DNA from: Lachnospiraceae bacterium AC2028
GTDB taxonomy: Bacteria > Bacillota > Clostridia > Lachnospirales > Lachnospiraceae
DNA length: 64,000 bases
Direction of reading: 5' to 3'
Assembly (NCBI GenBank): GCA_000702685.1
Contig: JNJD01000008.1
Span: 137,223-201,222 of the forward strand
Under the pieces are notes generated by a model, which did no database searches, was not told the DNA's origin, and saw only the letters and a list, made by a program, of their open reading frames with translations. The position numbers and the translations under genes are program-made. Positions 1 through 64,000 of this stretch are shown piece by piece (within the stretch, counting starts at the first letter, position 1; each line of letters begins with the position of its first letter).

Positions 1-292
1 AATACTCAAGGAAGAGAATGCCGACGGCTCCGTATACAGCAGGGAATATCTTGAAGAACAGGGAATTACCGAGGAGTATCACATAGAAGGAGATGCGGGA
101 ACATATACCTGCCACCTTCTCGGACAGGAGATCACCTTCGATATCACTGTTGTCGATAACGGAAAAGGGTCATATGATTTTATGATCGGAGAAATTCTTT
201 TCCAGAGTGTGACATTTAAAGGCAATACGTTCTATTATGTCATAGGTGAGGGCAGTGATGCCCAGACCTTTGTTTTTGAAAGAAAAAAGTAG
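1..292 (+). CDS. 3' end of an unrecognised gene (5' truncated by window)
   Basis: An open frame enters from the left edge and stops with TAG at 290-292, giving about 96 C-terminal residues. The fragment is acidic and rich in beta-prone stretches (for example ITFDITVVDNGKGSYDF). It has no membrane segment and ends in a basic FERKK tail. I recognise no family. It could be the end of a lipocalin-like or DUF-type secreted domain, but the missing N-terminus prevents any assignment. The thioesterase gene follows 29 bp later on the same strand. Confidence 0.6.
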   Translation, partial: ILKEENADGSVYSREYLEEQGITEEYHIEGDAGTYTCHLLGQEITFDITVVDNGKGSYDFMIGEILFQSVTFKGNTFYYVIGEGSDAQTFVFERKK

Positions 293-321
293 CGCGATAT
301 GCGGTATAAGGAGTTACAATA

Positions 322-717
322 ATGGAATTCACTTCGCTCGAAGAAGTAAGAGAGTATTTTAAGAACGACAGATTTGCCACAAATGCCGGCATGCAGGTTG
401 ATTCTTTTTCCGATGATGAAGTCATTTGCAGTGTTGAACTGACCGACGATCATAGGAATGCCAACGGAGGGATAATGGGCGGTGCGATCTTTACACTGGC
501 GGATCTTGCCTTTGCGGTATTGGTCAATAACATTCATAAGCCGTCCGTTGCTGCCCAGGTCAGCATCAATTATCTGTCGGCCGCAAAGGGAACCAGGCTT
601 TTTGCAAGCTCAAAATGCATCAAGACCGGACGCAGCACCACCGTCGCAAGCGTTGATGTTTACGATGAACTCGGAACTAAAGTGGCACTGTTCACCGGAA
701 CTGCGTTCAAGTTATAA
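322..717 (+). CDS. PaaI/hotdog-fold thioesterase
   Basis: 131 residues, a single hotdog domain of the PaaI/YbgC thioesterase type that hydrolyses acyl- or aryl-CoA thioesters in the cytoplasm. The family core is visible: RNANGGIMGGAIFTLADLAF matches the HxxxxGGxxxxLAD signature, with N where many members have H at the first position. The second half holds the usual SINYLSAAKGTRLFASS strand pair. The start is supported by AAGGAG about 8 bases upstream. The substrate cannot be read from the sequence. No neighbour suggests a specific pathway. Confidence 0.85.
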   Translation: MEFTSLEEVREYFKNDRFATNAGMQVDSFSDDEVICSVELTDDHRNANGGIMGGAIFTLADLAFAVLVNNIHKPSVAAQVSINYLSAAKGTRLFASSKCIKTGRSTTVASVDVYDELGTKVALFTGTAFKL

Positions 718-754
718 GTATCGGACGTGAGGCTTTTTGCATCACTGAAAAGAT

Positions 755-1021
755 ATGGAAAACAGAGGAAGATTACCGAATCCTGCCGCTGAAAAGAGAC
801 AGGAGAAAAGTGAAGAAAAACTCGGCGGAGCAGTGATGGGGATCCTGTGGATCTTCGTTGCCGTAAGAAGGATCGCGATAGTTACCGTGATCGCTCTTCC
901 CATACTCTGGCTGCTTCATAAGCCGCTCTGGATCGCACCGGTCATAGGAGTGGTCGTATATATCATCTGGAGGATCATCTGGAGGGCTTTCTGGAAATTC
1001 ATTCACTGGTCGCAGAAATAA
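755..1021 (+). CDS. small two-helix membrane protein of unknown function
   Basis: 88 residues. A charged N-terminus (about residues 1-25, rich in E, K and R) is followed by two hydrophobic segments at roughly 27-53 and 57-76, the second rich in Trp (IIWRIIWRAFWKFIHW). The shine-dalgarno is weak. The gene sits 37 bp after the thioesterase and 10 bp before the macro-domain gene, so co-transcription is likely. I recognise no family. Confidence 0.6.
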   Translation: MENRGRLPNPAAEKRQEKSEEKLGGAVMGILWIFVAVRRIAIVTVIALPILWLLHKPLWIAPVIGVVVYIIWRIIWRAFWKFIHWSQK

Positions 1022-1031
1022 AGGAGGCTTT

Positions 1032-1556
1032 ATGAGCAGGATAGAACTTGTAAATGCATCATGTGCCGATCTCGAAGTTGACGCAGTCGTAAATGCGGCC
1101 AATAAATATCTTCGCGCGGGCGGAGGTATCTGCGGGGTCATCTTTCAGCAGGCCGGACCTCTGGAACTGATCGATGCGTGCAGAAAGCATAAGACTCCTC
1201 TTAACGACGGTGATGCCGTCATCACTCCCTCTTTTAACATGACAAATTGCAAAGCAATCATTCACGCCGTAGGCCCCGACTTCAGAGTTACTCCGGATGC
1301 CTTTGACGAGCTTTGCGATGCTTACTATAATTCGCTTGTTGTGCTTGTCGAAAACGGTTACCACAGTATTTCTTTTCCGCTCATAAGCGCGGGGATATTC
1401 TCCGGAGACCTTGACGAGCCTGCTGCTGAGTCCGCAAGGCAGTGCCTCAGGGCATACGAGAGATTTAATGCCGAACATCCGAATGCGGATATCGATGTGA
1501 AGCTGTGCGCATTTACAACACGCGAGATGGCTGAAGCACGAAGAATCATTGATTGA
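1032..1556 (+). CDS. macro-domain protein (ADP-ribose-binding / deacetylase-like)
   Basis: 174 residues, a single macro domain of the YmdB/Af1521 type. The binding-site hallmark VDAVVNAANKYLRAGGGI and the phosphate-loop-like LISAGIFSGDL (around residues 116-126) are both present. Family members bind ADP-ribose and often remove O-acetyl or ADP-ribosyl groups. The Asn and the glycine-rich loop needed for this are retained, so activity is plausible. RBS AAGGAGG lies just before the ATG. A GTGAACG/CGTTCAC palindrome begins immediately after the stop codon. Confidence 0.85.
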   Translation: MSRIELVNASCADLEVDAVVNAANKYLRAGGGICGVIFQQAGPLELIDACRKHKTPLNDGDAVITPSFNMTNCKAIIHAVGPDFRVTPDAFDELCDAYYNSLVVLVENGYHSISFPLISAGIFSGDLDEPAAESARQCLRAYERFNAEHPNADIDVKLCAFTTREMAEARRIID

Positions 1557-1584
1557 GTGAACGTTGGAGTTCTTCTTCGTTCAC
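1557..1584. repeat. palindromic intergenic repeat, GTGAACG/CGTTCAC type (copy 1)
   Basis: Arms GTGAACG (1557-1563) and CGTTCAC (1578-1584) flank 14 bases that include GTTC. The 28-base layout closely matches the 29-base element at 56176-56204, so this looks like a degraded member of the same dispersed family. It lies between the macro-domain stop and the response-regulator RBS. Confidence 0.55.
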
Positions 1585-1595
1585 AGGAGTAATAC

Positions 1596-2300
1596 ATGAA
1601 CATTTTTCTTCTTGAAGACGATGATGCGATAGGGATGGGCCTTAAATATTCCCTTGAAAAGGAAGGCTATGAGACCGTTCTTTCGAAGAGCGTAAAGGAT
1701 GCGCTTTCAAGGGTTAAGAAGGATGACTTCGATCTGTACATTCTCGATATAAATCTTCCCGACGGAAACGGATATGATGTCTGCAAAGCGGTAAAAGATA
1801 AGGGTGACCTCCCCGTGATATTTCTTACGGCAAGCGATGCGGAGGTCAGTGTCGTAATGGGACTTGAGATGGGTGCGGATGATTATATCTGCAAGCCCTT
1901 CAGGGTTAACGAGCTTATGGCGAGGATCAAGACCGTCTTAAGGCGCAGTTCAAGATCATCGGTTGCAGATGCCCGCGATGCCGAAGGCGTGATCGAGATC
2001 CGCAACATCAGGATCCACACCGCAGGTGCCAGGGTCACCTGCGTAAAAGAAAACGGAAATGAAGAGCAGGTAGAACTTACTGCTCTCGAATACCGCCTGC
2101 TTCTTGCTTTTTGCTCAAACCGCGGAGTGGTCATGTCGAGAACAAAACTTCTTGAGGATATGTGGGATGTGAGCGGGGATTTTGTCAATGACAACACGCT
2201 TACCGTTTACATTAAGAGACTGAGGGACAAGATAGAAGAAGATCCCGCAGATCCGAAGATCATAAAGACGGTGAGAGGACTCGGATATATCGTCGAATAG
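1596..2300 (+). CDS. OmpR/PhoB-family response regulator
   Basis: 234 residues. The N-terminal receiver domain (about 1-120) has the acidic pocket EDDD, the phosphoacceptor Asp in LDINLPDG (about residue 51) and the conserved Lys in CKPF. A C-terminal winged-helix domain (about 135-234) ends in the typical TVRGLGYIVE. It lies 14 bp upstream of a histidine kinase gene and is followed by an ABC transporter whose promoter carries TTACA-N4-TGTAA, the binding-site type described for BceR regulators. It is therefore probably the activator of that transporter. Confidence 0.92.
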   Translation: MNIFLLEDDDAIGMGLKYSLEKEGYETVLSKSVKDALSRVKKDDFDLYILDINLPDGNGYDVCKAVKDKGDLPVIFLTASDAEVSVVMGLEMGADDYICKPFRVNELMARIKTVLRRSSRSSVADARDAEGVIEIRNIRIHTAGARVTCVKENGNEEQVELTALEYRLLLAFCSNRGVVMSRTKLLEDMWDVSGDFVNDNTLTVYIKRLRDKIEEDPADPKIIKTVRGLGYIVE

Positions 2301-2314
2301 CGGAGACTTATTTA

Positions 2315-3313
2315 ATGCTTAAGAACAGGGAATTCAAACGCATGATGATCGCAGCAGCCTGCCTTACGGTTGCTGCGTCTGTATGTGCGAGTATTTTACT
2401 CGGATGGATCGCAATTGTCATAACCTTCCTTCCGGGAGCTGCGATCATTGCAATGTATTATTATTTTACGAAGAAGAGGTATGAGGATATAGCGGAGCTT
2501 GATTCGTATCTTGTCAAGGTCCTTGCCGGCGGAGAAGCTCCGGATATCAATGACCAGCAGGAGGGAGAACTCTCGATCCTGAGGAACAACATCTATAAGG
2601 TGACCACCACTCTTTATTACCAGAAGGAACTTCTTGAGGGTGATAAGAAGGCTCTTTCGGATGCGATCGCTGATATCTCGCACCAGCTCAAAACACCTCT
2701 TACATCCATGATGGTGATGAATGATCTGCTCGGATCCGAAGACGATCCCGAAAAGCGTGCGGAGTTTTTAAAGACCCAGTCAGGACAGCTTGACCGGATG
2801 AACTGGCTTGTGCAGACACTCCTGAAATTGTCGAAGATAGATGCCGGCACGATCGTGATGAAGCCTGAAGAAGTGCTCGCAAAGCCCCTGATCTCCGAGA
2901 TCATAAAACCCTTCGAAGTACAGATGGATATAAAGAATATCGAATGCGGCATTTCAACCGGTGACTTTGTTATAAAGTGTGACAGGAACTGGACTGTCGA
3001 GGCTGTACAGAACATCATCAAGAACTGCATTGAGCATATGGAAGAGGGCGGAAGACTGGACATTACCTGCGAAGAAACAAATCTCTTCACCCAGATAGTG
3101 ATAAAGGATACCGGCTGCGGCATCGCAGAGGAAGATATACCGCACATATTCGAAAGATTCTATAAGGGAAAGAATGCGGGCAAGGACAGTGTGGGAATAG
3201 GCCTTGCACTCGCGAAATCCATCATGGAAGGCCAGCACGGTGATATCCTCGTATCCAGCAAAGAGGGCGAGGGAACCGAGTTTAGGGTCAGATTCTATAA
3301 GACGATCGTCTAA
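2315..3313 (+). CDS. BceS-like intramembrane-sensing histidine kinase
   Basis: 332 residues. Two closely spaced membrane helices at about 10-32 and 35-55 leave almost no extracellular loop, the layout of intramembrane-sensing kinases such as BceS. The phosphoacceptor region DISHQLKTPLTS is followed by an N box (NIIKNCIEHM) and G boxes (KDTGCGI, VGIGLAL). Kinases of this type usually do not bind ligand themselves but monitor a partner FtsX-type ABC transporter, which is encoded directly downstream. The partner regulator overlaps in function and is 14 bp upstream. Confidence 0.9.
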   Translation: MLKNREFKRMMIAAACLTVAASVCASILLGWIAIVITFLPGAAIIAMYYYFTKKRYEDIAELDSYLVKVLAGGEAPDINDQQEGELSILRNNIYKVTTTLYYQKELLEGDKKALSDAIADISHQLKTPLTSMMVMNDLLGSEDDPEKRAEFLKTQSGQLDRMNWLVQTLLKLSKIDAGTIVMKPEEVLAKPLISEIIKPFEVQMDIKNIECGISTGDFVIKCDRNWTVEAVQNIIKNCIEHMEEGGRLDITCEETNLFTQIVIKDTGCGIAEEDIPHIFERFYKGKNAGKDSVGIGLALAKSIMEGQHGDILVSSKEGEGTEFRVRFYKTIV

Positions 3314-3314
3314 T

Positions 3315-3330
3315 ATTACAAAATTGTAAT
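3315..3330. promoter_or_regulatory. BceR-type operator (inverted repeat)
   Basis: ATTACAAAATTGTAAT is an inverted repeat with 7-base arms. Its core TTACA-AAAT-TGTAA fits the TnACA-N4-TGTAA site described for BceR-like regulators. It starts two bases after the kinase stop and ends 4 bases before a candidate -35, the position expected for an activator site on the transporter promoter. Confidence 0.6.
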
Positions 3331-3334
3331 AAAA

Positions 3335-3363
3335 TAGTCACTTGACAGTAAGACTCGTATATT
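3335..3363 (+). promoter_or_regulatory. candidate promoter of the ABC transporter
   Basis: TAGTCA (3335-3340), 17 bases, TATATT (3358-3363). The -35 is weak, as expected for an activator-dependent promoter. A consensus TTGACA at 3342 has no -10 at a usual distance. Confidence 0.4.
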
Positions 3364-3431
3364 ACTCTTTTCTCAGAAACGAAAAAGAGTTTGCAATGAA
3401 AAGCAACTCCGTGAGAAAGGAGATAATTTTA

Positions 3432-4127
3432 ATGAAAATTCTTGAGATCAAAAATCTTTGTAAAGTATACGGTAGCGGTGAGACAAGAGTCGATGCTCTT
3501 AAGGACGTTACCTTCGATGTAGAGCAGGGAGAGTTTGTTGCAATTGTTGGTCCCTCCGGATCCGGCAAATCGACTCTTATGCACATCCTCGGCGGAGTCG
3601 ATGTTCCCACTTCGGGTATCGTTAACATCGCGGGAACCGATATCGGACAGCTTGACGAGACCAAGCTTGCAATCTTCCGCAGAAGAAACATCGGACTTAT
3701 CTATCAGTTCTATAATCTCATTCCCATCCTTAACGTAGAAGAGAATATGACACTTCCAATTCTGCTCGACGGAAAAAAGCCCGACAAAAAGCTTTTGGAT
3801 GATATCGTGGAAAAGCTCGGAATGAAGGACAGACTTGCACATCTTCCGAACCAGCTTTCCGGAGGACAGCAGCAGAGAGTATCCATCGGACGTGCTCTCA
3901 TGAACCATCCCGCACTTCTGCTTGCGGATGAGCCCACCGGTAACCTCGATTCCGAAAACAGCAAGGAGATAATCTCTCTTTTACGTAAGTTTAACAAAGA
4001 AAACAATCAGACCGTCATCATCATCACACATGATGAAAGGATCGCGCTTTCCGCAGACAGGGTCATCACTATCGAGGACGGCCGTATCACCAGGGATTCC
4101 AAGGGATCGGGGGTGATGGCTGAATGA
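3432..4127 (+). CDS. ABC transporter ATP-binding protein (LolD/MacB/BceA class)
   Basis: 231 residues. Walker [10 protein letters not shown] is at about 40-48, followed by the Q loop (YQFYNL), signature LSGGQQQR, Walker [14 protein letters not shown] and the switch His in ITHDE. I chose the ATG at 3432 because AAAGGAGA precedes it; the open frame extends 30 codons further upstream but without an RBS. The gene overlaps the permease gene by 4 bp (ATGA). It energises the FtsX-type permease encoded next. In BceAB-like systems such pairs give resistance to cell-wall-active peptides, which is the likely but unproven role here. Confidence 0.92.
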
Positions 4128-6697
4128 ACATCGTAAATAAACTTACAGTAAGACATCTTCTCGGAAACAAGAAGAGGTCTGTCGTAACCATACTGGGTAT
4201 TGCTGTTTCGACTTCACTTATCAGTGCGATACTGCTCGGCATCTTTTCTTTCTTCAGTTACTTCGGAACGATCGAAAAGTACAGAAGCGGAGATATCGTT
4301 GCAACATTCTGTGATCTTACACCGGAACAGGTAAATGCCCTTGTAAACGATGACAACATTTCCATGGTCGGCGTGATCAATACCGATGCTACCATAAGCG
4401 GCGTAAGGCTTGATAACGGACTTGAAGACAGATTCAGGATAGGAAATGTCGCACATGTAGGGCTCGATTATTTTTCCCAGAGAGTTGTATGCGATTACGA
4501 GGGAACATTTCCCACTTCTTCCGATGAAGCAGCCGTAGAGGCTCAGTTCCTTGAAGACAATCATCTGGATCTTAAGCCCGGTGACACCCTTACCTATGAA
4601 CAGGGCTACAGATATTTCACTGACGAAGATTCTCTCACCTATATGGCGGGAGCATATCAGTCAATAGAACAATTTGAATACTCTTCTACGGAAACTGTTA
4701 CTGTGACGGCGATCCTTCACGGAAATCGCCCCACAGGCGGATATGATATCTTACGCGGAATGGATCCGGGATTTTTCCCCGCTGTGGAAGATACCGATGT
4801 ATATATAACACTTAAGCATCCGGGTCCGGGTTCGCTCAAAGTTCTTAAAGGGATCGTATCGGATTACGGAATAGATGATTATTCTTTTGATTCGGAACTT
4901 CTCATAAGCTATTTTGCTTTTGAAGGAAGCGGCGGAGTCTACAGAAGATTCTTCATTCTTATGGCAATGGGACTTGCGATAGTCGTTGCAACGAGCGTTA
5001 TTCTCATCTATAACTCGATCGGAATGTCACTTACGGAAAGAATGCGCTATCTGGGAATGCTCGCAAGCGTCGGAGCCACCGCAAGACAGAAGAGAGCATC
5101 AATCTATTTTGAAGGACTTATCCTGGGAATCATCGGTATTCCTCTCGGACTTATCCTCGGATATATCGGCACCAAGGTTACACTGTATGTTCTCGGAAGC
5201 AGGATGATAAGCAACGGAATGATCATGGGTGTGGAAGGACTTTCGGGCGGTGTCCCGGTTGTTATAAAGCCTGAGGTGGTTCTTCTGATAATCCTCCTTG
5301 CAACGGTCACGATCCTGATCTCTTCTTTCACTCCGGCGATCAAGGCGGCAAGGGTAATGCCCATAGATGCACTCAGGGAAAGCAATGTCATCAAGGTCAA
5401 AGCAAAAAAGCTCCGTGTAAATCCTCTGATCCGCAAGATCTTCGGTTATGAAGGCGAGCTTGCTTACAAGAACATTAAGCGAAACGGTATCAAGGGCAAG
5501 GTAATAACCTTCACGATCTCCGCATCGGTCATTCTTTTCCTTACGGTCAGTTACTTCAGTGACTCGATAAACAGGGTCAACCGCTACGATTTCAGCCTTC
5601 CCTGCGAGCTCATGGTAACGTGTGCGTATGACGAAAGAGACGAAGTCCGCGGCATGCTTGAAAATACGGAAAAGATCGATAAGGTCTATTATGCGGATAT
5701 CCTCAATTACGCATTTAATCCGAATCCCGAAAGAGGTATCATAGTTGCCGATACCGCTGTCGCAGACCCTGCTTTCCGTAACGGTAAATTCAAGGATCTG
5801 TCACTTGATGACTTTACTCTTATCATTGTTGATGATGCAGACTTTGATAAGCTGCTTACAGACAACGGACTCGATGTTTCAAAGTATCATGACGGCACCC
5901 TGCGTGCGGTGGTATTAAACGACCTGTTCCGCGAAAAGCATCCCAGCGAGTTATTTAATGAAGGTATTATCGGACAGTACCTGCGCTACGATAGAACTGA
6001 AGGGTATCCTCCCGTTATCGAGATCGCGGATCTGGTGAAATATGAGAGCGGAAATTATCTCTTCGAGCTTTCTCCCAAGGGAAATGCCACAGCTTATGTT
6101 CCTGCATCGGAATATTATCCCAGAGCTTATGAGACGATAGGACCGGATTATCTTTCTTGTGAGTTCGGAGTTGAGACCGATCATCATGAAGAACTTGTCG
6201 ATGAGCTCTATGAGATGTTTGCGGAAGGCGATTATTCGCATTACAGCGTCTATGATATGGTCAATGCGTTTGAGGCGATGAACACCGTCACTCTCATGCT
6301 CAATACCGCAATGTACGGCTTTACCGCACTGCTTACGCTGATCGCGATAGCCAACATCATCAACACCATCTCCACCGGTATCATCTTAAGGAGAAAAGAA
6401 TTCGCGATGTACAGATCGGTCGGTCTTACAAGCGGAGGCTTCAAAAAGATGCTCAGGCTCGAAACTTTCCTTTACGGCATCAAAGCCATCCTTTACGGCA
6501 TACCCATCTCCCTCATCCTCTGCTACATGATGTACAGCTCCTTTAACGAAAAGCTCTTCACCTTCACCCCTGACTGGCTCATGATCATCATCGTAACGAT
6601 CGTCGTCTTCCTCGTCATCGCCCTCAGCATGGCCCTCAGCATCAATAAAATTAAGGACGACACCATTATTGAAGCCCTCAAGGAAGATGCAGTATAA
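4124..6697 (+). CDS. FtsX-type ABC transporter permease, two-repeat form
   Basis: 857 residues. There is an N-terminal helix (about 18-42), a large extracytoplasmic region (about 45-275), then three helices (about 277-410). The same pattern repeats in the second half: one helix (about 455-477), an external domain (about 480-720) and three final helices. Eight helices with two large external domains differ from BceB, which has ten helices and one large domain. The protein is therefore closer to the duplicated MacB/FtsX architecture, although the genetic setting is Bce-like. Both FtsX cores end in the usual KAARVMPIDALRES and KIKDDTIIEALKED motifs. Confidence 0.88.
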   Translation: MNIVNKLTVRHLLGNKKRSVVTILGIAVSTSLISAILLGIFSFFSYFGTIEKYRSGDIVATFCDLTPEQVNALVNDDNISMVGVINTDATISGVRLDNGLEDRFRIGNVAHVGLDYFSQRVVCDYEGTFPTSSDEAAVEAQFLEDNHLDLKPGDTLTYEQGYRYFTDEDSLTYMAGAYQSIEQFEYSSTETVTVTAILHGNRPTGGYDILRGMDPGFFPAVEDTDVYITLKHPGPGSLKVLKGIVSDYGIDDYSFDSELLISYFAFEGSGGVYRRFFILMAMGLAIVVATSVILIYNSIGMSLTERMRYLGMLASVGATARQKRASIYFEGLILGIIGIPLGLILGYIGTKVTLYVLGSRMISNGMIMGVEGLSGGVPVVIKPEVVLLIILLATVTILISSFTPAIKAARVMPIDALRESNVIKVKAKKLRVNPLIRKIFGYEGELAYKNIKRNGIKGKVITFTISASVILFLTVSYFSDSINRVNRYDFSLPCELMVTCAYDERDEVRGMLENTEKIDKVYYADILNYAFNPNPERGIIVADTAVADPAFRNGKFKDLSLDDFTLIIVDDADFDKLLTDNGLDVSKYHDGTLRAVVLNDLFREKHPSELFNEGIIGQYLRYDRTEGYPPVIEIADLVKYESGNYLFELSPKGNATAYVPASEYYPRAYETIGPDYLSCEFGVETDHHEELVDELYEMFAEGDYSHYSVYDMVNAFEAMNTVTLMLNTAMYGFTALLTLIAIANIINTISTGIILRRKEFAMYRSVGLTSGGFKKMLRLETFLYGIKAILYGIPISLILCYMMYSSFNEKLFTFTPDWLMIIIVTIVVFLVIALSMALSINKIKDDTIIEALKEDAV

Positions 6698-6698
6698 T
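6669..6698 (+). promoter_or_regulatory. candidate promoter for the Dabb gene inside the permease 3' end
   Basis: TTGAAG (6669-6674), 18 bases, TATAAT (6693-6698, overlapping the permease TAA). A transcript starting near 6705 would begin just before the hairpin at 6715-6745, making that hairpin the 5' end of the mRNA. Confidence 0.5.
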
Positions 6699-6710
6699 AC
6701 CTTATAACTT

Positions 6711-6761
6711 GGTCCACGGGTGACGCGAGAGCGGCAGGACCCGTGCTGTATTGTATAGGAG
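6711..6761 (+). promoter_or_regulatory. structured 5' leader with GGCAGGACCCG core (copy A)
   Basis: A hairpin with arms CACGGGT (6715-6721) and ACCCGTG (6739-6745) encloses a small CGC-GAGA-GCG stem with a GNRA-type loop (6724-6733) and the asymmetric stretch GCAGG. A very similar element precedes the Nudix gene at 35541. Both share GTC, ACGGGTG, GGCAGGACCCG and a following TGTAT...TATAGG. I do not recognise it as a known riboswitch. It ends at the Dabb gene RBS. Confidence 0.5.
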
Positions 6762-6767
6762 GTACAT

Positions 6768-7070
6768 ATGGTTAAACACGTAATAATCTGGACTTTAAAA
6801 GATGAGTACTCAGCTGACGAGAAGCGCAGAATCGCCGCAGAAATAAAAGAAGGCCTCGAAGGCCTGAAGGGTGTCGTTCCCGGCATCGTGGAGATCAAGG
6901 TGAACACAGACGGCCTCGCAAGCTCCAACGGTGACCTCATGCTCGACTCCGTATTTGAAAACGAGGATGCACTGAAAGGTTATTCAGTGCACCCTGCGCA
7001 TGTTGCCGTAGCTGACGGAAAGGTAAGACCTTTCGCCAAGATCAGAAGCTGCTTCGATTACGAAGTCTGA
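6768..7070 (+). CDS. Dabb-domain (stress-responsive A/B barrel) protein
   Basis: 100 residues, one Dabb domain. The N-terminal MVKHVIIWTLKD, the central PGIVEIKVNTDG and the C-terminal motif YSVHPAHVAVA are typical of this ferredoxin-like dimeric fold. Bacterial members have no agreed function. The RBS TAGGAGG is strong. The stop codon (7068-7070) directly abuts the stop of the convergent TraX gene (7071-7073), with no terminator visible between them. Confidence 0.85.
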   Translation: MVKHVIIWTLKDEYSADEKRRIAAEIKEGLEGLKGVVPGIVEIKVNTDGLASSNGDLMLDSVFENEDALKGYSVHPAHVAVADGKVRPFAKIRSCFDYEV

Positions 7071-7769
7071 TCAGGCGAATACGTATGCCTTCAGAGCCCA
7101 TAGTATCAAAAGATGCAGGGGATAGAAGACATAGAAGAACCATTTGTGGAATGCTTTTTTGCTGCCTGATTCTCCGTTGTAGAAATACATGAGGATCAGG
7201 GGCACCATAAATGCTCCGAGCTGGAAGATCGAACGTCTGAAGCCGCTGAAAAGACTGATCAGGATGACTTCGGAGGCAATAATGATGAAGAACGAAGCCC
7301 ACTTCTTCCTGTAATTGTCCCTGTAGATGAAGAGGAACAGAGGCCAGAGGATGTCAAATATCGGCCAGTCACCGAAGATCGACAGTATGCAGGCAACTAT
7401 GACAAGAATGACCTTGACTGCCTTCGGAAGATCTGTCTTATCCCACATGCAGAGTACGAGCAGTGCGAGGAACAGAGTATATATTACACCGAAGGTGGGA
7501 TAGTACCAGTATCCGGTCTCAAAAAGTGAGAACGGTATCCATGAGATGAGCGCGAATATGCCGAGGCGTATCGCGTATTTTTTTACGTTTCTCGTATGGA
7601 TGTATCCTTCATAGAGCATATAAGCCATCGTGGGACCCGTGAGCCTTCCGATGAAGTGCATGACCTGTCCGAGTACGCTTTCTGTCGGAACAAATGCCCA
7701 TCCGATGTGATCGATCAGCATCGCAACTATGGCAATGTACTTGAGAGCATTTCTGTTGATTACCTTCAT
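7071..7769 (-). CDS. TraX-family membrane protein (copy 1)
   Basis: 232 residues with about seven hydrophobic segments. The family core includes LIDHIGWAF near the N-terminus and the YEGYIHTRN plus RLGIFALIS block around residues 52-75. TraX was first known as the F-pilin acetylase; chromosomal Firmicute members are of unknown substrate. It is the last gene of a minus-strand run starting at the serine hydrolase, 6 bp after the DUF3021 gene. A second, N-terminally extended TraX protein is encoded at 51259-52389 and shares the HTRNMKKYLVRLGIFAL block. Confidence 0.85.
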   Translation of the reverse strand: MKVINRNALKYIAIVAMLIDHIGWAFVPTESVLGQVMHFIGRLTGPTMAYMLYEGYIHTRNVKKYAIRLGIFALISWIPFSLFETGYWYYPTFGVIYTLFLALLVLCMWDKTDLPKAVKVILVIVACILSIFGDWPIFDILWPLFLFIYRDNYRKKWASFFIIIASEVILISLFSGFRRSIFQLGAFMVPLILMYFYNGESGSKKAFHKWFFYVFYPLHLLILWALKAYVFA

Positions 7770-7775
7770 TTCTTT

Positions 7776-8198
7776 TTATTCCTTATGTTCTGTATTTTTA
7801 CCGGTCTGTTGATCTCTGGATAATCTGACCATTTCATTTATCGTCCTGATATCTTTTTCGGTCTTGATTAAATCCAGGAAATATAATACCACCGCAACGA
7901 TGCCGACGTATATAAAAACCATCCAGAAGTTTGAGGCATAAAACCAGCCGACGATAAATCCGAAGAGCATGACGACAATGCTTACCGCAAAGTACTTCAC
8001 TACGTAACTCAGAAGTATCGGAAGGTTCATCATTTCATCGATGAAATAATTCAGGGTTGAGACTATGAGTGCCAGGGCAGACAGCAGATAGACAAGCTTG
8101 ATCTCTGCCGTAAAGCCGACGACCATGATGGAAAAAGTAAATACCGTCAGTATCATAAGAGCCGCTATTATGCATGTGTCTCTGAGTATTTTTTTCAT
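7776..8198 (-). CDS. DUF3021-family membrane protein
   Basis: 140 residues with four predicted helices (about 8-30, 38-58, 66-88, 92-110) and a charged C-terminal tail. Length, topology and its 4-bp overlap with an upstream LytTR regulator gene match the widespread LytTR-DUF3021 pair. In that pair the membrane protein is thought to restrain or sense for the regulator. This inference rests mainly on context. Confidence 0.75.
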   Translation of the reverse strand: MKKILRDTCIIAALMILTVFTFSIMVVGFTAEIKLVYLLSALALIVSTLNYFIDEMMNLPILLSYVVKYFAVSIVVMLFGFIVGWFYASNFWMVFIYVGIVAVVLYFLDLIKTEKDIRTINEMVRLSRDQQTGKNTEHKE

Positions 8199-8638
8199 AA
8201 CAGTTTTCTCCTGAATATCTTCTTGATGTCCTGAAGGTATTTTCTCGAAACGATCAGTTTTTCTTCGTTATCCAGAACGGCTTCGAGGTGACTGTTCCTG
8301 ATCTGCATTATCTCTTTTAAATGTGTGACATTCATGAAACAGGTTCGAGATATCCTGACAAGATCAGTACCGTCTACGGAACCTTCTATATCGGTCATGC
8401 TGCCGTCATAGCGGTAGACATCGGTTTTGGTGTACAGGAATATCTTTCTTTCGACATTCTCGATGTAATAGATGTCCGAAAGATCTATGCTCACCGTTCT
8501 GCCTTCGGTCTTGCCGGTAAAGCAGATGCTCATGTTTTCAATTTTTCTGACCAGTGAATCAACCGAAGAGTCATATTCGGGATATTCGATTATGACCGTA
8601 AGCGGCTGATCCTTAACCTGTCTTTTTTCTACCCTCAT
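8195..8638 (-). CDS. LytTR-type DNA-binding regulator
   Basis: 147 residues. The C-terminal LytTR domain (about 45-145) is marked by DLSDIYYIENVERKIFLYT, RISRTCFMNVTHL and the basic VSRKYLQDIKK end. There is no receiver domain, so control probably comes from the DUF3021 partner whose gene overlaps by 4 bp. The start lies 26 bp inside the upstream serine hydrolase gene, with AAGG nine bases before the ATG. The set probably regulates its own operon. Confidence 0.88.
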   Translation of the reverse strand: MRVEKRQVKDQPLTVIIEYPEYDSSVDSLVRKIENMSICFTGKTEGRTVSIDLSDIYYIENVERKIFLYTKTDVYRYDGSMTDIEGSVDGTDLVRISRTCFMNVTHLKEIMQIRNSHLEAVLDNEEKLIVSRKYLQDIKKIFRRKLL

Positions 8639-9935
8639 CCTTCAGTACCTTGAAAAACTTTATAAGCAGTGCAAGTGATGCAAGTGCAAGTGCTGCGATG
8701 CCTGCCCCGAAGCTGAGCGGTGCCCATACGGATATGATCTCGTGAAGCGATGCTCCGAAGATGGCCGGCATGAGTATAGTGGTGAGTGCAAGCAGCAGGA
8801 GAGTGATCAGTCCCGTGCTTATGAGCACCCGCTTCCTGCGTATGATGAATGCAAGCACAAAAAGTATCAACGCTATCAATGTTACCACAGAAAAGATGAT
8901 ATCGAAAACAGTCCATACATCGGTTGCAGGAGATCCGGGATTTTCACCGAGCATAAATGAGCATATGTTGTTGCAGAGACTGTCTGTGGATGCGGCAACA
9001 TTCAGGTTCGTGAGCACGCAGACTCCGATCTCTTTATCCCGTGAAAAGACGATCCTGGACGAATAATTTGCCGTACCTCCGGAGTGACCTATGATCCCGT
9101 CTTCGAACATTTCCCATCCGGCATAGTAGTCACCTTCTTTTTCCAGATGCGAGAGTATCTCCATGACTGCTTCGTCCTCTCCGTAAATCCATTTGATCAG
9201 CCAGCTTCCGATATCCTCCGTATCGGAATAGAAATAACCTGCGGGTATGCTGCCTTCCCTTACGGGCACTTCGTATGCAAACGGGATCCTGAAACCTATC
9301 CTGGAGCCTTTGATTATCCATGAAGGATCATCGGGAGTCCCCACATAAGTCGAATCAAGTCCGGCGGGAGACAGGATATTTTCCTCCATGTATTCGCGGT
9401 AGCTCATTCCGGTGACATTTTCTATGATCAGTCCGAGAAGATTGTAATTAACATTCGAATAATTGTATTCATCTCCGGGCATGCAGACCAGTTCCCTTCT
9501 GTTAATGCTCTCCGCCCACTGTGCAAGGGTCATGCCTTCCGCAGCGGAAGGGTAGGCGGATTCCGAATTCGTATATCCGCTTTCCTGTCTTAACAGATCT
9601 TCGACGGTTATTTCGACCGCTTCACCTTTGTAATATGCTTCGAATCCGGGAATGAGTTCCGATAGGCAATCGTCTTCCGAGATCACGCCGTCATCGATCA
9701 GTTCCCGTACGGCAAGCCCCGTGAAAGCCTTGGTCATCGAGCCTATCTGGTAGAGTCCGTCCGGATCTCCGTAATATGATACATCACCGTGATCTACGAT
9801 AACGACGCTTACACTTCCGCATCCCGTCCTGCTTTCGAAGTCGCGGACCATTTTCCGGATACCGGAATCATCTGAAGCTGTATATGTCATTCCGATGATG
9901 AGTGCAAGCAATGCGATAAATGATCTCTTCATCAT
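8613..9935 (-). CDS. serine hydrolase, beta-lactamase/penicillin-binding class C fold, membrane-anchored
   Basis: 440 residues. A signal peptide or anchor (about 1-20) is followed by a class C beta-lactamase-like domain with SMTK (SxxK, about residue 68), YSN in NYSNVNYN, and HSGG in place of KTG. Three or four C-terminal helices begin near residue 330. This arrangement is common for Firmicute beta-lactamase-related hydrolases (D-aminopeptidase or esterase-like), so resistance should not be assumed. AAGGAGG precedes tandem ATG codons at 9935. It heads the operon that includes the LytTR regulator. Confidence 0.85.
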   Translation of the reverse strand: MMKRSFIALLALIIGMTYTASDDSGIRKMVRDFESRTGCGSVSVVIVDHGDVSYYGDPDGLYQIGSMTKAFTGLAVRELIDDGVISEDDCLSELIPGFEAYYKGEAVEITVEDLLRQESGYTNSESAYPSAAEGMTLAQWAESINRRELVCMPGDEYNYSNVNYNLLGLIIENVTGMSYREYMEENILSPAGLDSTYVGTPDDPSWIIKGSRIGFRIPFAYEVPVREGSIPAGYFYSDTEDIGSWLIKWIYGEDEAVMEILSHLEKEGDYYAGWEMFEDGIIGHSGGTANYSSRIVFSRDKEIGVCVLTNLNVAASTDSLCNNICSFMLGENPGSPATDVWTVFDIIFSVVTLIALILFVLAFIIRRKRVLISTGLITLLLLALTTILMPAIFGASLHEIISVWAPLSFGAGIAALALASLALLIKFFKVLKDEGRKKTG

Positions 9936-9963
9936 ATTTCCTCCTTATTGGCCATCTAAGCGC

Positions 9964-9993
9964 ATTGTAACGAAGGAAACAGACGCAAAACAA
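9964..9993 (-). promoter_or_regulatory. candidate promoter of the serine hydrolase operon
   Basis: On the minus strand TTGTTT (9993-9988), 18 bases, TACAAT (9969-9964), ending about 28 bases before the start codon. The -35 overlaps the tail of the upstream terminator. Confidence 0.35.
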
Positions 9994-10026
9994 TACGAAG
10001 CCCCACTTGTTGCAAATGAGGCTTCG
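9984..10026 (-). terminator. terminator of the hybrid kinase gene
   Basis: On the minus strand CGAAGCCTCATTTG pairs with CAAGTGGGGCTTCG over a CAA loop (10026-9996), a 14-bp stem with two G-U pairs. It is followed by TATTGTTTTG. It lies 24 bp after the kinase stop codon. Confidence 0.65.
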
Positions 10027-10049
10027 CGAAATGCAATTTATGTTTTCTT

Positions 10050-12422
10050 TTATCCGTTGATGACTTTCCTGAGGAGCTTTCCGATTTCATCATAGTCGGC
10101 AATGAATTCTTCGTGCTTTGCCTGTATGAATTCAATGTCGTCTTCCTTTGCCGCCTGTTCGAGACGTGCTGCCTTATCTCCGAGTGCGAGTGCACCGATG
10201 GTCTTGGAGGAGCTCTTGACGGAGTGGATGCGGATCATGTAATTCTTGAGGTCTTCTTTTTCGAGGAACTCGGAAAGTTTCTTCTTGGACTCCTTGATGG
10301 ATTCGAAGTACGAACCGAGAACATCGAGATACAGGTCGTCGTATCCGCAGTGCTTTATTCCGACGCTGACATCAATCAGATCCTGGCCCTCGAGAAGTTC
10401 GAGATTTCCGGGCGCCTTGAAATCGGGAAGATCGTCTGCATACTTTCCGGAGAATTCCATGACCATGGGTTCGGCCTGGTCGGAGGAAGCGCCGGGTTTA
10501 TCGATCTTATCTGCGGGAAGATACTCCGTCATCTTTTCCTCAAGCTTGATCGGATCGATGGGCTTGGTCATGTAATCGTTGAAGCCCTCACGTATGTATT
10601 CCTCGCGTGCGCCGGAGATGGCGTTTGCGGTAAGCACTATGAACGGAGTCTCTTTGTTGAGAGAGCCTTCCATGTTCTGGAGATCGTGGAGTGTCTCGAT
10701 ACCGTCCTTGCCGGGCATCATATGATCGAGGAAGATGATATCGTATTTGGTCTCGCAGCACATATTGATGCATTCGTCGCCGCTTATCGCAGTGTCGATC
10801 TTAACAAGCGTCTGCTTTAACAGATTCTTGAATACCATAAGGTTCGTGGTATTGTCGTCGACCATGAGGATGTGTGCGTTCTTGGCGGTGAAGGTGCATC
10901 TGTAGCGGTCCCTCGTTCCGATGTTTGCATTGTAGGTGTCCCTGTAATTGCCGAGAGGCTCCCACTTTACGACGGTCTGCTTCAGTTTAAAAGAAAACGT
11001 GGATCCTTCTCCGTATACGCTTTCGACCTCGAGCTTTGAATCCATCATCTCGAGGAGGCTCTGCGTGATGTTCATGCCAAGGCCGGTGCCTTCGATGTTG
11101 CGGTTTCTTTTTTCCTCGATACGTTCGAATTTGGAGAAGAGCTTTTCCATATCCTCTTCCTTGATGCCGATACCGGTATCCTTAACCGAGACTTTGAGGA
11201 AGACGGAATTTTCATCCTCGGGATCTTTCTCGAATCCCATGGTGAAGGTAACGGAACCTTTTTCCGTATACTTGACCGCATTGACAAGGATGTTGGTGAT
11301 GATCTGCTTGATGCGGACTTCATCGCCGTTGAGGATCCTCGGAAGGTTCTTGTCAAAATCAAATTTAAGATCGATGGTCTTGCCCTCGGCCCTTACCCTG
11401 ACCATGTTGACAAGATTGTTGAGGACCGACGACATATCGTAATCGACCGGGATGATCGCTACCTTGCCCGCTTCGATCTTGGAAAAATCGAGAATGTCAT
11501 TGATGAGACCGAGAAGAGTGTTGCCCGCGGTCTTGATGTTCTCGGCGTAAAGGAGGATCTCCTTGCTGTCAGCTTCCCTGAGGATCATCTCGTTGAAACC
11601 GAGGACAGCGGTGATGGGAGTCCTAATCTCGTGGGACATATTGGAAAGGAAATTGGATTTGGCCTTGTTCGCTTCGTCCGCGATCCTTATCTGGTCGGTG
11701 AGTGCGTTGGACATGATCTGAAGGCTCTTTGAAAGTCTTCCGACTTCGTCGTTGCTGTCCACCTCCATCATCTGGGAGTAATCACCGTTTGCGTATCTGA
11801 ATGCAACCTCTGTCATTTTGGTGAGAGGCTTGATGATCGATTTGACCCAGAATATTCCGATGATGAGTGCAATCGCAACGATTATGACCGAAGTGATGAA
11901 CAGCTGGAAAACAAGTCTTGCCTGGGGAAGACCGATATCATTTCTGGGAACGGACATATAGAAGATAAGGCCGTTCGAAAGTTCTTCGACGACTATCTTG
12001 GAACGGCGTCCGTCATATCCCCAGTGCCATCCGGGAGTGTCTTTCGGCAGACCGAGTATGAAGCTGAAATGACTCTTGACCGCATCGGACATTTCACCGA
12101 ATTCGGTTCCGCCCGGATATCTGCTGTGATAAATGACATCGCCGTCACGATTGAGAATTCCTGCGCTTCCGCTTCCGTATACCGTAAATCCGGAAGCCTT
12201 TTCACACAGTGCCTCGGTCATGGCGTCATAGTCGCCGGCGTTTTCGTCGATCACGTCATTTAAAACTTCCGTATAGTATTCGGTGGAAGAGAGGATGACT
12301 TTATCGGAATATGAATCCAGAAGAGTGCGATTTCTGAGCATGGCAGTGATCATCAGGGTTCCCGTTGCGAGAACCATCATCACCGTTATCGCGACACTGA
12401 TTTTAGTCTGGATAGACTTCAT
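10050..12422 (-). CDS. hybrid sensor histidine kinase (HAMP-HisKA-HATPase-REC-Hpt)
   Basis: 790 residues from the ATG at 12422 (the frame is open 19 codons further up, but only here does an AGGA precede). There is a TM helix at about 8-28, an extracellular region to about 170, TM at about 177-200, then HAMP. HisKA has SHEIRTP (His near 261), followed by the ATPase domain (NILVNAVKYT, DTGIGI, GTGLGMNI). A receiver follows with the Asp in FLDHMMPGKDG, and a C-terminal Hpt domain has the His in RIHSVKSSS. It is a self-contained phosphorelay with no output domain, so its final regulator must be elsewhere. Confidence 0.93.
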   Translation of the reverse strand: MKSIQTKISVAITVMMVLATGTLMITAMLRNRTLLDSYSDKVILSSTEYYTEVLNDVIDENAGDYDAMTEALCEKASGFTVYGSGSAGILNRDGDVIYHSRYPGGTEFGEMSDAVKSHFSFILGLPKDTPGWHWGYDGRRSKIVVEELSNGLIFYMSVPRNDIGLPQARLVFQLFITSVIIVAIALIIGIFWVKSIIKPLTKMTEVAFRYANGDYSQMMEVDSNDEVGRLSKSLQIMSNALTDQIRIADEANKAKSNFLSNMSHEIRTPITAVLGFNEMILREADSKEILLYAENIKTAGNTLLGLINDILDFSKIEAGKVAIIPVDYDMSSVLNNLVNMVRVRAEGKTIDLKFDFDKNLPRILNGDEVRIKQIITNILVNAVKYTEKGSVTFTMGFEKDPEDENSVFLKVSVKDTGIGIKEEDMEKLFSKFERIEEKRNRNIEGTGLGMNITQSLLEMMDSKLEVESVYGEGSTFSFKLKQTVVKWEPLGNYRDTYNANIGTRDRYRCTFTAKNAHILMVDDNTTNLMVFKNLLKQTLVKIDTAISGDECINMCCETKYDIIFLDHMMPGKDGIETLHDLQNMEGSLNKETPFIVLTANAISGAREEYIREGFNDYMTKPIDPIKLEEKMTEYLPADKIDKPGASSDQAEPMVMEFSGKYADDLPDFKAPGNLELLEGQDLIDVSVGIKHCGYDDLYLDVLGSYFESIKESKKKLSEFLEKEDLKNYMIRIHSVKSSSKTIGALALGDKAARLEQAAKEDDIEFIQAKHEEFIADYDEIGKLLRKVING

Positions 12423-12442
12423 AGATCCTATTTCCCCATAAG

Positions 12443-12462
12443 AAGTGAAAACAATATCACTT
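12443..12462. promoter_or_regulatory. inverted repeat in the divergent kinase/acyltransferase region
   Basis: AAGTGA (12443-12448) and TCACTT (12457-12462) with an 8-base spacer lie between the kinase start and its candidate -10. It may be an operator or a leader hairpin; no regulator is indicated. Confidence 0.3.
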
Positions 12463-12467
12463 AGATG

Positions 12468-12476
12468 ATTATAACA
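12468..12476 (-). promoter_or_regulatory. extended -10 promoter of the hybrid kinase
   Basis: On the minus strand TGTTATAAT (12476-12468) is a full extended -10 element about 46 bases before the start codon. No good -35 is present, as is usual for extended -10 promoters. Confidence 0.45.
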
Positions 12477-12581
12477 CAAAAAAACCGTTTTTCCTGTATA
12501 ATGAGAATAAGTGGAATAAGAGGATCGTGAAACCGGAAAACGGCCATCCGTATTCCGAAAAATTATCGGAGACAGTTACTG

Positions 12582-13853
12582 ATGAAGGATAAGGATTTCG
12601 AAAGATTTGACATGCAGGCGCCGCCTGTGAGGACCAAGTGGTACTTAAGACCGCTTACATACATCCTGAGCGCACCGGATGTCAAAAAGCACGGATGCAT
12701 CATCAAAAAGAATAATCCCGAAGATCTCAAGCCTCCCTTTGTAATGCTCTGCAACCACAACGCATTCATGGATTTTAAAGTGGCCACCAAGACCATCTAT
12801 CCCTGGAGAGCCAATTATGTCGTTGCGATCGACGGCTTTATCGGAAGGGAAAAGCTTCTCCGCAATGTCGGTTGCATCTGTAAGAGGAAATTCACTAACG
12901 ACATATCGCTTGTAAAGCAGCTTACCCGTACGATCCGAAACGGCGATGTTGCGATAATCTATCCCGAAGCAAGATATTCTCTGTGCGGTACCACCGCTTG
13001 TTTACCCGAATCCCTCGGAAAATTATGCAAGCTTCTCGGAGTGCCCGTTGTGACTCTCATATGTCACGGGCATCATGTCAACTCGCCCTTCTGGAATCTG
13101 CATGACCGCGGCGTCAATCCCACGGAAGCGGAATTTACGCAGATTTTTTCGGCTGAGGAACTTAAGAACGCGTCGCCCGCGGAGGTGAATGAGAAGATAC
13201 GAAATGCCTTTGTCTATGATGATTTTGCGTGGCAAAAAGAACGCGGCATTAAGATCACATACGAAGGCCGTGCGGAGGGACTCCATAAGGTCCTTTATCA
13301 GTGCCCCGCATGCAAGAAGGAGTTCAGGATGTCCTCAAAGGGGACGATCCTTAAATGCGATGCCTGCGGAAAGCAGTGGAACATGACAGAGCTCGGCGAG
13401 CTCGAAGCCGTAAACGGGGAAACCGAATTCACACATATTCCCGACTGGTATGAGTGGGAGAGGGAAAATGTGCGCCGCGAAGTCGAAGAGGGAACTTATT
13501 CAAGCGGCGAGCTTCCGGTAAGGGTCGATTCCCTGCCCAATGCGAAGAAATACATCCCCATAGGTACCGGCACGATGGTTCACGATATGAACGGATTCAG
13601 GGTCAGCGTTACCGACAGCGACGGGGACGTACACGAGATGGTCAAGACCGTGCCCTCCCTTTATTCCTGCCATATCGAATATGAATATCTGGGCAAGTAC
13701 GGAGACTGCGTTGATCTGAACACCCTGACCGACACCTGGTACACCTATCCGGACCCCGGAAAATGTGAATTTTCGATCACAAAAATGGCCCTTGCGACGG
13801 AAGAACTCTTTTTTGCACATAAAAGAATGCAGAAATCGCAAAAAAACGCATAA
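12582..13853 (+). CDS. PlsC-like acyltransferase with C-terminal zinc ribbon
   Basis: 423 residues. The N-terminal half is an LPLAT/PlsC acyltransferase domain: CNHNAFMD carries the NH(x)4D catalytic motif (about residues 57-63) and IYPEARYS matches the substrate-binding EGTR-like block. Around residues 240-265 a CPAC...CDAC pair forms a four-cysteine zinc ribbon. A C-terminal beta-rich region of about 150 residues matches nothing I know. The predicted activity is acyl transfer to a glycerophospholipid or related lipid. The ribbon fusion is unusual for PlsC. TATAAT at 12497-12502 is a possible promoter -10. Confidence 0.8.
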   Translation: MKDKDFERFDMQAPPVRTKWYLRPLTYILSAPDVKKHGCIIKKNNPEDLKPPFVMLCNHNAFMDFKVATKTIYPWRANYVVAIDGFIGREKLLRNVGCICKRKFTNDISLVKQLTRTIRNGDVAIIYPEARYSLCGTTACLPESLGKLCKLLGVPVVTLICHGHHVNSPFWNLHDRGVNPTEAEFTQIFSAEELKNASPAEVNEKIRNAFVYDDFAWQKERGIKITYEGRAEGLHKVLYQCPACKKEFRMSSKGTILKCDACGKQWNMTELGELEAVNGETEFTHIPDWYEWERENVRREVEEGTYSSGELPVRVDSLPNAKKYIPIGTGTMVHDMNGFRVSVTDSDGDVHEMVKTVPSLYSCHIEYEYLGKYGDCVDLNTLTDTWYTYPDPGKCEFSITKMALATEELFFAHKRMQKSQKNA

Positions 13854-13878
13854 TTACCTATATTTAAGCAAAAATTGA

Positions 13879-13887
13879 TGCTATAAT
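13879..13887 (+). promoter_or_regulatory. extended -10 promoter of the GGDEF/EAL gene
   Basis: TGCTATAAT is an extended -10. The matching -35 position (TATATT, 13859) is poor. The same TGCTATAAT occurs at the promoter near 28911. Confidence 0.5.
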
Positions 13888-13894
13888 ATGTTTT

Positions 13895-13910
13895 CAGCCA
13901 TATATGGCTG
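13895..13910. promoter_or_regulatory. perfect palindrome in the GGDEF/EAL leader
   Basis: CAGCCATATATGGCTG is a perfect 16-base palindrome just downstream of the expected transcription start. It could be a repressor operator or a short hairpin. Confidence 0.4.
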
Positions 13911-13930
13911 TCTGAGGGGAGATAAAGAGT

Positions 13931-15667
13931 ATGGGTAAAAGTGCTGATAGCAGTAATCGTAAGACTATCGATAGTACTCTGAAAAGAATATATGCACAGA
14001 AAAGATCTGTACCGCAGGTAATGTTCTGGATACTGCTGGTGCTGTATTTTATAGCTACTTTCATCATAAGCATATCAGCAAGCTCAGGTGCATCCATCAT
14101 GATCGCGGGCCGTTCCCTGCCGATGTATACTTTCGCCGGAGTGTTTTCGTCCCTTTCGCATATCTGCGTCGTCATGATCACGGTGTATTACGGAAAACAG
14201 GGATTCGTATCCGCACTTACCGTTCTGTTCATCCAGCTGCCCCTGATCCTCATGAGTGTATTCATGGGGCATAATCTGACCAGCCTTCCCGGCGTGTTCG
14301 GAAATATCATGGCCATTGCGGTCATCATCCTGATCCGCAGGAACAATGTCAAGATCGATGCTTATCAGGATTCGCTGAGAACGCAGGCTGTCACGGATAT
14401 CCTCACGGGACTTCCCAACTGGTTTGCGGTAACTGAGCTGATCGAAGAACTTATCAGGAAAAAAATACCCTTCGCGCTTGTCACGATCGACATGAACGGC
14501 TTCAAGATCATCAACGACACGATGGGATTTGATACGGGTAACGAAGTGCTTGTTGAGGCGGCCAAGAGATGGAAGGCGGTTGCAGACGGCGGAGCAACGG
14601 GTACATTTGATTTCATAGCAAGACTCAGCGGAGATGAATTCGTTCTCGTCATCAGGGAATTCGAATCCGATGATGATATCAGAAACAGCATCAGGATGTA
14701 CGAGGCTGCGCTCAATGATCAGATGGACAATATCGGATATGATTTCTTCGTATCCGCAAGCTTCGGATATTCACTGTTCCCTTATGATTCCGGAGATATG
14801 GATGAACTGATCACTTTCTCAAATCTCGCAATGTATGAGATCAAGAATGAAAGATCGGGTGAGCATATCAGGAAATATTCCAAGGATATGCAGAAAAAAG
14901 AGCGTACGCTTGAAGTCGAAGTCAAGATCAAGAATGCACTTGACAACGATAAGGTATTATATATGCTCCAGCCCCAGTATGATATGAACCACAAGCTTCG
15001 CGGTTTCGAAGCTCTGGCACGTATGAAGGATGACGACGGTTCGTTCATCTCTCCCGCGGAATTCATTCCCGTAGCGGAGAAGACCGGACTCATAGACAGG
15101 GTTGATTCGGCTGTTTTCGGAAAAGCGGCCACATACGTCGGAAATCTCATCAAAGAGACGGGTTCAGATGTCATACTCAGCCTTAACGTTTCGGTCAAGC
15201 ATCTGATGAAGAAGGATTTCCTTGTGGAGATCAGCAACCTGATCGCATCCAGCGGGATCCCCGCAGAGCAGCTTGAACTCGAGATAACCGAATCGATAAT
15301 GATCGAATCGGTTGAGAAGGCGATGAACTGCATCAATGAGATCCGCAAGATGGGAGTCAAGATAGCGATCGATGATTTCGGAACGGGTTATTCATCACTG
15401 AGCTATCTGAACAGCTTCCCCGCTCATCTTCTCAAGGTTGATAAATCATTCATCGACAAGATGAACACGAGCGACAGCTCCAAGCAGTATGTTGCGGCTA
15501 TCATCACTCTCGGACATGTCATGGGATTCAATGTAATCTCCGAAGGTGTTGAGGATGCCGATCAGATAGAGACTCTCAAAGACATCGGCTGCGATTACAT
15601 TCAGGGATATGTCTGGGGCAAGCCCCTTCTTCCCGAGGATGCGGGCAAGCTTGTGACCTCAGTCTGA
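13931..15667 (+). CDS. membrane GGDEF/EAL cyclic-di-GMP protein
   Basis: 578 residues. Four or five helices span about 30-140, then a GGDEF domain (about 150-305) and an EAL domain (about 325-570). The GGDEF signature reads SGDEF (about residue 234), a variant sometimes still active. The EAL domain keeps EAL in GFEALARM, ELEITES, DDFGTGYSS and the late EGVED and QGY motifs, so phosphodiesterase activity is expected. The protein probably lowers c-di-GMP in response to a membrane signal. Its downstream neighbours modify an exported glycan, which c-di-GMP often controls. Confidence 0.92.
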   Translation: MGKSADSSNRKTIDSTLKRIYAQKRSVPQVMFWILLVLYFIATFIISISASSGASIMIAGRSLPMYTFAGVFSSLSHICVVMITVYYGKQGFVSALTVLFIQLPLILMSVFMGHNLTSLPGVFGNIMAIAVIILIRRNNVKIDAYQDSLRTQAVTDILTGLPNWFAVTELIEELIRKKIPFALVTIDMNGFKIINDTMGFDTGNEVLVEAAKRWKAVADGGATGTFDFIARLSGDEFVLVIREFESDDDIRNSIRMYEAALNDQMDNIGYDFFVSASFGYSLFPYDSGDMDELITFSNLAMYEIKNERSGEHIRKYSKDMQKKERTLEVEVKIKNALDNDKVLYMLQPQYDMNHKLRGFEALARMKDDDGSFISPAEFIPVAEKTGLIDRVDSAVFGKAATYVGNLIKETGSDVILSLNVSVKHLMKKDFLVEISNLIASSGIPAEQLELEITESIMIESVEKAMNCINEIRKMGVKIAIDDFGTGYSSLSYLNSFPAHLLKVDKSFIDKMNTSDSSKQYVAAIITLGHVMGFNVISEGVEDADQIETLKDIGCDYIQGYVWGKPLLPEDAGKLVTSV

Positions 15668-15758
15668 GAAAAGGATTCCGGACTATGCTTTACATTGTTC
15701 TTCTGTGGTATCCATTTATGCCCTGATATCATAATTCTTGTTCTGTGGAGCGGAACTG

Positions 15759-17246
15759 ATGCTTTTCAACTCCTTATCGTTTTTAATATTTTTCCCGGTG
15801 TGTCTTGCACTGTATATGGTCCTGCCTGCAAAGGCGAGGACCTTTATACTGCTTGCGGCAAGTATTTACTTTTACATGTGCTGGAACCCGGTCTATGTTC
15901 TTCTCCTTGCTTCATCCATTCTCGTAACATATATCTGCGCGCTCATCCTTCCGAAATGTGCGGGTAAGACCGGCAGCAGGCGTATTGTCCTTGCGTGCGG
16001 CCTTATCATCAATTTCGGGATTCTTTTTGTTTTTAAATATTTCAATTTCTTTGCCGAGACTATCGCTAAAGTTACGGGCAGCACCGGCCTGCATCTCGAC
16101 CTTCTTCTTCCGGTCGGAATATCCTTCTACACATTCCAGGCCGTCGGATATCTGATAGATGTTTACCGCGGTGACGAACCGGAAAAGAACATCTTCAGGT
16201 ATGCACTCTTCGTATCTTTCTTCCCGCAGCTTGTCGCAGGTCCCATCGAAAGAAGCGGAAATCTCTTAAAGCAGATACGTGAACTCGATAAGCGTCCCCT
16301 TATGAATCTCGATGATTTCAGAAAGGGTGCTTTCATAATGCTGTACGGATATTTCATGAAGATGGTGATCGCAGACCGTGCGGCGATGCTCGTCGATACA
16401 GTTTACGATGTCGAGAATTATTCGCAGTACAAAGGCTTTGCGGTACTGCTTGCCGCGGTTCTCTTTTCCGTGCAGATATATTGTGACTTTGCCGGATACA
16501 CATACATTGCGATCGGTGCGGCAAGAATCATGGGATTTAAGCTTCGCGAGAATTTCAACACGCCGTATCTGGCACGCGGAATAAGAGACTTCTGGGACAG
16601 ATGGCATATATCCCTTACAGGATGGTTCAGGGATTATCTGTATTTCCCTCTCGGAGGTTCCAGGAAGGGCAGGACGAGGAAGTATATAAATATCCTGATC
16701 ATCTTCCTTGTGAGCGGACTCTGGCACGGCGCGAGCTGGCACTTTGTATTTTGGGGATTTTTACACGGAATACTGAGAGTGATCGAGGAGATCGTATCTC
16801 CCATATGGAATAAATTCAGATCCGCCGCTTCGGATGTTTTCTTCGGCGGAAAAGAGGATGATAAGACCTACGGGGCATTGTCGTGCATACTGACATTTTT
16901 CATAGTGACCGTATGCTGGATGTTCTTCAGGGCGGAGAGCATCAGACAGGCTTTTGATCTTATAGTAAATATGTTCTCCGGATTCGGGCTCTGGCAGCTT
17001 ACGGACGGTTCGCTCCTTATGCTCGGACTCGATGCGAAGGAGATGAATGTCCTGATAATAGGACTCATCATAATGATCCTTGTGGACAGGGCAAAGCATA
17101 AGGGCGTGGACGTTCCCGCATTTTTCGCGGAGCGCTCCGAAATCGTTCAGGCATTCATTCTTCTCATCGGAATACTTTTCATCGTGATATTCGGCATCTA
17201 CGGAATGGAATATGATGCCGCGGCATTTATTTATTTTCAGTTCTGA
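15759..17246 (+). CDS. MBOAT-family O-acyltransferase (AlgI/DltB-like)
   Basis: 495 residues, multi-pass. The catalytic-His region LWHGASWHFVFWGFLHG lies around residues 320-336. The block RDFWDRWHISLTGWFRDYLYFPLGG, typical of AlgI, precedes it. I chose ATG 15759 (GTGGAG upstream) rather than an in-frame ATG seven codons earlier. Family members move acyl groups across the membrane onto polysaccharides, teichoic acids or proteins, usually together with an SGNH partner. The next gene, 5 bp away, encodes such a partner. Confidence 0.9.
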   Translation: MLFNSLSFLIFFPVCLALYMVLPAKARTFILLAASIYFYMCWNPVYVLLLASSILVTYICALILPKCAGKTGSRRIVLACGLIINFGILFVFKYFNFFAETIAKVTGSTGLHLDLLLPVGISFYTFQAVGYLIDVYRGDEPEKNIFRYALFVSFFPQLVAGPIERSGNLLKQIRELDKRPLMNLDDFRKGAFIMLYGYFMKMVIADRAAMLVDTVYDVENYSQYKGFAVLLAAVLFSVQIYCDFAGYTYIAIGAARIMGFKLRENFNTPYLARGIRDFWDRWHISLTGWFRDYLYFPLGGSRKGRTRKYINILIIFLVSGLWHGASWHFVFWGFLHGILRVIEEIVSPIWNKFRSAASDVFFGGKEDDKTYGALSCILTFFIVTVCWMFFRAESIRQAFDLIVNMFSGFGLWQLTDGSLLMLGLDAKEMNVLIIGLIIMILVDRAKHKGVDVPAFFAERSEIVQAFILLIGILFIVIFGIYGMEYDAAAFIYFQF

Positions 17247-17251
17247 CGGTT

Positions 17252-18190
17252 ATGAAAAAATTTTTTGCTGTAGCGGTCAAGTTCATACTGTTCAATGCGG
17301 TCCTCGCAATATGTCTGCTCGGCGCCACCGGGGTTCTGCGCAACAAGGAATACGAGGGTGCGCAGGATATGTTCGCAAAGTGGAAGCCTGAGCATGCGGA
17401 CATAGTTTTTATCGGTAATTCGCATCAGTTCTGTACGATAGATACGGATCTTCTGTATTCCGAATACGGCATAGAATCCTTCATGCTTTCTTCGAGCGCA
17501 CAGACAGTTCCGATGTCATATTATGCGGCGAAGGAAGCCATAGAATTAAGACATCCCGATGTGATCTGCTTCGAGGTTTCGTACTGCGCGAATGATTTCA
17601 ATACAGTTAAGGGCATGGATCACTGCTTCTTCGACGGTTTTCCGAATTGCAAAGCAAAATACGAAGCCCTGAACGATCTTATCGATCCCGAAGAGCGGAT
17701 CTACTTCCTACTTCCTCTGGGCATATTCCATTCGAGATGGAAGGAACTTACCGAAGAGGATTATTCCGGATTCCCCGTAAGCGAAAGAGGCACATACCGC
17801 ATGACGAATGTATATGTGAATTCGGAGATCCCCGTCGTTGATGAAGACGATCTTTATCCCGTTCCCGGAGAGATGGAAAGATACCTTCGCATGATGATCG
17901 ATCTGTGCGAGGAAGAGGATGTGAAGCTGATACTGTATGCCGCACCTTTCAACGGACAGTTCCCCGGCGAAGAAGGAAGCATTGAGGATCTGAAGACGAG
18001 GGAGAGGATATTCAATCATGTCGGTGTCATTGCAAAAGAGTGCGGCGTCGAATATCACAATCTCTTTTACGAGCTGGATGAGCTCGGTATCGACAATGAG
18101 ACCGACTGGGCGGATTCCCAGCATTTCAACTGCCTCGGACAGGTCAAGATGACAAGATATATGATGGATAACGGATATCTCGGTTATTGA
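17252..18190 (+). CDS. SGNH/AlgX-DltD-like acyl-transfer partner protein
   Basis: 312 residues. An N-terminal membrane anchor (about 5-27) precedes an SGNH-like domain. FIGNSHQF (around residue 53) gives the nucleophile Ser, and DSQHFN (around residue 290) gives the C-terminal Asp-x-x-His dyad. MBOAT genes are commonly followed by such extracytoplasmic proteins, which pass the acyl group to the final glycan acceptor. The acceptor cannot be identified here. The 5-bp gap to the MBOAT gene indicates an operon. Confidence 0.82.
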   Translation: MKKFFAVAVKFILFNAVLAICLLGATGVLRNKEYEGAQDMFAKWKPEHADIVFIGNSHQFCTIDTDLLYSEYGIESFMLSSSAQTVPMSYYAAKEAIELRHPDVICFEVSYCANDFNTVKGMDHCFFDGFPNCKAKYEALNDLIDPEERIYFLLPLGIFHSRWKELTEEDYSGFPVSERGTYRMTNVYVNSEIPVVDEDDLYPVPGEMERYLRMMIDLCEEEDVKLILYAAPFNGQFPGEEGSIEDLKTRERIFNHVGVIAKECGVEYHNLFYELDELGIDNETDWADSQHFNCLGQVKMTRYMMDNGYLGY

Positions 18191-18240
18191 CCGGATATAG
18201 TATAATGTCCGTTGGTATTTGATTTTGAAAGTATAAAGTT

Positions 18241-19929
18241 TTGAAGAATTCTGTTATCAACAATGAAAAGAATGACAATCTCGTTGTGCAGGCATCGTTC
18301 CTTGCGATAGCCGGCATAGTGAGCAGAGTGATAGGGCTTTTGTACAGAGGCCCTCTTTCCTCTATCATAGGCGATCTCGGACTCGGCTACTATCAGTCCG
18401 CATACAATTTCTATACGATAATACTTCTTGTTTCTTCGTACAGCATACCGTCTGCGATCTCCAAGATCATCGCCCAGAAGCTTGCGTTAAAAGAATACAG
18501 GAATGCTCACAGGATCTTCCTCGGAGCATTTATCTATGTACTGATCGTCGGACTTACAGCTTCGATGATCCTCTATTTCGGAGCGTCCCTTTTTGTACAG
18601 GACGCCGCGGTTCCGGTACTCAGGGTATTTGCCCCTACGATATTCATCTACGGAATACTCGGTGTTTTGAGAGGATATTTCCAGGCGCACAGGTCGATGT
18701 CGCAGACTTCGCTTTCCCAGATACTTGAACAGATAATCAATGCGATCGTGAGCGTGGGTGCCGCGGCACTCTTCATAAAGCTTACGATGGGAACGATGGA
18801 AGAGCCTGCGGATAAAGCAGGACAGATCTTAAGAGGCGTAAGAGGTGCACAGGGTTCCGCACTCGGAACCGGCATGGGCGTTGTGACCGCACTTATCTTC
18901 ATGGCGATCATGTATTTCGTGAACCGTAAAGCAATCCTTAAGAGAGCGGCGGAAGATCCAACGGAAAAGTTTGATTCATTCTCCGAAGTGTTCAGGACCA
19001 TCTTAAAAGTAGTAACTCCTTTCATCCTGAGCACCGCGGTCTATAACGTGTTCGCCCCCATCAACAACAAGATCTTCACCGAATGGTATCCGGTATGGAG
19101 AAGCTCGGGCGAAGAAGAACTGCTTCTGCGCCAGGTTGAAGCAACCGCGCACTGGGGTATCTTTTCCGGAAAGGCACAGGTTCTTTCCAATATTCCCATT
19201 GCATTTTCGTCCGCGATGGCGGCTGCGATAATTCCTTCGGTATCGGCATTCATCGTTAAGAAAGACAGGGAATCCGCATGTGCCAAGATAGCACTCGGAG
19301 TAAAGAGCACGATGCTCATTTCGATCCCCTGCGCTGCGGGACTCTTTACCTTTGCCGCACCTGTGATGCTCCTTCTTTTCCCCAACACAAGACCCAATAT
19401 CGCACTCGGATCACACAGCCTCATGGCTCTGTCCGTATCGGTAATACTGATCGCACTTTCGACCCTGAACTCATCGATACTGCAGTCGATCGGAAAGCTC
19501 AATACCCCGATCATCAATGCGGTGATCGCACTCGGACTTCAGACAATACTTCTGGTGGTGCTTCTGAGGTTTACGAATCTCGATGTATTTGCGGTTGCGA
19601 TCTCATACACATTCTATGCCGGTGTTATGGCGGTGCTTAACCAGCTTGCCGTAAGGAAGGCGATAGGATATAAGCAGGAACTCGAGACCACATTTGTTAA
19701 GCCACTTGCTTCGTCGGTCGCAATGAGCCTTATCGCATACGGAGTTTACAGGCTTGTGCTCCTCAGCGGATGCGATGAAAGGATCGCGGTCCTTCCTGCG
19801 ATCGCGGTTGCGGTTCCGGTTTATTTCGTATTCCTGCTCCTGCTCGATTCCGTTACCGAAGCTCAGCTAAAGACTCTTCCCGGCGGAACCGGGATAGTTA
19901 AGATCTTAAAGAAAGTACATTTACTTTAA
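18241..19929 (+). CDS. MOP-superfamily lipid-linked flippase (SpoVB/YtgP/MurJ-like)
   Basis: 562 residues with about 14 helices. The N-terminal FLAIAGIVSRVIGLLYRGPL and the GVLRGYFQAH motif are characteristic of the SpoVB/YtgP branch of polysaccharide and lipid II flippases. The start is a TTG at 18241 with a weak GAAAG upstream; TATAAT at 18201-18206 is a possible -10. The stop overlaps the rqcH start by one base (TAATG). A lipid II flippase role is likely, because no sporulation genes lie nearby. Assigning it to spore cortex would be unsupported. Confidence 0.85.
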   Translation: MKNSVINNEKNDNLVVQASFLAIAGIVSRVIGLLYRGPLSSIIGDLGLGYYQSAYNFYTIILLVSSYSIPSAISKIIAQKLALKEYRNAHRIFLGAFIYVLIVGLTASMILYFGASLFVQDAAVPVLRVFAPTIFIYGILGVLRGYFQAHRSMSQTSLSQILEQIINAIVSVGAAALFIKLTMGTMEEPADKAGQILRGVRGAQGSALGTGMGVVTALIFMAIMYFVNRKAILKRAAEDPTEKFDSFSEVFRTILKVVTPFILSTAVYNVFAPINNKIFTEWYPVWRSSGEEELLLRQVEATAHWGIFSGKAQVLSNIPIAFSSAMAAAIIPSVSAFIVKKDRESACAKIALGVKSTMLISIPCAAGLFTFAAPVMLLLFPNTRPNIALGSHSLMALSVSVILIALSTLNSSILQSIGKLNTPIINAVIALGLQTILLVVLLRFTNLDVFAVAISYTFYAGVMAVLNQLAVRKAIGYKQELETTFVKPLASSVAMSLIAYGVYRLVLLSGCDERIAVLPAIAVAVPVYFVFLLLLDSVTEAQLKTLPGGTGIVKILKKVHLL

Positions 19930-21686
19930 TGGCATTTGACGGTATCACAACAGCTGCCCTTTGCAGCGAATTAAATAAAAGATTGTCCGGCGGACGCATC
20001 TCAAAAGTGGCGCAGCCGGAAAGCGACGAGCTTCAGATAACCGTCAACACATCGGAAGGAAATCTGAAGCTTCTTCTCAGTGCGGATGCATCTCTGCCTC
20101 TTGTCTATATCACCGAAAATTCCAAGAAATCCCCTCTGAATGCCCCTAATTTCTGTATGGTGCTGCGTAAGCGCCTGCAGGGCGGAAGGGTGATCTCTGT
20201 ATCGCAGCCCGGTCTTGAGAGGGCTATAAGGATAGATGCCGAGCATCTCGATGAAATGGGTGATGTGAAGCGTGTGAGCCTTGTGACGGAGATCATGGGC
20301 AAGCACAGCAATATCATTCTTACCGAGGATGATAACGGTACCGAGAAGATAATCGATTCGATCAAGCACGTATCCTTAGCGGTAAGTTCGGTGAGGGAAG
20401 TTCTGCCCGGAAGGGAGTACTTCATTCCGAACACGATGGAGAAGGCCGATCTGATGACTTCTTCCTCAGAGGATATAAAGCGGATACTGGGTGCATATCC
20501 GGGACCTGTTTTCAAGGGGATCTATACTTCTTTTACGGGACTTTCGCCTCTGGCCGCTCACGAGATCGCATTCGAATCCGGGCTGGACGGAGATGCGCCG
20601 GTAGCATCTCTTTCGGATGAAGAAATCGATAAACTCGTTTCGGCACTTGTCAATTTGAAGGATAAGATCACTGCCGGTGATTTTGCTCCCTGCATAGCCT
20701 ACACGAACGGAAAACCCGCGGAATATGCTGCATTTCCGCTGGATATGTACAGGGGCGCAGGGGACAGTCTTTTGCCTATTGACTCTATGTCAACAGTTCT
20801 TGAGAGGTATTATTCCGAGAAACAGTCGGTCGTCAGGATGAACCAGAAGTCCTCGGATCTGAAGCGCGTGGTCAAGACCCTGATCGAAAGGGATTCCCAT
20901 ACCCTGGACGAACAGCTCCGCCAGATGAAAAAGACCGAGGACCGTGACAAGTACCGCATATGGGGTGAGCTTCTGAACGCCTTCGGTTATTCCGCCGAGC
21001 CCGGTGCGAAGGAGATAACCGTAGACAATTATTACACGAATGAAAAAGAGACCATTCCCCTCGATCCGACCCTTTCGGCTCAGGAGGTTGCGGTAAAGTA
21101 TTTCGACAGATATACCAAGCTCAAAAGGACGGCCGAGGCACTTGCGGTCCAGACTGAGAATGTGAAGGAACGTATCGAGCATCTCGAATCGATCCTTGCC
21201 AGCATCGGTATCGCGGAGAGCGAAGAGGACCTCGCATGGATAAGGCGCGAGCTTTCCGAAGCGGGATACATCAGGGAGCATGTGCAGAAGGGTAAGCCCG
21301 TAAAGCTGAAGGGTGAGCCTTATCACTACATCTCCTCGGACGGATACGATATCTACGTCGGAAGGAACAACATCCAGAACGACCAGCTGACCTTCAAATT
21401 CGCTGTCGGAGCAGACTGGTGGTTCCACGCCAAGAAGATCCCCGGATCGCATGTGGTGCTGAAGGTTAAGGAACCCGGTGAGGAGCTTCCCGACCGTGCC
21501 TTCGAAGAGGCTGCAGCTCTTGCCGCCTACTATTCCGCAGGCCGCGACCAGTCCAAGGTCGATATCGACTATGTCCTGAAAAAAGAAGTAAAGAAGCCCT
21601 CGGGAGCCAAGCCCGGATTCGTGGTCTACTACACGAACTATTCGATGACCATCGCCCCGGACATCTCATCCCTCAGGGAAATATAA
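19929..21686 (+). CDS. rqcH: RqcH (NFACT) ribosome-associated quality-control factor
   Basis: 585 residues, close to the usual length. The NFACT-N domain starts with MAFDGITTAALCSEL, followed by paired helix-hairpin-helix and coiled-coil regions (about 290-430). The C-terminal NFACT-R domain (about 455-570) has YVGRNNIQNDQLTFK and WWFHAKKIPGSHV. RqcH binds stalled 50S subunits and recruits tRNA-Ala to add C-terminal alanine tails that mark nascent chains for ClpXP, which is encoded at 48720-50593. Older annotations call such proteins fibronectin-binding. Confidence 0.93.
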   Translation: MAFDGITTAALCSELNKRLSGGRISKVAQPESDELQITVNTSEGNLKLLLSADASLPLVYITENSKKSPLNAPNFCMVLRKRLQGGRVISVSQPGLERAIRIDAEHLDEMGDVKRVSLVTEIMGKHSNIILTEDDNGTEKIIDSIKHVSLAVSSVREVLPGREYFIPNTMEKADLMTSSSEDIKRILGAYPGPVFKGIYTSFTGLSPLAAHEIAFESGLDGDAPVASLSDEEIDKLVSALVNLKDKITAGDFAPCIAYTNGKPAEYAAFPLDMYRGAGDSLLPIDSMSTVLERYYSEKQSVVRMNQKSSDLKRVVKTLIERDSHTLDEQLRQMKKTEDRDKYRIWGELLNAFGYSAEPGAKEITVDNYYTNEKETIPLDPTLSAQEVAVKYFDRYTKLKRTAEALAVQTENVKERIEHLESILASIGIAESEEDLAWIRRELSEAGYIREHVQKGKPVKLKGEPYHYISSDGYDIYVGRNNIQNDQLTFKFAVGADWWFHAKKIPGSHVVLKVKEPGEELPDRAFEEAAALAAYYSAGRDQSKVDIDYVLKKEVKKPSGAKPGFVVYYTNYSMTIAPDISSLREI

Positions 21687-21697
21687 GCATTTTTCGC

Positions 21698-21722
21698 AAG
21701 CGCCCGGGCGCCGGCTTTTTTC
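21698..21722 (+). terminator. possible terminator after rqcH
   Basis: The GC-rich self-complementary run GCGCCCGGGCGCCGGC is followed by TTTTTT. It starts 12 bases after the rqcH stop. The stem pairs imperfectly with a usual loop, hence moderate confidence. Confidence 0.5.
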
Positions 21723-21848
21723 TCAGTGGCAGAGAGCGCGAAAATATTAATTTTCTTGAAGATTTAGGCGATTTTTGGTATTTTATAGTATGCGCACAAA
21801 TAGCGCATTGTTTGCGTGCATAAGCGCAGGTTTTGATTGGAGACTGCT

Positions 21849-22727
21849 ATGGTTAGATCCATGACCGGCTTCGGCAGAGCCGAGGTCATCGAGAACAATA
21901 AGAGATACACTGTAGAGCTTAAGTCCGTCAACCACAGATATCTGGACCTTTCGGTAAAGACACCGAGGGCTCTGTCCAGCCTTGACGGCAATGTAAGAGC
22001 CGAGATCAAGAAGTATCTGAGCCGCGGCAAGGTGGACGTCTATATTTCGTTCGAAAATCTCTCCGAGTCCGAGGCAGAGATCAAATATAATCATGATCTT
22101 GCTTCCAAGTACGCCGCATTCGTCAAGGAAATATCCGAGGAATTCGGTCTTGAGAATGACCTTCGTGCGACCAGGCTCGCAAGCTTCCCCGATGTATTCG
22201 AAGTCATCGAGGAGAGCGAAGATGAGGATGAGCTCTGGGCAGGACTTAAGAAGGCCGTTGACGGTGCCTGCGAAAAGATGATCGAGGCAAGGAGCATCGA
22301 GGGTGAGAACCTTGTTAACGATCTCATCCCTAAGCTTGACAATCTCCTTTCCATCGTTGATTTCATCCGGGAAAGATCACCCAGGATCGTCGACGAGTAC
22401 AGGGAGAAGATCTACACCAGAGTAAAAGAGATCCTCGGAGACAACACTCCCGATGAGGGAAGACTTCTTACCGAGGTTACCGTATTTGCGGATAAGGTAT
22501 GCGTTGACGAGGAGATCGTAAGACTCCGTTCACATATCGAGACAATGAAGAAGGAACTCTCCGGTAATGCGGATGTCGGAAGAAAGCTCGACTTCATCGC
22601 ACAGGAGATGAACAGAGAGGCTAACACCACTCTTTCCAAGACCACGGACCTTGAGATCTCCAACAAGGGCATCGAGCTCAAAACAGAGATCGAGAAGATT
22701 CGTGAACAGATACAGAACATAGAGTGA
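21849..22727 (+). CDS. yicC: YicC-family endoribonuclease
   Basis: 292 residues. The start is set at MVRSMTGFGRAE, the conserved N-terminus of YicC, with TTGGAG 7 bases upstream; a TTG four codons earlier is the only alternative. YicC_N (about 1-155) and the C-terminal DUF1732 region (about 205-292, ending NKGIELKTEIEKIREQIQNIE-like) are both present. YicC proteins are RNases. In many Clostridia remA (DUF370) lies between yicC and gmk; here it is absent and gmk follows after 51 bp. Confidence 0.92.
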   Translation: MVRSMTGFGRAEVIENNKRYTVELKSVNHRYLDLSVKTPRALSSLDGNVRAEIKKYLSRGKVDVYISFENLSESEAEIKYNHDLASKYAAFVKEISEEFGLENDLRATRLASFPDVFEVIEESEDEDELWAGLKKAVDGACEKMIEARSIEGENLVNDLIPKLDNLLSIVDFIRERSPRIVDEYREKIYTRVKEILGDNTPDEGRLLTEVTVFADKVCVDEEIVRLRSHIETMKKELSGNADVGRKLDFIAQEMNREANTTLSKTTDLEISNKGIELKTEIEKIREQIQNIE

Positions 22728-22778
22728 TAAAGGCGAGCTGTGAAGCAGCGGAGCAATCCGTGTCGCCGGGAGGATTCA

Positions 22779-23402
22779 ATGGATAAAGGAATTCTGGTCG
22801 TCATATCCGGATTTTCCGGAGCGGGCAAGGGAACCGTAATAAAGAAGCTCCTTTCCGAAAGCGATGATTACTGGCTGTCCGTTTCGATGACAACGAGAGC
22901 GCCGAGACCCGGTGAAGAGGACGGCAAGGACTATTTCTTCGTTACTCATGAGAAATTCGAGCAGACCATCGCGGAGAACGGACTCATAGAGTATGCGCAG
23001 TTTGCGGGCAACTACTACGGAACACCCAAGGCTGCGGTTGAACAGAAGATAAACGAAGGCAAGAACGTCATCCTTGAGATCGAGATACAGGGTGCGAGAA
23101 ATATCAGAAAGCTCTATCCCGAAAGCGTTCTTGTATTCATAACTCCTCCCACCGCGGATGAGCTTGAAAGAAGGCTCAAGGGAAGAGGAACGGAGACCGA
23201 AGAGAAGATCGCCGCAAGACTTTCGAGAGCATTCGAAGAGTCCGAGGGCATCGATGAATATGATTTCATCGTCGTAAATGACGATCTCGATAAATGTGTT
23301 GAAGATGTGCTGGATACTATCAATACCGCAAAGCGCCAGCCCTTCAGAAATGAGAACTTTATCGACGGCCTTATAAAGGGCCTTGAAAAGTACCACAGAT
23401 AA
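22779..23402 (+). CDS. gmk: guanylate kinase
   Basis: 207 residues. The P-loop GFSGAGKGT lies at the N-terminus. The GMP-binding block follows: TTRAPRPGEEDGKDYFFVT, then EYAQFAGNYYGTP, then EIEIQGARNIR. It phosphorylates GMP to GDP. The start is ATG 22779, preceded by GGGAGGA; an in-frame upstream start would lack an RBS. It is followed by rpoZ, the standard Firmicute order. Confidence 0.96.
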   Translation: MDKGILVVISGFSGAGKGTVIKKLLSESDDYWLSVSMTTRAPRPGEEDGKDYFFVTHEKFEQTIAENGLIEYAQFAGNYYGTPKAAVEQKINEGKNVILEIEIQGARNIRKLYPESVLVFITPPTADELERRLKGRGTETEEKIAARLSRAFEESEGIDEYDFIVVNDDLDKCVEDVLDTINTAKRQPFRNENFIDGLIKGLEKYHR

Positions 23403-23446
23403 CATTAGTAAGTTTTATGCCGTAAGGCGAAAAGGAGATAAATATT

Positions 23447-23689
23447 ATGATGCTTCATCCCTCTTATGTTGACATGATGGAGGCTGTTAACTCAGACGCT
23501 CCCGAAGGCGAGGAGATCGTTCAGAGCCGTTATTCCATCGTTATGGCATCCGCTAAGCGTGCGCGCCAGATCGTTGCGGGCGATGACCCTCTTACCGGAA
23601 CTCCCGATGAGAAGCCTCTTTCCATCGCTGTTGACGAGCTTTACGAAGGACAGGTTCACATCCTTCCCAATGTTCCCGAGCAGCAGTAA
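23447..23689 (+). CDS. rpoZ: RNA polymerase omega subunit
   Basis: 80 residues. The core SRYSIVMASAKRARQIV matches the omega signature that clamps the beta-prime C-terminus. The C-terminal KPLSIAVDELYEGQV is typical of clostridial forms. AAGGAG precedes the tandem ATG. The stop overlaps the rimO start by one base, so translation is probably coupled. Confidence 0.92.
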   Translation: MMLHPSYVDMMEAVNSDAPEGEEIVQSRYSIVMASAKRARQIVAGDDPLTGTPDEKPLSIAVDELYEGQVHILPNVPEQQ

Positions 23690-25035
23690 TGAAGATCCTT
23701 TTTGTATCTCTTGGATGTGATAAGAATCTGGTGGATTCCGAGAAAATGCTCGGTATCCTTTCAAAGCGCGGGTATGAATTCACCGATGACGAAGCCGAGG
23801 CAGAGATCATCGTGGTCAATACCTGCTGTTTTATCGGTGATGCGAAAGAAGAGAGCATTAACGAACTTATCCGTCTCGGCAGGTTAAAAGAAGACGGAAA
23901 GCTTAAGATCCTTATTGCAACCGGCTGCCTTGCACAGAGATACAACAGCGAGATCTTTGCGGATCTTCCCGAAGTCGATGCGGTGCTCGGAACAATGTCG
24001 ATCGCTTCGATCGCGGATATCATCGAAGAAACCCTTGCAAACAGGGAAAAGAACGATGACAGGAAATTCGGACATATCGATCCGCTTGATGCAAAGCCCT
24101 ATTCGAATCCTCACAGAAGCCTGACAACGGGAGGCCACTACGCATATCTCAAGATAGCGGAAGGCTGCAACAAGAGATGCACATACTGCATCATCCCCTA
24201 TGTCAGAGGTTCGTACCGTTCGATCCCTATGGAGGATATCCTGAAGGAAGCGGAGGAGCTTTCTGCAGCAGGCGTAAAGGAACTTATCCTGGTAGCACAG
24301 GAAACAACTCTTTACGGAACCGATCTTTACGGACACAAATCACTGCCTGAACTTTTAAAGAAACTCTGTGCCGTCGAAGGCATCAGATGGATCAGGCTTT
24401 TATATGCATATCCCGAAGAGATCACAGATGAGATGATCGATGTGATCGCATCCGAGGAAAAGATATGCAAGTATCTGGATCTTCCCATCCAGCACAGCGA
24501 GAATGAGATCCTTCGCAGAATGGGCAGGAAGACATCCAAAGAGAGCATCGAAGCTCTCATCGGAAAGCTGCGTGAGCGCATACCCGGTATGTGCCTTCGC
24601 ACGACCCTCATCTCCGGATTTCCCGGTGAGACCGAAGAAGAATTCAAAGAGCTCTACAGATTCGTCAACGAGACGGAATTCGACAGGCTCGGGGTATTTA
24701 CATATTCGGCGGAAGAGGGAACACCGGCAGCGGAAATGCCGGATCAGATCCCCGCAGAGATTGCGGAGCGCAGACGTGATGAGATCATGGAACTGCAGCA
24801 GGCGGTTTCTTTTGATCTGAATGAATCACATGTCGGAGAAATTCTCGAAGTCCTCGTCGAAGGATATCTTCCGGAGGACGGTATTTATGTCGGACGTACA
24901 TACAGAGATGCTCCCGGTGTGGACGGTCTCTTTTTCCTTGAAGCAGATAAAGAGCTGATGACCGGCGATATCGTAAAAGCAAAGGTTACTCAGGCTCTGG
25001 GATACGATCTTTCCGGAGTGATAGCTGATGAGTGA
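23689..25035 (+). CDS. rimO: ribosomal protein S12 methylthiotransferase RimO
   Basis: 448 residues. The N-terminal UPF0004 domain has MKILFVSLGCDKNLVDSE with its cluster cysteines. The radical-SAM motif EGCNKRCTYCIIPYVRG (CxxxCxxC) follows at about 165-175, and a C-terminal TRAM domain ends the protein. It adds a methylthio group to the conserved Asp of S12. The stretch VDAVLGTMSI and the GCDKN opening distinguish RimO from MiaB. It overlaps pgsA by 8 bp. Confidence 0.95.
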   Translation: MKILFVSLGCDKNLVDSEKMLGILSKRGYEFTDDEAEAEIIVVNTCCFIGDAKEESINELIRLGRLKEDGKLKILIATGCLAQRYNSEIFADLPEVDAVLGTMSIASIADIIEETLANREKNDDRKFGHIDPLDAKPYSNPHRSLTTGGHYAYLKIAEGCNKRCTYCIIPYVRGSYRSIPMEDILKEAEELSAAGVKELILVAQETTLYGTDLYGHKSLPELLKKLCAVEGIRWIRLLYAYPEEITDEMIDVIASEEKICKYLDLPIQHSENEILRRMGRKTSKESIEALIGKLRERIPGMCLRTTLISGFPGETEEEFKELYRFVNETEFDRLGVFTYSAEEGTPAAEMPDQIPAEIAERRRDEIMELQQAVSFDLNESHVGEILEVLVEGYLPEDGIYVGRTYRDAPGVDGLFFLEADKELMTGDIVKAKVTQALGYDLSGVIADE

Positions 25036-25624
25036 ATCAACCAATACAAAAAAAGAGAACATGTGGAATCTTCCCAATGTTCTTACCATAATCAGAGTAT
25101 TTCTCATAATCCCGTTCACGGTCCTTCTTCTCGGAGGACAGCGCGGGTGGTTCGGCAATAATCTCCTTATTCCGGATATCCTTGCCGACATTATCTTTAT
25201 CATCGCATCCCTTACCGATATGCTCGACGGTAAGATCGCCCGCAGATTCGGGCTTGTCACCAATTTCGGAAAATTCATGGATCCTCTTGCGGATAAGCTT
25301 TTGGTCTGTACCGCAATGATCGCACTCATAGATATGAAGAGGATCCCTGCGTGGGTCGTCATCATCATCATCGCCAGAGAATTCATCATCAGCGGCTTCA
25401 GGCTCATCGCCGTGGAAAACGGCAAGGTCATCGCAGCAAGCTGGTGGGGCAAGTTCAAGACGACATTCCAGATGATCATGGTAATACTCATGATCGTTGA
25501 GCCCAGCCTCGTACTCCTCGGAATGCCTGCACTTGTCGTTGACATCATAATGTATATCGCACTTGCACTTACGATCGTTTCGCTGATCGATTATCTTGTA
25601 AAGAACAGGAGCGTACTTAAGTAA
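25028..25624 (+). CDS. pgsA: CDP-diacylglycerol-glycerol-3-phosphate 3-phosphatidyltransferase
   Basis: 198 residues, multi-pass. The CDP-alcohol phosphotransferase motif DG-xx-AR-x8-G-xxx-D-xxx-D is complete, from TDMLDGKIARRFG to KFMDPLADK (about residues 58-85). It makes phosphatidylglycerophosphate for anionic phospholipids. It overlaps rimO by 8 bp and cinA by 1 bp, so the three genes are tightly coupled. Confidence 0.94.
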   Translation: MSESTNTKKENMWNLPNVLTIIRVFLIIPFTVLLLGGQRGWFGNNLLIPDILADIIFIIASLTDMLDGKIARRFGLVTNFGKFMDPLADKLLVCTAMIALIDMKRIPAWVVIIIIAREFIISGFRLIAVENGKVIAASWWGKFKTTFQMIMVILMIVEPSLVLLGMPALVVDIIMYIALALTIVSLIDYLVKNRSVLK

Positions 25625-26883
25625 TGAACGCTGAGATTATCTGTGTGGGAACCGAGCTCCTTCTCGGAAATATTGTAAATACCAACGCCGCATTCATATC
25701 CGAGCGCATATCAAAGCTCGGCATATCATGCTACAACCAGTGCGTCGTCGGCGACAATATGGAAAGATGTCTTGCGCAGCTTAAGGAGAGCTCTTCAAGA
25801 AGCGATATCATCATTCTTTCCGGCGGCCTCGGACCCACCGAGGATGACATGACCAAGGAAGCGGTCGCACAGTTCAATAAGCTTCCCTTAGTCGAGGACA
25901 GCGAAAGCCGCAGGTCCATCGAAGAATATTTTGCAAAAAGAAACACAGAGCCTACCGAGAATAACTGGAAGCAGGCTCTATTGCCGAAGGGCGCCAAAGC
26001 CGTACCCAATGCGAACGGCACCGCACCCGGAATAATCCTTGAGACCAAAAGCTGCACTTACATTCTTCTTCCCGGACCTCCCGTGGAACTTGAAGCAATG
26101 TTTGATACGCAGATCATGCCTTATCTTGCATCGCTTCAGAGCGGCGTTCTCTTTTCCAGGACGGTCAAGATCGTGGGAGTCGGAGAGAGCAGGGCAGAGA
26201 CCATGATCAAGGATATGATCGATGCACAGACCAATCCCACCATCGCAACCTATGCGAAAACCGGCGAGGTCCACATCAGGGTCACTTCCTATGCATCCGA
26301 TGAAAAAGAAGCCAAGAAGCTCGTTAAGCCCGTTGTAAAAGAGCTTAAGCTCCGCTTCGGCAACAATATCTATTCAACCGATGAAGACGTCACGCTCGAA
26401 AAGGCTGTGATGGATCTTCTTGTTTCGAATTCGATGTCCCTGTGCACCGTTGAAAGCTGCACGGGCGGACTTATCAGCGCGCGCATCGTCGGAGAAGCGG
26501 GAGCTTCCGAGATCCTCAAGTGCGGATTCGTCACATATTCCAACAAGTCAAAGAGAAAGCTTGTCGGCGTCAAAAAGAGTACGCTCGATAAGTACGGTGC
26601 CGTATCAAAACAGGTCGCATCCGAGATGGCAAAGGGAGGAGCTGCGGCCGCAAAGAGCGATGTCTGCATTTCCGTTACCGGCATTGCGGGACCCGACGGA
26701 GGAACGGAAGAAAAGCCTGTGGGGCTTGTCTACATAGGCTGCTATGTAAAGGGTAAGACCACGGTCAAGGAATTCAGATTCTCCGGAAACCGCAACAAGA
26801 TCCGTACCCTTTCCGCTACCAATGCGCTCATTCTCGCAAGGGAGTGCATACTCGAATATATAAGCAAGGTCAACTTCGGCTGA
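25624..26883 (+). CDS. cinA: CinA-family protein (MoCF-like plus nicotinamide-nucleotide amidase domain)
   Basis: 419 residues. The N-terminal MoCF-like domain has AEIICVGTELLLGNIVNTNA and LSGGLGPTEDD. The C-terminal PncC-type domain (about 260-415) has TVESCTGGLISARI with its catalytic Ser and Lys. It probably cleaves ADP-ribose and deamidates NMN in NAD recycling. Placement directly upstream of recA is the classic Gram-positive arrangement and is linked to competence in some species. Confidence 0.94.
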   Translation: MNAEIICVGTELLLGNIVNTNAAFISERISKLGISCYNQCVVGDNMERCLAQLKESSSRSDIIILSGGLGPTEDDMTKEAVAQFNKLPLVEDSESRRSIEEYFAKRNTEPTENNWKQALLPKGAKAVPNANGTAPGIILETKSCTYILLPGPPVELEAMFDTQIMPYLASLQSGVLFSRTVKIVGVGESRAETMIKDMIDAQTNPTIATYAKTGEVHIRVTSYASDEKEAKKLVKPVVKELKLRFGNNIYSTDEDVTLEKAVMDLLVSNSMSLCTVESCTGGLISARIVGEAGASEILKCGFVTYSNKSKRKLVGVKKSTLDKYGAVSKQVASEMAKGGAAAAKSDVCISVTGIAGPDGGTEEKPVGLVYIGCYVKGKTTVKEFRFSGNRNKIRTLSATNALILARECILEYISKVNFG

Positions 26884-27041
26884 TCTTCATATAAATGTTC
26901 TCAATGCCCCGAGGGGTAATTATCTAAACGGGAATTTCTTTTCTCACAGCGGTATAGGCTGACCCGCCGCAAAACCAGGGTCTCCGCCGCATTCGCACGT
27001 GTCCCGAATATTGGACATGATTCATGCTATGATTTTTTTGG
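26884..27041 (+). other. cinA-recA intergenic region with possible RNA structure
   Basis: No gene is visible. A nested set of complements lies at about 26958-27000: GCGG...CCGC enclosing GACCC...GGGTC, with CCGCAAAACC in the loop. A GCCCCGAGGGG run near 26908 might be a weak hairpin. I recognise no known RNA class. Confidence 0.3.
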
Positions 27042-27070
27042 TTGACAAGGAAGAACAGATGTTCTATTAT
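27042..27070 (+). promoter_or_regulatory. recA promoter
   Basis: TTGACA (27042-27047), 17 bases, TATTAT (27065-27070): a near-consensus sigma-A promoter. Its spacer holds the first LexA box. Confidence 0.8.
27052..27065. promoter_or_regulatory. LexA (SOS) box 1
   Basis: AGAACAGATGTTCT carries the GAAC-N4-GTTC core of the Gram-positive LexA site and lies between the -35 and -10 of recA. Confidence 0.75.
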
Positions 27071-27075
27071 TTATA

Positions 27076-27089
27076 CGAACATTTGTTCC
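27076..27089. promoter_or_regulatory. LexA (SOS) box 2
   Basis: CGAACATTTGTTCC fits CGAAC-N4-GTTCG with one mismatch. It lies just past the -10, with its centre 24 bp from box 1, so two LexA dimers could bind in near-phase. Confidence 0.78.
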
Positions 27090-27120
27090 AGGTACGTTTT
27101 TTAACGTGGAAAGGAATTTC

Positions 27121-28203
27121 ATGGAAAACTCTAATGTAAACACTGAAAAAAAGAAGGCCCTTGAAGCGGCTCTCGGACAGATCGAAAAGCAGTACGGAAA
27201 GGGAGCGGTCATGAGACTGGGCGATCCCGGTGCACAGATGAAGGTCGAGACCATACCCACCGGTTCCATAAGCCTTGACCTCGCACTCGGACAGGGCGGT
27301 ATTCCCAAGGGCAGGATCGTTGAGATATACGGACCCGAATCCAGCGGTAAGACAACCGTTACCCTCCATATGATCGCTGAGGTCCAGAAGCGCGGAGGAA
27401 TTGCGGGATTCATCGATGCGGAGCACGCACTCGATCCCGTCTATGCGAAGAACATCGGTGTTGATATAGATAACCTTTACATTTCACAGCCCGACAGCGG
27501 AGAACAGGCACTCGAGATCGCAGAGACCATGGTACGTTCCGGAGCCATCGATATAGTAGTCGTTGACTCGGTTGCGGCTCTTGTTCCCAAGGCTGAGATC
27601 GAAGGCGATATGGGTGATGCCCATATGGGACTTCAGGCAAGACTTATGAGCCAGGCACTCCGTAAGCTTACCGCAGTCATCAGCAAGTCCAACTGTGTCG
27701 TCATCTTCATCAACCAGCTCCGTGAGAAACTCGGCGTTATGTTCGGAAATCCCGAGACTACCACCGGCGGACGTGCGCTTAAGTTTTATTCATCCGTAAG
27801 ACTCGATGTACGCCGTATCGAATCCATCAAGCAGGGCGGAGAGGTCATCGGTAACAGGACCAGGGTCAAGGTCGTCAAGAATAAGGTCGCTCCTCCTTTC
27901 AAAGAGGCAGAGTTCGATATCATGTTCGGTAAGGGAATCTCCATGATAGGCGATATCCTCGATGTTGCCACCAACGCCGACATCATCGTAAAGTCCGGCG
28001 CATGGTTTGCATATAAGGGCGAGAAGATCGGACAGGGAAGAGAGAATGCGAAGCAGTATCTCGAGGACAATCCTGCGGTACTTGCCGAGATCGATAAGGC
28101 TGTCAGAGAGCATTACGCACTCGATACCGCTGACGGAAAGTCTGCTCCCAAGGCAGACGAAGCCGATGCTTCCGCTAAGCCCGCCAAGGCAACCAAGGCA
28201 TGA
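27121..28203 (+). CDS. recA: recombinase RecA
   Basis: 360 residues from ATG 27121 (AAAGGA upstream). The frame opens five codons earlier, but [15 protein letters not shown] is the usual beginning. Walker [10 protein letters not shown], Walker [15 protein letters not shown], loop L2 region [20 protein letters not shown] and an Ala/Lys-rich tail are all present. It forms filaments on single-stranded DNA for recombination and for LexA cleavage. Two LexA boxes in its promoter make SOS control clear. recX follows after 28 bp. Confidence 0.97.
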
Positions 28204-28231
28204 CCTTTCGCTGTAACGGAGGGCTAAGCAG

Positions 28232-28861
28232 GTGATAGTCACTAAGGTCACTAAACTCGGTAAGGACAGATTTCTTATAAAGCTCGATACCGGTATTTCA
28301 TTTCCGCTTTACAAGACGGAGATGAACAGATTTGATACTAAGGAGGGGAGTGATCTCTCCGATGGGGAATTAGATGAGATAATGACCCGGATCCTGCCCT
28401 CCAGATGTATAAAAAGAGCGATGAACCTCCTGCAGAAGAAATCCTACGCGCAGGCCGAACTGGCAGGAAAGCTTGAAGACGGCGGATATCCCGAAGAGAT
28501 AGTTTCCAAGGCCATGGAATATGTCATGTCTTTCGGATATATCGACGATGTACGATATGCGGCGGATTATATCAGATATCATTCCTCACAGGGACGAGGC
28601 AGAAACCGCATAAGACTTGAACTCAGGGGCAAGGGCATTTCGGATGAAGCCTTCGATAAAGCCTGGGATCAGATGGAAGAGGTCGGACTTGTCGCAGACA
28701 GTAATGCCCAGATAGAAAAGCTTCTTGAGAAGAAGCATTTTTCTCCCGATATGGACAGGAGTGATAAAGAGAAGATCGCAGCCTTTATCCTGAGGCGCGG
28801 TTTTTCCTCCGAGGACATATTCAGATGCATGAGGTCATACTCCGGCCGAAGCGTTGTATAA
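28232..28861 (+). CDS. recX: regulatory protein RecX
   Basis: 209 residues, starting at GTG 28232 after GGAGGG. Three tandem three-helix repeats are visible: KRAMNLLQKKSYAQAELAGK, DDVRYAADYIRYHSSQGRGR, and KIAAFILRRGFSSEDIFR. RecX limits RecA filament growth. It is probably co-transcribed with recA and ends at a strong terminator. Confidence 0.92.
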   Translation: MIVTKVTKLGKDRFLIKLDTGISFPLYKTEMNRFDTKEGSDLSDGELDEIMTRILPSRCIKRAMNLLQKKSYAQAELAGKLEDGGYPEEIVSKAMEYVMSFGYIDDVRYAADYIRYHSSQGRGRNRIRLELRGKGISDEAFDKAWDQMEEVGLVADSNAQIEKLLEKKHFSPDMDRSDKEKIAAFILRRGFSSEDIFRCMRSYSGRSVV

Positions 28862-28872
28862 TGCACATACGT

Positions 28873-28906
28873 AAAAGCCGCAGCCTTTTGGCTGCGGCTT
28901 ATTTTT
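28873..28906 (+). terminator. terminator of recA-recX
   Basis: AAGCCGCAGCC (28875-28885), loop TTTT, GGCTGCGGCTT (28890-28900), then ATTTTT. The 11-bp perfect stem starts 14 bases after the recX stop. Confidence 0.88.
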
Positions 28907-28916
28907 ATGCTATAAT
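28888..28916 (+). promoter_or_regulatory. promoter of the glycan module
   Basis: Extended -10 TGCTATAAT (28908-28916) with TTGGCT at 28888-28893 and a 17-base spacer. The -35 lies inside the preceding terminator stem. Confidence 0.55.
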
Positions 28917-28952
28917 ATCCCCAAATGTGTGTTTTTTAAGGAGATGAGATAA

Positions 28953-30254
28953 ATGAGTTCCGGTTCGGAAATATATTCTCTTTGTAATAAGATCTTTCCC
29001 ATATGCAGGAGCATCACGGGAAAGGGTGTTTACGAAACCTTCGACATCCTGAATGACTATCTTAAGAATAGCGGATGCCCGGAGCTTTCCATTCATAAGA
29101 TACCGTCGGGAACACAGGTATTCGACTGGACCGTTCCGAAGGAATGGACGATCAGGGATGCATATATAGAAAATGAAGCGGGAGAGCATATCATTGATTT
29201 TAAGGATAATCCTCTTCATGTTCTCGGCTATTCTACGCCCGTTGACGAATGGGTTGACCTCGAAGAACTTAAAAAGCATATCTATGTGCAGGATGATATG
29301 CCCGATGCGATCCCCTACGTAACCTCATATTACAAGGAGCGTTACGGCTTCTGCATGACCAAGGTTATGTGTGATTCCCTTCCTGAGGGAAAATATCATA
29401 TGTATGTCGACAGTGAGCTCTTTGACGGAAATCTGGCCTACGGAGAACTCATCATCCCCGGTGAGTCCGAGAAAGAGGTCATGATCACTTCTTATGTGTG
29501 CCATCCCAACATGGCCAATAACGAATGCTCCGGCCCTTCTCTTGTCTGCGGTCTTATCAAATATGTCGCATCCCTCAAAAAGAGAAAGTATACATACAGA
29601 TTCTATCTCGGCGCCGAGACCATCGGCTCCATTGCATATCTGTCCGTGAATCTCGAAAAGCTTAAGAAAAATGTGATCTCAGCATTTGTTCTTTCCTGTG
29701 TCGGAGATGACAGGGCTTATTCGATCATCGAATCAAAATATGCCGATACTCTTGCGGACAGAGTGCTTACAAATGTTCTTGAGCACAGAGCGCCCGGCTA
29801 TGTCAGATATTCATTCTTAAAGCGCGGCTCCGATGAAAGACAGTTCGGCTCCCAGGGAGTTGAGCTTCCCGTGGTGGGCTTTTGCAGGAGCAAGTATGCC
29901 GAATATCCCGAATACCATACCTCTAAGGATGATATGACCGTTGTATCCGAGGAAGGCTTTGAAGGCGCTTACGGTGTCATGACCGAAGTCATCGATATCC
30001 TCGAGAACAATGATAAATATATCGTGAACTGCTTATGTGAGCCTCAGCTCGGAAAGCGCGGACTCTATCCCGATATAAGCAAGAAGGGAAGCTATGACAG
30101 CATCTTTGCAATGAGGGATCTGATCACATATTCCGACGGACGCAACGACCTTCTGGATATCAGTAAGAGGATCGGAGTTCCCGCAGCGGAACTTATTCCG
30201 ATCAAGAATAATCTTGTAGAAAAGGAACTCTTAAGAGCAGCGGATCAGAAATGA
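28953..30254 (+). CDS. DUF4910/M28-like aminopeptidase-fold protein of glycan clusters
   Basis: 433 residues. The protein fits the DUF4910 family, which has an M28-like zinc-peptidase fold with a small inserted domain and a C-terminal winged helix. Candidate metal ligands appear in the M28 order: CHP, NNECSG, GAETIGS, and YHTSKDD near residue 330. The winged-helix-like tail (about 370-433) has NDLLDISKRIGVPAAELIPI. Such proteins are often encoded in surface-polysaccharide loci, but the reaction is unknown to me. RBS AAGGAGA precedes the ATG. It overlaps the next gene by 4 bp. Confidence 0.78.
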   Translation: MSSGSEIYSLCNKIFPICRSITGKGVYETFDILNDYLKNSGCPELSIHKIPSGTQVFDWTVPKEWTIRDAYIENEAGEHIIDFKDNPLHVLGYSTPVDEWVDLEELKKHIYVQDDMPDAIPYVTSYYKERYGFCMTKVMCDSLPEGKYHMYVDSELFDGNLAYGELIIPGESEKEVMITSYVCHPNMANNECSGPSLVCGLIKYVASLKKRKYTYRFYLGAETIGSIAYLSVNLEKLKKNVISAFVLSCVGDDRAYSIIESKYADTLADRVLTNVLEHRAPGYVRYSFLKRGSDERQFGSQGVELPVVGFCRSKYAEYPEYHTSKDDMTVVSEEGFEGAYGVMTEVIDILENNDKYIVNCLCEPQLGKRGLYPDISKKGSYDSIFAMRDLITYSDGRNDLLDISKRIGVPAAELIPIKNNLVEKELLRAADQK

Positions 30255-31345
30255 AAAAGCAGTCCCCCGAAGTAAACAGAATTTACGTGTGCCATACATA
30301 TTACCATGTACTGGTTTCCGTTTTGAAGGAACTTACACCCGGAAGCGGTCTTACCGGTGATGCTTCGATCATACTCAGCAAGATGTCGAATGATTTCGAG
30401 ACACTCGGAGAAAGGCTTAAAAAGAGCGGTATCTTCAAGGATGTATTTGAATTCGATGAAAAGAGGGATACATTCTTTCCCGAGCTTGCGAAGTATAAAG
30501 AGGATAAGGGCAATATTGCCTTTAACATGATAAACCGCATCATCTATACCAAAAAGTTCGCAAAGCTCGAGGCGCCCTATGTTCCCGTCGATATGAGACA
30601 GTACGACGGAATATATGTCTTTTGCGACAGCGATCCGATAGGAACATATCTGAACCAGAACAGGATCAGGTATCATGCGCTTGAGGACGGACTTGATTTC
30701 CTTACTCTTTTCATAAAGGCGAAGCACGATAACAGAACTTGCTTTGCCATCAAGAAATTCTTCTCGCTGAAGCTCAATCTCATCTTCATCTGCGACGGAT
30801 ACAGCAAATACTGTATCGATATGGAAGTCAACAACGTCGCGGGACTCGATGATGATTTCTATAAGTATAAAGAAGTCTCGAGAAAAAAACTCCTCGAATC
30901 GCTTGATGAAGAGGGCAGGAAGAAACTGATCGAGATATTCATCCGCGATATGGATACTCTTCGTGAATTCATCAAGAACGATAAGCGTCACGGTATCCTT
31001 ATCCTTACCGAACCCCTCTGCACTCTCGATGTGAGAGAGAGGATCTTCAGGGATCTTACCTCCGAATACAGCAAGGAGGGAATGGTATTCCTTAAGCCCC
31101 ATCCCAGGGATGAGCTCGATTACAATAAGCTGTTCAGCGATTATTACATCTTCGACAGGACCATTCCGATGGAACTTCTCGGACTTGTGGACGGACTGCA
31201 TTTCAAAAAGGTCGTCAGTGTATATACGCCTCTCGAACTTGTTAATTTCGTCGATGAGAAGGTCAGTCTCGGCAATGACTTCATGGATAAATACGAAGAT
31301 CCTTCCGTGCATAATCACTTAAAGATCGACCGGAGCAACGAATGA
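30251..31345 (+). CDS. polysialyltransferase-like glycosyltransferase (GT52 type)
   Basis: 364 residues. The N-terminal YVCHTYYHVLVS and the ALEDGLDF motif (near residue 140), with FLKPHPRDE near residue 283, match the GT52/alpha-2,8-polysialyltransferase group. In these, the HP motif contacts the nucleotide-sugar. There is no signal or membrane segment, so it works on the cytoplasmic face. It overlaps its neighbours by 4 bp on each side, so the three-gene unit is translated together. Whether the sugar is a sialic or another nonulosonic acid cannot be read here. Confidence 0.72.
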   Translation: MKKQSPEVNRIYVCHTYYHVLVSVLKELTPGSGLTGDASIILSKMSNDFETLGERLKKSGIFKDVFEFDEKRDTFFPELAKYKEDKGNIAFNMINRIIYTKKFAKLEAPYVPVDMRQYDGIYVFCDSDPIGTYLNQNRIRYHALEDGLDFLTLFIKAKHDNRTCFAIKKFFSLKLNLIFICDGYSKYCIDMEVNNVAGLDDDFYKYKEVSRKKLLESLDEEGRKKLIEIFIRDMDTLREFIKNDKRHGILILTEPLCTLDVRERIFRDLTSEYSKEGMVFLKPHPRDELDYNKLFSDYYIFDRTIPMELLGLVDGLHFKKVVSVYTPLELVNFVDEKVSLGNDFMDKYEDPSVHNHLKIDRSNE

Positions 31346-32364
31346 ACCTCAGTATCATCGTGCCTGTTTACAACATGGCTTCTGACGGAAAACTGAACTT
31401 CTGCCTCGATTCCCTCTTAAACCAGACCTATAAGGGAGAGTACGAGATCATAGCCGTTGATGACGCATCGACGGATGATTCGCTTTCTGTCTTAAGGGAG
31501 TATGAAAGTAAGCACCCCGGTATGTTCAAAGTCATAGAGAGCAGAGTAAACCGTCATCAGGGCGGTGCAAGGAATCTTGGTATCGCCGAAGCATCGGGAG
31601 AGTGGATCAGCTTCATCGATTCTGATGACTGGGTTTCACCGGATTTTTATGAAAAACTTATCGGAAGGGCACTGGAGACAGGAGCTGATGTTGTAGGCTG
31701 CTGCTATTCGCTCGTATCATCTCAGACCTTCGAAGTCGGTGAGATCGCAAGGGATGAGTTCAAAATGGCGAGCGGAGAATTTACGGATGAAAGACGCCGC
31801 GACTTTCTAAACCACTTGTCCAGCATGGTGACGAAGATCTACAAATCTTCGCTGATAAAGGACAACGATCTTTCTTTTCCCGAAGGGATATTCTACGAGG
31901 ACAATGCGGCATTTCCCATCTGGGCGATGTATTACAAAAGGTTCGAATACGTTGACGAGCCTCTTTATTACTATTACCAGCACGACACCTCGACGGTTCA
32001 TACCATCACCGCTTCAAGATGTGCGGACAGGATGGAAGCTGCGGAATTCATGCTCTCCGAGATCAAAAAGAGGGGCTTTCTCGATAAGTACCGCCCGGAG
32101 ATTGAAAACATCTTCACCACGGTTTATTTCGTGAACACGCTCTTTTCCTATATGAGAATGCCTCACGGCAGAAAATACAGTGTTGTCCGTACTCTCAGAA
32201 GGCGTATGCTCGAAGAGTTTCCGGATTTCAGGAAGAACGAATTCTATGGACGCTATATGGATGACGAACAGAAAAAGTATGTCGACATCCTGATGGCGAA
32301 TTCTTTTTCATTCTATGTCAGATACACCCTGCTCTGGATGTACCGTGACCTTAAGAAAGCTTAA
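31342..32364 (+). CDS. GT2-family glycosyltransferase
   Basis: 340 residues. The GT-A core is clear: SIIVPVYNM at the N-terminus, [10 protein letters not shown], then FIDSDDWV carrying the DxD metal-binding motif (near residue 95), and FYEDNAAFP as the catalytic ED region. There are no membrane helices. It most resembles glycosyltransferases that extend surface glycans or modify teichoic acid. It is the last gene of the glycan module; no clear terminator follows before the rny promoter. Confidence 0.9.
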
Positions 32365-32393
32365 AAAGGCTTAAGATTTTCTTAATATTTACC

Positions 32394-32422
32394 TTGACAT
32401 TATTGTCAGAAATATCTAAACT
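32394..32422 (+). promoter_or_regulatory. rny promoter with overlapping palindrome
   Basis: TTGACA (32394-32399), 17 bases, TAAACT (32417-32422). A perfect TGACA-TTAT-TGTCA palindrome (32395-32408) covers the -35, so a regulator could block or recruit polymerase here. Confidence 0.5.
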
Positions 32423-32468
32423 AAATCTGTTGTACTATGAAAATTTCATAAGGAGGTGCTCCTGCATT

Positions 32469-34022
32469 ATGCCCACAGGTGTATGGATCGGGATCATCGC
32501 GGCCGCTGTTATAATAACCGCTCTTATCACTGCTGCAATCACATCCGGCAAGATGAAGAATAAAGCAGACGGTGTTATGGGAAATGCGGAAAAGAGAGCC
32601 CGCGAGATCATCGACGAAGCTCTGAAAAAGGCTGAATCAGAGAAGCGTGAAGCATCCATTAAAGCTCAGGAAGACGCACTCAGAGTCAAGAGTGACGTTG
32701 ACCGTGAGGTTAAGGAACGCAGAGCCGAGGTTAGCAAATCGGAACGCAGAATTCAGCAGAAGGAAGAGTCAGTCGATAAAAAGCTCGAGAATATCGAGAG
32801 ACGCGAGACGTCACTTTCGGCGAGAGAGGATAATCTCAAGGCTAAAGAAGCTCAGATATCCAAACTCAATGAAGAAAGATTGCAGGAACTGGAAAGGATT
32901 TCCGGATTAACCTCTGAACAGGCAAAAGAACACTTATTAAGTATTGTTGAAGAAGATCTGAAACACGAAGAAGCCCTGATGATCAAGGAATCTGAGAACA
33001 GGGCGAAGGAAGAGGCTGACAAGAAGGCGAGGGAGATCGTCGTCACAGCCATTCAGAGATGTGCAGCGGACCACGTCGCTGAAAGTACCATTTCCGTGGT
33101 ACAGCTTCCCAGTGAGGACATGAAGGGAAGGATCATAGGACGTGAGGGAAGAAATATCAGAACTCTCGAAACTATGACCGGTGTTGAACTCATCGTAGAC
33201 GACACCCCCGATGCTGTTGTTCTTTCCGCATTTGATCCGGTAAGACGTGAGGTTGCAAGGATCGCTCTTGAGAAACTCATTGTGGACGGACGTATTCATC
33301 CCGCTAAGATAGAGGAGATGATTCAGAAAGCCCGTAAGGAAGTGGATCAGACGATCAAGGAAGAGGGAGAAGCCGCAGTACTCGAAGTCGGTGTACACGG
33401 CATCCATCCCGAACTCGTCAAGCTCTTAGGACGTATGAGATATCGTACCAGTTACGGTCAGAATGTCCTTAAGCATTCCATCGAGGTCGCACAGCTCTCC
33501 GGTCTTATGGCCGCAGAACTCGGACTTGATGTAAAGACAGCCAAGCGTGCAGGTCTTTTGCATGATATCGGAAAAGCCATCGACCATGAGATGGAAGGTT
33601 CCCACGTACAGCTCGGTACGGATCTGTGCCGCAAGTACAAAGAGAACCCCACTGTCATCAATGCGGTGGAAGCCCATCACGGCGATGTAGAGCCTCAGAC
33701 ACTTATCGCATGTGTCGTACAGGCAGCGGATGCAATCTCCGCAGCCCGTCCCGGAGCGAGAAGAGAGACTCTCGATATCTACACGAACCGCTTAAAGCAG
33801 CTTGAAGAAATCTCCAACAGTTACAAGGGTGTTGAAAAATCTTTTGCAATTCAGGCAGGTAGGGAAGTCAGAGTCATGGTCGTACCCGATCAGATTACGG
33901 ATGCGGACATGGTGATACTCGCAAGAGATATTTCCAAGCAGATCGAAGACGAGATGAAATATCCCGGCCAGATCAAGGTCAATATCATTCGCGAGAAGAG
34001 GGTAGTCGATTACGCAAAGTGA
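32469..34022 (+). CDS. rny: ribonuclease Y
   Basis: 517 residues from ATG 32469 (AAGGAGGT 11 bases upstream). An N-terminal membrane helix (about 5-28) is followed by a long charged coiled coil (about 35-190). Next is a KH domain ([19 protein letters not shown], about 205-265), then an HD domain with [12 protein letters not shown] (near 365). It is the membrane-bound endonuclease that initiates mRNA decay in many Firmicutes. It is usually next to recA-recX, from which it is separated here by the glycan module. Confidence 0.96.
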
Positions 34023-34061
34023 TCCCCTCTCCGGTTCTGAAGAAATCAATTGAACAAAAAG

Positions 34062-34094
34062 AAAGACAGTTGCAATGCGCAGCTGTCTTTTTTT
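34062..34094 (+). terminator. rny terminator
   Basis: AAAGACAGTTGC pairs with GCAGCTGTCTTT (one G-U) around a 5-base loop and runs into seven T residues. Confidence 0.9.
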
Positions 34095-34100
34095 GTCCCC

Positions 34101-34147
34101 GTGACTCGGGTTTAACGAGGGGACGGTTCCTCCGTTCACCGAGTTTT
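34101..34147. repeat. GGGGACGGTTCC-type palindromic repeat (copy 2)
   Basis: GTGACTCGGG, AACGAGGGGACGGTTCCTC and CGTTCACCGAG, followed by TTTTTT. The core matches the other copies. Outer arms ACTCGG and CCGAGT pair. The left inner arm (GTTTAACG) is a decayed form of GTGAACG. Confidence 0.65.
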
Positions 34148-34153
34148 TTAGCC

Positions 34154-34182
34154 TTTACAAAAGGTTTTTTATTCGGTAGAAT
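34154..34182 (+). promoter_or_regulatory. promoter of the aminotransferase
   Basis: TTTACA (34154-34159), 17 bases, TAGAAT (34177-34182). Confidence 0.55.
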
Positions 34183-34247
34183 AGGGCAAGTGTGGATTGT
34201 ATACGATTATGCAATAATTCAATCTATGTGTTTTTGTGGAGGAGATC

Positions 34248-35540
34248 ATGTCTAAAGCGTTTGCTGAAATGTCCAAAGAAGAGCTTCTTACATTAAAGGA
34301 AGAGCTCAACAAAGAATACAGCGAAGCAAAGTCCAAGGGACTTGCTCTTAATATGGCCAGAGGAAAGCCCTCACCCGCCCAGCTCGATATGGGTATGGAC
34401 TTCCTTGATATCGTTAATTCCAAGAGCGACATGCTCTCTGACGGAAAGATCGATACCAGGAACTACGGAGAGCTTGACGGTATTCCCGAGGCCAAGAAAC
34501 TCATGGCTGACATCATGGATACCAAGCCCGAGAATGTCATCGTCTGCGGCAACGCTTCACTTAATATAATGTATGACACCGTTTCGAGAGCATATATTCA
34601 CGGTCTTCTCGGAAATACTCCCTGGTGCAAGCTGGACAAGGTAAAGTTTCTCTGTCCCGCACCCGGATATGACAGACATTTTTCCATATGCGAAAGCTTC
34701 GGTATCGAGATGATCACCGTTCCCATGACTCCCGCGGGTCCCGATATGGACATAGTGGAAGAGTGGGTTTCCAAGGATGAATCCGTAAAGGGTATCTGGT
34801 GCGTTCCCAAGTATTCGAACCCCCAGGGCTATACCTGCAGCGATGAGACCGTAAAGAGATTTGCGGCTCTTAAGCCTGCCGCCAAGGATTTCCGTATCTT
34901 CTGGGATAACGCTTATGTGGTACATCACCTCTATGATGAAGAGAGCCGTCAGGATAAGCTCCTCGACATCATCTCCGAGTGTGAAAAGGCCGGAAATCCC
35001 GATATGGTATTCGAGTTCTGCTCCACTTCAAAGGTTTCTTTTGCCGGAAGCGGAATCTCTGCCGTAGCTTCATCCGCAGCCAACATCGCCGACATGAAGA
35101 AGTCACTTACGGTACAGACCATCGGATACGACAAGATAAATCAGTTAAGACACGTAAGATATTTCAAGGATATAAACGGTGTTAAGGAGCACATGAAGAA
35201 GCATGCGGCTCTCCTTCGTCCCAAGTTCGAAGCATGCGAGAAGGTTCTTGCGGACGAGCTTGACGGAACAGGCATCGCAACATGGACAACTCCCAACGGA
35301 GGTTATTTCATTTCTCTCGAGGTGATGGCAGGCTGTGCCAAGCGTGTCGTCGCTCTCTGCAAGGAAGCCGGAGTAACACTTACCGGTGCGGGTGCAACCT
35401 ATCCTTACAAGAACGATCCCAAGGATTCCAACATCCGTATCGCACCCTCATATCCTTCACCCGAAGAAATGTCCCAGGCTACCGACCTGTTGGTTCTTTG
35501 TGTCAAGCTCGCGGCAGTTGAAAAATTATTAGAAGTATAG
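34248..35540 (+). CDS. PLP-dependent class I aminotransferase (aspartate aminotransferase-like, MocR-type fold without HTH)
   Basis: 430 residues from ATG 34248 (GGAGGAG upstream). The PLP Lys lies in CSTSKVSFAGSG (near residue 265). NPQGYTCS and DNAYVVHH supply the usual cofactor contacts. Length and the opening LNMARGKPSPAQLDMG fit the small aminotransferase family related to MocR domains but lacking the DNA-binding part. The amino donor is not evident from the sequence. Downstream, a structured leader links it to the Nudix gene. Confidence 0.85.
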   Translation: MSKAFAEMSKEELLTLKEELNKEYSEAKSKGLALNMARGKPSPAQLDMGMDFLDIVNSKSDMLSDGKIDTRNYGELDGIPEAKKLMADIMDTKPENVIVCGNASLNIMYDTVSRAYIHGLLGNTPWCKLDKVKFLCPAPGYDRHFSICESFGIEMITVPMTPAGPDMDIVEEWVSKDESVKGIWCVPKYSNPQGYTCSDETVKRFAALKPAAKDFRIFWDNAYVVHHLYDEESRQDKLLDIISECEKAGNPDMVFEFCSTSKVSFAGSGISAVASSAANIADMKKSLTVQTIGYDKINQLRHVRYFKDINGVKEHMKKHAALLRPKFEACEKVLADELDGTGIATWTTPNGGYFISLEVMAGCAKRVVALCKEAGVTLTGAGATYPYKNDPKDSNIRIAPSYPSPEEMSQATDLLVLCVKLAAVEKLLEV

Positions 35541-35580
35541 TCAACGGGTGGTGGCAGGACCCGCGTGTATATTTATAGGT
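35541..35580 (+). promoter_or_regulatory. structured 5' leader with GGCAGGACCCG core (copy B)
   Basis: Starting right after the aminotransferase stop, CGGGT (35545-35549) pairs with ACCCG (35559-35563) around GGTGGCAGG. Compared with copy A at 6711, the inner CGC-GAGA-GCG stem is missing, but the flanks GTC, ACGGGTG, GGCAGGACCCG and TGTAT...TATAGG are kept. The Nudix gene begins 8 bases later with no strong shine-dalgarno. Confidence 0.5.
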
Positions 35581-35587
35581 ATTTACT

Positions 35588-36127
35588 ATGGACGAAATTA
35601 AACGTATAGACAGAACACTGATCGCGAACGGCCGCGTCATCGACTACTACCAGGACACCATGCAGATGCCCGATGGAAGTACCGTAAAATGGGATCTGAT
35701 CGATCATGACGGTGCCGCTGCTGTCGTAGCCGTAAGAGAAGACGGCAAGCTCCTCATGGTGCGCCAGTACCGCAATCCTCTTGAAAGACAGACACTCGAG
35801 ATTCCCGCAGGCAAGCTCAACACCCGCGACGAAGATCCCAGGATTGCCGCAGAGCGCGAACTTGCGGAAGAGACCGGATATGTGTGCGACGATATCGAGT
35901 ACCTTACGACCATCTATACAACCGTTGCATTCTGCAACGAAAAGATTGGTCTGTACCTTGCCAAGGGGCTTAAGGACAGGCATCCCCAGCACCTCGATGA
36001 GGACGAATACATCGACCTCGAGGCATACACTCTGGACGAAGTAAGACAGATGATCTACGATGGTAAGATCCAGGATGCGAAGACCATCATCGGCATCCTT
36101 TTGTACGCCTCAAAATATCACTTATAA
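35588..36127 (+). CDS. Nudix hydrolase, ADP-ribose pyrophosphatase-like
   Basis: 179 residues. The Nudix box is present around residues 77-100: PAGKLNTRDEDPRIAAE, then RELAEETGY, with one residue more than the standard spacing between G and E. The N-terminal half and TIYTTVAFCNEKIGLYLA match NudF-like ADP-ribose pyrophosphatases. Members cleave ADP-ribose to AMP and ribose-5-phosphate. The adjacent xerD gene is the normal Firmicute neighbour. The upstream leader hairpin may control it. Confidence 0.9.
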   Translation: MDEIKRIDRTLIANGRVIDYYQDTMQMPDGSTVKWDLIDHDGAAAVVAVREDGKLLMVRQYRNPLERQTLEIPAGKLNTRDEDPRIAAERELAEETGYVCDDIEYLTTIYTTVAFCNEKIGLYLAKGLKDRHPQHLDEDEYIDLEAYTLDEVRQMIYDGKIQDAKTIIGILLYASKYHL

Positions 36128-36144
36128 TTTATTAATTTTTTAAG

Positions 36145-36174
36145 CGGGCTTGTGGTCACAGGCCCGTTTTTTTT
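36145..36174 (+). terminator. Nudix gene terminator
   Basis: CGGGCTTGTG pairs with CACAGGCCCG (10 bp, one G-U) around GT and runs into eight T residues. Confidence 0.9.
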
Positions 36175-36246
36175 ACCCCTTTTACAACATATTGTGGTAA
36201 GAAAAAAACGTAGAAAATTCGGGCATTTTTCTATGCTTTTTTTTTA

Positions 36247-36275
36247 TTGAATTATACTTTTACATTTTCTATAAT
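36247..36275 (+). promoter_or_regulatory. xerD promoter
   Basis: TTGAAT (36247-36252), 17 bases, TATAAT (36270-36275). A CCGCT/AGCGG hairpin follows in the leader. Confidence 0.65.
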
Positions 36276-36341
36276 GCGATTTGCCGCTGTTGGAGAGCGG
36301 AAAAAACAAGGCACGGATGCCGGTTAGGAATTTACTTATCG

Positions 36342-37214
36342 ATGGGGAAGCATCTCGATTTATTTACTCAGTATCTCGGCGAAGAGAAGAAGATGTCCGA
36401 GAACACCATTCAGTCCTACAGAAGGGACCTTGCAAGACTTGAAAACTATTGCAACGGACTTGCGATAGATGACCTTACCGAAGTAACACAGCATAACCTC
36501 GAAAGCTATATTGATTACCTTGAGGCCGGAGATTTCAAGACCTCCACCATTTCAAGAAACGTGGCTTCGATACATGCATTTTATTCATACCTTTACACCT
36601 GTCACGAAGTTGAGACGGATGTATCAAGAGGACTCACAAGCCCCAAGGTGGAGCGCGTAGATCCCGATATCCTCACCGAAGATGAGGTTGTCAGGCTTCT
36701 TGAAGCTCCTTCAAGCGAAGATCCCAAGGGCTTAAGAGATAAAGCGATGCTCGAAGTGATGTACGCTACGGGCATCAAGGTTTCCGAACTTGTCAAGCTC
36801 CGCATGCAGGATGTCGATCTTAAGACCGACATGCTCATCGTTAACGGAAGGAGCATCCCTCTCGGAAGACATGCGAGAAGCGCTATGATCGCATATCTTG
36901 AGAGCGGCAGGGGCAAGCTTTTCGGAGAAAAAGAAAGCGACATTCTTTTCCCCAATTACCAGGGAGAAGCTATGTCAAGACAGGGATTCTGGAAGATCCT
37001 CAAGTCGTATGTCAAGGATGCCGGAATCGAGAAGGACGTTACACCTTGCCTTCTGCGCCACAGCTTTGCAGCTCATCTGATAGAGCACGGTGCGGATATC
37101 AAGAGTGTTTCGATAATGCTGGGACATTCCGATATATCAACCACTCAGGTTTATGCCCGTATGGCGCAGAACTCCCTGAGAAAAACATATGCAGGAGCTC
37201 ATCCCAGGAATTAA
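36342..37214 (+). CDS. xerD: XerD-like tyrosine recombinase with altered active site
   Basis: 290 residues, aligning end to end with XerD: an N-terminal SAM-like DNA-binding domain (about 1-95) and a catalytic domain (about 107-288). Of the six catalytic residues, Arg239 in LLRHSFAAHL, His262 in LGHSD and the nucleophile Tyr271 in QVYARM are kept. The first Arg (TGIRVSEL in homologues) is Lys146 in TGIKVSEL. The beta-hairpin Lys (normally in GKGNKER) is lost in a shortened LIVNGRSIPLG, and the first His of HxxR is Cys236 in TPCLLRH. Neighbour Nudix-xerD matches the conserved Firmicute locus, so this is the xerD orthologue by position. Catalysis may be weak or partner-dependent. Confidence 0.85.
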   Translation: MGKHLDLFTQYLGEEKKMSENTIQSYRRDLARLENYCNGLAIDDLTEVTQHNLESYIDYLEAGDFKTSTISRNVASIHAFYSYLYTCHEVETDVSRGLTSPKVERVDPDILTEDEVVRLLEAPSSEDPKGLRDKAMLEVMYATGIKVSELVKLRMQDVDLKTDMLIVNGRSIPLGRHARSAMIAYLESGRGKLFGEKESDILFPNYQGEAMSRQGFWKILKSYVKDAGIEKDVTPCLLRHSFAAHLIEHGADIKSVSIMLGHSDISTTQVYARMAQNSLRKTYAGAHPRN

Positions 37215-37235
37215 GTAATAAACAACTACTACTAC

Positions 37236-37271
37236 TGAAGCATGGGGGCGGAGAACCGTCCCCATGTTTCA
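37236..37271. repeat. GGGGACGGTTCT-type palindromic repeat (copy 3, inverted)
   Basis: TGAAGCATGGGGG (37236-37248) pairs with TCCCCATGTTTCA (37259-37271) around CGGAGAACCG. The reverse complement contains GGGGACGGTTCT, the family core. No T-run follows. Confidence 0.65.
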
Positions 37272-37294
37272 ACTGAAAAGGCATACTTTTAAGT

Positions 37295-37323
37295 TTGCAC
37301 TGGAACCGACAATAAAGTATAAT
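37295..37323 (+). promoter_or_regulatory. promoter of DAHP synthase
   Basis: TTGCAC (37295-37300), 17 bases, TATAAT (37318-37323). An ACGCGCAT/ATGCGTGT hairpin follows in the 5' leader. Confidence 0.65.
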
Positions 37324-37385
37324 GTCAAATTGGACGCGCATCTGTTCGGAATGCGTGTTAATCGTGCAAAAAAAGGAAAAAAAGT

Positions 37386-38417
37386 ATGTCATTCGAATTC
37401 ATTAAAAAGCTTCCTACTCCCGATGAGATAAGAGCAGAATATCCCGTTCCCGAAAAGGTAAGAAAGATCAAAGCAGAGCGTGATGCCGAGATCAAAAAGG
37501 TCTTTACCGGAGAGTCGGATAAATTCCTTGTGGTCATCGGACCCTGCTCGGCGGATAACGAGGAGGCTGTCTGCGATTACGTATGCAGGCTTGCAAGGGT
37601 TAACGAACAGGTCAAGGATAAGCTGATCCTTGTGCCCAGGATCTATACCAACAAGCCCCGTACCACAGGCGACGGATATAAGGGAATAGTCCATCAGCCC
37701 GATCCCGAAAAGGGTGTTGATTTCGTTGCCGGACTTATCGCTATGAGACATATGCAGATAAGAGCGGTTGAAGAGACCGGTCTTACCGCAGCGGATGAAA
37801 TGCTTTATCCCGAAAACTGGAGATATGTGTCCGATATCCTTTCCTACGTTGCGATCGGTGCACGTTCCGTAGAGGATCAGCAGCACAGACTCACGGTTTC
37901 CGGATTTGATGTGCCTGCAGGCATGAAGAATCCCACCAGCGGCGATCTTGCCGTTATGATGAATTCCATTTATGCCGCTCAGCACGCTCATTCCTTCATT
38001 TACAGGGGATGGGAAGTTAAGACCACGGGTAATCCCGCGGCACATGCGGTGCTCAGGGGAGCTACCAATAAGCACGGAAATAATACGCCCAACTATCATT
38101 ACGAGGATCTTGTCAGAGTTCTTGATATGTACAACAAGATGGATCTGAAGAATCCTGCGGTAGTCATTGACGCTAACCATTCGAATTCCGATAAGCAGTT
38201 CAAGCAGCAGATCAGGATCGTAAAAGAGGTCATGCACAACCGCACCATCAATCCCGACATCAAGAATCTCGTCAAGGGTGTGATGATAGAAAGCTACATT
38301 GAAGAAGGTAATCAGAAGATCGGAGAAGGTGTCTACGGCAAGTCCATCACAGACCCCTGTCTCGGATGGGAAGATTCCGAAAGACTTATACATGATATTG
38401 CGGATCTTGTGATCTGA
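37386..38417 (+). CDS. aroF: 3-deoxy-7-phosphoheptulonate (DAHP) synthase, class I
   Basis: 343 residues. IGPCSADN, PRTTGDGYKG, AIGARSVEDQQHR, FIYRGWEVKTTGNP and DANHSN are the diagnostic metal, PEP and erythrose-4-phosphate binding blocks of the AroF/G/H-type enzyme. It catalyses the first step of aromatic amino acid synthesis. Length matches E. coli enzymes. Feedback regulation by an aromatic amino acid is usual for the class, but the effector cannot be told from this sequence. No ACT or chorismate mutase domain is fused. Confidence 0.95.
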   Translation: MSFEFIKKLPTPDEIRAEYPVPEKVRKIKAERDAEIKKVFTGESDKFLVVIGPCSADNEEAVCDYVCRLARVNEQVKDKLILVPRIYTNKPRTTGDGYKGIVHQPDPEKGVDFVAGLIAMRHMQIRAVEETGLTAADEMLYPENWRYVSDILSYVAIGARSVEDQQHRLTVSGFDVPAGMKNPTSGDLAVMMNSIYAAQHAHSFIYRGWEVKTTGNPAAHAVLRGATNKHGNNTPNYHYEDLVRVLDMYNKMDLKNPAVVIDANHSNSDKQFKQQIRIVKEVMHNRTINPDIKNLVKGVMIESYIEEGNQKIGEGVYGKSITDPCLGWEDSERLIHDIADLVI

Positions 38418-38473
38418 TAAAGGCTGTGCATTAACCTGCGGGGCCTTGTCAGGGGCCGCAAAGGAGCAGGTTG

Positions 38474-39451
38474 ATGAGTAAGCGTACCGAAAAGATCATC
38501 CAATTATTTATACCCGCAGCGCTTGCACTTATGTGCATCGTGATCGCACTTCTCGGAAGCAGGGTCATAAGTCTTGAAAAGAGACTCGCGGGATACAGGG
38601 CATATGAAGAGCTCGGTGAAAGAGAGAACAGACTGGTTCAGCTTTCATGGATGGAAGAGAACGCTTACGACGATTCCGGCATCTCGGATCTTGCGGCACG
38701 CGTTAATCTGCCGGGCGATGCATCACTTGCATACCCCTGCGATGAATATGATCCCCATCCTTCGGATGCGCGCGGTTCATATAATCAGAGCGGAGTAACT
38801 TACGCAGCAGATTCGGATTCGGACGGAATTCACAGGGTCTATCTTACTTTTGATGACGGACCCAGCATATATACCGATGATATTCTCGATATCCTTGATG
38901 CCTACGGAGTAAAGGCAACATTCTTCGTTGTGGGCAGGGAAAACACCGCATCGTATGCGAGATATTTAAGGATAATCGAAGAAGGCCACACTCTCGGAAT
39001 GCATTCGTATTCGCACGTATATAACGATATCTATGCATCTCCCGAAAGCTTTGCGGAGGATACAGAAAGGATCAGAACCCTTCTCGAAGATGTGACCGGA
39101 CAGACTCCCGTGTTCTACAGATTCCCGGGCGGAAGCTCCAATGATGTGAGCAGCACGGATATGCATGAGCTTGAAGCATATCTCGATTCCGAAGGGATCA
39201 TCTATTTCGACTGGAACGTTTCCAGCGGTGATGCGGGCAGGGAACCTCTTACTCCCGATCAGATCATAAGGAACGCTCTACAGGGAATAGAGAGCAGGGA
39301 TACGACAGTCATTCTTTTCCATGATACGGCTGCCAAGAAGTCCACGGTATATGCGCTTCCTTCCATCATAGAAGCGATCCAGGCAATGGATAATACGGAA
39401 ATACTTCCCATCACATATGACACTACTGTCATACAACATGACCATCCATAA
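38474..39451 (+). CDS. membrane-anchored polysaccharide deacetylase (NodB domain)
   Basis: 325 residues from ATG 38474 (AAGGAG 7 bases upstream). An N-terminal helix (about 10-30) anchors it outside. The NodB domain (about 115-320) has FDDGPS, the His pair in HSYSHVYND, FRFPGGSS, and FDWNVSSGDA, with LFHDT as the final motif. It probably removes acetyl groups from peptidoglycan GlcNAc or another surface glycan. It is followed 22 bp later by the bactofilin gene, suggesting envelope-shape work. Confidence 0.9.
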   Translation: MSKRTEKIIQLFIPAALALMCIVIALLGSRVISLEKRLAGYRAYEELGERENRLVQLSWMEENAYDDSGISDLAARVNLPGDASLAYPCDEYDPHPSDARGSYNQSGVTYAADSDSDGIHRVYLTFDDGPSIYTDDILDILDAYGVKATFFVVGRENTASYARYLRIIEEGHTLGMHSYSHVYNDIYASPESFAEDTERIRTLLEDVTGQTPVFYRFPGGSSNDVSSTDMHELEAYLDSEGIIYFDWNVSSGDAGREPLTPDQIIRNALQGIESRDTTVILFHDTAAKKSTVYALPSIIEAIQAMDNTEILPITYDTTVIQHDHP

Positions 39452-39473
39452 TAAAAATCTACGGAGGTAACAA

Positions 39474-40595
39474 ATGGGTTTTTTCGGTGAATTAAAACAG
39501 GACCTGTCACAGGTAGCTGATTCCGCCAAAGAAAAAGAAGCGGCTGACGCACAGGCTGACAGCCTCCTTGCTGATGCTGAGCTTGCCGGACTTGATGAAG
39601 CCGAGGCTCTCAGCTCAAAAGAAACAGAAGAAGACATCCCCGCATCCGAAGAAGATGCCGATGATGTATCAATGCTTCTGAAGGATCTTGTCTCGGATCT
39701 CGGCGGAGACGATCTTCATGAAGCACCCGAATCATCCGAAGAAGGTTCGGGAGATATCGGTGATGATATCGATGCGATCCTTGCGGGACTGACTGCCGAT
39801 GCAGAGCCCGAAGCATCCGATGAAAAGACTGAGGAAGAGATAGCATTCTCATCCGAGCCTGAAGAAGAAGCACCCGCCGAGGAAGCTGCGGCAGAGGAAG
39901 AGCCCGAAGATTATATGGCAGCTCTCGATGAAGCATTCGCAGCTCTTACGCAAAAAGAAGAAGAGGCTCCCGCGGAGGATGAAGCACAGGCTGAGCCTGA
40001 GGTCATTCCCGCAGAGGAAGAAGAGCCCGAAGAAGAGACAATAGAAGAAACCAAAGAAACTTATGAGTATAAAGGAGCAGATGAAATGGAGACAGGTAAT
40101 TATTCAGAAGAGACTTCCGTAATAACCGGAGGAATGGTTGTAAACGGTGATATTGAGTCACTCGGATCACTCGATCTTATCGGCAAGGTAAACGGTGATG
40201 TATCCGTAAAGGGCAAGCTCAATGTTACCGGACATATCGTAGGAAATTCCGAAGCTAAGGAAGTATTTGCTGAGAATGCCAAGATCACCGGTAATGTCAC
40301 CAGCGAAAGCTCCGTTAAGATCGGTGCCGGAACTGTCGTAGTCGGTAACATCTCCGCATTCAGCGCAGCTATCGCAGGTGCCGTAAAGGGAGATATCGAT
40401 GTACACGGCCCCGTCATTCTCGATTCAACCGCCATCGTAATGGGCAACATCCGCTCCAAGTCAGTACAGATCAACAACGGTGCTGCTCTTGAAGGTATCT
40501 GCTCACAGGCTTATGCAGAGGTCAGCCCTACCGCATTCTTCGATGATTACAAGCCTGAGACCAGACCCGAGAAGAAGGCTAAGAAAGAGAACTGA
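39474..40595 (+). CDS. bactofilin with long acidic N-terminal extension
   Basis: 373 residues. Residues 1-200 are extremely acidic and low-complexity (Glu, Ala, Asp), with no known fold. The C-terminal bactofilin domain (about 215-350) shows the six-residue beta-helix periodicity (NGDIES, GKVNGDVSVKG, GNVTSESS, GNISAFS, GDIDVHG, GNIRSKS). Ordinary bactofilins are 100-180 residues, so the tail is unusual. An in-frame ATG at 40086 is preceded by AAAGGAG with 8-base spacing and would give a 169-residue standard-size bactofilin. It polymerises on membranes and organises wall enzymes in other bacteria. Confidence 0.85.
   Translation: MGFFGELKQDLSQVADSAKEKEAADAQADSLLADAELAGLDEAEALSSKETEEDIPASEEDADDVSMLLKDLVSDLGGDDLHEAPESSEEGSGDIGDDIDAILAGLTADAEPEASDEKTEEEIAFSSEPEEEAPAEEAAAEEEPEDYMAALDEAFAALTQKEEEAPAEDEAQAEPEVIPAEEEEPEEETIEETKETYEYKGADEMETGNYSEETSVITGGMVVNGDIESLGSLDLIGKVNGDVSVKGKLNVTGHIVGNSEAKEVFAENAKITGNVTSESSVKIGAGTVVVGNISAFSAAIAGAVKGDIDVHGPVILDSTAIVMGNIRSKSVQINNGAALEGICSQAYAEVSPTAFFDDYKPETRPEKKAKKEN
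40071..40088 (+). promoter_or_regulatory. internal ribosome binding site and start in the bactofilin gene
   Basis: AAAGGAG (40071-40077), 8 bases, ATG (40086-40088) in the same frame as the full gene (codon 205). It lies exactly where the acidic tail ends and the bactofilin domain begins. Confidence 0.45.
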
Positions 40596-40621
40596 TCATA
40601 TAAACCGTAAAGGAGACCGAT

Positions 40622-41314
40622 ATGAGGATACTTTTGAAGCTCAGCGGCGAAGCACTTGCAGGACCCTCCGGAAAGGGATTTGACGAGCCTACCGTAAGAA
40701 TGGTGGCCGATCAGATAAAGGAGATCGCAGGCAAGGGAACCCAGGTCGGTGTAGTCATCGGCGGCGGTAATTTCTGGAGAGGAAGAAGCTCCGAAAATAT
40801 CGACCGTACCAAGGCGGACCAGATCGGAATGCTGGCAACGGTAATGAATGCATTGTATGTTTCCGAGATCTGCAGATCCGTGGGACTTAAGACCGATATA
40901 TTAACTCCTTTTACCATAGGTGCATTTACGGATCTTTTTTCCAAGGATAAAGCCAATAAGGCATTTGAGGAAGGACACATCGTATTCTTTGCCGGAGGCA
41001 CCGGACACCCTTACTTCTCAACCGATACGGGAGTCGTTCTCAGAGCGGTCGAAGTCGAAGCGGATCAGATCCTTCTGGCCAAGTCCATCGACGGAGTTTA
41101 CGATTCGGATCCCGCCAAGAATCCGGATGCAAAGAGATTCGATGAGATCACCATCGATGATGTCATCGCAAGGAATCTTCAGGTTGTCGACATGACGGCA
41201 TCGATCCTTGCACGCGATAACAAAATGCCGATGGCTGTCTTTTCTCTCAATGAGAAGAACAGCATAGTAAATACTCTTTACGGTCAGTTTAACGGAACCA
41301 GGATAACGGTTTAG
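40622..41314 (+). CDS. pyrH: UMP kinase
   Basis: 230 residues of the amino-acid kinase fold. LLKLSGEAL, VIGGGNFWRG, GGTGHPYFSTDT and DGVYDSDPAKNP are diagnostic. It makes UDP from UMP for pyrimidine nucleotides and wall precursors. It normally follows rpsB-tsf, but here the bactofilin gene precedes it. frr follows after 14 bp. Confidence 0.96.
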   Translation: MRILLKLSGEALAGPSGKGFDEPTVRMVADQIKEIAGKGTQVGVVIGGGNFWRGRSSENIDRTKADQIGMLATVMNALYVSEICRSVGLKTDILTPFTIGAFTDLFSKDKANKAFEEGHIVFFAGGTGHPYFSTDTGVVLRAVEVEADQILLAKSIDGVYDSDPAKNPDAKRFDEITIDDVIARNLQVVDMTASILARDNKMPMAVFSLNEKNSIVNTLYGQFNGTRITV

Positions 41315-41328
41315 AAAGGCGGATATTT

Positions 41329-41880
41329 ATGGATGCCAGGTTACAGTCATATGAAGATAAGATGAAGAAGACCCTTGATTTCCTCGCTGAGGAATATGCT
41401 GCGGTTCGTGCGGGAAGAGCCAATCCCCACGTTCTCGACAAGATCAAGGTAGATTATTACGGAACTCCCACCCCCATTCAGCAGGTAGGAAACGTTTCCG
41501 TTCCCGAAGCGCGCATCATCCAGATCGCACCCTGGGACAAGACTATGCTCAAAGCAATCGAGAAGGCTATCCAGACTTCCGATATCGGTATCAATCCTCA
41601 GAATGACGGTAGTGTCATAAGACTTCAGTTCCCCGAGCTTACCGAGGAAAGACGTAAGGATCTTGTTAAGGATATCAAGAAGAAGGCAGAAGAGGGCAAG
41701 GTTGCGCTCAGAAACGTAAGAAGAGACGGCAACGAAGAGTTCAAGAAGCTCGGCAAGGGAGAGATCTCCGAGGACGAAGCTGCGGATCTTACCGATTCCC
41801 TCCAGAAGCTTACCGACGATTATATTGCCAAGATCGACAAGGCTCTTGAAGAGAAGACCAAGGAGCTTATGACCGTATAA
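41329..41880 (+). CDS. frr: ribosome recycling factor
   Basis: 183 residues. VRAGRANPHVLDKIKVDYYG and VPEARIIQIAPWDK are the conserved blocks, with a long helical C-terminal domain. With EF-G it splits post-termination ribosomes. Its TAA overlaps the uppS ATG by one base. Confidence 0.96.
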   Translation: MDARLQSYEDKMKKTLDFLAEEYAAVRAGRANPHVLDKIKVDYYGTPTPIQQVGNVSVPEARIIQIAPWDKTMLKAIEKAIQTSDIGINPQNDGSVIRLQFPELTEERRKDLVKDIKKKAEEGKVALRNVRRDGNEEFKKLGKGEISEDEAADLTDSLQKLTDDYIAKIDKALEEKTKELMTV

Positions 41881-42590
41881 TGGCTAATGTTCCCGAGCAT
41901 CTTGCGATAATCTTAGACGGTAACGGCAGGTGGGCCAAGAAGAAAGGCCTTCCGAGAAATGCCGGACATGTTCAGGGTGCGCGTGTCCTTGAGGACATGT
42001 GTGAGATCGTATGGAATAAAGGGATAAAGTATCTGACGGTATATGCTTTTTCATCCGAGAACTGGAAGAGGCCCGCTGACGAAGTCGCAACTCTGATGAA
42101 GCTTCTCAGGGACTATATGAAGACTTCCGTAAAGCGCGCGATGAAGAACAATATGCGTGTAAGAGTCATAGGCGATAAGTCCGGACTCGACGAAGATCTG
42201 CGCGTGTCGATCGCTGAACTTGAAGATGCAACCAAAGGCAATACGGGTCTTCAGTTTACGATCGCACTCAATTACGGCGGACGTGATGAGATCGTACGTG
42301 CCGTAAGAAAGCTTTCTGCGGAGCATGATGCGGAATATCTGAAGAATCTTTCCGAAGATGATTTTGCATCCGCACTCGATACCGCGGGAATGCCCGATCC
42401 CGACCTTCTTATCCGTACATGCGGAGAAGAGAGGCTGTCGAATTTCCTGCTGTGGCAGATCTCATACAGTGAATTCTACTTTGCCGATTGCGCATGGCCT
42501 GACTTTAACGAAGCGGAACTTGATAAAGCCATCGAAAGCTACGCATCAAGGACCAGACGTTTCGGAGGCCTTGTAAAAGGCGAAGAATAA
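41880..42590 (+). CDS. uppS: undecaprenyl diphosphate synthase (cis-prenyltransferase)
   Basis: 236 residues. ILDGNGRWAKKKGLPRNAGH gives the catalytic Asp, and LNYGGRDEIV and DLLIRTCGEERLSNFLLWQ are the other signature blocks. It makes the C55 lipid carrier for peptidoglycan and other glycans. It is coupled to frr by a one-base overlap and is followed by cdsA. Confidence 0.96.
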   Translation: MANVPEHLAIILDGNGRWAKKKGLPRNAGHVQGARVLEDMCEIVWNKGIKYLTVYAFSSENWKRPADEVATLMKLLRDYMKTSVKRAMKNNMRVRVIGDKSGLDEDLRVSIAELEDATKGNTGLQFTIALNYGGRDEIVRAVRKLSAEHDAEYLKNLSEDDFASALDTAGMPDPDLLIRTCGEERLSNFLLWQISYSEFYFADCAWPDFNEAELDKAIESYASRTRRFGGLVKGEE

Positions 42591-42607
42591 AAAACAGGGA
42601 GAACCTG

Positions 42608-43435
42608 ATGTTCGTTAAGAGACTTATAAGCGGAATAGTTCTTATATTCGGGCTTGGATTTTCCTTCGCGTACGGCGGATATCTTCTTTCCGCTGTTCTG
42701 ATGATCATATCCCTTATCGGTTATTGTGAACTGGTAAAGGCTCTCTGCAGTGAGACCGAGCGCCGTGAACTCAACGGACCGGACAACATCGCATTTGCTT
42801 CGATCATTCTCTATTACCTGTCCGTAACATTTACCGACGACAAGACTTTTCTCATACTCGTTATCGGCGGCTTTATGCTTGTCGAGCTTGTGTGGTTTGT
42901 TCTCAGATTTCCCAAGTATTCCACCGACAGGATCGTAAGGACCGTTTTCAGTGTGATCTACTGTCCCGTCATGATCAGCTTCATCTATATGATCAGGGAG
43001 CTTGAAGGCAGGGAATTCCTCGTATGGATCGTTCTCATCGCTTCATGGGGATGCGATACTCTCGCTTATTGCAGCGGCATGCTTTTGGGACGTCATCATC
43101 CTTTCAAGCAGCTTTCTCCCAAGAAGTCTACCGAAGGCTGCATCGGCGGAATAATCGGAAGTGCTGTCATCGGTTTTATATTCGGTCTCTTTTACGTTAA
43201 GAGATTTCTTCCCGTTCCTTACATCGAGTGGAGACTTGCACTCATATGCGGAGTCGGTGCGCTTATGGGAATGGTCGGAGATCTTGCGGCATCCGGAATA
43301 AAGCGCAATAACAATATCAAGGATTTCGGAATGATCATCCCCGGACACGGCGGAATAATGGACAGATTCGATTCCATGATACTGTGCGCACCCGCAGCAT
43401 ACATACTTACTTATCTGCTTATTGCCGCATCGTGA
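42608..43435 (+). CDS. cdsA: phosphatidate cytidylyltransferase
   Basis: 275 residues with about eight helices. The signature lies near the end: GDLAASGIKRNNNIKDFG and IPGHGGIMDRFDSM. It makes CDP-diacylglycerol for phospholipids, feeding PgsA (25028). RBS GGGAGA precedes the ATG. Confidence 0.94.
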   Translation: MFVKRLISGIVLIFGLGFSFAYGGYLLSAVLMIISLIGYCELVKALCSETERRELNGPDNIAFASIILYYLSVTFTDDKTFLILVIGGFMLVELVWFVLRFPKYSTDRIVRTVFSVIYCPVMISFIYMIRELEGREFLVWIVLIASWGCDTLAYCSGMLLGRHHPFKQLSPKKSTEGCIGGIIGSAVIGFIFGLFYVKRFLPVPYIEWRLALICGVGALMGMVGDLAASGIKRNNNIKDFGMIIPGHGGIMDRFDSMILCAPAAYILTYLLIAAS

Positions 43436-43474
43436 CGTTATATATGACGTCGTTATGCGGTAAGGAGTTTTGCT

Positions 43475-44557
43475 ATGAATATGATATCTTCCATCATATG
43501 GTTCATCATAATCTTTTCGATCGTTGTCATTTCTCATGAGTTCGGTCATTACCTGCTTGCCAGAGCCAACGGCATCAGGGTCAAGGAATTTCTCGTAGGT
43601 TTCGGTCCGGTCATTTTCAAATTCAAAAAAGGCGGAACGGTATTTAAAGTATGTCTCCTTCCTCTGGGCGGAGCCTGTGTTTACGACGGAATGGATGAAA
43701 TTGATAAAGATGCGGAAGCAGAGGAAGACAGCGAACGCATCATCGACAGATCCAAATTCCCCAACGCAAGACCCTGGGCCAAGATTGCAACTCTTGTTGC
43801 CGGACCGCTTTTCAATTTTGTTCTCGGATTCATTGTCGCATTTATCATGGTCAATATGATCGTGATCCGCGAGCCTGTGGTCACCGAAGTCATAGAAGGC
43901 GGTGCTGCTGAGGCTGCGGGAATCATGCCCGGAGACAGGATCACCGCAATAGACGGTGAAAAGATCTATCTCTACGACGAGATATCCGTATATACCACGC
44001 TCTACCGCGGAGGAGATACACACCTTACCGTGGACAGAAACGGTGAGGAACTTGAGATAGTGATGACTCCGTATTACAGCGAGCAGTACGGAAAATATAT
44101 GATCGGCATCATCAATGATACCTTTGTGGAGGAACTCAAAGGCGGAGATGCCTTCAGGTATACATGGTACGAGATGCGCTACAATGTGATCATGGTATGG
44201 AAGAGTCTCGGAGCTCTGCTTACCGGACATCTGGCACGTGAGAATGTTGCCGGACCTGTCGGCGTTGTCAATATGGTCGGAGACATTATTGAAGAGACGA
44301 GCCCCTACGGATGGCAGACGGTACTTGTCAACATGCTTAACCTTATGCTTCTGCTTACCGTTAACCTCGGTATCTTCAATATGCTGCCCGTGCCCGCACT
44401 CGACGGAGGACGTCTTCTTTTCGCACTGATCGAGCTGGTACGCGGAAAGCCCGTGCCTCCCAAGAAGGAAGCTTACGTTCATCTTGCGGGAATGGTACTG
44501 CTCCTCATCATCGTGGTCATAGTGTTCTTTAACGACATACATAATATATTTCATTAA
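43475..44557 (+). CDS. rseP: RIP zinc metalloprotease RseP-like (site-2 protease)
   Basis: 360 residues. HEFGH near residue 22 is the zinc-binding motif in the first helix. A PDZ domain (about 125-200) follows, and the third zinc ligand lies in MLPVPALDGG. It cuts membrane-spanning anti-sigma factors or signal peptides. In most Firmicutes dxr lies between cdsA and rseP, but here dxr follows rseP. RBS AAGGAG is present. Confidence 0.94.
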   Translation: MNMISSIIWFIIIFSIVVISHEFGHYLLARANGIRVKEFLVGFGPVIFKFKKGGTVFKVCLLPLGGACVYDGMDEIDKDAEAEEDSERIIDRSKFPNARPWAKIATLVAGPLFNFVLGFIVAFIMVNMIVIREPVVTEVIEGGAAEAAGIMPGDRITAIDGEKIYLYDEISVYTTLYRGGDTHLTVDRNGEELEIVMTPYYSEQYGKYMIGIINDTFVEELKGGDAFRYTWYEMRYNVIMVWKSLGALLTGHLARENVAGPVGVVNMVGDIIEETSPYGWQTVLVNMLNLMLLLTVNLGIFNMLPVPALDGGRLLFALIELVRGKPVPPKKEAYVHLAGMVLLLIIVVIVFFNDIHNIFH

Positions 44558-44561
44558 TGTC

Positions 44562-44585
44562 GTGACGGCAGAAAGTCTCCGTCAC
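44562..44585. repeat. GTGACGG/CCGTCAC inverted repeat between rseP and dxr
   Basis: Seven-base arms with a 10-base loop. It resembles the end arms of the dispersed repeat family but lacks the GGGGAC core, so its membership is uncertain. Confidence 0.35.
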
Positions 44586-44613
44586 TGAGTGAAACAGTTA
44601 ATGGAGTAAATCC

Positions 44614-45759
44614 ATGAAGAAGATAGCGATACTCGGATCGACGGGTTCGATCGGAACCCAGACACTCGAGGTTGTGAGACAGAATAATACCGAGCTTGAA
44701 GTTGTCGCACTGGCTGCGGGCACGAACGTAGATCTGATGGAAAAACAGATCCGCGAGTTCATGCCTAAGACCGCCGTAATGGGCGATGAGAAAACGGCTG
44801 CTGATCTTAAGGCACGCATAGCCGACCTGAGCGGAGTGAAGGTTCTTGCCGGAATGGACGGTATGCTTGAGATGGCATCCGAGCCTGACTATGAGATACT
44901 TGTGACCGCGATCGTCGGAATGATCGGTATCCGTCCCACGATAGCTGCAATAGAAGCGGGCAAGGATATCGCGCTTGCCAATAAAGAAACTCTCGTATGT
45001 GCGGGACATATCATCATGCCCCTTGCGGAAAAGAAAGGCATTAAGATACTTCCCGTTGACAGCGAGCATTCCGCAATATTCCAGTCACTTCAGGGTTCTC
45101 CCAAGAACAGGATCGAAAAGATAATCCTTACCTGTTCGGGCGGACCTTTCAGGGGAATGAAGAAAGAAGAACTTGCAGCCAAAACTCCGGAGGATGCACT
45201 TAAGCATCCCAACTGGAATATGGGCAGGAAGATAACCATAGATTCCGCAAGCCTCGTCAATAAAGGGCTTGAGGTCATGGAAGCTTCATGGCTCTTCGGT
45301 GTCGGTCCCGAGAGAGTATGCGTTACTGTTCATCCGCAGAGCGTCCTTCACTCCGCTGTCGAATTTGCCGACGGTGCGGTTGTGGGACAGATGGGAACTC
45401 CCGATATGAAGCTCCCCATCAATTACGCTCTCTTTTACCCGGACAGAAAGCCGATGCAGTCGGCTAAGCTCGATCTGTTCAAAACGGCGGCGCTCACATT
45501 TGAAAAGCCCGATACGGAAACCTTCAGGGGACTTGCGCTTGCTCTTGATGCTGCACACATAGGCGGAACCATGCCCACTGTCTTCAATGCGGCCAATGAA
45601 GAAGCGGTTGCCAGATTCCTTGATCACAAGACGGGATTTCTCGGTATCTATGAAGATATCGAAAGAGCGATGAACTCATGCAAAGTGAAGGAGAATCCTT
45701 CCGTCGATGAGATACTTGATGCCGAAAAGGCCGCAAGGGAAGCGGTAAAGGCAGTCTGA
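44614..45759 (+). CDS. dxr: 1-deoxy-D-xylulose 5-phosphate reductoisomerase
   Basis: 381 residues. ILGSTGSIGTQTLEV is the NADPH-binding motif, VDSEHSAIFQSL the metal-binding block, and NWNMGRKITIDSASLVNKG the catalytic loop. It commits carbon to the MEP isoprenoid pathway, supplying UppS. An RBS is visible only as GGAG 10 bases upstream. Confidence 0.95.
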   Translation: MKKIAILGSTGSIGTQTLEVVRQNNTELEVVALAAGTNVDLMEKQIREFMPKTAVMGDEKTAADLKARIADLSGVKVLAGMDGMLEMASEPDYEILVTAIVGMIGIRPTIAAIEAGKDIALANKETLVCAGHIIMPLAEKKGIKILPVDSEHSAIFQSLQGSPKNRIEKIILTCSGGPFRGMKKEELAAKTPEDALKHPNWNMGRKITIDSASLVNKGLEVMEASWLFGVGPERVCVTVHPQSVLHSAVEFADGAVVGQMGTPDMKLPINYALFYPDRKPMQSAKLDLFKTAALTFEKPDTETFRGLALALDAAHIGGTMPTVFNAANEEAVARFLDHKTGFLGIYEDIERAMNSCKVKENPSVDEILDAEKAAREAVKAV

Positions 45760-45793
45760 TTGTTTTTTATGAGCGGCGGTCTGCGCCAATCTT

Positions 45794-46474
45794 ATGTTTA
45801 TGACATCCGAATATCTTACGGGATACTTTAAAAACTGCGGTCACATAGTACTTGAAAAGGCCGCCCTGAAAGGGAATAATGTTTTGTATACGGTATGCGG
45901 CGATCTTGATGAGATGGCCGACGATGCCGGTATGCCGCTGCTCGGCGGAAGGTCCAAAGGCGAGCTGGCATCGGGATTTCAGCAGAAGATCTTAAGCGGG
46001 ATCTCGAAATACGGAGAGGACCATATTTTTTCCCTGACGAAAAAAACGTTTTATGATTCTGACGGAAATGCGATCGCCGGACCGGATATGAAATTCGGAA
46101 GCGGATGTGCGGGAATCGTTGCCGCCGGAAGCAATGCCTATGTCTGGGTTACCGAAAATTCCGGAATGTGCGTCATACGGATCGCCGAAGTGTTCGGAAA
46201 AGCCGGCGCAGTAAAGAGCTTATCATCCGAGATAGGCGGAGATGCTTTGATCGGTCTTACGTCCGGAAGCGTTCTGATAATATGTCCGGAAGACTGGGCC
46301 GATATGCAGATGCGACCCGACAGGAAAAAAGACAACGCATTCCTTACGCTCATGAACGTGTTCAAAGCCGGTGAGATACGTGACGATGCATTTTTTGATA
46401 AGGTGCTGGGCGAGATAACGGACGAAGCATTTAAGGGCTGTATGGCGGCACTTGCCGTGAAAGGCCTTAACTGA
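45794..46474 (+). CDS. unrecognised protein, possibly a degenerate PP2C-like phosphatase, paired with a kinase
   Basis: 226 residues, cytoplasmic. I do not recognise it outright. The middle and end follow a faint PP2C pattern. GSGCAGIVAAGSNAYVWVTEN resembles the strand pair preceding the VGDSRAY motif. GLTSGSVLIICPEDWADM occupies the place of the GD-xx-LLCSDGL motif, with the metal-binding SDG replaced by PED. An early GDLDEMADD might be a remnant of the first metal site. If the reading is right, the metal centre is damaged and it is a pseudo-phosphatase. The following gene, 16 bp away, encodes a Ser/Thr kinase, the classic partner. Two starts (45794, 45800) are possible. Confidence 0.5.
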   Translation: MFMTSEYLTGYFKNCGHIVLEKAALKGNNVLYTVCGDLDEMADDAGMPLLGGRSKGELASGFQQKILSGISKYGEDHIFSLTKKTFYDSDGNAIAGPDMKFGSGCAGIVAAGSNAYVWVTENSGMCVIRIAEVFGKAGAVKSLSSEIGGDALIGLTSGSVLIICPEDWADMQMRPDRKKDNAFLTLMNVFKAGEIRDDAFFDKVLGEITDEAFKGCMAALAVKGLN

Positions 46475-46490
46475 TAAAAGGTAGGATCAT

Positions 46491-47318
46491 ATGATCGAAT
46501 TTGATGAAAGAACACTGGTCGGAAGCGGAGCTTTCGCCAATGTATATCGAGTGACCAAGGACGGAGAGGTTTTTGCTCTCAAGGAGATAGAGAATAAATC
46601 CTTGAGGGACAGGGAAGCTCAGTTTCTTAAGCTTGCCAATCATCCTCTTTTCCCCAAGTATTATCAGTCATACGACGAAGACTCTTATTATATCCTCAGG
46701 GAATATGTCTGGGGTGAGAATTTTGCCGACTGCATCGCAAGAAGAGGCGGATTTTCACAGCCGGAATGCATGAAGTTTGCGATCGCCGTTGCAGACGGAA
46801 TATCCTTCCTGCAGCAATCCGACGGAAATATCCTTTTCAGGGATCTCAAGGCCGAGAATCTGATCCTTCAGCCTGACGGAAGCTTAAGGCTCTGCGATCT
46901 GGGAGCGGCATGTTTCCTCAGTGAAGCATATCTTTCCATGGCGGGTACCAAGGGAGACTCCGCGCCGGAGCAGATAATGGACCCCGGCGGGCAGGGAATG
47001 TATTCGGACGTATACGCCTTCGGCAAGCTTTTTTACCATATGCTGACCGGAAAAAAGGCGGATCCGGACGTTGACGAAGTGTCAATAAGATCCGAGGACC
47101 CCGGATATTCCGCTTGCCTGGAGCTTTTGATAAGACAGTGCTGTGCCTATGACCCCGTGATGAGGATACCCGATATGTACAGCGTGCTTTCACGCCTTAC
47201 GGAGATTGCCATGCAGACTCCCCGCGGATACAGGAAACTGGAAAAGAAAGCGGAGAAGGAACTCAGGGAACTTGCAAGCGGGCAGCAGGTAACGTTTTCG
47301 CGAAACGTTCAGTCCTAA
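46491..47318 (+). CDS. soluble Hanks-type serine/threonine kinase
   Basis: 275 residues, one kinase domain and no transmembrane or PASTA region. It has a glycine loop VGSGAFANVY, the Lys in FALKEI and a catalytic loop FRDLKAENL (F for H in HRD, with D, K and N kept). The metal loop is CDLGAA (DLG for DFG), and an activation-segment APE-like SAPEQ follows. All residues for phosphotransfer are present. The partner gene upstream may be its pseudo-phosphatase regulator. Short length and lack of a sensor suggest a cytoplasmic signal or a protein partner. Confidence 0.85.
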   Translation: MIEFDERTLVGSGAFANVYRVTKDGEVFALKEIENKSLRDREAQFLKLANHPLFPKYYQSYDEDSYYILREYVWGENFADCIARRGGFSQPECMKFAIAVADGISFLQQSDGNILFRDLKAENLILQPDGSLRLCDLGAACFLSEAYLSMAGTKGDSAPEQIMDPGGQGMYSDVYAFGKLFYHMLTGKKADPDVDEVSIRSEDPGYSACLELLIRQCCAYDPVMRIPDMYSVLSRLTEIAMQTPRGYRKLEKKAEKELRELASGQQVTFSRNVQS

Positions 47319-47322
47319 ATGC

Positions 47323-47351
47323 TTGATATTTGCTGTGTTTTCGGATATACT
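47323..47351 (+). promoter_or_regulatory. promoter of tig-clpP-clpX
   Basis: TTGATA (47323-47328), 17 bases, TATACT (47346-47351). Good match and spacing. Confidence 0.65.
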
Positions 47352-47438
47352 GAAATTTATCTGCGCGGTAGAAAACAAGGGTTTTTACGGCCGCACTGAG
47401 TACGTAAATTTATTTTTCAGAAAGTGAGATTTTTCAAA

Positions 47439-48719
47439 ATGAGCGTTAGTGTTGAAAAGCTTGAAGGAAGCAAGATTAAATTGACGATCGAGGTCGCTGC
47501 CGAGGAGTTCGACAAGGCCCTTGTCAAGGCATATAACAAGGAGAAGGGCAAGATCTCCATTCCCGGATTCAGAAAGGGCAAGGCGCCCAAGAATGTCATC
47601 GAGAAGATGTACGGCAAAGAGGTTTTCTACAACGACGCTCTCGACGAGCTCATCCCCGATGAATATGAGAAGGCATATGACGAGGTTGATGAGGATATCA
47701 TGAGCAGCCCCAGCTTTGAGGTTGTTCAGGCAGAAGAAGGCAAGCCCGTTATCTTCACCGCTACCGTATGCGTAAGACCCGAGGTTACTCTCGGCGAGTA
47801 CAAGGGCATCGAGATTGCTAAGGTTGATACCGTAGTCACTGATGAAGATGTTGATAATAAGATCAATTCCGAGCTCGATAAGGACGCAAGATTCGAGAAG
47901 GTTGAAAGACCCGTCAAGAACGGCGACCGCATCAAGCTTGATTTCGAAGGATTCGTTGACGGTGTCCCTTTCGAAGGCGGCAAGGGAACCAATCATCTCC
48001 TTACCATCGGTTCCGGACAGTTCATTCCCGGATTCGAGGAGCAGCTCGTAGGAGCAGAGGCAGGAGCGGATGTTGAAGTCAACGTAAGCTTCCCCGAGGA
48101 TTATCACGAGGAGTCACTTGCAGGAAAGGCATCAGTCTTTAAGTGCAAGGTCAATGAGATCGAAGAGAAGATCGTTCCCGCACTCGATGATGACTATGCT
48201 GCAGACAAGGGCTTCGAGTCCGTTAAGGATTACAAGGATTCAGTAAGAAGCGACCTTGAGGTTGATAAGCTCAATGAGGCAAGAGGTAAGAAGCAGGACG
48301 AAGCTATTGCCAAGGTTGTTGAGAATTCCAAGATGGATGTACCCGAGGAGATCTTCGAGACAGAGCAGAAGCTCATCATCAGGGATTACCAGCAAAGACT
48401 GTCAATGCAGGGTCTTTCATGGGACAGCTACGTTAAGTACACCGGACTTACCCTCGACCGCATGATGGAGCAGGTGAGACCTCAGGCTGAGGACCGCATC
48501 AAGTCACGTCTTGTCCTCCAGGCTGTTGCCGATGCAGAGGGAATGACCGTTACCGATGACGATCGTCAGAAGGAATATGAATCAATGGCAGAAGCTTACC
48601 AGCTCGAAGTAGACAAGGTAAGAGAGATGCTTGAAGCAAAGGGTCTCAAGGAGATGGACAAGGACCTTCTCGTCAAGAAGGCTATGGACTTCATCACCGA
48701 GAACGCTAAGGAGGTATAA
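47439..48719 (+). CDS. tig: trigger factor
   Basis: 426 residues from ATG 47439, MSVSVEKLEGSKIKL; the GTG five codons earlier has no RBS. The ribosome-binding loop GFRKGKAPKNVIEKMYG, the PPIase domain (about 150-245, with GDRIKLDFEGFVDG) and the helical C-terminal chaperone domain are in order. It is abutted by clpP with a one-base gap (stop, then ATG), the usual clostridial arrangement. Confidence 0.96.
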   Translation: MSVSVEKLEGSKIKLTIEVAAEEFDKALVKAYNKEKGKISIPGFRKGKAPKNVIEKMYGKEVFYNDALDELIPDEYEKAYDEVDEDIMSSPSFEVVQAEEGKPVIFTATVCVRPEVTLGEYKGIEIAKVDTVVTDEDVDNKINSELDKDARFEKVERPVKNGDRIKLDFEGFVDGVPFEGGKGTNHLLTIGSGQFIPGFEEQLVGAEAGADVEVNVSFPEDYHEESLAGKASVFKCKVNEIEEKIVPALDDDYAADKGFESVKDYKDSVRSDLEVDKLNEARGKKQDEAIAKVVENSKMDVPEEIFETEQKLIIRDYQQRLSMQGLSWDSYVKYTGLTLDRMMEQVRPQAEDRIKSRLVLQAVADAEGMTVTDDDRQKEYESMAEAYQLEVDKVREMLEAKGLKEMDKDLLVKKAMDFITENAKEV

Positions 48720-49322
48720 ATGTCAAGTTTAGTGCCTTATGTCATTGAACAGACATCAAAGGGCGAGCGCTCTTACGATATTTATTCAAGACTTTTAAAG
48801 GACAGGATCATCTTCCTTGGAGACGAGGTTAACGACGATACCGCAAGCATCGTTGTTGCGCAGCTTCTTTTCCTTGAAGCGGAAGATCCCGAGAAGGATA
48901 TCCACCTTTACATCAACAGCCCCGGCGGTTCCGTTACCGCAGGAATGGCTATATACGATACCATGCATTACATCAAGAGCGATGTTTCAACGGTATGCAT
49001 CGGTATGGCTGCAAGCATGGGAGCATTCCTTCTTGCGGGGGGAGCAAAGGGCAAGAGATACATCCTTCCCAATGCCGAGGTTATGATCCATCAGCCTTCG
49101 GGCGGAGCAAAGGGTCAGGCTACCGAGATCGAGATCGCAGCCAAGAACATCATCCGCACCAAGGAAAAGCTCAACAGGATCCTTGCCGAGAATACCGGAA
49201 AGTCCTACGAGCAGATGTGCATCGATACCGACAGAGACAACTGGATGAGCGCCAAGGAAGCGGTCGAGTACGGACTTGTTGATTCTGTCATTGAGAGCCA
49301 CGACACCGGAGACAAGAAATAA
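48720..49322 (+). CDS. clpP: ATP-dependent Clp protease proteolytic subunit
   Basis: 200 residues. Ser in [11 protein letters not shown], His in [11 protein letters not shown] and a late Asp form the catalytic triad. It assembles into a 14-mer and works with ClpX encoded next (one-base overlap, TAATG). No CtsR or LexA site lies upstream within the operon. Confidence 0.97.
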
Positions 49323-50593
49323 TGGCATCTAAGAAAGACAGTGATGAAATAAAATGTTCCTTTTGCGGTAAGCCAAAAAGGGAGACAAGAAAGCTTGTTG
49401 CGGGACCTCCCGGAATCTATATCTGCGACGAGTGCATAAGCATCTGTTCCGATATCATCGAGGACGATCTTGAGGAAGAAGAGGTAAGCACGGCTTCATC
49501 TTCGTCATCCGATGAAATCAGATTGCTTAAGCCCCGCCAGATCAAGGATTTCCTGGATGAGTACGTAATAGGTCAGGAAGAGGCCAAGAAGGCTCTTTCC
49601 GTTGCGGTCTACAATCACTACAAGAGAGTGACCAATCCTCCCAAGGAAGATGATGTGGAGCTTCAGAAGAGCAACATTCTTCTCCTCGGACCTACCGGAA
49701 GCGGTAAGACATATCTTGCGCAGACCCTTGCCAAGATCATCAATGTTCCTTTCGCTATCGCAGATGCCACGACACTTACCGAGGCAGGTTATGTCGGCGA
49801 GGATGTTGAGAACATTCTCCTTAAGCTGATACAGGCTGCGGATTACGATGTTGCCAAGGCATCACGCGGAATCATCTACATCGACGAGATCGATAAGATA
49901 ACCAAGAAGACCGAGAACGTATCCATCACAAGGGATGTATCGGGTGAAGGCGTTCAGCAGGCACTTCTCAAGATAATCGAAGGCACGGTCGCATCCGTTC
50001 CGCCCCAGGGAGGAAGAAAGCATCCTCACCAGGAACTGATCCAGATCGACACCACGAATATCCTTTTCATCTGCGGAGGTGCGTTTGACGGACTCGAGCA
50101 GATCATAGAGACCAGACTTAACAGAAAGACGATCGGATTCAACACCGAACTCGCTTCCAAGAATGAAAAAGAGATCGGAGAGGTCTTCAAGAAAGTTGAG
50201 CCCCAGGATCTGATCAAGTTCGGACTGATCCCCGAGTTCGTTGGCCGTGTACCTATAGCGGTAAGTCTTGAAGGACTTGATAAGGATGCTCTCATCAAGA
50301 TCTTAAAAGAGCCCAAGAATGCACTTGTCAAGCAGTACAAGAAGCTCTTCGAGATGGACGGAGTTGAACTTGATTTCGAAGATGCGGCTCTTGAATCGGT
50401 TGCGGATCAGGCATATGAGCGCAAGACCGGAGCGAGAGGACTTCGTTCGATAATGGAGAAATCCATGATGAACGTAATGTACGATATCCCTTCGGACGAT
50501 ACGATCAGGAAATGTCTGGTGACCAAGGAGGCTGTCGAAAACGGCGGCAATCCCGAAGTCGTCAAGCTGATCAAAAAGAAAGATGCCGTATAA
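49322..50593 (+). CDS. clpX: ATP-dependent Clp protease ATPase subunit
   Basis: 423 residues. An N-terminal zinc finger (CSFCGK and CDECI) is followed by a AAA+ module with [17 protein letters not shown], and the pore loop GYVGEDVE. The ClpP-binding loop IGF is in KTIGFNTE. It unfolds tagged proteins, including RqcH-made Ala tails in bacteria. Confidence 0.97.
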
Positions 50594-50607
50594 ACAATAA
50601 TGAATCT

Positions 50608-50637
50608 GACCCCGGGTCTTACATCCGGGGTCTTTTT
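50608..50637 (+). terminator. terminator between clpX and ysxC
   Basis: GACCCCGG pairs with CCGGGGTC around a 9-base loop and runs into TTTTT. The ysxC RBS AAAGGA starts one base later, so this may be read-through control rather than a full stop. Confidence 0.8.
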
Positions 50638-50648
50638 AAAGGATATCC

Positions 50649-51284
50649 ATGCTCACAGTAAAGAATGCAGAACTTGATATCGTATGCGGAATAACCAGCA
50701 AGTTTCCCGTGAATGCCGAACCCGAGATAGCATTTGCGGGCAGGAGCAATGTTGGAAAATCATCCCTGATCAATACGCTCCTTAACAGAAAGAAGCTTGC
50801 ACGTACAAGTTCCGAACCCGGCAAGACACGCACCGTGAATTTTTACAAGGTAAGATGCGGTGAAGAAAGCCTGCCCGAGGACATTTACTTTTATCTTGTG
50901 GATCTTCCCGGATACGGCTATGCGAGAACTTCGATGGAAGAACGTGCCAAGTGGGGGCCGATGATAGAGAAATACCTCCGCATGTCCAAAACACTTAAGT
51001 GTGTTGTTCTCCTTGTGGACATAAGACACGATCCCACCGGCGACGACCGCCAGATGTATGACTGGATAGTTTCCGCAGGCCTTACACCGGTTGTGGTTGC
51101 TACCAAGGCGGATAAGCTTAAAAGAAGCCAGATAGATAAGCAGCTTAAGAATATCAGGACTGTTCTGAAGACCGAAAAGGAAATAAAGGTCATTCCTTTT
51201 TCCGCAGAGACAAAGCAGGGCAGGGAACAGATCCTTGAGATAATGGAAGGATACATAAATGGAAGAACAGAGCAGACAGAATGA
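50649..51284 (+). CDS. ysxC: ribosome biogenesis GTPase YsxC/EngB
   Basis: 211 residues. G1 AGRSNVGKSS, G2/G3 PGKTRTVNFY and DLPGYG, and G4 TKADK are clear, as is the LAR/TSS opening typical of EngB. It helps assemble the 50S subunit. In Firmicutes it lies next to clpX or lon. The next gene overlaps by 26 bp. Confidence 0.95.
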   Translation: MLTVKNAELDIVCGITSKFPVNAEPEIAFAGRSNVGKSSLINTLLNRKKLARTSSEPGKTRTVNFYKVRCGEESLPEDIYFYLVDLPGYGYARTSMEERAKWGPMIEKYLRMSKTLKCVVLLVDIRHDPTGDDRQMYDWIVSAGLTPVVVATKADKLKRSQIDKQLKNIRTVLKTEKEIKVIPFSAETKQGREQILEIMEGYINGRTEQTE

Positions 51285-52389
51285 AAACCCGGAAACTTCC
51301 GTAACGGAGAATGTGCAGGATACGGCTGCTGATGCTGTACAGGAAGCAGCTGCCGCAGAACCGGCACCGAAAAAAGCAAAGTTCGGCATCACCGGAAGCA
51401 CCTTAAAGATCATTGCAATAATCTCCATGTTCATCGACCACTTCGGTGCTTCGATAGTGGAGTTTTATCTGTACAATATCCTGCAGCCGAAAGGAACCGA
51501 ATACAGCAAGGCACTTATCTGCTCAAGAGTTCCCCGGCTCTGGATGGAATGGATGGGAGATCCCGAGAAGGTTCAGAATCTGGATATAACAATACGTTCG
51601 ATCGGAAGACTTGCATTTCCGATATTCTGTTTCCTTCTTGTTGAAGGATTCCTTCATACCCGCAATATGAAGAAGTATCTTGTAAGGCTCGGTATCTTTG
51701 CACTGGTTTCCGATCTGCCTTTTGATATGGCATTTTTCGGAGAGATCACGATAAAGCATCAGAACGTATTCTTTACTCTTTTCATTGCGGTGTTTGCATT
51801 GCTCGCTGCAGATCATGTAAAGAAGCAGGAGAGCTTTAACGGATTTCACAGGTTTGTTGATAAGATCGGATTTCTCATAGCGGGAGCATTCGGAGCATTT
51901 GCCTGCATAACAAGCATGGGATCGATAGTCGGATATATCATCGGTGCGATCTTCGAACTCGATGACTTTGTTTCAAACGTGATCTCCGGCGCGGTGGGAT
52001 TTATCGCAGGCTTCATCGTATATCTGGTAAAGACTAAGAAGTACGAAGCCGAAAAGAAGATGCGTATCACTGTCGGACTTTTGTATGTATTCGCATTCTT
52101 TACGCTTGCCGAGCTTCTCTGCACCGATTACGGCGGGTGGGGCGTTCTGGCCGTTGTAGCCATGTGGCTTGCAAGACCTGCCTGGGTCAACGGATTTAAC
52201 GCAGGAGTCCTTGCACTGACGATAATGAGCTTCGGAGAAGCTACCGCATTCATCTCTGCACTTCCCGTTGAGATGTATAACGGAAAGCGCGGACTGAAGA
52301 TGAAATATTTCTTCTATGCATTCTATCCCGCACATCTTGCATTATATGTGCTCTTAAGATACGTTCTGCTTGGAGTATGGGGAATATAG
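51259..52389 (+). CDS. TraX-family membrane protein with acidic N-terminal extension (copy 2)
   Basis: 376 residues. The first 45 residues are acidic and Ala-rich. A TraX domain of about eight helices follows, sharing SMFIDHFGA and the HTRNMKKYLVRLGIFALVS block with the copy at 7071. An inserted stretch (about 210-270) lengthens it. AAGGA sits upstream of the ATG inside ysxC. It lies in the clpX-ysxC run but probably has nothing to do with ribosome assembly. The acyl acceptor is unknown. Confidence 0.82.
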   Translation: MEEQSRQNENPETSVTENVQDTAADAVQEAAAAEPAPKKAKFGITGSTLKIIAIISMFIDHFGASIVEFYLYNILQPKGTEYSKALICSRVPRLWMEWMGDPEKVQNLDITIRSIGRLAFPIFCFLLVEGFLHTRNMKKYLVRLGIFALVSDLPFDMAFFGEITIKHQNVFFTLFIAVFALLAADHVKKQESFNGFHRFVDKIGFLIAGAFGAFACITSMGSIVGYIIGAIFELDDFVSNVISGAVGFIAGFIVYLVKTKKYEAEKKMRITVGLLYVFAFFTLAELLCTDYGGWGVLAVVAMWLARPAWVNGFNAGVLALTIMSFGEATAFISALPVEMYNGKRGLKMKYFFYAFYPAHLALYVLLRYVLLGVWGI

Positions 52390-52390
52390 A

Positions 52391-52422
52391 AAAAAGCGGA
52401 TGACCTTGGTCATCCGCTTTTT
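52391..52422. terminator. bidirectional terminator between TraX copy 2 and csp
   Basis: AAAGCGGATGACC pairs perfectly with GGTCATCCGCTTT around TT. It is flanked by A-run and T-run so both strands end in U residues. Confidence 0.92.
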
Positions 52423-52465
52423 GGTACGCTATCTTACTGAATATATTTATCTATATTCAAACGGT

Positions 52466-52678
52466 TTACTTCTGTACAGTAACGTTGACAGCGCGCTCCT
52501 TGCCCTTTGCTTCGTCAACTTCGATATCGAAGGTAACGGTAGCGCCCTCGTCGAGAGTCTTGTATCCATCAGAATTGATGCCGGAGAAGTGTACGAATAC
52601 ATCCTTTCCTGAAGCCTCATCGGTGATGAAACCATAACCCTTCTGTGCATTAAACCACTTGACAGTTCCCTTGTTCAT
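52466..52678 (-). CDS. cspA: cold-shock protein
   Basis: 70 residues, a single cold-shock domain. [13 protein letters not shown] (RNP1) and VFVHFSGI (RNP2) bind nucleic acids. AGGAGG lies just before the ATG. The start is preceded by a long leader with hairpins (52679-52850). It stabilises or melts RNA at low temperature and may be produced constitutively. The convergent TraX gene shares its terminator. Confidence 0.96.
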
Positions 52679-52765
52679 TTGGTGCCTCCTATAAAGCCCG
52701 GGGTAACTAGCCCCTTTGAAATACTTGGTCCTTCGGACCGGTTAATGATTCGGTATGGATTTCAT

Positions 52766-52824
52766 AAAAAAATCACATACTTTTGAAAATCATCTGATCA
52801 GAGGTGATTTACAAAAATATGTGA
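52766..52824 (-). terminator. hairpin plus U-run in the csp leader (attenuator candidate)
   Basis: On the minus strand a 20-base stem (52824-52805 with 52792-52773, two non-Watson-Crick pairs) encloses CCTCTGATCAGA and is followed at once by seven U residues. AT-rich. It lies downstream of the candidate csp promoter and about 90 bases before the start codon. It could alternatively be the end of the beta-helix transcript. Confidence 0.6.
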
Positions 52825-52853
52825 GATCACGTCCGTACCTGAATCTTAATAAA

Positions 52854-52883
52854 ATATTAACATTTGTGAACGAATTCTGTCAA
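52854..52883 (-). promoter_or_regulatory. candidate csp promoter
   Basis: TTGACA (52883-52878), 18 bases, TAATAT (52859-52854), on the minus strand. It would give a leader of about 165 bases, typical of cold-shock genes. Confidence 0.45.
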
Positions 52884-52962
52884 ACAAAAAACTTAATGTT
52901 CTGAAAATTCAGCATTTTGTATGTAAATCGTTTTCTACGGGATCATATTGCACAAATGCAGG

Positions 52963-54156
52963 TCAAATATTTATATGATAATTCATCTCATCGAGCGTAT
53001 TGCCTGTGCTGTCCTCGGTGAGATAGAATGCGTTGCTTCCGGCCCATCCGTCGCCCTGGATATCATAAGCGTTGTTGATGAAATAAACGGTTATGATCGT
53101 GGGAAGAGCATCCGGATCTTTTTCTTTTTCGGACCTGTCCGTAAGGAAATATATACCAGGTTTCTTATAGTCGGTATGTGTCCTGAATTCCTGCAGCTGT
53201 ACCGAGAGTTTTCTGTCCGCTTTGGGGATGATGGGAGTGTTTCCGAATACCTGGGGAAGCTGAAGCAGAAGTCTTATATCAAATCCCCTGAATGCATTGC
53301 CGGGAGTGTAGAGATCGGTTCTGTTGGTCGCATAGCAGTATGTGGTGACGTTTTGAAAGGTAAGCTCCACGCGGTTTGTGGTGTGTATGGACTTGGCACA
53401 GATAACGTAAGGGTATCCGAAATTCTCCCATGTGCAGTCCTTGAAGGAAAGCTTCATATCGCTCTTTGGACCGATGAGCTCTTCGGGGTCATGTACATAC
53501 AGAATTCCTGCGGATCCGACAGACCTGAGCAGACAGTTTTCGAATGAAACTGAGAAGTGATCCCTGAATCCGAGACCGACGCAGTTGCTGTTCTCCGAGA
53601 TGATGTTGCAGTTGTTAAAGTACAGAGAGCGTCCGTATTCGTAGTCATCATCAATATGAATGACGTATCCGGAGAAGCTGTCATCCACGGTATCGTAAGT
53701 CATTTCGGCAACGTCCGCCGGCAGATCTTCAGTTGAATTCCTGTAACCGTAAAGTGTGAGATTGCTGAATGTTCCCGCAGATATGTTCAGGACGGGAGAG
53801 GAATATTTCGTTGTCTCGTATTTGATGATGCAGGTGTCCCTGTCCTGACCGAAGAGAATGAGTTCCTTGGTACGAAGATCCAGGCTTTCTTCATATTCGC
53901 CGGGATAGATATAGATAATATCGCCTTCACCTGCGGCTGCGGCGGCTTCTGTGATCGTGGAATAAGTGTCCGGTACCGAGCCCGTGCTTACGGCGTAGAC
54001 ATTTTTACCGTTTGCGGATGCGAATGAGCAGATAACGGAATAGGGATCCGCTTCGGCTGCGGATGCTTTCACCGAAGGGAAAAGAATGAGAAGCGATACT
54101 GCAAGTGCCGTAAATATCGCATTTTTTATGATGTTTAGCGGTCTAAGTAATCTCAT
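52963..54156 (-). CDS. secreted beta-helix (pectin-esterase-like) protein
   Basis: 397 residues from ATG 54156 (the frame is open 42 codons further, but only from here does a signal peptide begin: basic MRLLRPLNIIKNAIF, hydrophobic core, cleavage near ASAAEA). The body begins with YSTITEAAAAAGEGDIIYI and a PGEYEE motif, the opening of right-handed parallel beta-helix proteins related to pectinesterases and DUF1565. It shows repeated strands such as LTFQNVTTYCYA. I see no clear catalytic triad. It is probably a secreted or surface carbohydrate-binding or -acting protein. It is divergent from the zinc-ribbon gene. Confidence 0.75.
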   Translation of the reverse strand: MRLLRPLNIIKNAIFTALAVSLLILFPSVKASAAEADPYSVICSFASANGKNVYAVSTGSVPDTYSTITEAAAAAGEGDIIYIYPGEYEESLDLRTKELILFGQDRDTCIIKYETTKYSSPVLNISAGTFSNLTLYGYRNSTEDLPADVAEMTYDTVDDSFSGYVIHIDDDYEYGRSLYFNNCNIISENSNCVGLGFRDHFSVSFENCLLRSVGSAGILYVHDPEELIGPKSDMKLSFKDCTWENFGYPYVICAKSIHTTNRVELTFQNVTTYCYATNRTDLYTPGNAFRGFDIRLLLQLPQVFGNTPIIPKADRKLSVQLQEFRTHTDYKKPGIYFLTDRSEKEKDPDALPTIITVYFINNAYDIQGDGWAGSNAFYLTEDSTGNTLDEMNYHINI

Positions 54157-54221
54157 CGCTTCTATTTTATGGAATAAAGCCGCACTGCACAAGTAAAAAT
54201 TTAGTGTATTTCGGATTTCGT

Positions 54222-54237
54222 ATACAACATTTTGTAT
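54222..54237. promoter_or_regulatory. inverted repeat ATACAA-N4-TTGTAT upstream of the zinc-ribbon gene
   Basis: ATACAACATTTTGTAT has 6-base arms and lies 8 bases before the extended -10 at 54243. It is a possible operator shared by the divergent genes. Confidence 0.35.
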
Positions 54238-54242
54238 TTTTA

Positions 54243-54251
54243 TGATATAAT
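54243..54251 (+). promoter_or_regulatory. extended -10 promoter of the zinc-ribbon gene
   Basis: TGATATAAT fits TGnTATAAT. The gene starts about 68 bases later with a strong AGGAGGG. Confidence 0.5.
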
Positions 54252-54319
54252 TCGTTTCGGTGGTCGAACACACAGTTCTCATCGAAAATTATTACTCACG
54301 AATTTTAGGAGGGACACTT

Positions 54320-54802
54320 ATGAAAACATGTTCTAAATGTGGAGCTCAGGTAGCTGATGATGCAGTATTCTGCACAGTTTGCGGCTTCAACTTTGGCGCA
54401 GCAGCTGCTGGCGCAGCACAGCCTCAGGGCGCACCTCAGCCCCAGCCTCAGCCTCAGCCTCAGTATCAGCAGGCAGCACCCGCAGCACCTTCACATCCTA
54501 TGTATGCACCCGTTAACCCTTGCGATAAGCTTCTTGGAATCATCGCTGTTATGGGAAGCTTCATCGGAGTTATCCTTGCTTACTTCGGCGGAGATGTAAA
54601 CGGACAGCGTTCCGATTATCTCAGATTCTACGCTAACGAAGGTCTTGTAATGGCTCTGTTCTCCCTCATCGGCATCATTCCTTTCATCGGATGGATCTGG
54701 GGACTCTTCATGTTCGTATGCCAGATCATCGCTATCGTTTATGCATGCAAGGGCGAGACCAAGCCTGTACTCTTCTTCGGAACCATCAGGATCATCAAAT
54801 AA
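54320..54802 (+). CDS. zinc-ribbon and DUF4870-like membrane protein
   Basis: 160 residues from ATG 54320 (AGGAGGG upstream). A zinc ribbon (CSKCG...CTVCGF, residues 4-22) is joined by a Pro/Gln-repeat linker (PQPQPQPQ) to two or three helices (about 70-155) resembling DUF4870. The repeat DNA in the linker (CAGCCT copies) is in frame and coding. Function is unknown; such proteins may relate to membrane or secretion stress. Confidence 0.8.
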   Translation: MKTCSKCGAQVADDAVFCTVCGFNFGAAAAGAAQPQGAPQPQPQPQPQYQQAAPAAPSHPMYAPVNPCDKLLGIIAVMGSFIGVILAYFGGDVNGQRSDYLRFYANEGLVMALFSLIGIIPFIGWIWGLFMFVCQIIAIVYACKGETKPVLFFGTIRIIK

Positions 54803-54824
54803 TCCGATTTTCGAATGAACTCAA

Positions 54825-54857
54825 AACTTCCGGTCGATTAAGACCGGAAGTTTTTTT
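54825..54857 (+). terminator. terminator of the zinc-ribbon gene
   Basis: AACTTCCGGTC pairs with GACCGGAAGTT around GATTAA and ends in a T-run. Confidence 0.9.
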
Positions 54858-54911
54858 GTGCGTTAAATGCATCTTCGAGAGGGTATTTACGAGCGCGCTG
54901 ACCTGCAAATG

Positions 54912-54923
54912 TGATATTATAAT
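54912..54923 (+). promoter_or_regulatory. extended -10 very close to the ASKHA start
   Basis: TGATATTATAAT contains both an extended -10 (TGATATTAT, 54912-54920) and a TATAAT (54918-54923). The ATG is only 5 bases after the latter. Confidence 0.4.
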
Positions 54924-54928
54924 CGGGT

Positions 54929-56107
54929 ATGAAAAAAGGAAACAGATGCACAATTTGCACAGGCTGCGGAAGATGCTTCGGGGAATTTGAAGATCCCTGC
55001 GACATCATCGCCGTTAATGACGGGAATCCTGTTATGGGAGCCCCTCTTTTTCGTCCCATTATAAGCACCGACATCGGAACCACGACGGTTGCCATGGCGT
55101 ATATTGATTCCGATGGCAGAGCCGCGGATACATATGTGTGCCTTAATCCACAGGGCAGGTTCGGAGCAGATGTGCTTTCGAGGATAAAGGCATCCGCCGA
55201 TAAATTTGCTCTTGAAGAAATGAAAGAGAGCATCCGCAATGTGATCGGAACGGGTGTGAAGAAATTCATCCGTGAAAACGGTCTGAGCGGAAGTGTTGAT
55301 ATGTATGTCAGTGCCAATACCACCATGACATATCTGCTCATGGGATACGATCCTGCGGAGCTTGGTGAGGCTCCGTTTACAGCATCCCATATAAACGGTG
55401 ATTCTTTTGAAATGAAGATCTCGGATGTATCGGTCAATGTGATCGTGCTTCCGGGCTTTTCCGCATTCGTGGGAGCGGACATCTATTCCGGAATTCTTGC
55501 GGCAGATCTGTGCTCATCGGATAAATACAGGCTTTTATGCGACCTCGGAACAAACGGAGAGATCGCACTCGGAAACAAGGATCACCTCTATGTAACCGCA
55601 ACCGCGGCGGGACCCGCTTTTGAAGGCGGACCGTGCAAGGGCATATGGGGCGCGGATATGATCCACCTGACTTCCGTCCTTATAAAAGGAGGTTATGCCG
55701 ATCCTACGGGACTTCTTAATGAGCCCTGGTTTGAAGAAGGCATCGATATCGGAAACGTACATATCACACAGGAATCGATCAGGGCACTGCAGCTTGCAAA
55801 GGCTGCAATGAATGCGGGAATAAAGATCATCTGCGAAAAGGCCGGAATCACTTTTGACGAAATTGAAAGATGTACTTTGTCCGGCGGATTCGGAGTGCAT
55901 TTAAATCCCTGGGACGCCGCTTACATAGGACTTCTTCCGGGAACGCTCATAAACGTATGCAGGGCGGGAGGAAACACTTCACTCGCGGGAGCGTATTCTT
56001 TTGCCGCAGGCGCACGCATCGCACAGACTCCCGTAGTCATTAACCTCGCGCTGGAAGAGGACTTTAATGATCTCTACACCGAGGCGATAAACTTTCCCGT
56101 AAAATAA
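54929..56107 (+). CDS. ASKHA-fold ATPase with N-terminal cysteine motif (DUF4445/RACo-like)
   Basis: 392 residues. The ASKHA nucleotide motifs are TDIGTTTVAM (about 39), CDLGTNGEI (about 200), AGPAFEG and LSGGFG (about 310), in the order found in activators of corrinoid iron-sulfur proteins. The N-terminus has CTICTGCGRC, probably a cluster or metal site. It lacks the usual N-terminal ferredoxin domain, so electron delivery may come from elsewhere. No corrinoid methyltransferase is nearby. No shine-dalgarno precedes the ATG, and an in-frame stop lies three codons before it. Confidence 0.75.
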   Translation: MKKGNRCTICTGCGRCFGEFEDPCDIIAVNDGNPVMGAPLFRPIISTDIGTTTVAMAYIDSDGRAADTYVCLNPQGRFGADVLSRIKASADKFALEEMKESIRNVIGTGVKKFIRENGLSGSVDMYVSANTTMTYLLMGYDPAELGEAPFTASHINGDSFEMKISDVSVNVIVLPGFSAFVGADIYSGILAADLCSSDKYRLLCDLGTNGEIALGNKDHLYVTATAAGPAFEGGPCKGIWGADMIHLTSVLIKGGYADPTGLLNEPWFEEGIDIGNVHITQESIRALQLAKAAMNAGIKIICEKAGITFDEIERCTLSGGFGVHLNPWDAAYIGLLPGTLINVCRAGGNTSLAGAYSFAAGARIAQTPVVINLALEEDFNDLYTEAINFPVK

Positions 56108-56116
56108 ATTCTTGTG

Positions 56117-56144
56117 TTGCATTTAAAAATTTTCGTGTTATACT
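56117..56144 (+). promoter_or_regulatory. clpB promoter
   Basis: TTGCAT (56117-56122), 16 bases, TATACT (56139-56144), the latter in an extended form TGTTATACT. No CIRCE or CtsR operator is present. Confidence 0.6.
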
Positions 56145-56175
56145 TCATATAGAACAGATGAAACAATGACGAAGG

Positions 56176-56204
56176 GTGAACGATGGGACGGTTCCGTCGT
56201 TCAC
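56176..56204. repeat. GGGACGGTTCC-type palindromic repeat (copy 4)
   Basis: GTGAACGATGGGACGGTTCC continues to a GTCGTTCAC end; arms GTGAACGA and TCGTTCAC pair. It lies in the clpB 5' leader, 10 bases before the RBS. Confidence 0.75.
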
Positions 56205-56230
56205 TTCATCTCCTGAAAGGGGGGATATAT

Positions 56231-58828
56231 ATGAATATTCAAAAGTTTACACAGAAATCGATGGAGGCGATCAACGGCATAGAGCGCCTCGGAACGGAAT
56301 ACGGCAACCAGGAACTGGGACAGGAACATCTTCTTGTCTCCCTTCTTCATATTGACGACAGCCTCATCTTAAAGCTCATCGAAAAGATGGAGATCAACAC
56401 CGAGCACTTTTGTGCCAAGGCCGATGAGTATCTGAGCAAATGCGTCAAGGTATCCGGAAGCGGTGCCGGCCAGATGCATATAAGCCAGGATCTTAATAAG
56501 GTACTTACATTTGCCGAAGACGAAGCCAAGGCGATGGGAGATGAGTATGTATCCGTAGAGCATCTCTTCCTTGCGATGATCAAATATCCTTCACGCACAA
56601 TGAAGGAGATATTCAAAGAGTACGGCATTACAAGGGAGCGCTTCCTTATGGCTCTTTCGCAGGTGCGCGGTAACCAGAGGGTAACCTCCGACAATCCCGA
56701 AGCAACATACGATACTCTCGAAAAGTACGGACAGGACCTCGTCGAGAAGGCACGTGACCAGAAGCTCGATCCCGTCATCGGGAGAGATTCCGAGATAAGA
56801 AACGTTGTCCGCATCCTTTCAAGAAAGACCAAGAACAATCCCGTTCTCATCGGTGAACCCGGTGTAGGTAAGACTGCGGTCGTAGAGGGTCTTGCACAGC
56901 GTATCGTGCGTGGAGATGTACCCGATAACCTGAAGGATAAGAAGATCTTCGCACTCGATATGGGTGCTCTCATCGCAGGTGCCAAGTACAGAGGCGAGTT
57001 TGAGGAAAGGCTCAAGGCCGTTCTCGATGAAGTAAAAGCTTCCGACGGAAACATCATTCTTTTCATAGATGAGCTTCATACGATCGTCGGTGCGGGCAAG
57101 ACGGACGGCGCACTCGATGCCGGCAATATGTTAAAGCCCATGCTTGCAAGAGGCGAGCTCCACTGCATAGGTGCTACCACGCTCGATGAGTACCGTCAGT
57201 ACATTGAGACAGACGCCGCACTCGAGAGACGTTTCCAGCCCGTCATGGTCGACGAGCCGACGGTGGAAGATACGATCTCAATCCTCAGAGGACTCAAGGA
57301 AAGATACGAGGTTTACCACGGCGTCAAGATCATGGACACCGCACTTGTTTCCGCAGCGGTCCTTTCCAACAGATACATAAGCGACAGATTCCTTCCCGAT
57401 AAGGCAATCGATCTTGTCGACGAAGCTTGTGCACTGATCAAGACCGAGATGGACTCGCTTCCCGCGGAACTCGATGAGATGAACCGCAAGATCCTCCAGC
57501 TTCAGATCGAAGAGACCGCACTCAAGAAGGAAGAAGACAATCTGTCAAAAGAAAGACTTGAAGATCTTCAGAAGGAACTTGCGGAATTAAAAGAAAACTT
57601 CGAAACCCAGAAAGCACAGTGGGACAACGAGAAGAATGCCGCAGGACGCCTCAGCAAACTCCGTGAAGAAATAGATGCGGTCAATTCACAGATCGCGATC
57701 GCACAGACCAAGGGAGACCTTGAGAAGGCTGCCGAACTTTCATACGGCACTCTGCCTAAACTGAAGAAGGAACTCGAGGAAGCCGAGAACAGCGGAACCG
57801 TAGAGAATAAGCTTGTTCGTGAGAAGGTTTCCGATGAAGAGATCGCACGTATAGTCTCCAAGTGGACCGGCATTCCGGTTGCAAAGCTTACCGAAGGTGA
57901 GAGGACCAAGACCCTTCATCTCGATGATGAGCTTCATAAGAGAGTAATGGGACAGGATGAAGCTGTGACTAAAGTTACCGAAGCGATCATCCGTTCAAAG
58001 GCGGGCATCAAGGATCCTTCGAAGCCCATCGGATCATTCCTTTTCCTCGGACCTACAGGCGTCGGTAAGACGGAGCTTGCAAAGTCACTCGCAGCCGCAC
58101 TTTTCGATGACGAGACCAATATGGTACGTATCGATATGAGTGAATATATGGAAAAGCACAGCGTATCGAGACTGATCGGAGCTCCTCCCGGATATGTCGG
58201 ATATGACGAGGGCGGACAGCTTACCGAAGCGGTGCGCAGAAAGCCTTATTGCGTAGTTCTTTTTGACGAGATAGAAAAGGCCGCGCCTGATGTCTTCAAC
58301 GTACTTCTCCAGGTGCTTGATGACGGACGTATCACCGACTCCCACGGAAAGACCGTAGATTTCAAGAACACGATCATCATCATGACATCGAATATCGGTG
58401 CAAGATTCCTTCTCGACGGAATAGATGATGAAGGCAATATCAAGGATGATGCGGAAGACCTTGCGATGGAGGAATTGAAGGCTCACTTCAGACCGGAGTT
58501 CCTCAACAGGCTTGATGAGATCATAATGTTCAAGCCCCTTACCAAGGATAATCTCGGCGGTATCATTAATCTTCTTGTCGATGATATCAACAAGAGACTT
58601 TCCGACAAGGATATCAGGATCGAACTTACGGACGCGGCAGTTCAGAATGTAATAGATTCCGCATACGATCCCGTATACGGCGCAAGACCTCTGAAACGTT
58701 ACATCCAGAAGTACATCGAGACACTTGCCGCGAGATTCATTCTCGAAGACAGGGTTTCCGAAAATCAGACCATTGTCATCGACACCGGAATCGACGGCTA
58801 CAGCGCATCGGTAAGAAACGGCAATTGA
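56231..58828 (+). CDS. clpB: ATP-dependent disaggregase ClpB
   Basis: 865 residues from ATG 56231 (GAAAGGGGGG upstream); a frame opening 16 codons earlier runs through the repeat and is not the start. An N domain (about 1-145), AAA1 with [13 protein letters not shown], a long coiled-coil middle domain (about 400-525, motif 1-4 present), and AAA2 with [12 protein letters not shown] are in order. There is no ClpP-binding IGF loop, as expected for ClpB. It rescues aggregated proteins with the DnaK system. Confidence 0.96.
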
Positions 58829-58868
58829 TCTGAAAACAGATCGATCCGGATTAATGAAAAACAGGATA

Positions 58869-58906
58869 AAGGATAGCGAAGCGTCCGGCTCCGCTATCCT
58901 TTTTTT
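58869..58906 (+). terminator. clpB terminator
   Basis: AAGGATAGCG pairs with CGCTATCCTT around a 13-base loop with an inner AGC/GCT, then a T-run. Confidence 0.88.
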
Positions 58907-58959
58907 GCGTTTAGTGATATCATTAAGAGTACCAATTCTATTATTGCAAGGCGGTAATC

Positions 58960-60315
58960 ATGTCACAGAAACAGTTTGACGATCTCAGAAAACTTTACGA
59001 TACATTTGAATACAGAAAATATGAGATGAGAACGGAGGACGGATTTCTTTTCGTAAGATTCAGGTTCTCCATTCCCGGTCTCAGAGATTTCATGCCCGAG
59101 TGGAAATTCCCTCTCGGAGAAAGAGACGTTGATCTGAACGATCCTATCCTCAGAGCTCTCGTATTCAATCTGGGACTTGTCGAGACGATAAGCTATTACA
59201 AGGCCGTATGTCCCGAGAAGGTTGTCATCAAGTGCGGTTCTCTTTCCGCTTCCCAGATGGACTGGTGGAAGAAGCTCTACTACAACGGACTCGGTGAATT
59301 CCTTTACAGGAACGGCATCACGGTTTCCAAGAGCAGACTCGTAAGATTCGAGTGCGCCACTACAACGGATGATGAACCTGCCGTTCTTCATGACGAAAAG
59401 ACTTATTCGGGATGTCTCGTTCCCGTCGGCGGCGGCAAGGATTCCGTCGTAAGCCTTGAGATCTTAAAGGGTGAGGATATCACGACATACGTTGTCAATG
59501 AAAATGCCACTGCGACCAATGTCATCGAAAAGTGCGGTCATAAGAAGGGCGTTTATACAGCTAAGAGAACTCTCGATGCGGAGATAATCAGACTGAACGA
59601 AGAGGGATATATGAACGGGCATATTCCCATCTCCGCGGTATTTGCTTTCTCGGCCGTCATCACCGCATATCTGTGCGGATTCAAATACATCGCTCTTTCG
59701 AATGAGACAAGTGCGAATGAAAGCACCGTACCCGGAACCAAGGTTAATCACCAGTACTCAAAGAGCTATGAATTCGAAGAGGATTTCGATGAATATATCG
59801 AGGGAATAACCGATTCGGACATTCATTATTTCTCACTCTTGAGGCCTTTCACCGAAGCCCAGATCGCCGCGATATTTGCCGCAAAGGGTAAGGATTACTA
59901 CGGAGTGTTCAGATCCTGCAACAGGGGAAGCAAGAAGGGCATATGGTGCTGCTCATGTCCCAAGTGCCTCTTCGTATATATCATCATGAGTCCCTTCATC
60001 GAAGAGGATGAGCTTGTGAAGATATTCGGAGAAAAGCTTCTCGACAAGGAATCTCTGGATAAGGATTTCAGGGAACTTGTAGGACTTGATGAGAACAAGC
60101 CTTTCGAATGCGTAGGAACAAGAAGTGAAGTTGCCGCATGCCTTCAGGCTTATATCGAGAGCGGCAAGAAGAGCCTCCTTACGGACAGATATGACAAAGA
60201 GATCGCAGGGCTCCGTACCCAGCCTCTTTCCGGGCTGATGAAGGAGTGGTGCGATGAGAATTGCGTTCCCGAAGTGTTCATTCCAAGGCTTAAGGAAGCA
60301 CTTGCGGAACTGTGA
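58960..60315 (+). CDS. murL: MurL-like UDP-MurNAc-L-Ala-L-Glu epimerase
   Basis: 451 residues, the length of MurL. An ATP-pyrophosphatase P-loop-like PVGGGKDSVVSLE (near residue 150) and a Cys pair in CCSCPKC (near residue 330) are visible. NETSANESTVPG and RSCNRGSKKG are also family blocks. MurL, described in Xanthomonas, uses ATP to convert the terminal L-Glu of UDP-MurNAc-L-Ala-L-Glu to D-Glu, acting after MurD2. Here a MurD-type ligase with atypical motifs begins at 63104, which supports the assignment. The identification rests on my recall of the family, without an alignment. Confidence 0.78.
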   Translation: MSQKQFDDLRKLYDTFEYRKYEMRTEDGFLFVRFRFSIPGLRDFMPEWKFPLGERDVDLNDPILRALVFNLGLVETISYYKAVCPEKVVIKCGSLSASQMDWWKKLYYNGLGEFLYRNGITVSKSRLVRFECATTTDDEPAVLHDEKTYSGCLVPVGGGKDSVVSLEILKGEDITTYVVNENATATNVIEKCGHKKGVYTAKRTLDAEIIRLNEEGYMNGHIPISAVFAFSAVITAYLCGFKYIALSNETSANESTVPGTKVNHQYSKSYEFEEDFDEYIEGITDSDIHYFSLLRPFTEAQIAAIFAAKGKDYYGVFRSCNRGSKKGIWCCSCPKCLFVYIIMSPFIEEDELVKIFGEKLLDKESLDKDFRELVGLDENKPFECVGTRSEVAACLQAYIESGKKSLLTDRYDKEIAGLRTQPLSGLMKEWCDENCVPEVFIPRLKEALAEL

Positions 60316-60395
60316 TATCCGGGCTTGCCGACGAAACAGCTTGCAGGGGCCGGCAGTGTCTGCGATTGAACGATCAAAATTTATCCAGAAATAAA

Positions 60396-60432
60396 AAGTG
60401 TCCCGGACAGTCATGATCTGTCCGGGACTTTA
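60396..60432. terminator. bidirectional terminator between murL and the L,D-transpeptidase
   Basis: GTCCCGGACAG pairs with CTGTCCGGGAC around TCATGAT, flanked by AAAAGT and ACTTT. The minus-strand U-run is longer (ACTTTTTATT), so the terminator mainly serves the minus gene. Confidence 0.85.
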
Positions 60433-60479
60433 TATTATACGGAGTCTCAATTATGGAGACGCCGTGTAGAACGGGATTA

Positions 60480-61460
60480 TCATCCCGCTATTGTTACGAG
60501 TGTTCCGTCGGGAACGGTGTTGTAGAGCCACATAGCATCTTCAACGGAAAGTCTTACGCATCCGAGTGAAGCCTTGCTTCCGAGTGCCGCAACTTCCTCG
60601 GGGATGGGAAGAAGATCGCCCTTCTTGGCGAAGCATACGGAGTGGAACATATATCCGCCGGTTCTGAATCTCATTCCCCATACCGCCCAGGTTCCGTCAG
60701 CCATATATACCCAGCCGCCGCCTGCGGTGTGCTCATAGATGGTGAAGGTTCCGCCGGGAGTTCCGTGTCCGGCTCTTCCGGTAGAGCAGAGCATGCTCCT
60801 TATGAGCTGTGAATAAGTTCCGTCGGGACCTACCGCAAGAACGTTACATACATTATAGGTACGGTCGACAACTATATAATAAGGTGATCCGTTGCAGGGA
60901 AGTCCGGTGGGGAAGTATACTCCCTCTTCAGTGGCAGCGGTTCCGGGCTTGGTCTGAATGGCGGGATCGGGCTGAGTGGCAGCAGGCTGAGCTGCTGCGG
61001 GAGCTCCCGTTGAAGGAGCGAGTCCGTTGGGTACGCCGTTTCTGTCCACGGTATGTACGTAGGAAGCATTGGGGCGTCTGAGCTCGCTTCTTCCCGAAGT
61101 GATGTAATGGGCAAAGAGCTTATTGGCATCCGTACCGTATACAGCGGCTACATCGGGATAGGTGGCTGCATAATACGCAGCATCGAACCAGTTAGGATCC
61201 GCGGCGGGCTTTCTTCCTTCGTTAACGCCGAGATTTCTGTAATGGAACCACATAGCGTTATCGAGACCACCCATAGCCTGGATATTGGGAGCGAATGCAT
61301 TATATACATCGGGATAAACCGTTGCGTAGTACTCGGCATCGAACCAGATCGGAGTGGTTGCGGGGAGCGAAGTGTTTGCTGCCTGAGCTCCGGTCTTCGG
61401 CATAAGTACGGCAAATGCTGTGATCGCCAGTGTTATCAGCATTTTTTTGAAAATTCTCAT
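60480..61460 (-). CDS. secreted L,D-transpeptidase (YkuD domain) with two repeat modules
   Basis: 326 residues from ATG 61460 (AAGGAAAG upstream); 32 codons of open frame above it lack a start signal. A signal peptide (about 1-26) is followed by two 40-47-residue repeats, each with WFDAxYYAxxYPDV and HYxxxGxxEGR-like ends (about 40-130). A Pro/Ala-rich linker leads to the YkuD domain (about 195-326) with the HS and SLGCVRL catalytic Cys motif. It makes 3-3 peptidoglycan cross-links or attaches proteins. It is convergent with murL. Confidence 0.9.
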   Translation of the reverse strand: MRIFKKMLITLAITAFAVLMPKTGAQAANTSLPATTPIWFDAEYYATVYPDVYNAFAPNIQAMGGLDNAMWFHYRNLGVNEGRKPAADPNWFDAAYYAATYPDVAAVYGTDANKLFAHYITSGRSELRRPNASYVHTVDRNGVPNGLAPSTGAPAAAQPAATQPDPAIQTKPGTAATEEGVYFPTGLPCNGSPYYIVVDRTYNVCNVLAVGPDGTYSQLIRSMLCSTGRAGHGTPGGTFTIYEHTAGGGWVYMADGTWAVWGMRFRTGGYMFHSVCFAKKGDLLPIPEEVAALGSKASLGCVRLSVEDAMWLYNTVPDGTLVTIAG

Positions 61461-61509
61461 AAATAAAATCTTTCCTTGTTTTTTCTGTCTGTTTTCTTTT
61501 GCAGGGTTA

Positions 61510-61538
61510 AATTTACCATTAATCGGCCAAAAACTCAA
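61510..61538 (-). promoter_or_regulatory. candidate promoter of the L,D-transpeptidase
   Basis: On the minus strand TTGAGT (61538-61533), 17 bases, TAAATT (61515-61510). Confidence 0.4.
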
Positions 61539-61600
61539 TAAAATCGGGCTTTTCAAACTTTAAGATTTACTTAAGATTCACTATATATAGTATGTTGAAC

Positions 61601-61629
61601 TTGTAAACACCACAATCGGATACTATAAT
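61601..61629 (+). promoter_or_regulatory. promoter of the DUF3048 lipoprotein
   Basis: TTGTAA (61601-61606), 17 bases, TATAAT (61624-61629). The same hexamers and spacing serve the MurD-like gene at 63035. A GTATGT/ACATAC hairpin (61637-61653) lies in the leader. Confidence 0.7.
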
Positions 61630-61671
61630 GTGTAATGTATGTAAGAGACATACTATGGAGGAAATTTTGTT

Positions 61672-62877
61672 ATGAAAAAAAATAAACTGATAAGTCTGGC
61701 TCTCGTAGCCGCTATGACCGTATCGATCATGGCAGCATGCGGACAGGAAGATGCTCCCGCACAGCAGGAAGGCGGATTCCAGTCACAGCCCATCGTATCC
61801 GTTGATGACAGCGGAAACCAGACCACACCCGTTGCTGATACAGATCAGACCGAGACCTTTGAAATGCCTGCTGACTGCTATGCTTCGGAACTTACCGGTC
61901 TTCCCGTACCCAAGGAGATCAAGGACCAGCGTCCCATCGCTGTAATGGTAGATAATGAGAAGACAGCTCTTCCTCATTACGGCATCGGTGAATGCGATAT
62001 CGTTTACGAGCTTATGAACTCAACCGCTAACGATCGTGTCACCAGACTTATGTGCATCCGCAAGGACTGGAACAATCTTGAGCAGATGGGAAGCATCCGT
62101 TCCACACGTCCCACCAACATCCCTCTTGCAGGTGAGTACAATGCGATTCTGATCCATGACGGTGGCCCCATCTACATCAACGACTTCATCTCAAAGCCTT
62201 ACTGCAATCACATTTCCAGCGGTTTCTGGAGAGCAGATAACGGCAAGGGATGGGAGTATTCCGAGTATGTTACCGGCGATGACCGTGAGGGAGTAAGACT
62301 CGGCGGAGGAACCCAGATGTATCCCGGACTTTCAAATTACATTGCAAAGCAGGGAATCTCCACCACCTACAATTCATACGCTCCCATGCGTGACAGCCAC
62401 TTCCTTATCAGACCTTACGGCACCGATATGACTCTCACCGAGATGGGTTATTCGAACGCTACATCCGCAACCCATATCCAGATGCCTACTTTAAAGCACA
62501 CTCAGACTGAGCTTAAGTACAACGAATCAACCGGCACCTATGATTATTACCTCTACGGAGAGCTTCAGAAGGATGCAGAGGATGATCAGGTAGTTACTTT
62601 CGAGAATGTCCTTCTCCAGTGCACCGATTATTATGAGTACGATGATCACGGATACCTGATCTATCTCTACTTCAACCAGACCGATACCACCGGCTACTAT
62701 ATCACCAACGGCCAGGCTATCAAGGTTACCTGGAATAAGGCTGTAAGCAACGACAAGCTCGACTACGAGATCACCAAGTTCTATGACGAGAACGGTGACG
62801 AGATTCAGATCAATCCCGGTAAGACTTACATCTGCCTTGTACCCAAGAACGGATGGAGCACCGTAACACTTAACTAA
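61672..62877 (+). CDS. DUF3048 lipoprotein (YerB-like)
   Basis: 401 residues. A lipobox at VSIMAAC (Cys about residue 23) predicts a membrane-anchored lipoprotein. The DUF3048 N-terminal domain (RPIAVMVDNE, YELMNSTANDRVTRLM, GSIRSTRPTN) and the C-terminal part (YFNQTDTTGYYITNGQAIKVTW) are both present. The biological function is not established. RBS GGAGGA is strong. It lies between two wall genes but on its own promoter. Confidence 0.88.
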   Translation: MKKNKLISLALVAAMTVSIMAACGQEDAPAQQEGGFQSQPIVSVDDSGNQTTPVADTDQTETFEMPADCYASELTGLPVPKEIKDQRPIAVMVDNEKTALPHYGIGECDIVYELMNSTANDRVTRLMCIRKDWNNLEQMGSIRSTRPTNIPLAGEYNAILIHDGGPIYINDFISKPYCNHISSGFWRADNGKGWEYSEYVTGDDREGVRLGGGTQMYPGLSNYIAKQGISTTYNSYAPMRDSHFLIRPYGTDMTLTEMGYSNATSATHIQMPTLKHTQTELKYNESTGTYDYYLYGELQKDAEDDQVVTFENVLLQCTDYYEYDDHGYLIYLYFNQTDTTGYYITNGQAIKVTWNKAVSNDKLDYEITKFYDENGDEIQINPGKTYICLVPKNGWSTVTLN

Positions 62878-62890
62878 AAATATACCTGAC

Positions 62891-62923
62891 AGTGAGTCAC
62901 GGGGACAGTCCCCGTGACTCACT
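62891..62923. repeat. GGGGAC/GTCCCC palindromic repeat (copy 5)
   Basis: A 16-base arm each side of a single A, with the GTCACGGGGAC core. Copy 6 lies 40 bases further on in the same intergenic region. Confidence 0.85.
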
Positions 62924-62930
62924 TTTTTTG
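62891..62930 (+). terminator. terminator formed by repeat copy 5
   Basis: GTGAGTCACGGGGAC, A, GTCCCCGTGACTCAC is a perfect inverted repeat (62892-62922) followed by seven T residues. It is the best-conserved repeat copy and doubles as the DUF3048 gene terminator. Confidence 0.88.
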
Positions 62931-62962
62931 TCTTAATTTGCGTCACGGCGGGCAGGATGTCC

Positions 62963-62995
62963 TTTGAGTCACGGGGACTGTCCCTGTGACTCAAA
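62963..62995. repeat. GGGGAC/GTCCCT palindromic repeat (copy 6)
   Basis: TTTGAGTCACGGGGAC, T, GTCCCTGTGACTCAAA. One G-U pair; otherwise perfect. Confidence 0.85.
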
Positions 62996-63034
62996 GCATC
63001 GGGTTTTTTCTTTGCCGTAAAACAGGGCATTTTG

Positions 63035-63063
63035 TTGTAAAAAAGCGGTATTTTGGGTATAAT
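63035..63063 (+). promoter_or_regulatory. promoter of the MurD-like ligase
   Basis: TTGTAA (63035-63040), 17 bases, TATAAT (63058-63063). Confidence 0.68.
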
Positions 63064-63103
63064 ACATAAGATTATGGGCATTTTTGCCCTGATGGGGAGA
63101 ATC

Positions 63104-64000
63104 ATGGCTGTACCCGAACTTTTTGAAGGCAAAAGAATAATTATCTGGGGCTACGGAAGAGAGGGCAGGTCCACCGAAAAATGGCTGTCCGAACACACCT
63201 CACCGAAGTCCGTTACAATATTTGAGGGAAAACCCGAAGAGATGCTCGCAGGAGCGGGCGAAGACGCAGATATCATCGTAAAGAGTCCCGGCATTGTCTG
63301 GCCTCCCAAAGATGCCGATAAAAGCATCTGCGATAAGATCAGTGCAAAGATCACTTCACAGACCGAGATCTTTTTACATGAATACCGTATGAAGACAGTC
63401 GGTATCACCGGAACCAAGGGAAAGTCCACGACGGTTTCGATGCTTGCCCACGTACTCGGTGAACTGTCGGGAAAGAAAGTCATACTTGCGGGAAACATAG
63501 GTCTTCCCTGTCTTGATTATTACGACGATGCGGCGGGAGATTCGATAGTCGTCCTCGAACTGTCCTGTCATCAGCTCAAGGATGCCAAGACCGCACCGCA
63601 TATTTCCGTATTCCTCGATCTGTATGAGGAACATCTTGATTATTACGGAACGATGGATGCGTATTTTGAAGCCAAGAGCCATATAATTACGCGCCAGATC
63701 CCCGGTGATAAAGCGTATATCGGTGAGAATGTTCCCGAGCTTATTTCGTGTTCCGACAAGATTAGAGTGGTTCCTTCCGAAGACGATCTTTCCGGAATAG
63801 AGCTTTCTCTTTTTGGGGACCATAATAAGATCAACGCATACTTCGTAGAGAAGATCTGCTGTGATGAATTCGGTCTGGCAAAAGAAGACGTACTGAAAAG
63901 CCTTAAGAACTTCGAAGCTCTTCCGCACAGAATGAAGAAGATAGGAGAGTTCGGCGGGATCGCATGGTACGACGATTCGATATCTACCATCCCCGAAGCT
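63104..64000 (+). CDS. murD: MurD-type UDP-MurNAc-L-Ala glutamate ligase, 5' part (cut by window)
   Basis: 299 codons are visible and the frame runs off the right edge. The Mur ligase N domain starts with IIIWGYGREGRSTEKWL. The P-loop GITGTKGKSTT (near residue 102), ELSCHQL and the EEHLDYYGTMDAY block are diagnostic of MurD. Before the edge, the motif normally read as DSKATNP appears as DSISTIP, and SS before FQL reads SC. These differences, and a murL gene 2.8 kb upstream, suggest a MurD2-type enzyme adding L-Glu rather than D-Glu. ATG 63104 follows GGGGAGA. Stereospecificity is inferred. Confidence 0.8.
   Translation, partial: MAVPELFEGKRIIIWGYGREGRSTEKWLSEHTSPKSVTIFEGKPEEMLAGAGEDADIIVKSPGIVWPPKDADKSICDKISAKITSQTEIFLHEYRMKTVGITGTKGKSTTVSMLAHVLGELSGKKVILAGNIGLPCLDYYDDAAGDSIVVLELSCHQLKDAKTAPHISVFLDLYEEHLDYYGTMDAYFEAKSHIITRQIPGDKAYIGENVPELISCSDKIRVVPSEDDLSGIELSLFGDHNKINAYFVEKICCDEFGLAKEDVLKSLKNFEALPHRMKKIGEFGGIAWYDDSISTIPEA

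Follow-up and report, generated by a model that had tools for sequence, protein, structure and literature searches.

Introduction

In Xanthomonas oryzae, glutamate is described as entering the cell wall by a route built on two proteins, MurD2 and MurL (XOO_1320 and XOO_1319; PMC8788868; PMC5808125). The use of L-Glu by the X. oryzae ligase is reported to be set by Glu197 and Arg358, which correspond to positions 182 and 348 in E. coli numbering (PMC8788868), and its partner, the epimerase MurL, is presented in both accounts as having no known conserved domains (PMC8788868, PMC5808125). The route is characterized as limited to relatively few genera and has been proposed as a narrow-spectrum antibiotic target (PMC8788868), with orthologues of low similarity mentioned in cyanobacteria, a fungus, and an amoeba (PMC5808125). 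Here, we analyze a 64,000-nucleotide stretch of DNA from Lachnospiraceae bacterium AC2028 (the window), for which an earlier note had suggested that this Gram-positive bacterium uses, or could use, the same route.

Results

The MurL-type gene occupies positions 58960 to 60315 on the forward strand and encodes 451 residues. The earlier note had likened this protein to MurL, and profile searching bore this out: its sole NCBIfam match at E 0.01 was the MurL model NF041275 (E 1.2e-81, 274.5 bits, residues 68-417), and it carries a PP-loop-like GGGKDS (157-162), SCN (319-321), WC..CPKC (329-336, with CSCPKC present), and KPFECVG (380-386). We note that NF041275 is an equivalog named for Xanthomonadales with a cut-off of 700 bits, which Xanthomonas sacchari MurL passes at 836.5 bits and the window protein misses by far; we therefore call the latter MurL-type and place it outside the equivalog. 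Pseudonocardia plasmid homologues reach 323 bits, above the window protein, with no MurD among their listed neighbors (two stretches, covering two of the three Pseudonocardia matches), so the score alone proves nothing. The MurL residues, whose absence from an alignment the earlier note had named as a refutation, are present, and X. sacchari MurL is identical at 64 of the 83 positions conserved across 97 sequences, with an overall identity to the window protein of 31%. The P. alni homologue shares 53 of the 83, despite its 323 bits.

The second gene, a MurD-type ligase, begins with an ATG at 63104 on the forward strand and runs through the window's last position, 64000, to about 64360, the window covering its first 299 codons. 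From residue 2 onward, the window ligase scored 255.6 bits on the murD model TIGR01087 (cut-off 212), and its DSKATN block reads DSISTI, as the earlier note had seen. At the key positions, it has Glu182, Ile319, and Arg348 (E. coli numbering), the same residues as X. sacchari MurD2, with the Glu/Arg combination of MurD2 rather than the canonical Asp182/Lys319/Lys348. Among 76 MurL-linked ligases, taken from the top 80 of at least 574 loci, Ile319 and Arg348 were invariant (76/76) and Glu182 was found in 59. By contrast, canonical ligases (n = 33, leaving out L057, L059, L061, and L064, whose DSKGT motif did not pass the motif filter) had Asp182 in 33, Lys319 in 32, and Lys348 in 33. Asp182 also occurred in 6 of 19 aligned ligases of the genus, a count that takes in two genomes (G008 and G017) lacking a MurL match. 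Arg348 alone is not specific to MurD2, as Streptococcus mutans MurD also has it.

In a tree that included 35 of the 76 MurL-linked ligases, the window ligase clustered with X. sacchari MurD2, itself on a long branch, and apart from canonical MurD (branch support 100/99); the grouping with canonical enzymes that the earlier note had named as a refutation was not seen. One ligase (L070) fell on the MurD2 side although its genome has murI. Overall identity was similar to E. coli MurD (110/390) and X. sacchari MurD2 (120/405). Residues and tree together support a MurD2-type ligase, predicted to add L-Glu.

The usual source of D-Glu was sought across several sets of genomes. In the organism's own genome (99.6% complete), the search that the earlier note had proposed for murI and a second murD returned neither above cut-off (146.65 bits for murI), leaving the window ligase as the only MurD above its threshold. 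No D-amino-acid transaminase passed its cut-off there either; the match in this genome was a branched-chain transaminase, and the highest score in the genus was 39.2 bits against a cut-off of 277. Above-cut-off murI was present in 0 of 24 genus genomes, in 15 of 16 other genomes of the order, and in 0 of 50 MurL genomes searched (50 of those 80 top-ranking loci). Across 249 sampled genera of the family, MurL was found in 19 and murI in 212, and the two never co-occurred (murI in 0/19 MurL genera vs. 212/230 others; chance probability 1.3e-18, uncorrected for kinship). The 0/19 count includes G578, G613, and G616, which are absent from the murI match list and hence among six unlisted genomes without a match. 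Our MurI alignment omits L037, which the motif filter removed.

The own genome does encode two racemases of the aspartate/cysteate type, and these supply the strongest alternative, which we nevertheless consider unlikely: that one of them makes free D-Glu, that the window ligase is a diverged but D-Glu-adding MurD, and that the MurL-type protein is spare or has another role. The C7 protein scored above cut-off on both the amino acid racemase model TIGR00035 (205.6 bits) and the cysteate racemase model CuyB (213.8 bits), and its gene is flanked by those of a MurE-like ligase and an ATP-grasp-like protein; the C13 protein, a weaker racemase of the same kind, barely passed TIGR00035 (94.1 bits, cut-off 93.1). 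Some racemases of the TIGR00035/CuyB kind are broad in substrate. However, the two do not read as a hidden murI: both fall far below the glutamate racemase cut-off, with 32.0 (C7) and 24.9 bits (C13) on that model, and matches of any kind to that model occurred in only 13 of 24 genus genomes, whereas MurL occurred in 20. This alternative would also leave unexplained both the Ile319 and Arg348 of every MurL-adjacent ligase and the mutual exclusion of MurL and murI.

MurL and its ligase are generally paired. Twenty genus genomes have MurL, and 17 of these carry both genes on one contig; a MurD2-type ligase lies downstream of MurL at 76 of 80 loci from Bacillota and Bacteroidota. We note that at least 574 loci fitted patterns derived from the genus, that the 80 used here are the best of them and so are biased toward near relatives, and that their taxon names are record titles, many of metagenome-assembled genomes, and may be wrong. 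At two of these loci, the two proteins are fused in a single open reading frame. Of the four loci without a ligase, two (L111 and L173) end just past MurL and two (L168 and L183) have different genes there. Genus members G008 and G017 carry the ligase with no MurL match and no MurL remnant adjoining it. A phylum-wide sample of 299 genomes yielded MurL from the own genome alone, and at this level of sampling the route is therefore uncommon. No viral copy of MurL was confirmed in the viral contigs searched.

A second, high-scoring MurD above cut-off was present in 7 of the 19 MurL genomes covered by the MurD search; it was canonical by residues in all six that were aligned, and no recognized murI was found in those of these genomes that were searched. 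These second copies could suggest that the MurL/MurD2 pair, though genuine, contributes to some other glycopeptide or to an accessory precursor instead of the main wall. We regard this as improbable, more so than the racemase alternative, since the genus-wide conservation of the pair fits an essential step. Moreover, the MurD2-type ligase must serve the wall in the own genome and in the other 12 of the 19, where it is the sole MurD above cut-off.

In the window, the pair is separated by two genes. One is the L,D-transpeptidase to which the earlier note had assigned a second wall-modifying activity beside the pair. It is a real YkuD gene (60480 to 61556; PF03734, E 4.4e-15), with its likelier start, judged by eye, at 61460 ahead of a signal-peptide-like MRIFKKM. 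Still, it lies on the reverse strand, and seven genus genomes have MurL immediately upstream of MurD with no such gene intervening, which gives no support to assigning it to the route. The other, which the earlier note had passed over and which is likewise not tied to the route here, encodes a DUF3048 protein (61672 to 62877, forward strand; PF11258, E 1e-32; PF17479, E 2.6e-23). Pattern scans, which do not by themselves indicate function, placed a terminator-like hairpin 3' of this gene (62891 to 62923, forward strand) and a promoter-like TTGTAA-17-TATAAT upstream of murD (63035 to 63063, forward strand), although such promoter-like sites were no more frequent than in shuffled sequence (6 observed vs. 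7.0 expected). Because both elements precede murD, the MurL and MurD genes may be transcribed separately in the window.

The confident AlphaFold model of the MurL-type protein (pLDDT 94.7) found its best Foldseek match in the PDB in the QatC chain of the QatB-QatC entry 9y02 (431 columns, E 5.8e-5, probability 1.00), a modest match with a TM-score of 0.40 and 15% identity. QatC is QueC-like. The GGGKDS loop matched the SGGKDS of TtuA by profile (E 0.0005), the QueC Pfam model gave weak matches in 3 of 40 MurLs, and a single-sequence search for a solved MurL structure gave no convincing match. The model thus resembles a PP-loop enzyme, which would fit the published ATP-to-AMP chemistry of MurL. 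That the protein is instead a QueC/QatC-like PP-loop enzyme of other function, MurL-like only in outline, is the least probable reading of all, for while QatC is the best fold match and identity to X. sacchari MurL is 31%, the shared conserved positions, the partner ligase and gene order as in X. sacchari, and the two MurL-ligase fusions speak against it, as does the failure of any PADLOC defense model to match.

Discussion

We propose that this gut organism makes the D-Glu of its wall without free D-Glu, through a MurD2/MurL route, with a probability of roughly 0.87. The residues, the tree, and the lack of a recognized murI all favor the Xanthomonas-like route suggested by the earlier note. 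Support comes from the homology and residues of both proteins, their pairing and fusion, the failure to find murI beside MurL, and the PP-loop-like model. By analogy with the published Xanthomonas enzymes, from which both reactions are inferred, the MurD2-type ligase would attach L-Glu to the wall precursor, and MurL would then invert the attached residue to D-Glu in place. The adenylate step has been put forward by the authors of the Xanthomonas enzyme work and is unproven.

The same pair recurs in gut Clostridia beyond this organism, as well as in some Bacteroidota, in which searches did not recover the usual racemase gene. A broader reading, which taken as a whole we hold to be somewhat better than an even bet, is that the racemase-free route is a widespread and repeatedly acquired replacement for murI in these gut bacteria, fused into one MurL-MurD2 protein in two lineages, and that MurL is itself a QueC/QatC-like PP-loop enzyme repurposed for stereocenter inversion via an acyl-adenylate. 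The replacement would be seen in intermediate states, namely a canonical second MurD outlasting murI and a MurI relic without the second catalytic Cys. If many gut Clostridia and some Bacteroidota do build their walls in this way, drugs targeting MurD2 or MurL would strike commensals, MurI inhibitors would miss such bacteria, and MurD proteins annotated as D-Glu ligases by the standard model in their genomes would be misnamed. The PP-loop-like fold would also offer a structural lead on the MurL epimerase.

The locus resembles that of Xanthomonas in having both proteins, in the order MurL then MurD, with the Glu, Ile, and Arg of X. sacchari and no recognized murI. It differs in its hosts, which are Bacillota and Bacteroidota, whereas those named in the review are gamma- and alphaproteobacteria and actinobacteria (PMC8788868), as well as in the divergence of MurL and in an arrangement with the genes apart in the window lineage and fused in two others. 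With canonical MurI and MurD, it shares the predicted product, the Mur ligase family, and nearly equal ligase identity, but it differs at residues 182, 319, and 348, in tree position, and in having no murI above cut-off. Finally, QatC resembles the MurL model in fold, TtuA resembles MurL in its loop, and QueC does so weakly by profile, yet their partners and presumed substrates are different.

The MurL-MurD locus and its genus

The window carries a MurL-type open reading frame at 58960-60315 and a murD that starts at 63104 and continues beyond the window end to about 64360, separated by an L,D-transpeptidase gene (reversed) and a DUF3048 gene. The earlier note had proposed from these genes that the bacterium can use the route known from Xanthomonas, in which MurD2 adds L-Glu and MurL then epimerises it in place. 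Our comparisons of sequences across genomes support this, and we consider the presence of the known route here well supported at the sequence level. In seven genus genomes (G003, G005, G006, G009, G013, G014, and G015), MurL lies immediately 5′ of MurD, so the two intervening genes are a trait of only part of the genus. At 62891-62995, 3′ of the DUF3048 gene, a GTCCCCGTGACTC-type palindrome occurs twice, the first copy being a terminator-like hairpin.

MurL was present in 20 of 24 genus genomes compared with 0 of 16 genomes from other families of the order. Two genus genomes without it, G011 and G020, also had no MurD over the cut-off, which suggests assembly gaps.

Ligase residues and phylogeny

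Numbered as in E. coli MurD with Met1 not counted, the window ligase has Glu182, Ile319, Arg348, and Tyr416, and Xanthomonas sacchari MurD2 has Glu, Ile, Arg, and Phe at these positions; its DSISTTP motif reads DSISTIP in the window. Ile319 and Arg348 were present in all 76 MurL-linked ligases from the best 80 of at least 574 loci (position 182 being Glu in 59 and Asp in 17), in nine of nine further ligases (Glu182 in eight), and in all 19 genus ligases (Glu182 in 13). The 33 canonical ligase rows all had Asp182 and Lys348, with Lys319 in 32 and Gln319 in one. Invariant Ile319 looks like a sharp marker in these alignments, and it is not named in the accessible parts of PMC8788868 and PMC5808125. 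Arg348 alone is no marker because S. mutans MurD carries it. According to the accessible text of PMC8788868, L-Glu use by MurD2 is set by Glu197 and Arg358, their double change to Asp and Lys gives D-Glu use, and Lys319Thr makes E. coli MurD accept L-Glu.

In a tree of 83 ligases, a branch with 100/99 support separated 32 canonical rows, including E. coli MurD, from X. sacchari MurD2, the MurD L070, and 49 rows that are either linked to MurL or from the genus, although the long branch of X. sacchari MurD2 leaves its precise placement unsure. L070 (G035:C16:12444-13751) has Asp182, Gln319, and Lys348, with murI adjoining on the contig; it is perhaps an intermediate or a reversal.

Some observations count against the route. 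Genus genomes G008 (91% complete) and G017 (80%) encode a ligase with Glu182, Ile319, and Arg348 but gave no MurL match. The gene 3′ of murD is of chemotaxis receptor type in G008 and similar-looking in G017, and the missing MurL may reflect assembly gaps or true loss. A second MurD (383-433 bits) occurs in 7 of 19 MurL genomes examined (G480, G487, G631, G066, G085, G086, and G088), with canonical residues in all six aligned.

Alternative sources of D-glutamate

No murI over the cut-off was found in any of the 24 genus genomes or in any of the 50 MurL genomes searched, whereas 15 of the 16 genomes from elsewhere in the order had it; a phylum sample had it in 269 of 299 genomes. Across a family sample of 249 genera, 19 had MurL, 212 had murI, and none had both (hypergeometric 1.3e-18, with kinship not accounted for). 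G631 and G487/G066 carry canonical MurDs that fall in different clades, each next to a murI-bearing genome, pointing to two or more separate replacements. A MurI-like frame (L191:1459-2286) in MurL genome G064 (MurL locus L149) scored 108 bits against a cut-off of 146.65 and reads ADGH in place of the GCTH seen in 14 of 14 aligned MurIs, and so is without the second catalytic Cys. The frame, seen in a single genome, is a likely relic, possibly of replacement. The gene 5′ of it resembles ddl by eye.

D-amino-acid transaminase was not found over the cut-off in any of the 249 family genomes. Matches of 200-264 bits occurred in 27, including MurL genomes G590 and G631; the genus maximum was 39.2 bits, and the match in the window's own genome (2,772,364 bases, 14 contigs, 99.63% complete) is a branched-chain transaminase. 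Eighteen of the 249 had neither MurL nor a murI over the cut-off; three of these had a transaminase-like 200-bit match, and 15 genera had none of the three.

Counted against the route, the own genome encodes two non-MurI amino acid racemases. At L047:5-3335 (G000:C7), an amino acid/cysteate-type racemase is clustered with a MurE-like ligase (263 bits on TIGR01085) and a gene that weakly matches ATP-grasp. This cluster is reminiscent of a D-Asp branch or some other unusual wall residue, and similar racemase matches turned up in 13 of the 24 genus genomes.

MurL sequence and predicted fold

The sole NCBIfam match of the window's MurL-type protein was the MurL model NF041275 (E 1.2e-81). It missed the 700-bit cut-off, as did the other three non-Xanthomonas proteins scanned; X. 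sacchari MurL, from a record annotated murL-murD, passed at 836.5 bits. The two proteins share 135 identities over 434 aligned positions, and X. sacchari MurL is identical at 64 of the 83 positions conserved across 97 sequences.

An AlphaFold model (40 sequences supplied; pLDDT 94.7, pTM 0.92) had a single Foldseek PDB match at E < 0.001, to one chain of 9y02, a QatB-QatC complex (E 5.8e-5, TM 0.40, 15% identity). We take QatC to be QueC-like, and the SCN...WC..CPKC of MurL presumably parallels the zinc cysteines of QueC. The second-best match was the PP-loop enzyme TtuA (E 0.01), the loop of which was also matched by a MurL profile search (E 0.0005). Our literature search, which covered few subscription papers, found no mention of MurL alongside QueC or a PP-loop. 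The accessible parts of PMC8788868 and PMC5808125 describe MurL as requiring ATP, releasing AMP, and having no known conserved domains; a fold of PP-loop type would be consistent with adenylation.

Breadth of the route

By record titles, the best 80 of at least 574 MurL loci comprised 70 from Bacillota, nine from Bacteroidota, and one from Mycoplasma. A ligase lay 3′ of MurL in 76 of these 80, with 73 pairs overlapping or at most 48 bases apart, two in one frame, and one, in genus member L112, 2.7 kb apart. Single open reading frames fusing MurL and MurD2 occur at L142:1491-4223 (Eubacteriales record) and L188:5974-8676 (Bacteroidia record). Lone MurL-like genes lie on Pseudonocardia plasmids (L213:3764-5164 and L214:3857-5251), with WD40-repeat genes adjoining and no MurD among their listed neighbors.

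In the literature searched, which included few subscription papers, the route was treated in two reviews, PMC8788868 and PMC5808125. Their accessible parts do not name Clostridia or Bacteroidota for it, which does not prove that its presence there is unpublished. The host phyla found here lie outside those given in these parts, and the route is broader than described there. To the known route, our results add fusions, intermediate states, and a lead on the fold of MurL.
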